DNA from: Deltaproteobacteria bacterium
GTDB lineage: Bacteria; Desulfobacterota; Desulfobulbia; Desulfobulbales; SURF-16
DNA: 37,008 nt
Assembly (NCBI GenBank): GCA_016219175.1
Contig: JACRCD010000010.1
Coordinates: 1 to 37,008 of the forward strand
Direction of reading: 5' to 3'
Of the stretch, positions 1 through 37,008 are shown piece after piece. The number at the start of each line of letters is the position of its first letter. Within the stretch, counting starts at the first letter, position 1. Under the pieces are notes generated by a model. That model ran no database searches and was not told the DNA's origin. It saw nothing but the letters and a program-made list of their open reading frames with translations. The translations under genes and the position numbers were made by a program.

Positions 1-259
1 CCCTGTGCCCCGCAATTTGCGCTAATTCTTTGTTAAATAAGCCAAGCGCCTTGCTGTTGGCGGTATAAACTTGCCTTGGTTCCGCTTGCATGAGAAGTAT
101 TGGCGCGTCAATCGTCTCGATTATTTCTTTAAGAATTTCAGCACCGCTTGCCAGCCTGAATTTCTGGGCGCATTCGCTACAAATGCCGCCCGTGATGCAG
201 GGTCCGGATGCTTGTTTCTTGTTTAAATCAGATTTACACAGCCCGCAGATTTGTTTCAT
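1..259 (-). CDS. PAS-like protein with N-terminal zinc-knuckle cysteines, 3' part outside window
   Basis: Reading leftward from ATG at 259, the first 86 codons are open to the window edge. The N-terminus carries two Cys pairs, CGLC (residues 4-7) and CSEC (about 28-31), spaced like a small zinc-binding knuckle. From about residue 40 the sequence (EIIETIDAPILLM...YTANSKALGLF) has the pattern of the start of a PAS sensor domain. GAGG lies just upstream of the start. The gene begins 27 nt after the stop of the membrane-protein gene, so the two may be co-transcribed. The C-terminus, and therefore any output domain, is not visible. The PAS assignment rests on pattern only. Confidence 0.65.
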   Translation of the reverse strand, partial: MKQICGLCKSDLNKKQASGPCITGGICSECAQKFRLASGAEILKEIIETIDAPILLMQAEPRQVYTANSKALGLFNKELAQIAGHR

Positions 260-286
260 AGCCTCATGGTCCGACCCCGATTATTT

Positions 287-784
287 CTACGATTCTGATT
301 CCGGTTTGGACGCTTTTGTCCAATACTTGCAAAGGATGATAAAGGTGGCGTAGTGCGTGACCAGCAACGCGGGAACCCAGAACGCGGGTATCCAGTAGGC
401 CGGACCCATATACGCTGATGCCCCATGGACAGTAGCCAGTATGATTGCCGAGATAAGGTCTACTGTTCCCTCGACGTTGAAAATCCAGACAAGCAGCCGG
501 GCGACTCGTGCCTTTCGCACAACAGCCAGAATCGCGAACATGGCCAGCAGGGCGGCAAGCAGGTCTCCGAACGCTGCCGGGTAGGCGAATCGGGGAGAGA
601 TGCCCGCATAGGTGGCCCCTGGCGCCAGGAACATCAAACCGAGGTGCCGGAGCGAGTGGAGTAGAAGGATCGGCAGCAGAACGGTCTGTGGTTTCAGGCC
701 CGGTAGTCTCGGGAAGAGGTAGATGCGGGCGGCCACCCAGAAAACAAAGGTGCTGAACAGGAGATTGACAGTGAGAATGTTCAT
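287..784 (-). CDS. conserved multi-pass membrane protein of unknown function
   Basis: A 165-residue hydrophobic protein. The start chosen is the second in-frame Met (MNILTVNLL), because GGAGGAGG sits just upstream of it. An ATG seven codons earlier would bury that ribosome site inside the gene. About five hydrophobic segments are visible, near residues 3-20, 34-52, 70-92, 98-122 and 128-152, separated by short Arg/Lys loops. A charged tail ends in SESES. No catalytic motif or family signature is recognised. The gene is leftward, followed 27 nt later by the PAS-like gene. Inner-membrane location is inferred from composition. Confidence 0.75.
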   Translation of the reverse strand: MNILTVNLLFSTFVFWVAARIYLFPRLPGLKPQTVLLPILLLHSLRHLGLMFLAPGATYAGISPRFAYPAAFGDLLAALLAMFAILAVVRKARVARLLVWIFNVEGTVDLISAIILATVHGASAYMGPAYWIPAFWVPALLVTHYATFIILCKYWTKASKPESES

Positions 785-1109
785 GCGGCTCGCCTCCTCC
801 TCCATTTACGCTTATAAGCGGCCCAACGGGCCCGCGGGAAAAGCCTTTTTGCAGAAATCAGCCATGCTGGCCTGTCCTGTTTTTTTGAGAGGAGGTCAGA
901 TTTCAACTAACCAAACTTCCTGCTATAAGGCGCATTTCCCTGTCAAAAAACTCATTAAAGCCCTAAAATCCGCTGTTTTTAGTTTTTAGAGTGCTTTGTC
1001 TAAGGTGTCAGGCTGTTGGCTTGGTCAGACCCTGATCCTCTTTTTACTCTTCTTCCCTAAATCTGAAGAACGTCTCTTCCGTCCCCACTCACGGGCAGGA
1101 AAACTCTCG
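785..1109. other. intergenic stretch without a recognised gene
   Basis: These 325 bases separate the membrane-protein gene (starting leftward at 784) from the HEPN-like gene (ending at 1110). Open frames here are short and have no ribosome site or protein-like composition. A promoter for the 784 gene must lie here, but no hexamer pair with normal spacing stands out. Nothing else was seen. Confidence 0.5.
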
Positions 1110-1970
1110 TTAGCGTAGGAGGCACAGATCATTGAGATAGGAATCGGAGAATGTTGAGGGATCAACGACATACTTTCGGAGTGCTCGGCGTGTGAAGTCC
1201 CTTACACAATTCATGTCATTGTCAGATATTCTCGCCTGTCCATGATGGGCGATTTTGGAGCGCATGTCATAAATGCTTTTGGCCTTGTCGGCGATAACGC
1301 GCACATCATCTTTGTAGAAGCGATTGAACCATTTTGCAACTCGAAGTTGAAATCGATAACTTAATTCGGCCTGTTGGGAGGGCAAGAATAGCATTTCAAG
1401 AATGATGGCCAGTTGAAGAAATCGCAGACTCCGCGAAGAGACATCGGCAGACTCGGCGTAGCGGTAAAGCTCGATGATCGTTGTCAGTATTGCCTTCTCC
1501 TTGAACTTAAGCAGCGCAGCCAGCAGTTTCCGGAGGCAATTGATCTCCGATTGTTCTAATTTCAGAAAGTGCCCACCCCAGTATGGGCGAAAATGCAAGA
1601 ACTGAATGGAATTTTGATCTTCGGAAAAGCCAATGTATGGACCAGATAGAGTCCCGGTCATTAGCTTTATAGCAAATGAAACCAAAATGGCATCATCTTG
1701 GGTGGATGTGGCCAATACGAAATTAGTCTGTTGAATGCGAATGTTGTGTGATAGAAGATTTCCTCGGAGGTAGATACACCAAGTGTTCCACGCTGCATTT
1801 TTTTTGTAGGAAATAGAGGAAACAAGACCAGTTCCTGAAAGAGTTACTTCCCGAATTCCAATCAGCTTGCGCACGCGAGCCGAATCAACGCGCAGGCGGG
1901 AAATCGAATCCGCCAATCTGATCGATTTCTTTGTCGACGCAATGGTTAATGGGAAGTAGTGAATGGGCAT
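1110..1970 (-). CDS. HEPN-domain-like protein, possible ApeA-like RNase
   Basis: A 286-residue protein of mainly unknown character. The C-terminal third is helical and contains MRSKIAHHG at about residues 237-245. This fits the R-x4-6-H signature of HEPN nucleases, including the ApeA-like subgroup found in phage-defence proteins. The N-terminal two thirds look like a beta-rich recognition region without a nameable motif. Base composition is more AT-rich than the flanking transporter and cytochrome genes, consistent with acquisition. No good ribosome site precedes the ATG at 1970, so the start is uncertain. HEPN membership is inferred from the motif and helical context. A defence role is speculative. 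Confidence 0.55.
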   Translation of the reverse strand: MPIHYFPLTIASTKKSIRLADSISRLRVDSARVRKLIGIREVTLSGTGLVSSISYKKNAAWNTWCIYLRGNLLSHNIRIQQTNFVLATSTQDDAILVSFAIKLMTGTLSGPYIGFSEDQNSIQFLHFRPYWGGHFLKLEQSEINCLRKLLAALLKFKEKAILTTIIELYRYAESADVSSRSLRFLQLAIILEMLFLPSQQAELSYRFQLRVAKWFNRFYKDDVRVIADKAKSIYDMRSKIAHHGQARISDNDMNCVRDFTRRALRKYVVDPSTFSDSYLNDLCLLR

Positions 1971-2562
1971 GAGGGCGTGGTGCCTAGCCGGCGTTAGGGG
2001 AGGGTAGAAGTGTAGGGACGGGGTACTTCAGATTATATGATTCCATTATCGGGTAAAGATAATATCGCACAAAAAATATAATTTGAAGGACGTATCCGTC
2101 CTGCCGCGCGGCACCCAGGCTCGCTAAATACAAAATCTTCAGTTCCACCGACCACCTTGCTTCCCTGCACGGTATCCCCAAATCTTTTTTAACCTTGCTT
2201 CGCAGACTTTTTGCCCCCCGTTCTGAAACTTGAACGTCATTTGACCTCACCGCAGCATTCTCAGGGGTGCAAAGCCCTCTTGCTCGGTTGTGACCGTCAT
2301 GAGCAGTTAATCCAAGGTTTCTTGCCTGTATGTGTTTGCCAGATCCTAACTCGAGACCAAATAATGTCAAGAAAATAACAGGGTGTTTAGTATTTTTTTA
2401 CAGGAGGATGGGCGCGGTGGAGCAAAGCCGGTTAGCCGCGGTAGTTCGCCGCCATACGTAAGTCTAAGATGGGCACACCCTGGATCGGTTTGTCCATGAC
2501 AGGGTGATAGGGGAAAAAATCCGCAGCTACATAACCCGGTCTGTTCTGGTGGTGTCAACCGC
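1971..2562. other. degenerate intergenic stretch, no gene supported
   Basis: About 590 bases between the HEPN-like gene and the permease gene. A 128-codon leftward frame (1984-2370) exists, but it has no ribosome site and no recognisable family. Its composition drifts, and it looks like decayed or non-coding DNA. Short inverted words such as the CACCCTG/CAGGGTG pair near 2477-2507 may be worn interspersed repeats. No terminator, tRNA or intact mobile element was seen. Confidence 0.45.
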
Positions 2563-3795
2563 TCATGCTTTCCACGGCTTTGCGCCCTTTCCGGCCGGCG
2601 ATTTCTTCTTCCGGGTTGGGGGCAGTGGTATCTCCGCATCCGTGGCCCGTTCCTTCTCCCCGGCGCGGGAGGTTATCTCTGTCTGGTCAGGTGGATCGCA
2701 TCTGTCGTGGTAGCCGTTCAAAATATGTTTGAACCTGCCGCCCGGCTGGGGCAGCACATCCTTAAAGGCTACCCCGTAAATCTCCCAGATGGTGATGAAA
2801 AGGGCGGCTATGAGCGGCCCGATGATGATACCGATAAAGCCGAACAGGGCAAGCCCGCCCAGGGTGCTGAAAAAGATCATTAATTCATGCATCTTGGTGT
2901 CCTTGCCGACCAGGACCGGCCGCAGGAAATTGTCGATGCCGCCGACCACCAGGGCGCAGAAGACGGCAAGCGCCACCCCCTGCACAAGCATGCCGCCGGC
3001 CATGAGGATGATCGAGGCCGGCACCCAGATCAAGGCCGCACCGATACCGGGGATAATCGACAGCACCGCCATGATGGCCCCCCAGAAGGCGGGGCTGGAA
3101 ATACCCGCCACCCAGAAGGCGACCCCGGCCAGCACGCCTTGCACCAGGCCGACCACCAGGGTGCCTTTCATCGTCGCCCTGGTCACGGAGGTGAATTTGT
3201 CCAGCAGCAAGCTTTCGTCTTTATTTTCCAGGGGCAGGTAATAGAGGAGCCGGGCCAGCAGTTTATCGCCGTCCATCAGGAAAAAAAACATGGAATAGAG
3301 GAGAATGAGGACGGCAAAAAGAAAATTGACGGTCATCACCGTAATGGAAGAGAGGCTGTCGATCAGATAGCTGCTGGCCATGCCCACCATCTCGCCCGCT
3401 TTTTCCAGGATGAGAGCCCGGTATGGCACGATCCGCTCATAAAAGGGGATGTGGCGCATCAGCTCCGAGAGCATATCGGGTTCGGCAAGTTTCTGCTGCA
3501 CCCATGGAGTCACCGACTCTCCGACCTTGATGGCCTGGCTGGTGATGAGTCCCACCAGGATGCCGGAAGGAATCAGCACGGTGAAGATAATCAGCAGGAT
3601 GGTGATCAGCGCCGCGGGTTTCCGTCTGCCGCCCGACAAGCGGGACAAGCCCTGGTAGAGCGGCTGGGCCAGGGCGGCGAAGATCCCGGCCAGAAACACC
3701 GGCATTAAAAAATGGCTGGTCATGGCCAGGAAAAGAGCGGAAATGAGAAAAACCAAAAAAAGAAGAGTAACCTTGCTGGGGTAGTCGCGGTTCAT
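2563..3795 (-). CDS. AI-2E/PerM (UPF0118) family membrane permease
   Basis: A 410-residue permease of the AI-2 exporter/PerM family, a large group of inner-membrane transporters with mostly unassigned substrates. The start is the Met of MNRDYPSK, with AAGGGA upstream; the frame extends 28 codons further but without a ribosome site. The typical order is visible: two N-terminal hydrophobic segments, a soluble amphipathic stretch (about residues 75-145), a paired membrane block (LFAVLILLYSMFFFLMDG) and the conserved glycine-rich block SIIPGIGAALIW with PLIAALF near the end. The C-terminal 50 residues are charged and Lys/Pro-rich, ending in KKKSPAGKGAKPWKA, an extension beyond the family core. 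It is transcribed away from the cytochrome control region. Confidence 0.88.
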   Translation of the reverse strand: MNRDYPSKVTLLFLVFLISALFLAMTSHFLMPVFLAGIFAALAQPLYQGLSRLSGGRRKPAALITILLIIFTVLIPSGILVGLITSQAIKVGESVTPWVQQKLAEPDMLSELMRHIPFYERIVPYRALILEKAGEMVGMASSYLIDSLSSITVMTVNFLFAVLILLYSMFFFLMDGDKLLARLLYYLPLENKDESLLLDKFTSVTRATMKGTLVVGLVQGVLAGVAFWVAGISSPAFWGAIMAVLSIIPGIGAALIWVPASIILMAGGMLVQGVALAVFCALVVGGIDNFLRPVLVGKDTKMHELMIFFSTLGGLALFGFIGIIIGPLIAALFITIWEIYGVAFKDVLPQPGGRFKHILNGYHDRCDPPDQTEITSRAGEKERATDAEIPLPPTRKKKSPAGKGAKPWKA

Positions 3796-3930
3796 GGTGT
3801 TTCGATCCCTTGAATGGTGCTGCGCCTGCGGCAAAATAGCCTGCGTTTGTTTGACTCGCCTTGCCAGAGGGTAAGCCAAAAAAAAAGTTTGATCAATGAC
3901 AAGCTGCGGCCGTATAAAATTTTGTTCCGC

Positions 3931-3948
3931 TGTCTGTAAAAGCAGACA
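3931..3948. promoter_or_regulatory. inverted repeat TGTCTG-N6-CAGACA, candidate enhancer-binding site
   Basis: A perfect 6-bp inverted repeat with a 6-bp spacer lies roughly 190 bp upstream of the predicted sigma-54 start site. A further CAGACA half-site is at 4033-4038. Position and symmetry suit a site for a sigma-54 activator, but the activator is not identified and the assignment is inferred. Confidence 0.4.
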
Positions 3949-4115
3949 AGAACTATCATGTTTATTTTAAACGATAAATTGCTATTTTTGTTCAAATCGT
4001 TCCCGGTTGCCGTATAAAAAATATTTGTTTGGCAGACAGGTTGGGAAATTTGGTGGAGCAGCAGTTATGGTTAAATGTCATTACAATTCAACATGATAAC
4101 TGTTATCCTATTTTG

Positions 4116-4131
4116 TGGCACATCTTTTGCT
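4116..4131 (+). promoter_or_regulatory. sigma-54 (-24/-12) promoter of the cytochrome gene
   Basis: TGGCACATCTTTTGCT matches the RpoN consensus TGGCAC-N5-TTGC(A/T). The GG (4117) and GC (4129) dinucleotides are exactly 12 bp apart, as required. Transcription should begin near 4142 and run rightward into a roughly 410-nt leader before the cytochrome ATG at 4555. Such promoters depend strictly on an ATP-driven activator, so the cytochrome is probably signal-controlled. Confidence 0.8.
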
Positions 4132-4367
4132 GATGTGACAGTTGCAAATTAAAATGTTCAATTGTTCATTTTTGCGAGCGGGCTGAGCACCAATCAGCTG
4201 ATAAGGTGGTTTCCCCGCTTTCCTTCGCATTGAGGAGCTGTCCAGCCCCGCGGGCTCGCCCTGCGGTCTTTCATGCCCGGCCCCTTAATTTGCCAAATGA
4301 TGAAGTTGTTCCGTCTCTTATTTCGAGTAACCGGCCGAATGAGCCATATGCTGCAGTGACGCGTTTT

Positions 4368-4445
4368 TTGTGCGTTATCTCTGCCGGTTATTTGCCGTAA
4401 CGACGCAAGAGGTATGGCTAGAGGCTGAAACAGCCAGCTTGACCT
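4368..4445 (+). promoter_or_regulatory. structured 5' leader: two consecutive hairpins
   Basis: TTGTGCGTTA (4368-4377) pairs with TAACG-A-CGCAA (4398-4408) to give ten base pairs with one bulged A. It is followed at once by a second hairpin, AGGT...ACCT (4410-4445), enclosing GGCTG-AAA-CAGCC (4423-4435). They lie inside the long leader between the sigma-54 promoter and the cytochrome gene. The second stem contains GACGCAA-like sequence nearby, reminiscent of cyclic-dinucleotide GEMM riboswitches, but the other GEMM blocks are absent. A regulatory RNA role is inferred. Confidence 0.4.
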
Positions 4446-4554
4446 ATGTCGCTGCCCAGCCCTGTCTGTCAGCCCTGCAGCCTTGTCTGCGGGGTAAATA
4501 CCTGCGTGGTTGCCTTTTACAAATTTTATTCTTGATATGCAGGAGAACTAAAGC

Positions 4555-6552
4555 ATGACCGGAAGACAAACAGTTAAACCTCGGTTTATTCCTGTGGTTT
4601 TTTCCCTTTTTCTGATGACATTGCCGGGCCAGGCCGCGGCAGCCGGGCAATCGAGCTGCGCTGGGGATCTCAACAATGACGGCTCGGTAACCGTAAACGA
4701 TTTTTCCGTCTTCTTGGCCGATTGGGGCCGAAAGGATTGCAGCGTCGCCACCCCTTGCCTGGGCGATTTGAATGCGGATGCCATTGTCAATATTTCGGAT
4801 TTTTCCGTGTTTTTAGCCGACTGGGGCAGGACGGATTGCTCTGTTGACGCGGATGGCGACGGATTCCTGGTGTCGACGGGCGATTGTGACGATACGAGCG
4901 CCGCCGTCTATCCGGGGGCAAATGAGATCTGTGGTGATGGGATTGACCAGGACTGTTCCGGCGCGGATCTCTCCTGCGGCACCGGCCCCCATGCCAATCT
5001 GCGCTATCAGGATTATCCCGGCAACTGTCTGAGCTGCCACGACACGGAAGCAAATGAAATGTTCGGTTCCAGCCATTATCAGTGGCTGGGAGATGCTCCG
5101 GATATGGTCAACGGCACTGACATCAAGCAAGGCAAACTCACCAACGCGGTAAACAGCTATTGCATTAATATCGCCGGGGACTGGCAGTTATGCGGCAAGT
5201 GCCATGTCGGCCGCGGTCTGCGACCGGATGATGCGGCTGCCGGTCTGGAAAATATCGACTGTCTGGCCTGCCACAGCGAGGAATACGCCAAGGCGCGGGT
5301 CAGGCTGGCCGATGGTTCCATGGGTGTCGCCAGTCCGGCGGACAGCATGGTGCGTAGTGTCCAGAAACCTAATCGGACCATCTGTCTGAAATGCCATGCC
5401 AATGCCGGCGGCGGGGATGGGGTCAAGCGGGGCGATCTGTCCATGGCCACCATTACCAATGCTGATCCCCACTTTGATGTCCATATGAATACAACCGGCA
5501 GTGATCTGGCCTGCCAGTCCTGTCATGAGTTCCAGAATCACCGGGTCATCGGCAAGGGTTCCGACCTGCGCGCTACCGATGATGTGGCCCGCGGCTCCGA
5601 AATCTCCTGCACAACCTGCCATGACACCATGGCAACCACGGGTCATGCCGATGCCACCATTGACCGGCATGCGGCGCGGGGCAAGATCGCCTGTCAGGTC
5701 TGCCACATCCCGACCTATGCCAAGGTGGCCACCGAGATCAACCGTGACTGGCGCCAGCATCAGGGCGGCGTTGATGCCTCAACCTGTGATGCAACCAACC
5801 CCTGTCCCGGCCATCCGTTGATCGAGAAGGCTGCCAATCTGACCCCCGAATACCGATGGTGGGACAGGCTGAGCGACAACGCCCTGCTCGGGGATGACGC
5901 ATCCCGCACCTATAATGCGGAGCTGGATACCTATCCGACCTCTATTCCGCTTGGTGATTTTGATCTGAGCGATACCAGCACCAAGATCTATCCGTTCAAG
6001 TACAAGACCGCCGTGCAGCCCAAAACCGTCCAGGGTGACGCGCTGATCGCCCTCGATACCTTTGTTTATCTCGGCGGCACGGGCAACGTGGACGAGGCCA
6101 TCGAGTCCGGCCTGGTGAACATGGGTTATCCCGCCGGCGAGCCGTATGAATGGGTTACCACCGATACCTACCAGTTGCTCAATCACGGCGTGGAGACTTC
6201 CTCAGCCGCTCTTACCTGCGGCGACTGCCACAACGGCAGCAGCGGTCTCACCACCACTACCAGGATGCCGTTTGGGGAGCTTGGCTACCATGACTTCCGC
6301 AACAGCAGCGTGAACCTCTGCGCCCTCTGTCACGCAGCCAAGACAGCCAGCCGGGTGGCCATGCATGACAGACATGTCCGTACCGAGGGCTTTGCCTGTA
6401 ATTCCTGCCATGGCACCGGCGCTCCGCTGAAAAAGGAGAAGAGCGACCTGTGCAATGACTGCCATGGGACCAAGTCGGCATCTACCCAGACAATTCATAA
6501 CAAGCATGTCACAGGTAAAAATTACGCCTGCAACAGGTGTCATACGTATTAA
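4555..6552 (+). CDS. secreted 12-haem c-type cytochrome with dockerin-like and MopE-like N-terminal modules
   Basis: A 665-residue exported electron-transfer protein. A signal peptide (hydrophobic residues 11-28, cleavage near AAAAGQ) is followed by two dockerin-type calcium-binding repeats (DLNNDGSVTVNDF about 38-50; DLNADAIVNISDF about 71-83, each followed by SVFLADWGR). Next is a Cys/Asp-rich MopE-like metal-binding segment (DADGDGF...DCDD, about 98-141). From residue 158 to the end there are twelve CxxCH haem-attachment motifs, the last five residues from the stop, plus scattered His available as distal ligands. AGGAG precedes the ATG. It is a single-gene unit: sigma-54 promoter and long leader upstream, strong terminator downstream. 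The substrate is unknown; surface or periplasmic electron transfer is inferred. Pairing dockerin repeats with a multihaem cytochrome suggests non-catalytic anchoring, but no cohesin is visible nearby. Confidence 0.9.
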   Translation: MTGRQTVKPRFIPVVFSLFLMTLPGQAAAAGQSSCAGDLNNDGSVTVNDFSVFLADWGRKDCSVATPCLGDLNADAIVNISDFSVFLADWGRTDCSVDADGDGFLVSTGDCDDTSAAVYPGANEICGDGIDQDCSGADLSCGTGPHANLRYQDYPGNCLSCHDTEANEMFGSSHYQWLGDAPDMVNGTDIKQGKLTNAVNSYCINIAGDWQLCGKCHVGRGLRPDDAAAGLENIDCLACHSEEYAKARVRLADGSMGVASPADSMVRSVQKPNRTICLKCHANAGGGDGVKRGDLSMATITNADPHFDVHMNTTGSDLACQSCHEFQNHRVIGKGSDLRATDDVARGSEISCTTCHDTMATTGHADATIDRHAARGKIACQVCHIPTYAKVATEINRDWRQHQGGVDASTCDATNPCPGHPLIEKAANLTPEYRWWDRLSDNALLGDDASRTYNAELDTYPTSIPLGDFDLSDTSTKIYPFKYKTAVQPKTVQGDALIALDTFVYLGGTGNVDEAIESGLVNMGYPAGEPYEWVTTDTYQLLNHGVETSSAALTCGDCHNGSSGLTTTTRMPFGELGYHDFRNSSVNLCALCHAAKTASRVAMHDRHVRTEGFACNSCHGTGAPLKKEKSDLCNDCHGTKSASTQTIHNKHVTGKNYACNRCHTY

Positions 6553-6593
6553 GCAGCCGGTGAAATAACAAACCTTCTGCTTTAACCACAGGT

Positions 6594-6632
6594 AACGGAG
6601 GCGGGGTCTAGCGACCCTGGCCTCCGTTTTTT
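6594..6632 (+). terminator. rho-independent terminator of the cytochrome gene
   Basis: A perfect 9-bp stem, AACGGAGGC (6594-6602) with GCCTCCGTT (6620-6628), encloses a 17-nt loop and runs into a T tract. It lies 42 nt after the cytochrome stop. Confidence 0.85.
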
Positions 6633-6640
6633 GTTTTAAG

Positions 6641-6715
6641 GGGTGCGCAACAGCTGTTTGTTGCGCACGCAGCAATCCCCCGTGGGCACGATGAAGCCGT
6701 GCCCACCCTACGCGG
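6641..6715. repeat. interspersed double-palindrome repeat, copy 1
   Basis: Two hairpins in a row: GTGCGCAAC (6643-6651) with GTTGCGCAC (6660-6668), then GTGGGCAC (6682-6689) with GTGCCCAC (6699-6706), ending in CACCCTACGCGG. The same words recur at 6762, 11932, 15349 and 17322, always between genes. It resembles a small non-coding REP/MITE-like family. Confidence 0.7.
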
Positions 6716-6761
6716 CCTGCCGGGTCAAAATCACATAACATAATGAAATTGCAACGTTTTT

Positions 6762-6880
6762 CGTAGGGTGCGCAACGGCTGTTTGTTGCGCACGCGATGC
6801 GGCGCTGGATACGGTTGTCTTATAACAACGTCCCGGTAACCGCGTGGGCAAACGATGAAGCCGTTTGCACACCCTACCGG
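6762..6880. repeat. interspersed double-palindrome repeat, copy 2
   Basis: It begins CGTAGGGTGCGCAAC. The first hairpin is GTGCGCAAC (6768-6776)/GTTGCGCAC (6785-6793); the second is GCAAACG (6848-6854)/CGTTTGC (6862-6868). It ends CACACCCTACCGG. The right boundary overlaps the end of the DmeF-like gene: the TAG stop of that gene is the complement of CTA within the repeat's CCCTACC edge. Confidence 0.7.
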
Positions 6881-7845
6881 CCACCCTCCCTGCGGAGGCC
6901 GCTGGCGGTCCTGATTGCCGGGATGGGGCAGCTCTCGCTTGTGCATTGGTTGATTTCCACGGTGAGATGGGTCAGTTCATGGAAATCATCCAGCAGGTTC
7001 TTGTAATAAGCAGGCTGTTGCGGGTTGTGGGTGACAATGGCGATTATCGCCGCATAATCGGCAGGGCCGACCTTCCAGATATGGATATCGGCGATGCGGT
7101 TGTCGTCCGCTGCCTCGATTTTTTCCCTGATGGCCTCCTTGTAGTCTCCGGCAATGCTGCCGTCCAGCAGGATCGAGCTCGTCTCCTTGAGCAGGGAATA
7201 GGCCCAGCGGGTGATGACCAGGGCGCCGACCATGCCGATGACCGGATCAAGCCAGTTCCAGCCGAAGAATTTTCCCGCCACCAGGGCGATGATGGCAAGC
7301 AGGGATGTCAGGGCGTCGGCCAGGACATGCATATAGGCGGCCTTCAGGTTGTGATCATCATGGTGGTGTTCGTCGCCATGGTCGTGGCTGTGGCGCCCTT
7401 CGAGCAAAAAGGCGCTGACGATGTTGACGATGAGTCCCAGGGCGGCAACATAGATGGCCTCATTAAAGGAGATGTGCTGCGGCCGCCACACGCGGTGCAG
7501 GGACTCCGCCAGCATGATCAGCGCCACCACCGCCAGGGCGACGGCGCTGGCAAAGCCTCCCAGCACGCTGACCTTGCCGGTGCCAAAGGCAAAATCAGGG
7601 CTGCCGGCATTTTTACGGGCATAATGATAGGCAAAGATCGTGATCAGGAAGGCGGCCACATGGGTGCCCATGTGCCAGCCGTCGGCCAGCAGGGCCATGG
7701 AGCCGTAGGCCGTGCCCGCGATAATCTCAACCACCATGGTGACGGCGGTGAGAACAAGCACCTGGATGGTCCTTTTTTCGCCATGTTCATGGATGACGGC
7801 GAAATCATGGCTGTGCTGTAAATCCTTCAGGGTCTGGATATGCAT
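6874..7845 (-). CDS. dmeF: cation diffusion facilitator, DmeF-like Co/Ni/Zn efflux pump
   Basis: A 323-residue CDF transporter, which exports divalent metal ions by proton antiport. Six hydrophobic segments are visible. The metal-site motifs are DGWHMGTH in the second segment and HVLADALTS (HxxxD) in the fifth. Between the fourth and fifth lies a His-rich cytoplasmic loop (RHSHDHGDEHHHDDHN, about residues 150-165). The His-bearing N-terminus (LQHSHDF) and the DGWHM motif point to the DmeF branch, known for Co and Ni, rather than CzcD. GAAGG precedes the start. It lies 17 nt after the porin gene, as the last gene of the feoAB-porin-dmeF unit. The last residues (GLRREGGR) look non-conserved, and the stop codon is supplied by an adjoining repeat. 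Confidence 0.85.
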   Translation of the reverse strand: MHIQTLKDLQHSHDFAVIHEHGEKRTIQVLVLTAVTMVVEIIAGTAYGSMALLADGWHMGTHVAAFLITIFAYHYARKNAGSPDFAFGTGKVSVLGGFASAVALAVVALIMLAESLHRVWRPQHISFNEAIYVAALGLIVNIVSAFLLEGRHSHDHGDEHHHDDHNLKAAYMHVLADALTSLLAIIALVAGKFFGWNWLDPVIGMVGALVITRWAYSLLKETSSILLDGSIAGDYKEAIREKIEAADDNRIADIHIWKVGPADYAAIIAIVTHNPQQPAYYKNLLDDFHELTHLTVEINQCTSESCPIPAIRTASGLRREGGR

Positions 7846-7862
7846 GTTGTACCTTCTTTTTG

Positions 7863-9059
7863 TTAAAATTCCAGGGCAAGCTGCGTGGTGATCATATTCG
7901 CCTCCCCGCCGCTGCCGCCCTCTTTTTCCCTGTAATCCTCATCAAAGACATACTCAAGCGCCAGGAAAAGATGCGAAGTCAGGGCAATGGTGGCTGAGGT
8001 CAGATAACGGTCTGACGGTAATCCCATGTTCGCGGCCTCCATGGTTTTCTGGTAGCCCAGGGCGAAAACGGTTTCCCGTTCCATAATCTGGGCGGTATAT
8101 GACGCTTCCAGCTGCCAGGCTTCCGGTTTCGCGCCCTTGCCCTGGTAGGGTAGCTCGCGTACAGCAAAACGATCAAGAACGCCGATATATTCCGCAAACA
8201 AGGCAAACGGGCCGCGGCTGAGTTGCAGATGGGTGCCCAAGCCGGGCGCATAATCGTAAATCCCATCGCTGCCCCGGCTTGCCAAGGCATCGCTTAACCC
8301 GTCGGAATCGGCCAGATTGTTGATGTAATCAATCCCCATTTCCAGGCTGATCATATCTCCTTCAAGAAGATAATCCAAGCTGGCGCCGAAATTGTCAATA
8401 GCCCTTTTTTCCCCTGTTTTGTCCATATCCCCGTTAAAGGCATAGATGGACCAGGAGAAACCACCGTATTCCATCCCGGCCACCACGGCTGTCTCCCGGC
8501 TTTCGCCGAGCGCCAGGGTAAGGGGATCCTGGATCATATTGGTGGCATACAGGCCGAACGGCACGTAAAGTTTGCCGATGTTCAGGAAAAGTGGATTTTT
8601 AAGCGGATTGCCGAGGGAGATGACCGCCTCGTCCACCTCAACAGGCTCGGTATTGTTTTCTTCCCACAACAAAAGCAGGTGACCATTCAGCCAGTCCCGG
8701 GGGCGCAGGTGCAGATCAAGCTCCACCGTGGAAAGGGTGAGATCGCTTTCCTTTTCGCCTGCATAGCCGTCGAGTCTAAAGGCCTCGATCTCAATCAAAC
8801 CGCTGAAATTCAGATAATCACGGATGCCGGCCAGCAAGCCGTCTTTTCCCTCTCTCTGTTTTGCCGGAGCGTTTTGCCGCACCAGCTGCTCCTCGCCAGT
8901 CCGCGACCCTTCTTCAACTTGACCCCAGTTATGTTTATCGATTTCCCCCGTACCGGGGCGATTCTCAGCTCCCCGGACATTGACCGGCGAGACGGTTGCC
9001 AGAAGCGCGGCTGTGCCCATGAGCAGCAGCCCTTTTTGTGTCCATGATTCTATTGACAT
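7863..9059 (-). CDS. outer-membrane porin, LbtU-type siderophore/iron porin family
   Basis: A 398-residue outer-membrane protein. The start at MSIESWTQK has GAGGAAAAATA upstream. A signal peptide (residues about 9-30) is followed by a charged Gln/Glu/Lys-rich segment (about 32-75). Then comes a long run of alternating amphipathic strands (for example FSGLIEIEAF, LSTVELDLHL, MEYGGFSWSIYAF) and a C-terminal Phe (TTQLALEF), the usual barrel-assembly signal. The pattern fits the LbtU family, named for a legiobactin receptor in Legionella and common beside iron systems in Desulfobacterota. The preceding gene is feoB, 130 nt away across a strong hairpin; the next is the DmeF-like pump. Substrate is inferred only from context. 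Confidence 0.78.
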   Translation of the reverse strand: MSIESWTQKGLLLMGTAALLATVSPVNVRGAENRPGTGEIDKHNWGQVEEGSRTGEEQLVRQNAPAKQREGKDGLLAGIRDYLNFSGLIEIEAFRLDGYAGEKESDLTLSTVELDLHLRPRDWLNGHLLLLWEENNTEPVEVDEAVISLGNPLKNPLFLNIGKLYVPFGLYATNMIQDPLTLALGESRETAVVAGMEYGGFSWSIYAFNGDMDKTGEKRAIDNFGASLDYLLEGDMISLEMGIDYINNLADSDGLSDALASRGSDGIYDYAPGLGTHLQLSRGPFALFAEYIGVLDRFAVRELPYQGKGAKPEAWQLEASYTAQIMERETVFALGYQKTMEAANMGLPSDRYLTSATIALTSHLFLALEYVFDEDYREKEGGSGGEANMITTQLALEF

Positions 9060-9076
9060 TATTTTTCCTCTTTTAT

Positions 9077-9128
9077 ATGAAAGTCGACGGTGCTCGAAAC
9101 TGCCCAAGCCGGAGCGCCGGACTTTCAT
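9077..9128 (-). promoter_or_regulatory. long stem-loop in the porin leader between feoB and porin
   Basis: Outer arms ATGAAAGT (9077-9084) and ACTTTCAT (9121-9128) pair perfectly. Inner arms CGGTGCTC (9088-9095) and GAGCGCCG (9112-9119) pair with one G-U wobble, leaving a 16-nt loop. It starts 18 nt upstream of the porin ATG. There is no T tract on the sense strand, so it is not a simple terminator. A role in RNA processing, stability or attenuation between feoB and the porin is inferred. Confidence 0.5.
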
Positions 9129-9189
9129 GGTTCGTTGTGTCTGGCCAGCCTGGTCCAGCCATGCTGGTTAGCAGTTTATCGAAACGCCT

Positions 9190-11493
9190 TCAGCCTCGGG
9201 CAAGGACCAGTGAGCCGAGCTGGTAAACGGCTGTTGCCAGGCTGAAGGCGAAGACGGTATTGAAGGCCATGGAGAACAATCCCCATTTCCAGGAACCGCT
9301 CTCCCGCACGATGCAGACCACGGTCACGAAGCAGGGCGCGTAAAACATGATGAAAACGATGAGGGCCATGGCCTTCAAGGGGCTCCAGTCAGGGGATGCG
9401 GCCAGGGTGTCCGCCAGGGACGTTGTTTCTTCCGGATCGATCTCGCCCAGTGAATAGGCCGTCCCCAGGGTTGACACCACGACCTCCTTGGCGGCAAATC
9501 CACCCACCAGGGCGATGTTCGTGCGCCAGTCAAAACCGGCCAGCCAGCTTATCTTTTCAAGGGCGGTACCGATACGGCCGGCAAACGATTGACGCAGCGC
9601 CAGACCGGCCTGGGCCGCTTCAATCCGGGCCAGTTCTTCCTTGAGTTGCAGGGCGTCCGGGCCGGTAACCTCGTCTGCTTCCGCAACCAGCGCGATGACC
9701 TCCGGGGCATACATCCCCAGGGTGGCGGCTCTTTGTTCAATAAATTTTTCTTTCTCAGTCGCGGAAAGGCCGGGAAAGGTCATCATCGCCCACAGCAGTA
9801 TGGAAATGGCGAGAATGACGGTGCCCGCTTTTCTGATGTATTGCCAGGTCCGTTCCCAGGTATGGATAAATAGCCCTCTTAAGGTTGGCAGCCGATATGG
9901 CGGCAGCTCCATGACAAAGGGGGTTGATGCGCCGCGCAGGATGGTGGAGCGCAGCAGTTTGGCGACCAGCAGCGCCACAACCCAGGCCAGCAGGGTAAAA
10001 CCGAGCAGGAATTGCGCCTGATTTGCCGCAAAAAAGGCGCTGGTCAACAGGATCAGCACCGGCAATTTTGCCCCGCAGTTCATAAAAGGCGCGGTAAGAA
10101 TGGTGGCCAGCCGTTCCCGGGGGGAGCGCAGGGTGCGAGTGGCCATGACGCCGGGCACGGCGCAGCCGCCGGCAATACCGCCGGATATGATGTAGGACAT
10201 GACGGAATTGCCGTGCAGCCCAAAGGTGCTGAAAACCTTGTCCATCATGAAGGCGACCCTGGCCAGGTAGCCTGAATCTTCAAGAACCGCGATGCCGAGA
10301 AACATGAACATGATGATGGGCACGAAGCCGATGACGCCGCCGACCCCGTCGATGATCCCTGAGATAACAAGCGATTTAAGCAATCCGTCCGCTAACAGGG
10401 TGTCGGCCATCCCGCCAAGCCAGCTGAACAAAGATTCCAGCCATGAAACCGGAATCTCGCTGAAGGTAAAGGAAAACTGATAGAGCCCGAAGAGGATGGC
10501 AAACATCAGCAGAGGGCCGATAAGACGATTGGTCAGCACCTGGTCGATCTTGTCCGAGAGATACAGGCGCTCGGTATCATGTTGCCGGTTCATCACGCCC
10601 TGGCGCAGCAGGGACTTGATGTAGCCGTATCGTTGATCGGCAATGATCCCTTCCGGATAGGAGCCGACCGTTTGTTGCAGATGGCCGGTCAGCTCGCGAA
10701 CGGACCTCTCCAGTTCCTCGGCAAGCCGCGGGTTGATCCGCCTTCCTTTTTCCATGACTTGCGCATCGTTTTCCAGATATTTGAGGGCAAGCCAACGCGC
10801 CGGGCAGGTTTCGTTCAGGAAGCCGTTTTGCTCAATTTTTTCCGTCATGCCGGCCAGCATGCTGTCGATGTGCTCGCCATAGGAGATGCGCCAGGTTTCC
10901 CGGACCTCTCCCGCGCGGTCAATCGCTTCCGCCACTGCTGCCATGAGCGCGTCCTTGCCCTTGCCGGAACGGGCAATGACAGGCACCACGGGCACCCCGA
11001 TCAGTTGCGAAAGTTTGTCCGCATCAATGGTAATGCCGCGCTGCCTGGCGACATCCATCATATTCAGGGCGATAATGGTCGGGATGCCCATTTCCAGAAA
11101 CTGACAGGTCAGGTAGAGATTGCGTTCCAGATTTGAGGCGTCCGTGACATTGATAACCACCCGCGGCTTTTCATTGACCAGATAGTCACGGGCCACAATC
11201 TCTTCCTGCGAGTAGGCGGTGAGGGAATAGGCGCCGGGCAGGTCGATAATCTTGATGTCACGCTCTCCATGCCGGCTCCATCCTTCTTTTTTTTCAACAG
11301 TAACGCCCGGATAATTGCCGACATGCTGCCGGGCTCCGGTCAGGGTGTTAAAAAGGGTGGTTTTCCCCGAGTTGGGGTTGCCGGCCAGGGCGATGCGCAT
11401 GTCTTGCTTTTTGTTTATCGAAGCAGGACCTCGCGCCGCAGGGACAACCTTGCCGAAAAACTGCGCTCTATCTTCTACTGCCAGTGCTTTCAT
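9190..11493 (-). CDS. feoB: ferrous iron transporter FeoB
   Basis: A 767-residue inner-membrane Fe(II) importer. An N-terminal G domain starts after a 31-residue extension: P-loop GNPNSGKTT (about 38-46), G2 region VGNYPGVTVEKK, G3 DLPGAYSL, G4 NMMD. It is followed by the FeoB helical domain (about 200-290) and a membrane region with two nucleoside-gate-like repeats (GGVIGFVPIIMFMF; GCAVPGVMATRTL; NCGAKLPV). The start at 11493 has AGAGGA upstream; an internal Met just before the G domain lacks a ribosome site. It follows feoA by 22 nt. Length and domain order are normal. The C-terminus (SLATAVYQLGSLVLARG) lacks the Cys-rich FeoC-like tail seen in some species. Confidence 0.96.
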   Translation of the reverse strand: MKALAVEDRAQFFGKVVPAARGPASINKKQDMRIALAGNPNSGKTTLFNTLTGARQHVGNYPGVTVEKKEGWSRHGERDIKIIDLPGAYSLTAYSQEEIVARDYLVNEKPRVVINVTDASNLERNLYLTCQFLEMGIPTIIALNMMDVARQRGITIDADKLSQLIGVPVVPVIARSGKGKDALMAAVAEAIDRAGEVRETWRISYGEHIDSMLAGMTEKIEQNGFLNETCPARWLALKYLENDAQVMEKGRRINPRLAEELERSVRELTGHLQQTVGSYPEGIIADQRYGYIKSLLRQGVMNRQHDTERLYLSDKIDQVLTNRLIGPLLMFAILFGLYQFSFTFSEIPVSWLESLFSWLGGMADTLLADGLLKSLVISGIIDGVGGVIGFVPIIMFMFLGIAVLEDSGYLARVAFMMDKVFSTFGLHGNSVMSYIISGGIAGGCAVPGVMATRTLRSPRERLATILTAPFMNCGAKLPVLILLTSAFFAANQAQFLLGFTLLAWVVALLVAKLLRSTILRGASTPFVMELPPYRLPTLRGLFIHTWERTWQYIRKAGTVILAISILLWAMMTFPGLSATEKEKFIEQRAATLGMYAPEVIALVAEADEVTGPDALQLKEELARIEAAQAGLALRQSFAGRIGTALEKISWLAGFDWRTNIALVGGFAAKEVVVSTLGTAYSLGEIDPEETTSLADTLAASPDWSPLKAMALIVFIMFYAPCFVTVVCIVRESGSWKWGLFSMAFNTVFAFSLATAVYQLGSLVLARG

Positions 11494-11515
11494 AATGAAT
11501 CCTCTTTGTCATCCG

Positions 11516-11830
11516 TTAATCAACTTCCATGAAAATGGTGTCCGCCTCGTTATTACGTAAGGTCAGGGTGCCTCCCATGACCCGCAGGGCTACAGGGTCT
11601 TTTAAGGGGGCTTTGCCGTGCATGGTGACCACGGTCCCCGGAATGAGACCCAGCTCGCGGATACGCCGGCCGAGATCACCGGTTGCGCTGATCGATTTTA
11701 TTGTGCCGGTTTGATTCTTTTGCATCTGCCGCAATACGATGGTGCGGAGCGTGTTTTTTTCTCCCGCGCCGGAATCGGGCAAATTGGCTTTACGATTCAT
11801 TTCGGATTGGTTTTGGGTCTGGCGGCTCAT
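11516..11830 (-). CDS. feoA: FeoA-type SH3-fold iron transport partner
   Basis: A 104-residue cytosolic protein required for FeoB function. The SH3-like FeoA domain occupies about residues 38-103: GTIKSISATGDLGRRIRELGL, GTVVTMHGKAPLKDPVALRVMG, and a final beta strand. The first 35 residues are a polar extension (SRQTQNQSEMNRKA) not needed for the domain; an internal Met at residue 11 is an alternative start. AGGAGCC lies upstream of the ATG at 11830. It is 22 nt before feoB on the same strand, so translation is probably coupled. The promoter should lie between this gene and the repeat at 11932-12020. Confidence 0.93.
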   Translation of the reverse strand: MSRQTQNQSEMNRKANLPDSGAGEKNTLRTIVLRQMQKNQTGTIKSISATGDLGRRIRELGLIPGTVVTMHGKAPLKDPVALRVMGGTLTLRNNEADTIFMEVD

Positions 11831-11905
11831 TTTTTTGGCTCCTGTTGCTGGTGATGTGTAGTAGGCTTCGAAAAGTATAAGGGTTCCCTAACTGGTTTGG
11901 TAAAA

Positions 11906-11924
11906 AAAATTCCTTAGAAATTTT
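11906..11924. promoter_or_regulatory. imperfect 19-bp palindrome upstream of feoA
   Basis: AAAATTCCTTAGAAATTTT is symmetric at most positions and lies 76-94 bp upstream of the feoA start. It does not match the Fur consensus. It could be an operator for a different iron or redox regulator, or simply AT-rich promoter DNA. Confidence 0.25.
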
Positions 11925-11931
11925 AGCATAA

Positions 11932-12020
11932 CCGGTGGGCACGATAAACCCGCGCCCACCTTGCGCGGTCTAATGATTGTGTCAGGTGCTGAGCGCAACG
12001 GTTGTTTTGTTGCGCACGCG
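11932..12020. repeat. interspersed double-palindrome repeat, copy 3
   Basis: GGTGGGC (11934-11940) pairs with GCCCACC (11954-11960). GCGCAAC (11993-11999) pairs with GTTGCGC (12009-12015). This is the same two-hairpin design as the copies at 6641 and 6762, but with the two hairpins in the opposite order. It lies between the MarR gene and feoA. Confidence 0.65.
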
Positions 12021-12077
12021 GTTGAAAACCAGGACCGGAAGTCCGATGGTATCGTTATAAAAAGTGAGAAAGCGGGG

Positions 12078-12491
12078 TCAGATAACCTGATTTATTTTTT
12101 CCAGTATCGCTTCAAGCTGTCTGTTCTCTTCTTCGGTCAGATGGAGCATGATTTCCTCGGTGAGTTGGGAATGCAGGCGGTTATGTTCAAGAAAATAGGT
12201 ATTGCCTTTCGGGGTTAATTCGACAACCAGGGAGCGTCTGTCGCTTTCGTGCTGTTTGCGCTCGATGAGTTCCTTTTTGACAAGTTTATCGACCACGACG
12301 GTCAAGCTGCCGGTGGTAACCCCCATTTTTTCGGACAGTTCCTTCATGCGTAACGTCTTATGCCAGCCGAGGATCTCGATGATGTGCATCTGGGACAGCG
12401 TTAATTCATTTTCTCTGACAATGCCGTGCTCCCAGGAGGAGAGCTTTTCAAAAAATTCGATAATCAGATGGTTCAGTTTATTTTTATCCAT
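12078..12491 (-). CDS. MarR family transcriptional regulator
   Basis: A 137-residue winged-helix regulator of normal MarR length. A dimerisation helix at the N-terminus (LIIEFFEKLSSWE) leads to the helix-turn-helix (LRMKELSEKMGVTTGSLTVVVDKL, roughly residues 46-70). Next is the wing with the conserved D-R-R of the family (ERKQHESDRRSLVVELTPKG), then C-terminal helices (LTEEENRQLEAILEKI). No Cys is present, so redox sensing by thiol is unlikely. A perfect palindrome at 12532-12548, about 40 bp upstream of its start, suggests autoregulation. It is co-directional with feoAB, 247 bp upstream with a repeat between, so control of the iron genes is plausible but unproved. Confidence 0.9.
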   Translation of the reverse strand: MDKNKLNHLIIEFFEKLSSWEHGIVRENELTLSQMHIIEILGWHKTLRMKELSEKMGVTTGSLTVVVDKLVKKELIERKQHESDRRSLVVELTPKGNTYFLEHNRLHSQLTEEIMLHLTEEENRQLEAILEKINQVI

Positions 12492-12531
12492 TGGCAGACG
12501 CCCCTTTTGTTTTGATTTTCAGTATTCATAA

Positions 12532-12548
12532 ATCAAAATAGTTTTGAT
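12532..12548. promoter_or_regulatory. perfect palindrome ATCAAAA-TAG-TTTTGAT, candidate MarR operator
   Basis: Seven-base arms separated by three bases (17 bp in total) lie 41-57 bp upstream of the MarR gene start, where the promoter should be. Size and AT-rich symmetry are typical of MarR-family operators. No second copy was seen at feoA. Confidence 0.55.
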
Positions 12549-12722
12549 GTCAAGATATTTTTAATTATGACTATCGGCGGAGACATTTTGCGACTGAAAC
12601 AGGAATCAGCGAAAAAAATGAAAGCGGTTGCTGCCAGGCTGGGGAAATGAGGAGAGAGGCGCGGCGGATAGTGTTGAACCTGCACGAATGTATTCGGAAA
12701 TTCGAAGAGGTGCGTGGGCGGG

Positions 12723-13172
12723 TTATGGCGTCAATCTTTCGATGGCAATGACAATGCCCTGCACGAACTCCACCCGGGCCACGGGATAGATCTCTTCCGT
12801 ATTGCGGTCCACCCAGACGTTGCGGTAGACGATGGAGCTCCTGCCCCTGTCGTCGTGCACGCGGACCGGGAGACTCATGCGGTCCGTCTGTCTGAGCAGT
12901 CTGCGGTTGGTGTAGGTCCAGACGGTGGCTTCCCCTTTATCTGTGGTGCGGATGAAGGTCTGGTCCGGGGAGCCCCAGGAGAGGTTGACCATCTCCTCGT
13001 TGAAACCGATGTCGATCTGGCCAAGGCTGATCTGCTCCTGAATGACCGGGCTGAAGTCGGCAAACAGTTCCTGGTTTTCGGCAATCCGTTGTTCGCGCAG
13101 GTGCTGGGCCGACATGCAGCCGGCCAGAGTCAGGCTGGCAATAAACGCAAAGATAAAGAAAATGTGTCTCAT
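12723..13172 (-). CDS. small lipoprotein, unknown function
   Basis: A 149-residue exported lipoprotein. The start at MRHIFFIFAF has GGGAGG upstream; the frame runs 52 codons further back into the preceding gene. The signal peptide ends in the lipobox LTLAGC, so Cys19 should be acylated. The mature part contains NLSWGSPDQTF...VWTYTNR, reminiscent of SmpA/BamE-like outer-membrane lipoproteins (a short lGxPd...W.Y pattern), followed by beta-rich sequence. It lies 58 nt after the MtrA-like selenoprotein gene on the same strand and may be the third gene of that unit. The functional link is inferred from position only. Confidence 0.75.
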   Translation of the reverse strand: MRHIFFIFAFIASLTLAGCMSAQHLREQRIAENQELFADFSPVIQEQISLGQIDIGFNEEMVNLSWGSPDQTFIRTTDKGEATVWTYTNRRLLRQTDRMSLPVRVHDDRGRSSIVYRNVWVDRNTEEIYPVARVEFVQGIVIAIERLTP

Positions 13173-13230
13173 CCTTATACCTCCCGCCGTCATGTGGATG
13201 TCCGGCAATGAAGGGTGATAACGAAATGCA

Positions 13231-14394
13231 TCAGCAGGTTTCTCCCTGGGCCCTGTCCTGGACGTATGGTGTGCCTGTCGCCAGGGAGTGCTCCGCCTTG
13301 GCGAGTTCCCGTCCGAGGTAGGCGGCATGATCCAGCCGGGAGACCAGCTTCATCTCCAGGAGGGTGGAGCAGATGGTGGCCGCATCCTGGCCCGCGACGA
13401 TATGCGCCAGCTGCCCGTTGTTGCGGTAATGCTCCACGTGCAGCGGGTTGGTTTTGCCCTGATCGGCCAGGATGACAAAGTAGCCGGCCGGATCAAGATG
13501 GAGCCGTTTTGCCGGACTTGCTTCGATGGTATCGACAAGGCGCACGCGCAGGCCATGGCTAAAGAATTCCGGCCGGGGCTCGGCCAGGGAAAGAATCGTC
13601 TTCTCGATCACGTTTTTGTCTACGCAGCCGGTCAGATCATGCACGGTTATCTGTTTCCGGAAATGTTCTGCCTCGGCCGGCAGGATATTTTTCAGCACGG
13701 GCCGGGCCCCGGCGGCCTCGATAATCCCGCGGCTTTCGTTTATGCCATGCATCTTTAATTTGATTAGGGCGTCAGCCGGCCGGTGCCCGGCTATCTCATC
13801 CCCGGTGATGACGAGATGCCGGATAAACGGGTTGCTGATCAGGTTTTTCACCACGTGCTCAACCCCGATGTTTTCCGTGGTCATGCGGCCGATGAGGCAG
13901 ATAGCGTTTGACCGGGCCGCAAAATCGAGCTCTTCGTAAGGGGCCTGGCCCAGCAGCAGCACGGCAATCCACGCCCGGGGATGCAGGACCAGGTAGTCGC
14001 CCGGCTGCACCGGCCATGACTCCGGAACAAAATCCGCCGGGGTGATGGTGGTGATGGAGGCCGGCTCAATCTCCTCCTGCTCCATGCTGGTAAGGAGATC
14101 CATCTTTTCATTGAAAACGTTGAAGGCCGGCACGGGCAAACAGGGGCTGCACCCCAGTCATTGGTGGAGATTGAGCGGGTTCGCCCCGGCAAGCCAGGAC
14201 TCGAAATCGCTTCTTATGCCGGAAAGCTCGGGCGTCCCGTGGGACCCGCCGATGTCGTTGATCCCGGCCAGAATGGCGGCCATCATATCCTGGTGGAGAC
14301 AGGCGCAGGTGCGGCAGCGCTCAAGTCCCATGATCTTGGTAAACTCCCGGTGGGCCGCTCTGATTGCGTTAATCTTTTCCGCGCGAATGTCCAT
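13231..14394 (-). CDS. MtrA-like corrinoid-protein homologue, predicted selenoprotein (Sec79)
   Basis: Two frames, 14394-14161 and 14157-13231, are in the same reading frame and separated only by one TGA (14160-14158). Read through as Sec they give 387 residues. Residues 1-78 include CRTCAC (27-32). The TGA falls in HQ-U-LGCSPCLP, giving U79, C82 and C85, a CxxCxxC-like cluster motif with Sec in first place. From about 130 the protein resembles subunit A of tetrahydromethanopterin S-methyltransferase: TENIGVEHVVKN, SNPFIRHLVITG, GHRPADALIKLK. The EH histidine (about 180) is a candidate corrinoid ligand. The C-terminal 90 residues look like the DUF4346 tail. GAGGA precedes the ATG, 11 nt after the methyltransferase stop. 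No start codon with a ribosome site exists after the TGA (only TTG at 14139), which argues against two separate genes. Confidence 0.78.
14119..14160 (-). promoter_or_regulatory. Sec79 UGA codon and weak SECIS candidate
   Basis: The UGA is at 14160-14158. A possible imperfect hairpin spans +17 to +39 after it (14141-14119), with a CGUGCC loop whose GU is at +25/+26. A second GC-rich hairpin, GGGG-UGCAG-CCCC, starts at +3. Neither is as clean as the elements of the neighbouring gene. Confidence 0.4.
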
Positions 14395-14405
14395 GAATCC
14401 TCTTT

Positions 14406-15320
14406 TTAAAGGGCTGCCGGTTTTCCACCCTTGAACAGGGCGCCGACTGTATAGGGCGAGGTGCGAAAACCCGTCAGGCCGGCCCAGGTAACGTCAATAA
14501 AACCGGCCTCCTTCATGAGCTGGAGCTGATCCCCGACCGGGACCGTGCCGCCGACTCAGTGGGACCAGGCTTCCGGGCTGCCTGTCATGTGGGGTGGCAG
14601 TTCCGTTTCCAGCACCACGTCGGCAAACCGCAATACGCCGCCTGGTTTTAAAACGCGGTAGATCTCCCGGAAGCATTGCTGCTTGCAGGGGGAAAGGTTG
14701 ATCACCCCGTTTGAGATAACCACATCAAAAAAGCTGTCCGCATAAGGCAGGTTTTCCGAATCCACCCGTCTGATCTCAAAATTTGTCAGCCCCGCGCAGG
14801 TGAGATTGACCCTGGCCCGTTGCACCATTTTTTCCGTCAGATCGACGCCGTAGGTCATGGCCTTTTCACCCGTGAGCAGACTCACGACATACATGTCAAA
14901 GCCTGCGCCGCAGCCGAAATCAAGCACCAAGGAGCCGGCCCGGATAGCGCCCAAGGAGAAGGGGTTGCCGACCCCGCAGAAGCTTTCCAGCAGAGCGGGA
15001 TGGGCTTTGGCAATGACCGCCGCGGCATAGCCCAGTTTCTCCGCGCCCTCCCGGCCGGTGGGATAAAGAAATTCGCCGGCGGGCGAAAGGGAGACCTGAT
15101 CATATCTGGCGCGGATCGCCTCTCGGATTTTTGCTGGGTCATGAACCGTCTGGGCGCCTGGCCCGGCGGTTGGCGTGATGCTTGCGGCCGATGAGCCGGG
15201 AGGGGTGGGAAAGGGGACCTTGTCCCAGGCGGAGGGCGTCCGGCAGCCGACGGCGCCGGTTGAAGGGGGTCAGCCCTTGGCCTGTGCCGGTTTTGTATCC
15301 TTATTCCCATTCCAAATCAT
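14406..15320 (-). CDS. ArsM-like SAM methyltransferase, predicted selenoprotein with Sec17 and Sec255
   Basis: One reading frame from ATG 15320 to TAA 14406 contains 304 codons with two internal TGAs (15272-15270 and 14558-14556). Visible parts: N-terminal thiol-type segment KG-U17-PPST...VGC26; linker; RYDQVS; FCGVGNPFSLG; SAM motif DFGCGAGFD (134-142); GVDLTEKM; NGVINLSPC; YRVLKPGG; then AWSH-U255-VGGT followed by a normal end, MKEAGFIDV...ALFKGGKP. In arsenite methyltransferases a conserved Cys occupies the place of U255 (C-[IV]-x-G-[AG]). The usual GCGNP Cys is shifted (FCGVGNP), so the substrate may not be arsenite. Between the first TGA and residue 123 there is no ATG, GTG or TTG, although conserved sequence begins well before that. 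This supports readthrough. The ribosome site (GAGGGGGG) is far from the ATG. Confidence 0.78.
14528..14558 (-). promoter_or_regulatory. Sec255 UGA codon with SECIS-like hairpin
   Basis: The UGA is at 14558-14556. GGUCCC (+12 to +17) pairs with GGGAUC, allowing one G-U (ending at +28), with loop GGUCG at +18 to +22. The E. coli fdhF SECIS has a GGUC loop at nearly the same distance. Hairpin position is 14544-14528. Confidence 0.65.
15240..15272 (-). promoter_or_regulatory. Sec17 UGA codon with SECIS-like hairpin
   Basis: The UGA is at 15272-15270. CCGGCGCC (+11 to +18) pairs with GGC-U-GCCGG (+22 to +30) to form eight base pairs with a single bulged U and a GUC loop at +19 to +21. Position, loop G-U and bulged U match the bacterial SECIS model. 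Hairpin position is 15259-15240. Confidence 0.65.
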
Positions 15321-15348
15321 ACGTTCAACTTTGTCCCCCCTCAATAAT

Positions 15349-15376
15349 GGTGGTGCACGGGCTCATCGTGCCCACC
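15349..15376. repeat. interspersed palindromic repeat, short copy
   Basis: GGTG-GT-GCACG and CGTGC-C-CACC form a hairpin around GGGCTCAT. The CACGGGCTCATCGTG core matches the second hairpin of the longer copies. It sits between the 67-residue gene and the methyltransferase gene, just upstream of the latter's start. Confidence 0.55.
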
Positions 15377-15407
15377 GGAAAGGATTTGATCGTCCCCCCG
15401 GCTTTAT

Positions 15408-15611
15408 CTAAAACGGTTTCCTGTTGCTGTTGCACTGGCTGGCCTGGCTGATGGCGTTGTCCAGATGATGAAAGAAGTTCAACGCCTCCCTGTTGCCCGC
15501 ATCCTTTTGTAACTGCGTCTCATAAATGGAGAAAAGTTTTGTCAAAACAGTCAGGACATCATCATCAGCCAGGGAACCGATATCCTCCCAGATATCGTTC
15601 GGACTCTTCAT
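15408..15611 (-). CDS. small conserved hypothetical protein (67 residues)
   Basis: A 67-residue acidic, helical cytosolic protein beginning MKSPNDIWEDIGSLADDD. The start is set by GGGAGGAATATT just upstream; the frame is open further but overlaps pckA. It ends SQCNSNRKPF with a single Cys. There is no enzyme motif. The sequence reads as two or three amphipathic helices (VLTVLTKLFSIYETQL; REALNFFHHLDNAIS), suggesting a small binding or adaptor protein. It lies 37 nt after pckA on the same strand and 87 nt before the methyltransferase ATG, so it could belong to either transcript. Similar small proteins are familiar from Desulfobacterota genomes, without known function. Confidence 0.7.
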   Translation of the reverse strand: MKSPNDIWEDIGSLADDDVLTVLTKLFSIYETQLQKDAGNREALNFFHHLDNAISQASQCNSNRKPF

Positions 15612-15648
15612 AATATTCCTCCCGGCGTTGCGCCGTTGCTGCCATTCC

Positions 15649-17253
15649 TCACAGGGATGGCCCGGCCTGGCGGATTTCCCTGGTGGTCTGATCGGCAAAC
15701 TGCTGAAAATTTTTGGCGAACAAGCCCGCCAGTTTTTCAGCCTGAGCCCGGTAGGCATCAGGGCTGGCCCAGGTGTTGCAGGGATTTAAAACTTTATCCG
15801 GCACATCCGGGCAATGCAGGGGTATTTGCAGGCCGAAAAAAGGTTCCGTTTCCGTGGCGACGTCGTCAAGCTTGCCGTTTAAGGCAGCGTTGACCATGGC
15901 CCGGGTATGGGCGATGCTCATGCGGGTGCCGATGCCGGCCGGTCCGCCGCTCCAGCCGGTATTGATGAGCCAGACCCGGGCGCCATGCCGGTCGAGTTTT
16001 TGGCCCAGCAGCTCCGCATAGCGCATGGGGTGCATGGGCATGAAGGGCGCCCCGTAGCAGGCGCTGAATGCCGGGGTGGGCTCGGTGACCCCGCGTTCCG
16101 TGCCCGCCACCCGGGCGGTGTAGCCCGAGATGAAGTGGTACATGGCCTGTTCCCTGGTGAGGCGGGCAATCGGCGGCAGGACGCCGAAGGCATCGGCGGA
16201 CAGGAAAATGATCGTTTTCGGATGTCCTCCCATGCCGCTTGTGCTGGCGTTGGGAATGGCGGAGATGTGGTAGGAGCCGCGGGTGTTTTCCGTGAAGGTG
16301 TCATCATCCAGATCCACCCGGCGGGTACAGGAATCCAGGCTGACGTTCTCCAGGATGGTGCCGAAGCGTTTGGTGGTGGAATAGATTTCCGGCTCGGCCT
16401 CCGGGGAAAGACGGATCAGTTTGGCATAGCAGCCGCCCTCGAAGTTGAAAACGCCGTTGTCGCTCCAGCCGTGTTCGTCATCGCCGATCAGGGTGCGGGC
16501 GGCGTCGGCCGACAGGGTTGTTTTGCCGGTGCCGCTGAGTCCGAAGAACAGGGCGGTCTCCCCGGCCGGGCTGATATTGGCCGAGCAGTGCATGGGCAGG
16601 ACGCCTTTGTGGGGCATCAGATAATTCATGACGGTGAAAATGGATTTCTTGATTTCCCCGGCATAGCTGGTGCCGCCGATGAGGATCAGTTTCTGTTTGA
16701 AGTTGATGATGACGAAGGTCTCGGAATTTGTACCGTCCAGGGCCGGGGAGGAGTGGAAGTGCGGGGCGTCGATGACGGTGAAGGCCGGGATGTGTTTTTT
16801 CAGGGCCCCTTCATCGGGTTGAATGAACATATTGCGGGCAAACAGGCTGTGCCAGGCGTACTGGGTAATGATCCGCACCGGCATGCGGTGATCCGGATCC
16901 GCCCCGGCAAAGCAGTCCTGCACATAGATATCCTGGGTCTGCAGATGCAGGGTCATGCGTTTATGCAGCTGCTCGAAACTGGCTTTGGAGATAGGGGGGT
17001 TGTTGGCCCCCCACCAGATATCCTTTTTGGTCGAAGACTCTTCCACAATAAACTTGTCCCGGGCTGAACGGCCCGTATGGTGCCCGGTCCGCACGACGAT
17101 GGGCCCGAGGTGGGACAGCCGGCCCTCGCCCCGGGTGAGAATTTTTTCGTAGAGTCTGGAGGAGGGCAGGTTCCAGAAGACCTCGTTGAGATTGGTCAGT
17201 CCGTGATTATCCAGTCCATAGCTGGTATGATTGGAACATTGATTATTTTTCAT
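15649..17253 (-). CDS. pckA: phosphoenolpyruvate carboxykinase (ATP)
   Basis: A 534-residue cytosolic enzyme interconverting oxaloacetate and PEP with ATP, the entry to gluconeogenesis. The start at MKNNQCSNHTSYG has GGAGAATACGC upstream. Signature sequences are in order: RTGHHTGRSARDKF near the N-terminus, GGTSYAGEIKKSIF, P-loop GLSGTGKTTLSAD, metal site IGDDEHGW, FNFEGGCYAK, and the late adenine-binding region NTGWSGGPAGIGTRM. Length is normal for the ATP-type family. In an autotrophic or acetate-using anaerobe it would feed sugar synthesis, in keeping with the PFK-2-like and glgC genes elsewhere in the window. Confidence 0.96.
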   Translation of the reverse strand: MKNNQCSNHTSYGLDNHGLTNLNEVFWNLPSSRLYEKILTRGEGRLSHLGPIVVRTGHHTGRSARDKFIVEESSTKKDIWWGANNPPISKASFEQLHKRMTLHLQTQDIYVQDCFAGADPDHRMPVRIITQYAWHSLFARNMFIQPDEGALKKHIPAFTVIDAPHFHSSPALDGTNSETFVIINFKQKLILIGGTSYAGEIKKSIFTVMNYLMPHKGVLPMHCSANISPAGETALFFGLSGTGKTTLSADAARTLIGDDEHGWSDNGVFNFEGGCYAKLIRLSPEAEPEIYSTTKRFGTILENVSLDSCTRRVDLDDDTFTENTRGSYHISAIPNASTSGMGGHPKTIIFLSADAFGVLPPIARLTREQAMYHFISGYTARVAGTERGVTEPTPAFSACYGAPFMPMHPMRYAELLGQKLDRHGARVWLINTGWSGGPAGIGTRMSIAHTRAMVNAALNGKLDDVATETEPFFGLQIPLHCPDVPDKVLNPCNTWASPDAYRAQAEKLAGLFAKNFQQFADQTTREIRQAGPSL

Positions 17254-17321
17254 GCGTATTCTCCATGACTGGTGCTGGTGCAAATAATGAATCTGTAAGG
17301 AACGGAGGAGGTTATCCGTCC

Positions 17322-17407
17322 GGGTGCAACGGTTTTGTAGAGTGCGCAAACGGTTTCATCGTTTACGCACGCGGACTGGCGGGCAATAAGACCTGCCCGC
17401 CCTACCC
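17322..17407. repeat. interspersed double-palindrome repeat, copy 4
   Basis: GTGCGCAAACG with CGTTTACGCAC (17342-17370, loop GTTTCAT) is followed by GGCGGGCA with TGCCCGCC (about 17378-17401), ending CCCTACCC. It is the same design as the copies near 6.7 and 12 kb. It lies between the SUI1 gene and pckA. Confidence 0.65.
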
Positions 17408-17429
17408 AAAAACCAAGAGTGACATGATA

Positions 17430-18011
17430 CTACCCCCCCGCCTGTTTGACCCTGTAGCCTTTTTTGGTGAGCTCTTCCGCCAGGGTGTGCCGATGGTCGC
17501 CCTGGATTTCTATGATTCCCTCTTTCACCGTGCCGCCGCTGCCGCATCTCTGTTTAAGCTGGCTGGCGAGATGGCGCAGCTCATCTTCATCCAGGGGGAG
17601 GCCTGTAACGCAGGTCATGCCTTTGCCCTTGCGGCCCTTGGTTTCCAGGGAAATCCGCACAATCCCGTCCCCCTTGGTCGGGGCGCGGCGCTGGCGGCAT
17701 GAGCAGGCAGCGGCCGGATAGCCGCAGGCCGGACACATTCTGCCATGCTCGGTTGAATAGACGGGACCGCTTGTGTTGTCATTTTTTTTGGTCATATCCG
17801 TTTGCTGTAGATGGTTGTCTCCGGCTTCCGCCTGCCGAAGCAGGGCTTGTTCATCCGTTGCCGGACTTGCTTCGCCGTCCCCGTCAGCGGGCAGGATGCA
17901 TCCAAGGCCAAGGCATAGGGGGCATTCTTCCCAGGACAGCAGAAATCTGCTTACCCCCTTGAAGGAGCCGAGCTGCCCTGAACCATGGCATATCCGGCAG
18001 ATTTCTTTCAT
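17430..18011 (-). CDS. SUI1/eIF1-like (YciH) protein with N-terminal zinc-finger segment
   Basis: A 193-residue protein. Residues 1-45 carry CRIC-HGSG and CPLCLGLG (two CxxC pairs with DnaJ-type CxxCxGxG spacing). A polar linker follows. From about residue 73 there is a complete YciH protein: MTKKNDNTSG, a short Cys block (CPACGYPAAACSC), and the SUI1 fold GDGIVRISLETKGRKGKGMTCV ... KQRCGSGGTVKEGIIEIQGDHR. SUI1 proteins act in start-site selection; bacterial YciH binds the small ribosomal subunit and its role is modest. No good ribosome site precedes either ATG (18011 or 17795), so this may be a true fusion or two overlapping readings. It lies upstream of pckA in the same direction. Confidence 0.7.
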   Translation of the reverse strand: MKEICRICHGSGQLGSFKGVSRFLLSWEECPLCLGLGCILPADGDGEASPATDEQALLRQAEAGDNHLQQTDMTKKNDNTSGPVYSTEHGRMCPACGYPAAACSCRQRRAPTKGDGIVRISLETKGRKGKGMTCVTGLPLDEDELRHLASQLKQRCGSGGTVKEGIIEIQGDHRHTLAEELTKKGYRVKQAGG

Positions 18012-18288
18012 TATATTAGTGCAGTACCTGGGACTTGTCAGCAAAATCCCCGGGGAAAAGCCCTCCCTGTTTCAAAGGTGGGGCTTTGCCGGCAGAAGGT
18101 AAAAAAGACATATGCTGTTTTCAGGATACAAATTTACCGCGGATCTTTCCAGATTATAATAGGTGGAGTGAAAAGAAGGAAGCCCGCAACGACGAAACCA
18201 TCGTTGCTCTGGCGAGTGGGGGAAAGGCCTTGTCAGCCGGTTTGATTGGCTGGAAACATCGGCAATGCTTCATTGCCAGCAAATGCCA

Positions 18289-18714
18289 TCAGCATGAATG
18301 GCAACGTTTGCTGCCTTGCCCTTCCATGGCCTGCATGATCGGGCAGCCTTCAATTGATCCCTGGCCCGAGCACGAGGCGGCCAGGTCAGTTAATATCTTT
18401 TTCATCCTGGTCAGCTCCATGATTTTTGTCTCAATTTCCCGGATCTTAGCCTGGGTCCGCTGCTTGACCTCCGCCTTGGTGGCGTTTGGCGCATCATGCA
18501 GGGTGAGCAGCTCGGCAATTTCTTTCAGGGAAAAGCCGAGCAGCTTGGCGTTTCTGATAAAGCGGATCTTGGCCACGGTATCCGCCGGATAAAGCCGGTA
18601 GCCTGAATCGGTGCGGGGGGGCGGGTCAAGAAGCCCCTGGCGCTCATAAAACCGCACCGTTTCAATGCCAACCCCCGCCTCCTTGGCGATCTTGCCGATT
18701 GTCACTCCTGTCAT
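18289..18714 (-). CDS. MerR family metal-type regulator
   Basis: A 141-residue MerR protein. The N-terminal winged HTH is MTGVTIGKIAKEAGVGIETVRFYERQGLL, followed by the long dimerisation helix (AEVKQRTQAKIREIETKI). A C-terminal metal loop has two Cys separated by eight residues (CSGQGSIEGC, about residues 115-124), the same spacing as Cys117 and Cys126 of MerR, and ends in CHSC. The third MerR thiol (Cys82) has no counterpart here, so the ligand set differs from mercury-type MerR. It starts inside the stop of the upstream membrane-protein gene (ATGA overlap, 18711-18714), so translation is coupled. The promoter at 19184-19215 has a matching dyad. Confidence 0.88.
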   Translation of the reverse strand: MTGVTIGKIAKEAGVGIETVRFYERQGLLDPPPRTDSGYRLYPADTVAKIRFIRNAKLLGFSLKEIAELLTLHDAPNATKAEVKQRTQAKIREIETKIMELTRMKKILTDLAASCSGQGSIEGCPIMQAMEGQGSKRCHSC

Positions 18715-19121
18715 GTCTTTATCTCCGTGGGTTGATGAGCAATAACCTTTAAAAACAGGGCCGCGGTCACTCCCCAGATGAGGGAGAAAACCAGGGCAAA
18801 GAGCGGCGCGGTAGTGCCGAGCCCCATCCCCAGCATGCCCGCCCCCATCTTGGGAAAGACCATGAACAGCATCAGGGCCAGGGGGCCGAGGCTGAGGACA
18901 ACCCCTTTTTTGATTAAGGCGCAGTTCCAGAAGGGCAGGAGAAAGAGCAACCCCCAGAGACCGCTGCTGATGAGACGCGGCATGAGCCAGGATGCGGTCA
19001 GGGCCGGGGCCATGTTGAAGCCCAGGGCCTGATTGATGCCCACGGCGCCGGACAGCCAGATGCCGAGGCTGTTTACCGCTCCGCCGATCATGCCGGCGGC
19101 TATCACCTTGATAATTTTCAT
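18711..19121 (-). CDS. small membrane protein co-transcribed with MerR regulator
   Basis: A 136-residue, strongly hydrophobic protein with about four membrane segments (residues 5-25, 38-62, 70-90 and 98-124). Gly and Met are frequent (FPKMGAGMLGMGLG), and there are few charges except at the C-terminus (AHQPTEIKT). AAGGAGATGATTT precedes the ATG. There are no Cys-pair metal motifs, so it is not a MerT-type mercury transporter. As first gene of a MerR-controlled pair it is presumably the regulated target, for example a metal or organic-toxin response protein. No family name can be given. Confidence 0.75.
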   Translation of the reverse strand: MKIIKVIAAGMIGGAVNSLGIWLSGAVGINQALGFNMAPALTASWLMPRLISSGLWGLLFLLPFWNCALIKKGVVLSLGPLALMLFMVFPKMGAGMLGMGLGTTAPLFALVFSLIWGVTAALFLKVIAHQPTEIKT

Positions 19122-19183
19122 AAATCATCTCCTTATAAAATTTGTGGGGAAAGTCCCTCGGGAAACATGGCAAAGGAGATGGT

Positions 19184-19215
19184 ATATTAAACCCTGTACC
19201 ATACTACAGAGTCAA
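19184..19215 (-). promoter_or_regulatory. MerR-type promoter with 20-bp spacer and operator dyad
   Basis: On the leftward strand TTGACT (-35, 19215-19210) and TAATAT (-10, 19189-19184) are separated by 20 bp, longer than the normal 17. This is the hallmark of promoters untwisted by MerR proteins. Overlapping the -35 and lying in the spacer is a near-perfect dyad, ACTCTGTA-N6-TACAGGGT (19212-19191). It drives the membrane protein-merR pair. Confidence 0.82.
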
Positions 19216-19305
19216 GGGGATAAGTTAAGCATGGGAAACCGGGCAACATCCGCCCCGCCAAAAAGGAAAGCATGGTCCGGCGGGACGGGGCGCCGGGCGT
19301 TCCGG

Positions 19306-19644
19306 TCAGGGGGCGGCGGAGGTTTTCGCCCTGGCGCCCTTGAGAGTCAGGTTTTTGAAGCAAAGGAATTTGGTCAGCCTTATCTCGATTGCGCCGTCCT
19401 GCTCTTCCGCTTCCACCTCAAGCTCTTTCCAGATGATGGCCTTGGCGCAAGGAATCTTCAGATATTTGCGCAGCGCGTCTTCACTCGGTTTGCCCATGCG
19501 TACCGCAGGGGTCGGGACTTTTACTCATCAGCCGGTCAGCGGAGGCCGCGGTTCCAGAAAGATGGTGGCATGTCCGCCGTTTTCAGCAATCATCCGCAGG
19601 GCCTGGGGGCTAATGTGAATTGTTGTCTTTTCTTCTATTGGCAT
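19306..19644 (-). CDS. CC/Se-motif family selenoprotein with two adjacent Sec residues
   Basis: Reading leftward from ATG 19644 to the stop at 19306 gives 112 codons, with TGA TGA as codons 39 and 40 (19530-19525). The segment before (TIHISPQALRMIAENGGHAT, FLEPRPPLTG) and after (VKVPTPAVRMGKPSEDALRKY ... CAKAIIWKELEVEAE) forms one coherent small HesB-like fold. The tandem TGA sits where this family (known as CC/Se motif family selenoprotein) has CC, CU, UC or UU after P-x-x-x-G. A conventional annotation would see only a 63-residue fragment beginning at the internal Met (19497). Function is unknown; a redox or metal-binding diselenide is possible. It lies divergent from the PFK-2-like gene. 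Confidence 0.8.
19493..19530 (-). promoter_or_regulatory. tandem UGA-UGA with SECIS-like hairpin
   Basis: The UGAs are at 19530-19528 and 19527-19525. CCCCUGCG pairs with CGCA-U-GGG (+14 to +32 after the second UGA), with one C-U mismatch and a GUA loop at +22 to +24. Loop G and distance fit the bacterial SECIS consensus. Confidence 0.65.
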
Positions 19645-19786
19645 AATAACGGCACCATGAAAGCATATATTTTAATGTTTCCTGGAAAATATGCTACAAT
19701 TCAGACAAATTCGCCACAGGGATTTTCCGGGACACCTGGAAACCCCGCGCGGCATCGTGTTCTCTGCAACCAAGGATTTACTGCCC

Positions 19787-21004
19787 ATGGACGATAAATT
19801 AGTGATTGCCATGGTGGGTCTGCCCGCACGGGGCAAATCCACCATGGCCTGGAAAATCGCCCGGACCCTTGAGTTTGACGACGTCAGGGTGCGGATCTTC
19901 AACAATGGAGAGCTGCGGCGCAAACTTACCCGCGAAAACACCTCCTCCCCGGAGTTCTTCTCGCCCCGGAATCCGACAGGGGTGGAGTTCAGGGAAAAAT
20001 GCGCCCGGATCAATCGGGAGCTTGCCCATTCCTACCTGGAGAACGACGGGCAGGTAGCCATTATCGATGCCAGCAACGTCACCAGGCACCGGCGGAGGAT
20101 GATTGAAGAGACCTTTCCGAACATTCCTATTTTTTTTATTGAGTGCGTCAATGTGGATGAAGAGGCAAACGAAGCCTGCATGGAGCACAAGGTTTCGTTA
20201 AAGGAGTTCAGTCATCTTTCCCCGGCAGAGGCCTTTGACAGTTTTTTCAAGCGCATCGCCCATTACGAAAGTATCTACGAGCCCCTGCATGATGAGCGCA
20301 ACCGCATCCTGGTCGATTCCTTTGAAGGCTGCATCCTGCAGGAGAGGATTTCGGATGTGGTTCCCTATTATGACCGGATTCGTGATATCATCACCACCCG
20401 TATCGTCAAAAATCTCTATCTGGTGCGTCACGGCGAGACGTATTTCAACCTGGAAGACCGGATCGGCGGAGATTCGGATCTCACGGAAAAAGGGCTGGCC
20501 CAGGCCCAGGCCCTGGCCGACTATTTTACCGATGTCTCCATTCCCATCATCTTTACCAGCAACCACAAGAGAACCATGCAGACGGCCTCACCCATCGCCG
20601 CCAGGCAGAAAGAGTGCTCGATCATAGCCCTGCCGGAATTTAACGAGATCCACGCCGGCATCTGCGAAGGGATGACCTATCAGGAGATCCGGGAGAAGAT
20701 GCCCCAGATCGCCAACGCCAGAAACCGCAATAAGTACGGCTACGTCTATCCGGAGGGAGAGGGCTATGTGACCATGGAAAAACGGGTGCACCGCGGGCTG
20801 AAGAAGGTCTTTTATCTCAACAACTATAATGAAAACATCATGATTGTCGGGCATCGGGCGGTTAACCGCATGATTTTGTCGGATTTTGTCTTCCGGCCCA
20901 AGGAGGAGGTGCCCTATATTTACATGCCCCAGAACCGCTATTATCACCTGCAGATCGACCCGCATAAAAAGCATTTCGAACTGAAGCCGTTCATGAAGGT
21001 TTGA
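19787..21004 (+). CDS. 6-phosphofructo-2-kinase / fructose-2,6-bisphosphatase-like bifunctional protein
   Basis: A 405-residue cytosolic protein with the two halves of eukaryotic PFKFB. The N-terminal kinase half has Walker A GLPARGKST (11-19), followed by the PFK-2-like NNGELRRKL, IDASNVTRHRR and FFIECV. The C-terminal phosphoglycerate-mutase-like half has the catalytic LVRHGET (about 214-220) and later VGHRAVNRM. The start chosen (MDDKLVIAM) has AAGGA 11 nt upstream; the frame is open 32 codons further. True activity on fructose 2,6-bisphosphate in bacteria is uncertain. Neighbouring pckA and glgC genes suggest a carbohydrate-control role. It is divergent from the UU selenoprotein gene. Confidence 0.85.
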   Translation: MDDKLVIAMVGLPARGKSTMAWKIARTLEFDDVRVRIFNNGELRRKLTRENTSSPEFFSPRNPTGVEFREKCARINRELAHSYLENDGQVAIIDASNVTRHRRRMIEETFPNIPIFFIECVNVDEEANEACMEHKVSLKEFSHLSPAEAFDSFFKRIAHYESIYEPLHDERNRILVDSFEGCILQERISDVVPYYDRIRDIITTRIVKNLYLVRHGETYFNLEDRIGGDSDLTEKGLAQAQALADYFTDVSIPIIFTSNHKRTMQTASPIAARQKECSIIALPEFNEIHAGICEGMTYQEIREKMPQIANARNRNKYGYVYPEGEGYVTMEKRVHRGLKKVFYLNNYNENIMIVGHRAVNRMILSDFVFRPKEEVPYIYMPQNRYYHLQIDPHKKHFELKPFMKV

Positions 21005-21051
21005 GCGGCATGGTTATTCCGGCCTGATCGAAGCGCTCTCTTTACCGGTGC

Positions 21052-21471
21052 TCAGGGTTTCTCCGCCAGACGGGTTGCATATTGACAGTACTTTTTATCC
21101 TCTTTCAAGATATGGTCAATAAGCCAGTTTCGTATAATACCTATAATCGTTGAGTTGAAAATGGTTTTTCCTTCCCGGACCTCCCTGTTGTATTGATAGA
21201 TCCGGTTTTCAAAATCCTTATGCAGCCTTCTGTGGGCCACGATATCAGGGTAATTGATCCTGTGCATGAATTCTTCTTCAAAACCGAAGTGACTCCTGGC
21301 ATAGTCTTCCATCGCCTGTAACGATTCTTCGCCCAGGGTCTTGAGGGATTGCCGATCCCCGTTCAGCAACCTGTCGTCCATTTCATTGTATATGCCGATC
21401 CACTTTCTGTGCTGGGCATCAATTTCCGCGTTGTTGACACTGAAGGAATCATCCCATTCAATCGCCGCCAT
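21052..21471 (-). CDS. bacteriohaemerythrin
   Basis: A 139-residue cytosolic O2- or NO-binding di-iron protein. All ligand positions are present in order: H21 (DAQHRKW), H and E of SHFGFEEEFM, both His of HRRLHKDF, and H...D of DHILKEDKKY. Length is normal for a stand-alone haemerythrin. A ribosome site (AGAGG) precedes the ATG. In anaerobes these proteins store or scavenge oxygen. It is a single gene between the PFK-2-like gene (convergent) and the multicopper oxidase. Confidence 0.93.
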   Translation of the reverse strand: MAAIEWDDSFSVNNAEIDAQHRKWIGIYNEMDDRLLNGDRQSLKTLGEESLQAMEDYARSHFGFEEEFMHRINYPDIVAHRRLHKDFENRIYQYNREVREGKTIFNSTIIGIIRNWLIDHILKEDKKYCQYATRLAEKP

Positions 21472-21564
21472 AAAAACACCTCTATTTTTGTTTGTCGATG
21501 TAGAATAACCAAACGGTCAAGCATGCTCATAGCCTGTTGCGGCAGGGTATGAGGGTCTTTTTTT

Positions 21565-23904
21565 TCAGAAAGCGATACTCATACCACATCCCGCGCCATA
21601 ATCCGAGTGCCATTGGCCGATGAGGGAAATATTTTTGCTAAGCAGAAAGGCGAGTCCCGCCCGTCCTTCCCAGCCGGAGTCGGTGTCATATTCGGTACCG
21701 CCGAAAACCTTCAGACGCGGGGTGATCGGCAGGGACTTGTCCGCGGTGAACCGGAAGTCCGCGTCAACATTGATCCAGGTCATAAATTCGATATTCAGGG
21801 GCAAGAGGTAGTGGAAGCCCAGGACCCCACTGTGTTTTTCGATGTCGTTTTCCACCCCCTCCAAATCGATGCCGGCGAATATTTTTGTAAAAGCATCGCA
21901 GGAGTACGCCCAGGCGGGAGTCAATTCCCATTCGGGATCGTCAACTTTTTCCCAGCCATACTGCCAATCGGCCTCAAGGATATGGCGGCTGGCGGCCATG
22001 GTCAGGGAGCCTTGTCCCATGTTGCTCATGGCGTCCGCCTCGCCCCAGAAGAACCACGGGTCCATGTAAAGATGGCGGCGGATGGCGGTGATCTCGGGCG
22101 GCGGGGTAAAATCCTCGTAGTGCACGAGCCGGGCCATGCCGCTTTCCATGTGGTAGAGCAGATGGCAGTGAAAAAACCAGTCCCCGCTTTCATCGGCGGC
22201 GAATTCGATGACCGTGGTGGACATGGGGGCGACATTAACCGTGTGTTTGAGCGGGGCGCGATCGCCCTGGCCGTTGATAACCCGGAAAAAATGACCATGG
22301 AGATGCATCGGGTGGTGCATCATGGTGCGGTTGATCATGATAAAGCGCACCACTTCGCCGGCGCGGATGCGGATCGAGTCGCTTTCGGCGAGGGTCTTGT
22401 TGTTGAGCATCCAGACATAACGCTCCATGTCGCCATCCAGGGTGAGGCGAATTTCGCGCACCGGCTTGTCCGCGGCAAAGGCGGTAGATTTCGTGGCCCG
22501 CAAGCTCTCGTAAGGCGGCCAGGGACGGTCCGGCTCCATGCCGTCAGCCGCCAGTCTTTCCGCCGCGGCAATGTCAGCCGCGAGGAAACGGAAGTTCGCG
22601 TCATATTGCTTGCCGCCGGCTGAACAGCAGGGATGAGACGGCATGGCGTGGTCCTCATCTTTCATCTCCGCCATGTTCATGCCGTCCTGATCCGCGCCGT
22701 GCCGCATGTGCTGCATGTGGGACATATCCATCCCTTGCATCCGCCCCATGTCGTGGCCGTGGCCCATATCCATTGCGCCCATATCCATCATGCCGGGTTG
22801 ATCGAAGGCGCCGTTTTGCACCTCGCGGTCCGGCATGCCCATGGCGCCGGCCTGGGTCAGGGCCAGCAGGGTTTGCAGGTTGAGCTCCCCCATGCCCTGG
22901 TAGAGGTTGGGTTTGGGCACATCGTCAGCCTGGCGCCGTGACCCCTCGCCGAGCCAGACCGAGGCGCAGCCGGACCCGTCGTGGGCCGTGGCCCGCAGTT
23001 CCCAGGCCCCGGCGGCGGGGAGCCGCACGAGCACATCATAGGTTTCGGCCACGCCGATCAGCAAGCGCTGTTGGGCGATTTCTTCCACGTCCTGGCCGTC
23101 GGCGCTGATGATGCGCAGCGGACCGCCGGCAAACTCCAGGTAGAAGAAGGTGGTTGACGAGCCGTTTATGACGCGCAGCCGGATGGTTTCTTCCGGTCCG
23201 GCAGGCAGGGAGGACTCCGGTCTGCCGTTGGCCAGAAACATGTCGTAGGCCACATCGGCGATGTCCATGGGCGGCATGCGCTGCAGTTCGCCTTTGAAAT
23301 AATCGTCGAGCATATCGAGACGGGCGGCCCCCAGGATGCTGCGGCCGTTGCCTTTCTGGATGGCATACCGCTCGCTGCCGCGTTTGAGGGTACGGAGAAC
23401 CTCATGGGGATCTTCATCGGTCCAGTCGGAAAGCAGCACCACGTAATCCCGCTCCGTCCGCGGGGCTTTGTCCTTTGGTTCGATGACTATGGAGCCGTAA
23501 AGGCCGTTTTGTTCCTGCAGTCCGGTGTGGGAGTGGTACCAGTAGGTGCCGCTCTGGCGGATGGGAAAACGATAGGTGAAGGTCGCGCCGGGAGCGATGG
23601 GGGGAAAGCTGATAAATGGGACACCATCCATGTCCGGCGGCACGAGAATGCCGTGCCAGTGAATGGATGTTTCCTCGTCCATGGCATTGTGGACCCGGAT
23701 GAGGGCGGTGTCGCCTTCCTGAAAGCGCAGGGTCGGGCCCGGGATTTCGTTGTTGATGGTCATGCCGCGGGCCGGTTTGCCGCTGATGTTGATGTCCTGC
23801 CAGGCGATGGTCAAGTCGTATTCCACGGTCGCCGCCTGGGCCCGCAGACAGGCAAGCAGTAGAAAGAGCACAATCGCCACCGTTTTTTTTGCGTGCCTGA
23901 CCAT
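21565..23904 (-). CDS. multicopper oxidase fused to a C-terminal CopB-like beta-barrel segment
   Basis: A 779-residue exported protein. The start at MVRHAKKTV has AGGAGT upstream. A signal peptide ends near CLRAQA. Three cupredoxin domains carry the copper ligands: HWHG, YWYHSHTG, HPMHLHGHFF and FFHCHLLYHMESGM. A Met/His-rich loop (about residues 405-455, repeated MDMGHGHDMG type) resembles CopA/PcoA Cu(I) loops and includes CC (SHPCCSAG). After the last cupredoxin, about 150 residues (from DPWFFWGEADAM) alternate hydrophobic and polar and end in MSIAF with terminal Phe. This looks like part of the CopB outer-membrane barrel. The fusion suggests an oxidase tethered to the outer membrane for copper detoxification. 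No partner copper genes lie adjacent. Confidence 0.88.
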   Translation of the reverse strand: MVRHAKKTVAIVLFLLLACLRAQAATVEYDLTIAWQDINISGKPARGMTINNEIPGPTLRFQEGDTALIRVHNAMDEETSIHWHGILVPPDMDGVPFISFPPIAPGATFTYRFPIRQSGTYWYHSHTGLQEQNGLYGSIVIEPKDKAPRTERDYVVLLSDWTDEDPHEVLRTLKRGSERYAIQKGNGRSILGAARLDMLDDYFKGELQRMPPMDIADVAYDMFLANGRPESSLPAGPEETIRLRVINGSSTTFFYLEFAGGPLRIISADGQDVEEIAQQRLLIGVAETYDVLVRLPAAGAWELRATAHDGSGCASVWLGEGSRRQADDVPKPNLYQGMGELNLQTLLALTQAGAMGMPDREVQNGAFDQPGMMDMGAMDMGHGHDMGRMQGMDMSHMQHMRHGADQDGMNMAEMKDEDHAMPSHPCCSAGGKQYDANFRFLAADIAAAERLAADGMEPDRPWPPYESLRATKSTAFAADKPVREIRLTLDGDMERYVWMLNNKTLAESDSIRIRAGEVVRFIMINRTMMHHPMHLHGHFFRVINGQGDRAPLKHTVNVAPMSTTVIEFAADESGDWFFHCHLLYHMESGMARLVHYEDFTPPPEITAIRRHLYMDPWFFWGEADAMSNMGQGSLTMAASRHILEADWQYGWEKVDDPEWELTPAWAYSCDAFTKIFAGIDLEGVENDIEKHSGVLGFHYLLPLNIEFMTWINVDADFRFTADKSLPITPRLKVFGGTEYDTDSGWEGRAGLAFLLSKNISLIGQWHSDYGAGCGMSIAF

Positions 23905-24079
23905 GGGCAGACTCCTTTTTTGTCTGATTCGCCTGATACCGTACATCCCTGTTTCAGTATATATCACCCAACGACGCAGGGGCAAGCGGTAAGGATTGCC
24001 GCCAAGAGACAGCTCGCTCCGGATTGTTGACGAACGGTTTCATTTCTTCCGCCTGGGCTGGGGTAAAGCTTCCTGTCAT

Positions 24080-24105
24080 AAAAAAAGGCCCCTGCTCGGA
24101 GCCTT
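24080..24105 (-). terminator. rho-independent terminator of the TPR gene
   Basis: AAGGC (24101-24105 read leftward) with inner CC/GG pairs forms a stem-loop around GAGCA with one mismatch, followed by a leftward T tract at 24086-24080. It lies just after the TPR gene stop. Confidence 0.75.
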
Positions 24106-24132
24106 CTTTCCCATATTTACCTTAGAAGATCA

Positions 24133-24675
24133 TCAATGTTCGCGGGCCAGCCATTTTTCACGCAGTTCAGTACTCCATGGCTCTTTGGTCAAATCAAAGA
24201 GCGACATGGCCAGTTTATACATGGCCGGGGAAATACAATATTCCCTGATAAAGGATTCCACTTCGACACCGGCAAGGAAAAGGGCTGTTTTCATGTCGCT
24301 TTCCGCCTCGGCCATCCGGTTTAAGCCCTTCATGGCGAGGCTTCTGGCAACGTAGGCTTCTCCCCGTTCTTTGTTTAGGCGGATTGACCGGCTGAAATCC
24401 TCGGCCGCCCTTTCCACCTCGCCGTTATTAAAATAGGCAATGCCGCGCAGGAAGAAAGCGCGGCCGCTTTTTTCGTCAACGTCAAGGGCATTGCTGAAAT
24501 CTTTCACTGCTTCAGTGAAATCACCGTTTTTCAGATGGGCGAGTCCGAGAGGAAGGTGAACCTGCTTCGGCTCCATGCCCAGCGCCAGGGCTTCGGCAAA
24601 ATCACTGATGCTTCTGCCGTACTCGCCAAGCAGAAAATGTTTCTGGCCTTTTACAAATTCGCTGTTTGTCATCAT
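24133..24675 (-). CDS. tetratricopeptide-repeat protein
   Basis: A 180-residue soluble protein built mainly of TPR helices. At least three 34-residue units are clear: KGQKHFLLGEYGRSISDFAEAL, LGLAHLKNGDFTEAVKDFSNAL and RGIAYFNNGEVERAAEDFSRSI. A weaker unit follows, then a non-repeat tail. There is no signal peptide, so it is likely cytosolic and a protein-binding scaffold. AGGAGGGACAG precedes tandem ATGs (24675 and 24672). A Fur-box-like site lies about 90-130 bp upstream, so iron control is likely. A terminator follows directly, making it a single-gene unit. Confidence 0.88.
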   Translation of the reverse strand: MMTNSEFVKGQKHFLLGEYGRSISDFAEALALGMEPKQVHLPLGLAHLKNGDFTEAVKDFSNALDVDEKSGRAFFLRGIAYFNNGEVERAAEDFSRSIRLNKERGEAYVARSLAMKGLNRMAEAESDMKTALFLAGVEVESFIREYCISPAMYKLAMSLFDLTKEPWSTELREKWLAREH

Positions 24676-24744
24676 GGTCTGTCCCTCCTGTAGAAAGGAA
24701 GCTGTCTTGAGGGCGGCTATGCTAGCCTTTTGTGAAATAGTAGT

Positions 24745-24777
24745 AATTATTATCTCAAATTAAAGATAATCACTATC
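24745..24777. promoter_or_regulatory. Fur-box-like sites upstream of the TPR gene
   Basis: GATAATCACTATC (24765-24777) matches the Fur 6-1-6 core GATAATCATTATC at 12 of 13 positions. AATTATTATC (24745-24754) lies next to it. They are in the promoter region of the leftward TPR gene. Confidence 0.55.
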
Positions 24778-24826
24778 CCGCTTGTGGCAACAGGTCAGGC
24801 CTCCCTCAGCGTCCGCGGACGAACAG

Positions 24827-26044
24827 CTATTGACGAACCAGTTCCACCCGCCGGTTCTGGGCCCGGCCCAGTTCCGTGCCGTTGTCGGCCACGGGTTTGG
24901 ATTCGCCGAATCCCGTGGTCTTGAGCCGGGTGGCGGCCACCCCGCCTGCAACCAGATAGGCTTTGACCGCCTCGGCCCGCTGCTGGGAAAGCGTCTGGTT
25001 CCGGGTGTCGGCGCCGAGGGCATCGGTATGCCCTTCAATGGTCAGCTGCCAGTCGGCTTCGCTAGCCAGCAGGTTAAGCACCTCGTCCAGCACGGGTTTT
25101 GATTCGGGCCGGATGACGGCGGAGTTGAAATCAAAAAGAATACCGTAAAGCCTGGCCCGTTTTTCCGAGCTGAGTTTCTTTTTCAGCTCTCCGCCCACGG
25201 ACCCGGACCAGTGGGGGCAGCTTCCCACCTCGGTGGAAATCTTCTGCCCTTCCCAGCTACCGTCCGGCGCGTTCTGGCTGTTGGCCTGGTTCCACCAGAA
25301 GCCCCGGAACGATTTGCCGTCGGGTGAAAAGACCAGCACCGCCGGCCCGCGGTCGTTCGGACCGCCCCCCTCCTGCCAGGCGATCTTCATGACACGGCCT
25401 TCAATGGCGCCGTTCAGCAGTCCTTCGTCGTACTCGTAACAGCCGCTCAGGGCGGTGCCCTGCTGGCGGACATGAAATTGCGAGTAGCTGGTGTCGTAAG
25501 TGCCGGAGATGTTCACCGGCGTTGTCATGGCGGGTTTTTCCCCGAAGCCTCTGAAGGAGAAGAGTTCCGTCCATTCGGGGCTGCCCTGGTTGGTTTTGAT
25601 GGTGAGCCTCACCCAGCGTGCCGGTGTTCTGGCGGTTGCGGGAAAGCTTTGTTTGTCCGTTTTGTCAGCCAGGGAAACCTGCAACACTGGAGAAAAGCCG
25701 CTGCTTGCCGTAGTGGCGGAGACCTCAACCAGGACATCCCTGGCGCCGGCGCCTTCGGCGTCCACCGAGGTGTTGTCGAATTCGAAGCGGTCAAGGGTGG
25801 TTTTTTCCACCAGTTCAAAGACAAAGACATTGTCGGCGATAGTGCCGGATTCGCAGGCCCAGCCCGAATTGGGGCTGTCATCCAGCAGATTTTCGGCGTT
25901 CCAGCCGCCATAGGTGGGCGGAATTTCCACCGCTACCGCCCCTTCCTGCAGGGAGAGCATGTTGACTGGTTCCCCGTGGGCCGGGAGGGCAACCAAGGTG
26001 AAAATGAACAGAAACAGGGTGCGGATCATTTGATATTTATTCAT
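24827..26044 (-). CDS. OmpA-family outer-membrane protein with N-terminal discoidin-like domain
   Basis: A 405-residue exported protein. The start at MNKYQMIRTL has AAGGAGGAG upstream; the signal peptide ends near LPAHG. Residues about 30-160 look like an F5/8-type C (galactose-binding-like) domain (WNAENLLDDSPNSGWAC ... ARWVRLTIKT ... WTELFSFRGFG). A lipocalin-like beta segment follows (SGTYDTSYSQF ... FRGFWWNQANSQN). The C-terminal 115 residues are a full OmpA peptidoglycan-binding domain: LFDFNSAVIRPES, IEGHTDALGADTRNQTLSQQRAEAV, GFGESKPVADN, AQNRRVELV. The role is likely cell-envelope anchoring with a carbohydrate-binding face. Fur-box-like sites lie in the shared divergent region with hsp20. 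Confidence 0.88.
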   Translation of the reverse strand: MNKYQMIRTLFLFIFTLVALPAHGEPVNMLSLQEGAVAVEIPPTYGGWNAENLLDDSPNSGWACESGTIADNVFVFELVEKTTLDRFEFDNTSVDAEGAGARDVLVEVSATTASSGFSPVLQVSLADKTDKQSFPATARTPARWVRLTIKTNQGSPEWTELFSFRGFGEKPAMTTPVNISGTYDTSYSQFHVRQQGTALSGCYEYDEGLLNGAIEGRVMKIAWQEGGGPNDRGPAVLVFSPDGKSFRGFWWNQANSQNAPDGSWEGQKISTEVGSCPHWSGSVGGELKKKLSSEKRARLYGILFDFNSAVIRPESKPVLDEVLNLLASEADWQLTIEGHTDALGADTRNQTLSQQRAEAVKAYLVAGGVAATRLKTTGFGESKPVADNGTELGRAQNRRVELVRQ

Positions 26045-26143
26045 CGTGTAACTCCTCCTTATTGGGCTCAATGTATCAATTTGGGTTAAGGAAGTCCAGC
26101 GTGGCCATGATTTAAATAGGTGATTGATCGTTGATATAGTCGT

Positions 26144-26187
26144 GATAATAATTATTGTTTAGTAAGAGAATGATGATGGTCATTATT
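26144..26187. promoter_or_regulatory. Fur-box-like sites in the OmpA/hsp20 divergent region
   Basis: GATAATAATTATT (26144-26156) and AATGATGATGGTCATTATT (26169-26187) both resemble the Fur consensus; the second matches about 14 of 19 positions. They lie between the divergent OmpA and Hsp20 genes and could control either or both. Confidence 0.45.
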
Positions 26188-26233
26188 TCTTCTGCTACGG
26201 ATTGCGGAAGTAAAAAAAAAAGGAGGTGCCATC

Positions 26234-26536
26234 ATGTTAGCTACCTATAAAACAACAACATGTCCTGAGATTTACGTCAACCATGACGAAGAAGATGAGG
26301 GTCTGCTCATTGAAGCGGCCCTGCCTGGCGTTGCCAAGGATGATATTTCTCTAACCGTCGGTGATTCTCATTTCTGCCTTTCCGGAGAACGGGATGAAAT
26401 AAAATATGACGGCTGTTATCAACTGGCGCATGAGGTTGACAATGCAAAGGCAACCGCCAAATTCGAAAACGGCCTGTTGCGGATCCATGTACCATTCAAG
26501 GAATCCCTGCACGGTCTGAAGGTGGCAATTGCCTAG
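26234..26536 (+). CDS. short Hsp20/alpha-crystallin family protein
   Basis: A 100-residue protein consisting almost only of the alpha-crystallin domain: IYVNHDEEDEGLLIEAALPGVAKDDISLTVGD, FCLSGERDEIKYDGCY, and the end NGLLRIHVPFKES (a degenerate GVLTV-type beta-9). The usual flexible N-terminal arm and C-terminal IXI tail are missing or reduced, so large oligomers are unlikely. Three Cys are present. AAGGAGGTGCCATC gives a strong ribosome site. It is followed 43 nt later by the DsrC-like gene, which also has a strong ribosome site, so the two form an operon, apparently with Fur-like sites upstream. Confidence 0.82.
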   Translation: MLATYKTTTCPEIYVNHDEEDEGLLIEAALPGVAKDDISLTVGDSHFCLSGERDEIKYDGCYQLAHEVDNAKATAKFENGLLRIHVPFKESLHGLKVAIA

Positions 26537-26579
26537 CTGATCGGGGATCCGCATGGATCCCCGGCAAGGAGGTTTTGCT

Positions 26580-26936
26580 ATGGAAGTAATGAATACCGCT
26601 CGAAATAAAATACTTGTTGATGAAAAGGGCTTTCTCGCCCGCGCCGAGGAATGGAATGAGGATGTGGCCCATATTCTGGCGGAACGCGAGGGGATAAAGG
26701 AATTGACCGAGGAAAAGATGGAAATCGTTCGCTTTATGCGGAACTATTACGCAAAATTCCATGCATTTCCAATCTTGAACTACGTTTGCAAAAATATCCA
26801 TCAACCGCGTGAATGTGTAAGCGGGGCATTCGATAATCCCATGACGGCCTGGAAGATAGCCGGCTTACCCGATCCATCCACCATCAGTTTTGTCAAGATC
26901 GATGGCGAACATTACCATATGGAGGAATGCTGCTGA
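26580..26936 (+). CDS. DsrC/TusE-family protein lacking the canonical C-terminal cysteines
   Basis: A 118-residue DsrC-like protein. Family features are LVDEKGFLARAEEWNEDVAHILAEREGI, the helix ...EKMEIVRFMRNYYAKFHAFPILNYVCKNI, and KIAGLPDP. In DsrC the active arm reads Cys-x-x-A-G-L-P-K-P-x-G-C-V; here the first Cys is Trp and the GCV end is replaced by STISFV plus a 13-residue tail ending in Cys-Cys. So it cannot carry the DsrC trisulfide in the usual way; a regulatory or sulfur-sensing paralogue is inferred, with the CC tail as possible new reactive site. AAGGAGG precedes the ATG. It is second gene after hsp20. Confidence 0.85.
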   Translation: MEVMNTARNKILVDEKGFLARAEEWNEDVAHILAEREGIKELTEEKMEIVRFMRNYYAKFHAFPILNYVCKNIHQPRECVSGAFDNPMTAWKIAGLPDPSTISFVKIDGEHYHMEECC

Positions 26937-27048
26937 CGCGAAAAGGAAAAGGGGAACGGATTGTTGGAATAAAACGTCCCCCTGGCAGGTTTGGGCGGTA
27001 GAATTATGCCGCCCTATTTTTGTGTGGGGGCGGACCGGCCTCGTACTG

Positions 27049-28200
27049 CTACTGCTTGTCGGTCCGGAACGCACTGAAAGGGCTGACCCGGTCGGCATGG
27101 ATGTCGGCCAGCAGTGTCTCGGGAGAGTTGAGGAATTCCTCGGACAACCTCTGGGGATCAAAGAACTCCTTGTCATAGGCGGCAATGAGATTCAACTGTT
27201 CCCAGCGGGTCAGATAGTATTGAATAACTTCCGGCAGCTGGGTGAAAACGCTTTCATTGGGGAATGAATCAACAAAGCTCGAACTTTTCAGTTTTTTTGC
27301 GGAGAGGGTCTGGGTCTCGTAAAAATTTTTCAGAAACATCAGCTCCGGAGGCATGCGGGCATCAATGCCGAGGCGGATCAGCTGTTTGATGGCCTTTTTC
27401 AGAAAGTTTGCGCCGAAGCGGGCCACGGGGTAGGGCAGATACATTTCCCGTGGCCTTTTCAGCTCCAGATAGCTGCGGATGGTGAGAATGAGCTGGGCCA
27501 GCCTGACAGGGTTCGGGTCGACGAAATGGAAGGTCTGTCCGGAGAATTCCTCCCGGTTCAACAGGATGTGACGGAGGAAATAGGGTATTTTCTTGGCGTT
27601 GCTGTAGGAGTGACAGACGTTTCTGCCGGTAAAGAGCATGGGCATGGACTGGTCGGCCACGGAAAAGAGCAAGCGGTGGAAGCCCTGGATCTTATGGTCG
27701 TGCTTGCCGTAGACAATGGCCAGGCGGACAACGGTGTGGTCAAGCCCCTCGGTCTTGCGCAGATGTTCGAGGGTCAGCTCGCTCATCAGTTTTGACTTGG
27801 CGTAGTTGCTCATTGCCGGCCGCAGCGGACGGTGATTTTCTTCTGTCAGGTTTTCTCCCTCGGGCAGCACCGCGGCGGAACTGAAAAAGATATAGGGGAT
27901 GCCCAGGGCCGCGGCAACCTTGGCGATGTTGATGGTGCCCAGATAGTTTATTTCAAATGATATCTTCGGATTGCTGTCTATGGCCGCAATGGCTGAGTTG
28001 ATAATGAAATCGGGGCGGAGTTCCTGGAAAAATCCCCTGATGTCTTCGCTGTCCCGGATGCTGAGCTGCTTGCTGTTCGGGGCCAGGATTTCACAGCCCC
28101 ATTTTTTTTTGAAATAGTGAACGATGGCGCCGCCCACTAGGCCGGAACCGCCGATAATGATGCCGAATTTGCCTTGTAAGGAAGTATTGTTTCCCGCCAT
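27049..28200 (-). CDS. NAD(P)-dependent epimerase/dehydratase (extended SDR)
   Basis: A 383-residue cytosolic extended short-chain dehydrogenase/reductase. The Rossmann glycine motif is IIGGSGLVGG (about 14-23). FIINSAIAA and the active-site pair S...YAKSK (about 145) are present, followed by RLAIVYG and a long C-terminal substrate domain. The family acts on nucleotide sugars or similar alcohols; the substrate cannot be told. The last 130 residues (RMPPELMFLKNFYETQTLS...) are a less usual extension. It is a single leftward gene, convergent with the hsp20-dsrC-like operon. GGGACGGGC lies upstream of the ATG as a modest ribosome site. Confidence 0.85.
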   Translation of the reverse strand: MAGNNTSLQGKFGIIIGGSGLVGGAIVHYFKKKWGCEILAPNSKQLSIRDSEDIRGFFQELRPDFIINSAIAAIDSNPKISFEINYLGTINIAKVAAALGIPYIFFSSAAVLPEGENLTEENHRPLRPAMSNYAKSKLMSELTLEHLRKTEGLDHTVVRLAIVYGKHDHKIQGFHRLLFSVADQSMPMLFTGRNVCHSYSNAKKIPYFLRHILLNREEFSGQTFHFVDPNPVRLAQLILTIRSYLELKRPREMYLPYPVARFGANFLKKAIKQLIRLGIDARMPPELMFLKNFYETQTLSAKKLKSSSFVDSFPNESVFTQLPEVIQYYLTRWEQLNLIAAYDKEFFDPQRLSEEFLNSPETLLADIHADRVSPFSAFRTDKQ

Positions 28201-28419
28201 GCCCGTCCCTCTGCTGTTTTTCCCATGCTTTTCCCGTTTAGTCTATATCTGCCTGAAAAGTTATAAAAATTTTAAGTGCTGGAACAGCTTTTGTCTACAT
28301 GGAATAAAGGGAAACCGTGAAGCGCGCATCATTTTACCGGGCTGCGTAATGCCATATCTGCTTGCAACCGGCAAAGGTGATATGGTAAAAAGACTTGCTG
28401 CGAAGGGAATTCGAGAACG

Positions 28420-29472
28420 ATGGCGGGCTTATCCCGCACGGTGAGAATATTGAAGAACGACAAGCTTCCGGTGGCTTCGCCCAGGAATAGACGCAACCTG
28501 CCAAAAAAGACCGCAAAAGAAAGATTACAAGAGTTCTGGAATATATTTGATAAAGACGACGAGGTGCTGATTGTCATCAGCGCTGACCCTGATTCCCTGG
28601 CCGGCGGCATGGCTGTCAAGCGTCTTCTCCGCTACCGGGTGAAAAGTGTCACCATCGGCTATCTCAATGAGATCAGAAGGCTTTCCAACCTGTCCATGTT
28701 GGAACTGTTGAAGATCCCCGCCGAGCGGATGAAAGTGCTCAAGACCGATAAGTTTAACAAATACCTCATTGTTGACTCCCAGCCCCTGCACAATCCGGGC
28801 TTTGAGGAGATCAGCTACAGCGCCGTCATTGACCACCATCCCGTCACCCAGGGCTGGCAGGCCACATATGTGGACATCCGCCCGGAATACGGCGCCACCG
28901 CCTCCATGATGGTTGAGTACCTGCGGGCCGCGGAGATAAAGCCTTCGGTGGCCCTGGCCACCGCCCTGTTTTACGCCATCAAGGTAGATACCCAGAATTT
29001 CGAAAAAAAATGCCAGCTGGCCGATGCCATCTCTTTCCGTTATCTCTTTAATATCGCCAACCAGAATCTGGTGCGTAAAATTGAGTTGAGTGAGTTGCGC
29101 AAGTCGGAGCTGAACTATTTCAAAACCGCCTTCTCGGAAATGAAAATAAGTAAAAACCGGCTTTATGCCCACGTGGGGCGGGTGAGAACCCCTGACGTGC
29201 TGGTGATTATTGCGGATTTCTTCAAACGGGTCCATGAGGTGTCCTGGGTTTTTGTCTCGGGCATCCATGGCGAGAAGCTGGTGGTCATCTTTCGCTGTGA
29301 CGGCTACAAGAAGAATGCGGGCATCCTGGCCGCCAAGACCTTCGGCCAGATCGGCGCGGCCGGCGGCCACCGGGAGTCGGCCCGGGCCGAGGTGCCTTTG
29401 AAAAATCTTCCCAAGCATGACCAGGATTTTAACACCAAGACCTTAAGAAGATTGACTGGAAGGCATTTATAG
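28420..29472 (+). CDS. DHH-family phosphoesterase (NrnA/RecJ superfamily)
   Basis: A 350-residue cytosolic protein of the DHH/DHHA1 superfamily (oligoribonucleases, cyclic-dinucleotide hydrolases). Motif I reads SADPDSLAGG, with Ala instead of the usual first His. Motif II is IVDSQPLHN; motif III VIDHHPVTQG is intact. The DHHA1 part ends with the glycine-rich GAAGGHRESARAEVP. The lost motif-I His removes one metal ligand, so activity may be altered. AAGGGA lies 11 nt before the ATG. It is followed by the 9-nt repeat array and then glgC1 on the same strand. Regulation is not visible. Confidence 0.85.
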   Translation: MAGLSRTVRILKNDKLPVASPRNRRNLPKKTAKERLQEFWNIFDKDDEVLIVISADPDSLAGGMAVKRLLRYRVKSVTIGYLNEIRRLSNLSMLELLKIPAERMKVLKTDKFNKYLIVDSQPLHNPGFEEISYSAVIDHHPVTQGWQATYVDIRPEYGATASMMVEYLRAAEIKPSVALATALFYAIKVDTQNFEKKCQLADAISFRYLFNIANQNLVRKIELSELRKSELNYFKTAFSEMKISKNRLYAHVGRVRTPDVLVIIADFFKRVHEVSWVFVSGIHGEKLVVIFRCDGYKKNAGILAAKTFGQIGAAGGHRESARAEVPLKNLPKHDQDFNTKTLRRLTGRHL

Positions 29473-29475
29473 GTT

Positions 29476-29600
29476 GGTCTTATTAGTCTGACTGGTCCGA
29501 CTGGTCTTACTGGTTTGACTGGTCTACTGGTCTGACTAATCGGACCAATAGGACCAATAGGACCAATAGGACTAATAGGACCAATAAGACTAATAAGACC
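29476..29600. repeat. 9-nt-period tandem repeat forming a large inverted repeat before glgC1
   Basis: The left half is made of TGACTGGTC-type 9-mers (four or five variants). The right half has six TAGGACCAA/TAAGACTAA-type 9-mers. The halves are mutually complementary: the ends GGTCTTATTAGTC (29476-29488) and GACTAATAAGACC (29588-29600) pair perfectly. The mRNA can form a stem up to about 55 bp with mismatches, ending 8 nt before the glgC1 ATG at the ribosome site AGGA. Confidence 0.85.
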
Positions 29601-29608
29601 AGGAAAAT

Positions 29609-30868
29609 ATGAAACTGAAACCTAAAACACTGGCGATGATACTGGCAGGGGGCAGGGTTGACGAGCTCAATGTCCTGACCTGCTACCGGCCTAAATCCGC
29701 CGTTCCTTTCGGCGGCTTTGCCCGGATCATTGATTTTTCCCTGAGTAATCTCATGCAGGCCGGGCTGGAACGGGTGGCCATTCTCAGTCAGTACCGCAGC
29801 TATTCGCTGATCAACCATATCGGCATCGGCGCGGCCTGGGACATGATCGGCAAACACCGGGGGGTTTCCATCCTGCCGCCGTCCACCGGCTACGGCAATA
29901 CCTCCTGGTACAAGGGGTCCGCCGACGCGGTCTTCCAGAACGCTGATTTCATTAAATATCATGGTCCCGAGGAGGTGCTCATCCTCTCCGGCGACCATGT
30001 CTATCACATGGATTACCAGGAGGTCATCGATTACCACCGGGAAAAGGATGCCGATCTGACCATCGCCTGTCTGCAGGTGCCCATGGACAAGGCGCACCGT
30101 TTCGGCCTGGCGGATATCGATAACGAGGATGGCGACCGGGGCGGGCGAGTTCTCCAGTACAAGGAAAAGCCGGACCGGCCGAAATTCAACTGGGCCTCGC
30201 TCACGGTATTCTGCTTCAAACCCAAGGCCCTGCTGGAGGCGCTGGCGGTCAATGCCAGGGATGACGAATCCTTTGAGTTCGGCCGCGACATCATCCCGCG
30301 CATGATGTTTGAGCGGCGGAGGGTGTATGGCTACAAGTTCAGAGGCTACTGGGGGTATTCCCGCACCATTGAGGAATATTGGCAGACCAATATGGATCTG
30401 CTCGGCCCCTCGCCCAGAATCGATATGGAAAAATGGGGTCTGCGCACCAACCTGGATCACCGCGACATCCGCGACTGTCAGCCGCTGAAGGTGGGCCGTG
30501 AAGGGGTTATCCAGGACAGTCTTGTCTATAACGGTTGCATTGTCGACGGCACCGTGGAGCGCTCCATCCTTTTTCCGGGAGTGCGGGTGGAGAAAGGGGC
30601 GGTGGTCCGGGATTCGGTCCTCTTTTTTGATAATGTGGTGGGCCGCGACGCCAGGCTTGAAAAGGTGATCTCTGACGTCAACGTCTCCATCGGCAACGAG
30701 GCCCGCATCGGGGATGCGGGGCCTGCCCCGGACAAGGAGGTGACGGTGCTCGGCTGGAATAACCGCATCCCGGATAAAACAGTCATTGGCTCCGACTGCA
30801 CCCTGTATCCGGACTTGAGCCAGGACAAATTTTTACGGCAGATCCGGGCCGGGGAGATCGTGCGATGA
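29609..30868 (+). CDS. glucose-1-phosphate adenylyltransferase paralogue with altered catalytic motifs (GlgC1)
   Basis: A 419-residue sugar-nucleotide transferase-like protein. Conserved parts: KSAVPFGGFARIIDFSLSN, WYKGSADAV, LSGDHVYHMDY, EKPDRPKFN, EFGRDIIP and the C-terminal left-handed beta-helix. But the N-terminal GGxGxRL nucleotide loop is reduced to AGGRVDELN, and the metal motif YWRDVGT is YWGYSRT. GIYVF is changed to TVFCF. These losses resemble the GlgD subunit of Firmicutes, which supports its active GlgC partner. AGGA precedes the ATG at the end of the repeat array. It overlaps glgC2 by 4 bp (ATGA). Confidence 0.88.
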   Translation: MKLKPKTLAMILAGGRVDELNVLTCYRPKSAVPFGGFARIIDFSLSNLMQAGLERVAILSQYRSYSLINHIGIGAAWDMIGKHRGVSILPPSTGYGNTSWYKGSADAVFQNADFIKYHGPEEVLILSGDHVYHMDYQEVIDYHREKDADLTIACLQVPMDKAHRFGLADIDNEDGDRGGRVLQYKEKPDRPKFNWASLTVFCFKPKALLEALAVNARDDESFEFGRDIIPRMMFERRRVYGYKFRGYWGYSRTIEEYWQTNMDLLGPSPRIDMEKWGLRTNLDHRDIRDCQPLKVGREGVIQDSLVYNGCIVDGTVERSILFPGVRVEKGAVVRDSVLFFDNVVGRDARLEKVISDVNVSIGNEARIGDAGPAPDKEVTVLGWNNRIPDKTVIGSDCTLYPDLSQDKFLRQIRAGEIVR

Positions 30869-32145
30869 AAAAGGAAAACACCCTTGTCCTGATTCTGGCC
30901 GGAGGCGTGGGCAGCCGCTTGAACAACCTGGTGCAGACCAGGGCGAAACCGGCGGTGCCTTTCGGCGGCATTTACCGCATCATCGATTTTAGCCTGAGCA
31001 ATGTCATGAATTCCGGCATGACCCAGGTGGGCGTGCTGACCCAGTATAAGCCGTTGTCGCTCATGAAACATCTGGGCACGGGCGAGGCCTGGGACTTCAC
31101 CGGCCGCAGCAGGGGGGTGAAGATCCTGCCGCCGCGCACCGGGGCCAAGGACTCGGACTGGTACAAGGGCACGGCGGATGCGGTGCGGCAGAACATTGAC
31201 TTCCTCCAGGCTCACCCCTCCAGGGAGATTCTGCTCCTGTCCGGCGACCACATCTATTACATGGATTTTGATGACATGATCAATTTCCATCGCACCAAGC
31301 AGGCGGATGTCACCATCGGCATGATGGTGGTACCGAAAAGCGAGATCCATCAATTCGGGGCCGGCATCACCAATGACGAGGGCCGCATCGTCGACTGGGA
31401 GGAGAAGCCGAAGGAGCCGCGCACCAACCTGGCCTCCATGGGCATCTATGTCTTTGACACCGATTACCTGCTGCGCATGCTGACGGAAAACCGCGAGGAG
31501 ATCGATTTCGGCATGCACCTCATCCCCCGCGCCATTGAGCAGGACAACGTCTTTGCCTATCCGTTCCACGGCTACTGGCGGGATGTGGGGACCATCCAGG
31601 CCTACTGGCAGACCAACATGGACATCATCAGCGAGGATTCCGGCATCTCCCCGGAGGAGTGGGGCATCCGGCCCAATATCGAGGCTGGGGTGGCGGATAT
31701 TGCCGATCGGCCGCCCACCCGGTTCGCAGCCGGGTCAAAGGTGAAAAATTCAATGATTTCCGCAGGCTGCGTGATCGAGGGCGAGGTGGTTAAGTCCGTG
31801 CTCAGTCCCGGGGTGCGGGTGGCGGCCGGGGCCTGCGTGCGTGACTCCATCCTGTTTCACGATTGTATCGTGGCCGCCGGGGCCGAGATTGATCTGGCCA
31901 TCCTGGACAAGAGGGCGAGGGTGGGGGCAGGGGCCGTGATTGGCCGGGGGGAGGACAAGTCCACCCCGAACAAAAGCTTTCCCAAGCATCTGTACACCGG
32001 CATTACCCTGGTGGGCAAGGAGGCCGAAGTGCCGGCCCGGGCGGTTATCGGCCGCAACTGCATCATCGCCCCCCTGGCCCGGGCGGAGGATTATCCTTCC
32101 CTGGAAATTAAGACCGGCGAGTCAGTCGGGGTTGTTGACGTGTGA
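30865..32145 (+). CDS. glgC: glucose-1-phosphate adenylyltransferase
   Basis: A 426-residue enzyme making ADP-glucose from glucose 1-phosphate and ATP for glycogen synthesis. All core motifs are intact: AGGVGSRLNNLVQTRAKP (nucleotide loop), VPFGGIYRIIDF, WYKGTADAV, LSGDHIYYMDF, EEKPKEP, ASMGIYVFD, DFGMHLIP and GYWRDVGT. A C-terminal beta-helix follows, which in other GlgC proteins binds allosteric sugars. Translation is coupled to GlgC1 through the ATGA overlap, supporting a two-subunit complex. No glycogen synthase or branching enzyme lies in the window. Confidence 0.95.
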   Translation: MKKENTLVLILAGGVGSRLNNLVQTRAKPAVPFGGIYRIIDFSLSNVMNSGMTQVGVLTQYKPLSLMKHLGTGEAWDFTGRSRGVKILPPRTGAKDSDWYKGTADAVRQNIDFLQAHPSREILLLSGDHIYYMDFDDMINFHRTKQADVTIGMMVVPKSEIHQFGAGITNDEGRIVDWEEKPKEPRTNLASMGIYVFDTDYLLRMLTENREEIDFGMHLIPRAIEQDNVFAYPFHGYWRDVGTIQAYWQTNMDIISEDSGISPEEWGIRPNIEAGVADIADRPPTRFAAGSKVKNSMISAGCVIEGEVVKSVLSPGVRVAAGACVRDSILFHDCIVAAGAEIDLAILDKRARVGAGAVIGRGEDKSTPNKSFPKHLYTGITLVGKEAEVPARAVIGRNCIIAPLARAEDYPSLEIKTGESVGVVDV

Positions 32146-32147
32146 CG

Positions 32148-32256
32148 GTGGGCGGGTTTCATGCCCGGATGGCGTTGTAGGGGCGGGTTTCATGCCCGCC
32201 CTGTTTCTGGTTTATGCCCGGCGTTGCAGGGGCGGGTTCGCGAATCGCCCCCTGTT
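32148..32256. repeat. GC-rich palindromic repeats between glgC and trpA
   Basis: Three near-copies starting GGGCGGGTTTCATGCCC or a variant (32151, 32181, 32230). The middle copy forms GGGCGGG (32181-32187) with CCCGCCC (32195-32201). They lie between two convergent genes and may terminate both transcripts, although no clear T tract follows. Confidence 0.6.
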
Positions 32257-33027
32257 TCACCGCAAACCGGCAATAAATGGCCCCACTGCCGCAATCCCTT
32301 TTTCTTCGACAAGGTTGATGGTTTTGGTGCCGATGACGGCAATGTCCGCCTTGCCGGTCAGATAATCCACATCCTCCTTGCGGCTGATGCCGAAACCCAC
32401 GGCCAGGGGCAGACCGGTGTTTGCCCGGCAGCGGCCCAGGTAGTCGTTGAACTCCCCGTCAAAATCAGTCTGCTTGCCGGTGACGCCCTTGCGGGCCGCG
32501 CAGTAGATGAAGCCCCGGCCGAAACGGCTCAGCTCTTGCATCCGTGCCGCGGTTGAGGTCGGGGCAAAGATCATGATGGGCGCAATCCCGTATTTATCGG
32601 CCAGCACGAAAAACTCCTCGCCCTCTTCCGGCGGCAGGTCCGGAATGATAAAGCCCTTGATGTTGATCTCCTTCGCCTCCCTGAGAAACTTTTCCACCCC
32701 GAATTTGAAGAGGATGTTGTAGTAGGTCATGAAGAGAAAGGGGATGGCGTGGGTCGTCGTCATCTCCCTGGCAAAGTCAAGGCAGCCGCGCACCGTGATG
32801 CCGTTTTCGATGGCCTGCTGGTTGGCCTTGACGATCACCGGGCCGTCCGCCATGGGCTCGGAGAAGGGGATCTGCATCTCGATCAGATCCACCCCGTTAG
32901 CCGCCATCTGGGCGATGACCTGACGGTTGATGTCAAGCGACGGGTAGCCCAGGACGATATGCGTCATGAGCAGGATCTTTTTATCCGCACCAGCCAGCGC
33001 TGTCTTGATCTGACTGTTAAGCTCCAT
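32257..33027 (-). CDS. trpA: tryptophan synthase alpha chain
   Basis: A 256-residue TIM-barrel subunit cleaving indole-3-glycerol phosphate to indole. Catalytic residues are E50 (DLIEMQIPFSEP) and D61 (MADGPVI). The conserved IIPDLPPEE and the phosphate-binding loops AVGFGISRKED and VIGTKTI near the end are present. GAAAGGAATTG precedes the ATG. It overlaps the end of trpB by 11 nt, so the subunits are translationally coupled. No other trp gene is present; the rest of the pathway must lie elsewhere. Confidence 0.96.
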   Translation of the reverse strand: MELNSQIKTALAGADKKILLMTHIVLGYPSLDINRQVIAQMAANGVDLIEMQIPFSEPMADGPVIVKANQQAIENGITVRGCLDFAREMTTTHAIPFLFMTYYNILFKFGVEKFLREAKEINIKGFIIPDLPPEEGEEFFVLADKYGIAPIMIFAPTSTAARMQELSRFGRGFIYCAARKGVTGKQTDFDGEFNDYLGRCRANTGLPLAVGFGISRKEDVDYLTGKADIAVIGTKTINLVEEKGIAAVGPFIAGLR

Positions 33028-34255
33028 ATTCAATTCCTTTCTTTCTGATGAATTCTTTCCAGGACGGATCGTCAAAGGCGTGGGCAATGGTGAAGATGTC
33101 CTTGTCGCCCCGGCCGGACATGTTGATGATGATGGCATCATTGCTCCCCATATCGCCCGCCTCCTTGAAGGCCTGGACAAAGGCGTGGCTTGATTCCAGG
33201 GCCGGGATGATCCCTTCCTTTTTGATGGTGAGATCAAGGGCGGCCATGACCTCGGCGTCGGTCGCCGCTCCAAAGCGCACCCGGCCCTTCTGCCAGAGAT
33301 CGGTGAGAATGGGGGAGACGCCGACGTAATCGAGGCCGGCCGCCACCGAATGGGTGTCCATCATCTGGCCGTCGCTGTTTTGCAGAAACATGGTCTTGTA
33401 GCCCTGGGCCACCCCGGCGGAAGCGTCCCTGGCCGCCAGCCGCGAGGCGTGTTTGCCGCTGTCGAGCCCCTGGCCGCCGGCCTCAACTCCCACCAGTTCC
33501 ACCTTGGGGTCGTCAAGAAAACCCTGGAAGATACCCATGGCATTGGAGCCGCCGCCGACGCAGGCATACACCCGGCTCGGCTGTCCGCCGAACTGCTCTG
33601 TGATCTGCTTTTTGGCCTCAATGCCGATGATGGACTGAAACCAGGCCACCATCTCGGGAAAGGGATGGGGGCCGCACACCGTGCCCATGACGTAATGGGT
33701 GTCCTCCATGCGGGTCACCCAGTCGCGGAAGGCCTCGTTGATGGCGTCCTTCAAGGTTTTTGAGCCGGATGTCACCGATACCACCGTGGCGCCCAGCTTT
33801 TCCATCCAGAAGACATTGGGCCGCTGGCGCGCGACATCCTCTTCGCCCATGTAAATGGTGCACTCAAAGCCGAACTTGGCCGCCATGGTGGCGGTGGCCA
33901 CCCCGTGCTGACCCGCGCCGGTCTCGGCAATCACCCTTTTTTTGCCCATTCGTTTCACCAGCAGCCCCTGACCCATGACGTTGTTGGCCTTGTGGGCTCC
34001 GGTGTGGTTGAGGTCTTCCCGCTTGATGAAGATCCGCGCCCCGCCGAAATGGCGAGAAAGATTGTCCGCGTGGGTTAAAGGAGTCGGCCGGCAGGAGTAG
34101 GTGGACATCAGGGCCACGTATTCCCGCCAAAAGGCGGGATCAGCCTTGGCTGTTCTGAAGGCGGCGTTCAATTCCCGGAAGGTTTCATAGAGCACCTCCG
34201 GGATGAAGGCGCCGCCCCACTCTCCGTAATATCCTGTTTTTGCTGGTTTATTCAT
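33017..34255 (-). CDS. trpB: tryptophan synthase beta chain
   Basis: A 412-residue PLP enzyme condensing indole and serine to tryptophan. Main features: GYYGEWGGAFIPE at the N-terminus, PLP lysine K89 in HTGAHKANN, ETGAGQHGVATA, phosphate-binding GGGSNAMG, EAGGQG and the end IINMSGRGDKD. The start at MNKPAKTGYYGEW is supported by family length; the frame is open 27 codons more without a ribosome site. It is the first gene of trpBA. Upstream 360 bases contain a terminal-inverted-repeat element but no visible trp leader peptide or attenuator. Confidence 0.96.
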   Translation of the reverse strand: MNKPAKTGYYGEWGGAFIPEVLYETFRELNAAFRTAKADPAFWREYVALMSTYSCRPTPLTHADNLSRHFGGARIFIKREDLNHTGAHKANNVMGQGLLVKRMGKKRVIAETGAGQHGVATATMAAKFGFECTIYMGEEDVARQRPNVFWMEKLGATVVSVTSGSKTLKDAINEAFRDWVTRMEDTHYVMGTVCGPHPFPEMVAWFQSIIGIEAKKQITEQFGGQPSRVYACVGGGSNAMGIFQGFLDDPKVELVGVEAGGQGLDSGKHASRLAARDASAGVAQGYKTMFLQNSDGQMMDTHSVAAGLDYVGVSPILTDLWQKGRVRFGAATDAEVMAALDLTIKKEGIIPALESSHAFVQAFKEAGDMGSNDAIIINMSGRGDKDIFTIAHAFDDPSWKEFIRKKGIEYGA

Positions 34256-34391
34256 CAGATTATGGATTGTCAATGATGTATGGTTAAGTTGAAAAAGATC
34301 ACTATATACCTGATTGCATAAAAAATCAGTATCCATTTTTGCAAGAAAATGATGCGAAGGGAATGTGGCAATGGGAGAGCCTCTTGCGAAT

Positions 34392-34509
34392 TGACGGCAA
34401 TGAACGTTTCGTCATTCCGGGCAAGCGCGGCGCGACCCGGAATCCATTGTGCTTTCCGCATTCCCGCTACAGTTTATCCTCACGGCCGTGGGGACGGGAA
34501 TGACGGCAA
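34392..34509. repeat. small element with 9-bp terminal inverted repeats (CGTCATTCC...GGAATGACG)
   Basis: CGTCATTCC (34410-34418) and GGAATGACG (34497-34505) are perfect inverted termini 96 bp apart, with a further internal CCGGG/CCCGG hairpin near 34418-34440. TGACGGCAA occurs as a direct repeat at 34392-34400 and 34501-34509. This is the common GTCATTCC-type non-autonomous repeat. It lies in the 361-base gap between trpB and the Bro-N gene; nothing else was seen there. Confidence 0.65.
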
Positions 34510-34616
34510 ATTGATTTTATGTCGTTTTGCAAAAGGATCGTTAGAAAGCTCAAAGTAATTGTTGACTCCATTCGTTGTCGGTGCTAATAAATTTGAGAAA
34601 AATATCATGCAACTCA

Positions 34617-35204
34617 ATGAGCCAAACCATGCAAAGCAAACCTGCCCTTTTTGAAACCCACGCCATCCGCCGCGTCTATGACGAGGAAAGCGAAACCTGG
34701 TGGTTCTCGGTTGTCGACATCATCCAGGTGCTGACCCAGCAGCCGGATTACCAGGCAGCCAGAAATTACTGGAAGGTGCTGAAAAACCGTCTTATCAAGG
34801 AAGGTAGTCAGTCGGTTACAAATTGTAACCGACTGAAATTGCCCGCCGCCGATGGTAAAAACTACCCCACCGATGTCGCCACCGCCGAGACCATGCTGCG
34901 CCTGGTGCAGTCCGTTCCCAGCCCGAAGGCTGAGCCGATCAAACTGTGGCTGGCGAAAGTGGGCTATGAGCGCATGCGGGAAATGGCTGATCCGGCCTTG
35001 TCGCTTGATCGCGCCCGCGAGACCTGGCAGAAGCACGGCCGCAGCGAGAAGTGGATACAGCAACGCATGACCGGGCAGGAGACGCGCAACAAACTGACCG
35101 ATTACTGGGCACATACTCCTCAATGTGTTCCGAAGGAGATCTGGTTCCAGTTCCAGATTTTTGAAATGAAGTTTTTTCTTTGGCAACAGCTTGTTGGGAT
35201 ATAA
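34617..35204 (+). pseudogene. Bro-N antirepressor/DinD-like protein, apparently C-terminally truncated
   Basis: A 195-residue frame. Residues about 10-165 match the phage antirepressor-like (Bro-N) family: IRRVYDEESETWWFSVVDIIQVLT, SVPSPKAEPIKLWLAKVGYERM, and the segment ARETWQKHGRSEKWIQQRMTGQETRNKLTDYWA. Full members continue about 100 residues more after LTDxW; here the sequence breaks into unrelated residues (HTPQCVPKEIWFQFQ...) and stops. No ribosome site was seen at either near ATG (34617 or 34629). It is probably a remnant of a mobile or phage-related gene. Confidence 0.65.
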
Positions 35205-35208
35205 AAAA

Positions 35209-35222
35209 GCGGATTTTCCGCC
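35209..35222 (-). terminator. small hairpin after Bro-N remnant
   Basis: GCGGA-TTT-TCCGC (35209-35221). Read leftward it is followed by a T tract, so it could end leftward transcription; rightward it has only a short pyrimidine run. Function is uncertain. Confidence 0.3.
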
Positions 35223-35268
35223 TTTGGTGGATCGGAACCCGTCATAATCATGATTCTATTAAAGAAAT

Positions 35269-36063
35269 ATGGTCAAAGAAATTTCGTTTAAATCATTACC
35301 TGAATTTATTGACATAGTAAGTACCATCCCCAAAGTGTGGAAATGCCATTCTAATGGAATTTGGTTCCGAGGCGTCGAGACCGATGAATTTGGTCTTATT
35401 CCTGGTACGGTCTGGAGAGGAGTAGATTTCGAACTTGAAAATTCAATGGTTTCAGAATTTTTGCTGCATTATCAATCATTTGTTGAAAAGAAAATAACAA
35501 ATAATCTTGAACTTTACATTTTGATGCAGCATTATGGTTTGCCAACTCGACTTCTTGACTGGACTATATCTCCATTAGTTGCATTATATTTTGCTTTAAC
35601 TAAAGAAAACGTTAGTAAAGGGCGCAGAGTTATTTGGGCAATGTCTTGCCATGATTTGAATTACATAACTCTTGGAAAATCGACTACTATTGTTCCTTGC
35701 TGCGATAAAGACTGCATAACAACCCAAAATCTACCAAGCATTTTAAACAATAAAGTAAATCCTGAATTTTCAAAATATCCAATCGCATTTAAACACCCTA
35801 TGTCTAATTTGAGAATTCGGGCGCAAAAAGGATGTTTCACATTTCACGGCCGGGATAACAGGAGCATTGACAGTTATTTCGACACTATGAAATGCGACTA
35901 CATGATAAAAATTGTTCTCGAAAACGAAGAGTTACGGAAAGAAATCATCGAAAAATTATATTCATTAGGCTACAAAGAGGATGATCTTTTTCAAGATTTA
36001 AATTCATTATCCAACAGAATTTTAAGAGAACATCATACTTGTTTTGTTTTGCCAAAAAAATAG
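35269..36063 (+). CDS. FRG-domain protein, AT-rich, probably acquired
   Basis: A 264-residue protein with the FRG domain named after its conserved Phe-Arg-Gly: IWFRGVE (about residues 31-37), LIPGTVWRG, and the hallmark LMQHYGLPTRLLDWTISPLVALYFA (about 85-109). The function of the family is unknown; it is common in prophages and defence or mobile regions. The gene is visibly AT-rich in codon use (AAA, ATT, TTA codons) compared with trp genes and the HEPN/MNT pair, so it is likely a recent import. The ribosome site is weak. It is flanked by a Bro-N remnant and a toxin-antitoxin pair. Confidence 0.85.
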   Translation: MVKEISFKSLPEFIDIVSTIPKVWKCHSNGIWFRGVETDEFGLIPGTVWRGVDFELENSMVSEFLLHYQSFVEKKITNNLELYILMQHYGLPTRLLDWTISPLVALYFALTKENVSKGRRVIWAMSCHDLNYITLGKSTTIVPCCDKDCITTQNLPSILNNKVNPEFSKYPIAFKHPMSNLRIRAQKGCFTFHGRDNRSIDSYFDTMKCDYMIKIVLENEELRKEIIEKLYSLGYKEDDLFQDLNSLSNRILREHHTCFVLPKK

Positions 36064-36150
36064 CTAGGAAGAGCTGTGGGGTCTTGGGATTGACAAAATA
36101 ATTTTTTAAGACCGTGGCATGGCACACAGTGAGTAAAGGAGTCTGAATTC

Positions 36151-36558
36151 ATGTCCGCAGATATTCGCTGGAAACAACGCTTTGACAACTACAAGCGTGC
36201 CCTGCATCAGCTCACCCTCGCCGTGCAGCTCCTGAAGCAGCGCCCGCTCTCCGATCTCGAACAACAAGGAATCATCCAAGGATTCGAATTCACTCACGAA
36301 CTGGCCTGGAATGTCTTGAAGGATTATCTGGAGTACGAAGGGATACAGGGGTTAATCGGCTCCAGGAGCACCGTGCGCGAAGCATTCAAGCGCGGTCTGG
36401 TGGCGGATGGCGAGGCCTGGATGGACATGATTGCCAAGCGGAATCTTTCCAGCCATACCTATAACCTCGATGTGACGATTCAGTTGGTGGCGGCCATCCG
36501 CGACACCTACCACCCGGCTTTTCTGGCCTTGCAAGAGCTCCTTGGGGAAAAAGAATAG
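36151..36558 (+). CDS. HEPN toxin (HepT / HI0074-type nucleotidyltransferase partner)
   Basis: A 135-residue all-helical protein. The sequence GFEFTHELAWNVLKDYLEYEG and the C-terminal RNLSSHTYN give the R97-x4-H102-x-Y104 motif of HepT-type RNase toxins (members include HI0074). The Tyr of this motif is the residue AMP-modified by the partner in known MntA/HepT pairs. AAGGAG precedes the ATG with normal spacing. It is followed 2 nt later by the nucleotidyltransferase gene, so the two are co-translated. The order (toxin then antitoxin) is usual for the group. Confidence 0.88.
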   Translation: MSADIRWKQRFDNYKRALHQLTLAVQLLKQRPLSDLEQQGIIQGFEFTHELAWNVLKDYLEYEGIQGLIGSRSTVREAFKRGLVADGEAWMDMIAKRNLSSHTYNLDVTIQLVAAIRDTYHPAFLALQELLGEKE

Positions 36559-36560
36559 TC

Positions 36561-36923
36561 ATGCCGGATTTCGGACTTCCCGATAAAACCCTGGCCGCCA
36601 TCCGGCAAATTCTGGCCGGCTGCCCCACGGTCGAAAAAGCGATCCTGTACGGCTCTCGCGCCAAGGGAGATTACCGGTCCGGCTCGGACATTGATCTGAC
36701 CCTCATCGGCGAGGGACTTGATTTGCACCTGCTCGGGGAGATAGCAGCCAGGCTGGAGGAATCATCGATTCCTTACCAGGTGGACTTGTCGTTGTGGAGC
36801 CAGATCGACCACGTCAAGCTGCGGGAGCATATCGAACGGGTCGGCGTGGTATTCTATCAGCGTTCAGGTGTGGCCGAGGAAGGGCTGGAATCAAGAATAC
36901 CGGTTATCAAGCAAAAGAAATGA
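36561..36923 (+). CDS. MNT-family nucleotidyltransferase antitoxin (MntA / HI0073-type)
   Basis: A 120-residue minimal nucleotidyltransferase. Catalytic signature GSRAKGDYRSGSDIDL (GS-x10-D-x-D, about residues 31-46), plus the third acid in VDLSLW. It neutralises the adjacent HEPN toxin by adding AMP to its Tyr in characterised systems. It has no strong ribosome site of its own and depends on coupling. The C-terminal 20 residues (SGVAEEGLESRIPVIKQKK) extend beyond the usual end. The next gene overlaps by 4 nt. Confidence 0.9.
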   Translation: MPDFGLPDKTLAAIRQILAGCPTVEKAILYGSRAKGDYRSGSDIDLTLIGEGLDLHLLGEIAARLEESSIPYQVDLSLWSQIDHVKLREHIERVGVVFYQRSGVAEEGLESRIPVIKQKK

Positions 36924-37008
36924 TTGAAAAATATGATACAAAAGAAGGCTATTGCCGCATGCTGGGGCACTTCATCCCCTTCCGCTATTGCCGGACCATG
37001 AATGAACG
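36920..37008 (+). CDS. start of a hypothetical protein, cut by window end
   Basis: ATG at 36920 overlaps the antitoxin stop (ATGA). The 29 visible residues (MIEKYDTKEGYCRMLGHFIP, then FRYCRTMNE) include two Cys in a C-x2-LGH...YC-R pattern seen in short Cys-rich hypothetical proteins of Desulfobacterota. The rest is outside the window, so no function is assigned. Coupling suggests co-expression with the toxin-antitoxin pair. Confidence 0.55.
   Translation, partial: MIEKYDTKEGYCRMLGHFIPFRYCRTMNE

Follow-up and report, generated by a model that had tools for sequence, protein, structure and literature searches.

The window, by which we mean the whole 37,008-nucleotide stretch of deltaproteobacterial DNA analyzed here, carries on its minus strand a gene (14406..15320) that runs from an ATG at 15320 to a TAA at 14408-14406 and forms a single frame of 304 residues if UGA is read as selenocysteine (Sec, U). 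Its translation, MIWNGNKDTKPAQAKG-U-PPSTGAVGC...EAWSH-U-VGGTVPV...FKGGKPAAL, holds two such codons. One is codon 17 (Sec17; 15270..15272, minus strand), which lies in an N-terminal arm of the form KG-U-PP...C, and the other is codon 255 (Sec255; 14556..14558, minus strand), which lies in the motif W-x-x-U-x-G-G. Both UGAs had been reported in the first-pass annotation, which gave no strand. A Pfam scan identified a Methyltransf_31 domain (E = 5e-32) beginning at gene residue 128 (residue 135 of P0001, the protein used for the domain scans, which begins seven codons before the ATG), and orthologues are present in the order. A table-11 listing of open reading frames recovers just a 132-amino-acid piece of this gene, with a TTG start (14556..14954), the same fragment that had been foreseen for automatic annotation. 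Comparison with relatives identifies the product as a SAM-dependent methyltransferase of the ArsM fold, in which two selenocysteines are predicted, with a SECIS-type hairpin for each. Eleven bases downstream lies a second predicted selenoprotein gene (13231..14394, minus strand), encoding a protein with an MtrA domain (PF04208, E = 1e-29) and a pterin-binding DUF4346 domain (E = 1e-22).

Of 257 genomes searched in the order, 168 gave matches, and among the matches listed, which extend down to 1.6e-42, every one contains at least one internal UGA. We took 40 loci from the upper part of the match list, 35 of which passed a motif screen requiring the core UGA. With the window these make 36 loci; one (G239) is cut at a contig end, leaving 35 with an intact 5' end. 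Reading upstream in frame from the fold, the first stop encountered is a UGA in all 35, with no case of UAA or UAG. This count of stop kinds was used in place of the stop-free stretch from the first UGA to the fold, which we dropped as evidence because the choice of the first UGA guarantees it. Sec17, Cys115 (SFCGVGNP; 14976..14978, minus strand), Val117 and Sec255 are invariant in the 35 aligned proteins, the constancy of Sec255 (36/36 loci) following from the requirement of the screen for the core UGA. Pro19 and Gly205 (14706..14708, minus strand) are each conserved in 34 of 35, with Ala in the one exception at the latter site. UGA also appears to be the ordinary terminal stop in 12 of the 35 genes. 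The five loci that did not pass the screen were read separately: G118 and G163 show GG-U arms (two of them in G163), G144 and G130b show none, and G021 is without its 5' part. An orthologue was found in Desulforhopalus singaporensis, placed by NCBI in the Desulfobulbales. The 321 records obtained from a plasmid collection are distant, none reaching at least 60% identity, and no Cys form of the N-terminal arm was seen among the relatives compared. Two in-frame stops could in principle signal a sequencing error or a decayed pseudogene, but the core UGA occurs in 35 other genomes and the arm UGA in 34 others, and the hairpins that follow them covary. We rejected this explanation on the conservation of the UGAs across genomes and give it next to no probability.

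Downstream of each UGA is a SECIS-like hairpin. That of Sec17 (15240..15259, minus strand) presents a GUC loop at +19 to +21 after the UGA, and that of Sec255 (14528..14544, minus strand) has a loop that begins at +18. Helices of six and seven pairs were named from the sequences first and counted afterwards. Across the relatives, 82.4% of cells are paired at site 1 and 93.3% at site 2, with covariation scores of 0.367 (shuffled, 0.181) and 0.298 (shuffled, 0.168), respectively. At both sites the observed score, the percent pairing and the tally of doubly changed cells were each matched by none of 500 shuffles, counts that are not probabilities because the shuffles do not preserve relatedness. 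Sliding the partner by one to three columns lowers the covariation score at both sites. Of the five covariation measures, two do not stand out: the count of pairs showing a double change (as high in 314 of 500 shuffles at site 1 and in 8 of 500 at site 2) and that of further pair types (as high in 274 and in all 500, respectively). A fixed hairpin rule is satisfied by 25 of 35 first sites and 33 of 36 second sites, more than expected by chance, vs. 413 of the 3464 control UGAs elsewhere in these loci. The first-pass annotation had placed a hairpin with its loop at +18/+19 after each UGA. Both hairpins are present and covary, and that of site 2 in the window follows the rule, but that of site 1 in the window fails it, although it folds at -13.4 kcal/mol, because a bulge splits the stem into 5 + 3 pairs. 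The loop register of site 1 varies among genomes. RNAalifold alone recovers three pairs at site 1 (-0.68 kcal/mol) and five at site 2 (-6.44 kcal/mol), and an Rfam scan of positions 13000..16000 gave no match at E ≤ 1. Because the hairpin sequence also encodes the AGGR-like segment after Sec17, conservation of this segment may reflect the RNA.

If only Sec255 were functional, UGA 1 could be a selenium-sensing leader or a true stop, with the enzyme starting downstream or by reinitiation. Such a reading would suit the position of Sec17 outside the catalytic fold and the otherwise poor conservation of the arm, as well as the occurrence of an ATG, GTG or TTG between UGA 1 and the fold in 20 of the 35 genomes. 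However, the other 15 genomes, the window among them, have no such start, as had been proposed for the window in the first-pass annotation, and an ATG between the first upstream stop and the fold is found in just 5 of the 35 genes with an N-terminal arm vs. 18 of 19 relatives without one. For these 19 genes, the other Sec-ArsM genes taken from the phylum, the closest stop upstream is a UGA in 11, a UAG in six and a UAA in two, and the ATG that follows it in 18 of them indicates that they have no N-terminal arm. The unbroken use of UGA as the nearest upstream stop in the 35 genes, the Pro at +2 (34/35), which is encoded outside the hairpin, and the presence of a similar GG-U-x-P arm at the C-terminus or in the interior of other Sec-ArsM proteins also speak against a leader. 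An ATG lies exactly 13 codons ahead of UGA 1 in 25 of the 35 genes, 19 of which have a Shine-Dalgarno-like motif there. A stop or leader at codon 17 was rejected on the kind of the first upstream stop, the few ATGs beyond it and Pro +2, and we regard it as very unlikely.

The genome from which the window comes encodes selA, selB, selD and tRNA-Sec (selC), with one match each over the cut-off, so that the sel genes on which the first-pass annotation would have staked its claim are all in place. Its selD (contig C88, 161448-162374) contains one in-frame UGA, and SelD is therefore probably a selenoprotein too. Among the 36 genomes, selA was detected at E ≤ 1e-80 in 32. It was not found over the cut-off (TIGR00474) in G127, G128, G142 and G184, the last of which has a weak partial match, nor in G118; two of the four such genomes in the 36-genome set are single-contig, as is G118. 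All five have selB over the cut-off and genes with in-frame UGAs. The archaeal-type SepSecS (TIGR03531) was found in none of the five, and no selA-like open reading frame was noticed by eye near selB in G118, G127 and G128. The conservation of the orthologues, the covarying hairpins, the complete Sec machinery and the Cys that canonical ArsM has at the core site together uphold the proposal of two selenocysteines in an ArsM-like enzyme, and we consider the prediction of two Sec residues in the gene product very likely, on comparative grounds, to be correct.

The arm around Sec17 is poorly conserved and rich in Gly and Pro, usually with a Cys nearby. With the start codons used, a Cys lies within -9 to +13 of Sec17 in 32 of the 35 proteins and is absent from this range in three; the positions are -7 (15), +9 (9), -1 (6), +13 (3), -9 (1) and -6 (1). 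Cys density is 34 in 757 residues around Sec17 vs. 6 in 739 over the remainder of the arm. Related arms are found elsewhere in the family. A search of 395 genomes of the phylum gave matches in 116, from which 20 further loci were taken and 19 could be read as Sec-ArsM (G281 could not). By eye, five of the 19 end in a Sec tail (CEPGGTUKPK twice, CAPGGAUAPK, CPPGGAUEPK and CPPSSPGUVRK), five have a further UGA after an AhpD-like stretch (the end of G543 being PGGTUPR), and three combine a DUF2284 domain with a linker that contains GG/GA-x-U-P repeats, two or three in number (for example, PGGGUPTG). These three DUF2284 fusions (L159, L160 and L161, from G484 and G524) would, with two or three linker repeats, have three to four Sec per protein. 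The remaining six have no arm. No U-x-P-K type tail occurs in the 35 proteins with an N-terminal arm. In a tree of 62 cores (midpoint-rooted for drawing, with rows for 11 loci absent because the pattern did not recover them), 37 N-arm proteins (the 35 plus G118 and G163) group with the truncated G239 and the armless G378 (support 100/95), and 17 proteins with a C-terminal tail, AhpD, DUF2284 or no arm form the neighboring group (100/96). The six armless proteins, one of which (G378) falls inside the N-arm clade, indicate that the arm is not obligatory for the core, and its placement at the C-terminus or inside a fused domain in related enzymes makes it look like a movable accessory of a Sec-based core. 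Two further loci show other forms of the arm. Locus L089 of G163 has, at about 147-318, an N-terminal arm with two UGAs (GGGUGIKSAGSC...AGGGUSLPV) and may encode a triple-Sec ArsM. On the Ilyobacter polytropus plasmid pILYOP01 (L179, 868-1443), the methyltransferase WP_013388987.1 is annotated as ending with a UGA, which in the alignment falls on the Sec-ArsM core; continued past this UGA, the frame finishes in YCKPKD, which resembles the UxPK tail with Cys in place of Sec.

In the active site, alignment to CmArsM (4fr0) and its relatives, with positions counted along the alignment, equates Sec255 with Cys224, Gly205 with Cys174 and Val117 with Cys72; Cys115 lies two residues before the last of these. 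The core UGA likewise falls on a Cys of 5evj and 5eg5. This agrees with the earlier suggestion that the second UGA occupies the conserved Cys of arsenite methyltransferases, and with the expectation that homologues would have Cys or Sec at the aligned site, which is conserved in relatives. In human AS3MT, Cys156 and Cys206, the latter equivalent to the Sec255 position, are given as arsenic ligands and Cys61 as a proposed third, and the first methylation is stated to require Cys32 and Cys61 (PMC3877260, in part); a Cys32-Cys250 disulfide is also described for this enzyme (PMC4211708, in part). With Val and Gly at the other two ligand positions, the double-Sec enzyme keeps one canonical arsenic-ligand position, as Sec. 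Where the first-pass annotation had cast Sec as the nucleophile of an enzyme for arsenic, selenium or another soft element, Cys206 of AS3MT serves as a ligand, and both the handling of arsenic and a nucleophilic role would be conjectural here. We also inspected the second ArsM in 16 genomes chosen from those with a second ArsM match listed. It has Cys at all three positions and the N-terminal Cys motif in 15. In the genomes sampled, a more canonical ArsM thus accompanies the double-Sec enzyme. The exception is a side observation in its own right: the second ArsM of G010 (L195, contig C11) has a UGA at the Cys224 position (YSGUITGA) and canonical CC, GCGNP and SNC motifs, and would be a single-Sec ArsM beside the double-Sec one.

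The Val and Gly at the ligand positions and the all-Cys ArsM in 15 of 16 genomes point to a specialized methyltransferase for a soft element, which is probably what the double-Sec enzyme is. It could also be a plain arsenite methyltransferase in which Sec has replaced Cys to speed arsenic methylation. Its closest solved relatives are indeed arsenite/arsenic methyltransferases, and Table 1 of a 2026 review (PMC13188914) marks an arsenite methyltransferase with one Sec (UxxG) as experimentally verified. Yet two of the three pocket cysteines are absent, 15 of the 16 sampled genomes have an all-Cys ArsM besides, and where the second ArsM has Sec at position 224 (G010) it has kept the other cysteines; we consider a plain arsenite methyltransferase rather unlikely. 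Our preference, held by a modest margin of belief, is for methylation of a soft element with the arm as a mobile ligand or reductant. The enzyme would methylate As, Sb, Se, Te or a similar element, held in the pocket by Sec255 and the invariant Cys115. The arm, through its Sec and Cys, would fold over the substrate as a mobile third ligand and/or an internal reductant, and might thereby take over the job of the N-terminal and pocket cysteines of canonical ArsM that are absent in this lineage. An AlphaFold model built on a two-row alignment (the window protein and L002) had a mean pLDDT of 36.6 and was discarded as too poor.

The adjoining MtrA-DUF4346 gene contains a UGA (14158..14160, minus strand) within the motif LHQ-U-LGC-x-PC (LHQULGCSPC), about which the first-pass annotation was silent. 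Of the 257 order genomes, five have a homologue at E ≤ 1e-15, with the UGA present in each, and a homologue on a Paraburkholderia plasmid has Cys at the Sec site (CLGCEIC, aligned by eye). Relative to MtrA itself (tetrahydromethanopterin S-methyltransferase subunit A), the protein shares the MtrA domain and has in addition an N-terminal Cys/Sec stretch (ULGCxPC); it scores 266 bits against the MtrA model NF002128, for which the cut-off is 568. The methyltransferase and this protein might form one pathway, passing methyl groups between a SAM-made methyl-metalloid and a cobamide/pterin carrier in demethylation or assimilation. Here 11 bases separate the two UGA-containing genes, which are also neighbors in G226, and the His of the EIAGH motif aligns to the corrinoid ligand of MtrA, which we take to be His84. 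However, of the five genomes with the MtrA-like selenoprotein, the two genes adjoin only in that of the window and in G226, and in two others (G016 and G017) the double-Sec enzyme has only remote matches, G016 also being without a selA match; we judge a shared pathway improbable. On the Planococcus plasmid pA30H1 (L128), a DUF4346 protein is encoded beside an ArsR-family regulator and a heavy-metal P-type ATPase, which hints at a role in metal resistance. Clustering of the 510 open reading frames around the 36 loci, with functions assigned by eye for clusters common to at least three genomes, showed no widely common partner, and no ars gene was seen by eye in those clusters. Recurrent neighbors are a PEP carboxykinase upstream (five genomes), a metal-type P-ATPase (seven) and a TVP38-like protein directly downstream (four).

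The occurrence of the Sec arm at opposite ends of, or inside, one enzyme family suggests a partnership between arm and active site. A broader picture can be drawn, speculative and on balance doubtful, in which a movable Sec arm recurs in Sec-ArsM enzymes, N-terminal in a Desulfobulbales-centered clade and C-terminal or internal, in up to three copies, in its sister group. The arm Sec would close on the active-site Sec, the two forming a di-selenolate site. Its substrate would be a soft element outside the reach of the all-Cys ArsM of that cell, and a neighboring Sec cobamide protein would, in some genomes, pass methyl groups to or from pterins. Because plain calling of open reading frames leaves a 132-residue piece and splits the next gene, what is possibly a selenium-dependent locus for methyl transfer is easily overlooked. 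It offers a tractable system in which to ask what a cell gains from two Sec residues in a methyltransferase while keeping an ordinary ArsM.

Compared with known systems, the protein shares with canonical ArsM/AS3MT (NF008823; CmArsM, 4fr0) the fold, the SAM motif and the Cys224/Sec255 position. It differs in having Val for Cys72 and Gly for Cys174, so that the canonical trio of Cys at 72, 174 and 224 reads Val, Gly, Sec, in the absence of the N-terminal Cys motif, and in a score of 179 bits vs. a cut-off of 263. Most selenoprotein families have one Sec, and those with two or three are called a small subset in the 2026 review, Table 1 of which already includes double-Sec ArsM families (PMC13188914, in part). 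Among the 119 families of that table, no N-arm methyltransferase appears by name, Haft & Tolstoy 2025, cited there for the UXPK-star family, being left outside this comparison, and no MtrA selenoprotein appears; literature searches by term, together with passages of PMC9312934 and PMC12013277, brought up neither. The two-Sec methyltransferase MduS of the same table is set apart here by its listed CxxU motif only: in all 35 proteins there is no Cys three residues before Sec17, and the residue three before Sec255 is Trp.

The three best NCBIfam models are named double-selenoprotein families (NF047649, NF041536 and NF041537), all below cut-off for this protein. Each aligns only from gene residue 59 or 60 onward (66/67 of P0001) and so leaves the first Sec uncovered, and no model in the NCBIfam library scanned matched the N-terminal Sec arm arrangement. 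The methyltransferase/UXPK-star double selenoprotein (NF047649) has in common with our protein the Sec-ArsM core (UxGG, FCGVGNP, SNG) and an arm of the C..GG-x-U-x-P-K type, but there the arm is a C-terminal tail and here it is N-terminal. The window protein, which has no C-terminal U-x-P-K tail, scores 266 bits and three other N-arm proteins 273-285, vs. a cut-off of 460 that none of the 257 order genomes passes and that all three C-tail relatives scanned, of the five read, exceed (500-521 bits). The AhpD and DUF2284 arsenite methyltransferase selenoproteins (NF041537 and NF041536) likewise combine the Sec core with an extra Sec, but theirs lies in or after a fused AhpD or DUF2284 domain; our protein has no such Pfam domain and ends after the methyltransferase, scoring 265 bits vs. 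510 and 248 vs. 575, respectively. One DUF2284 relative scanned passes NF041536 (716 vs. 575), and one AhpD relative falls just under NF041537 (500 vs. 510). Double-Sec ArsM proteins are, on these comparisons, already known and named, and the N-terminal Sec arm is likely a new arrangement among them.
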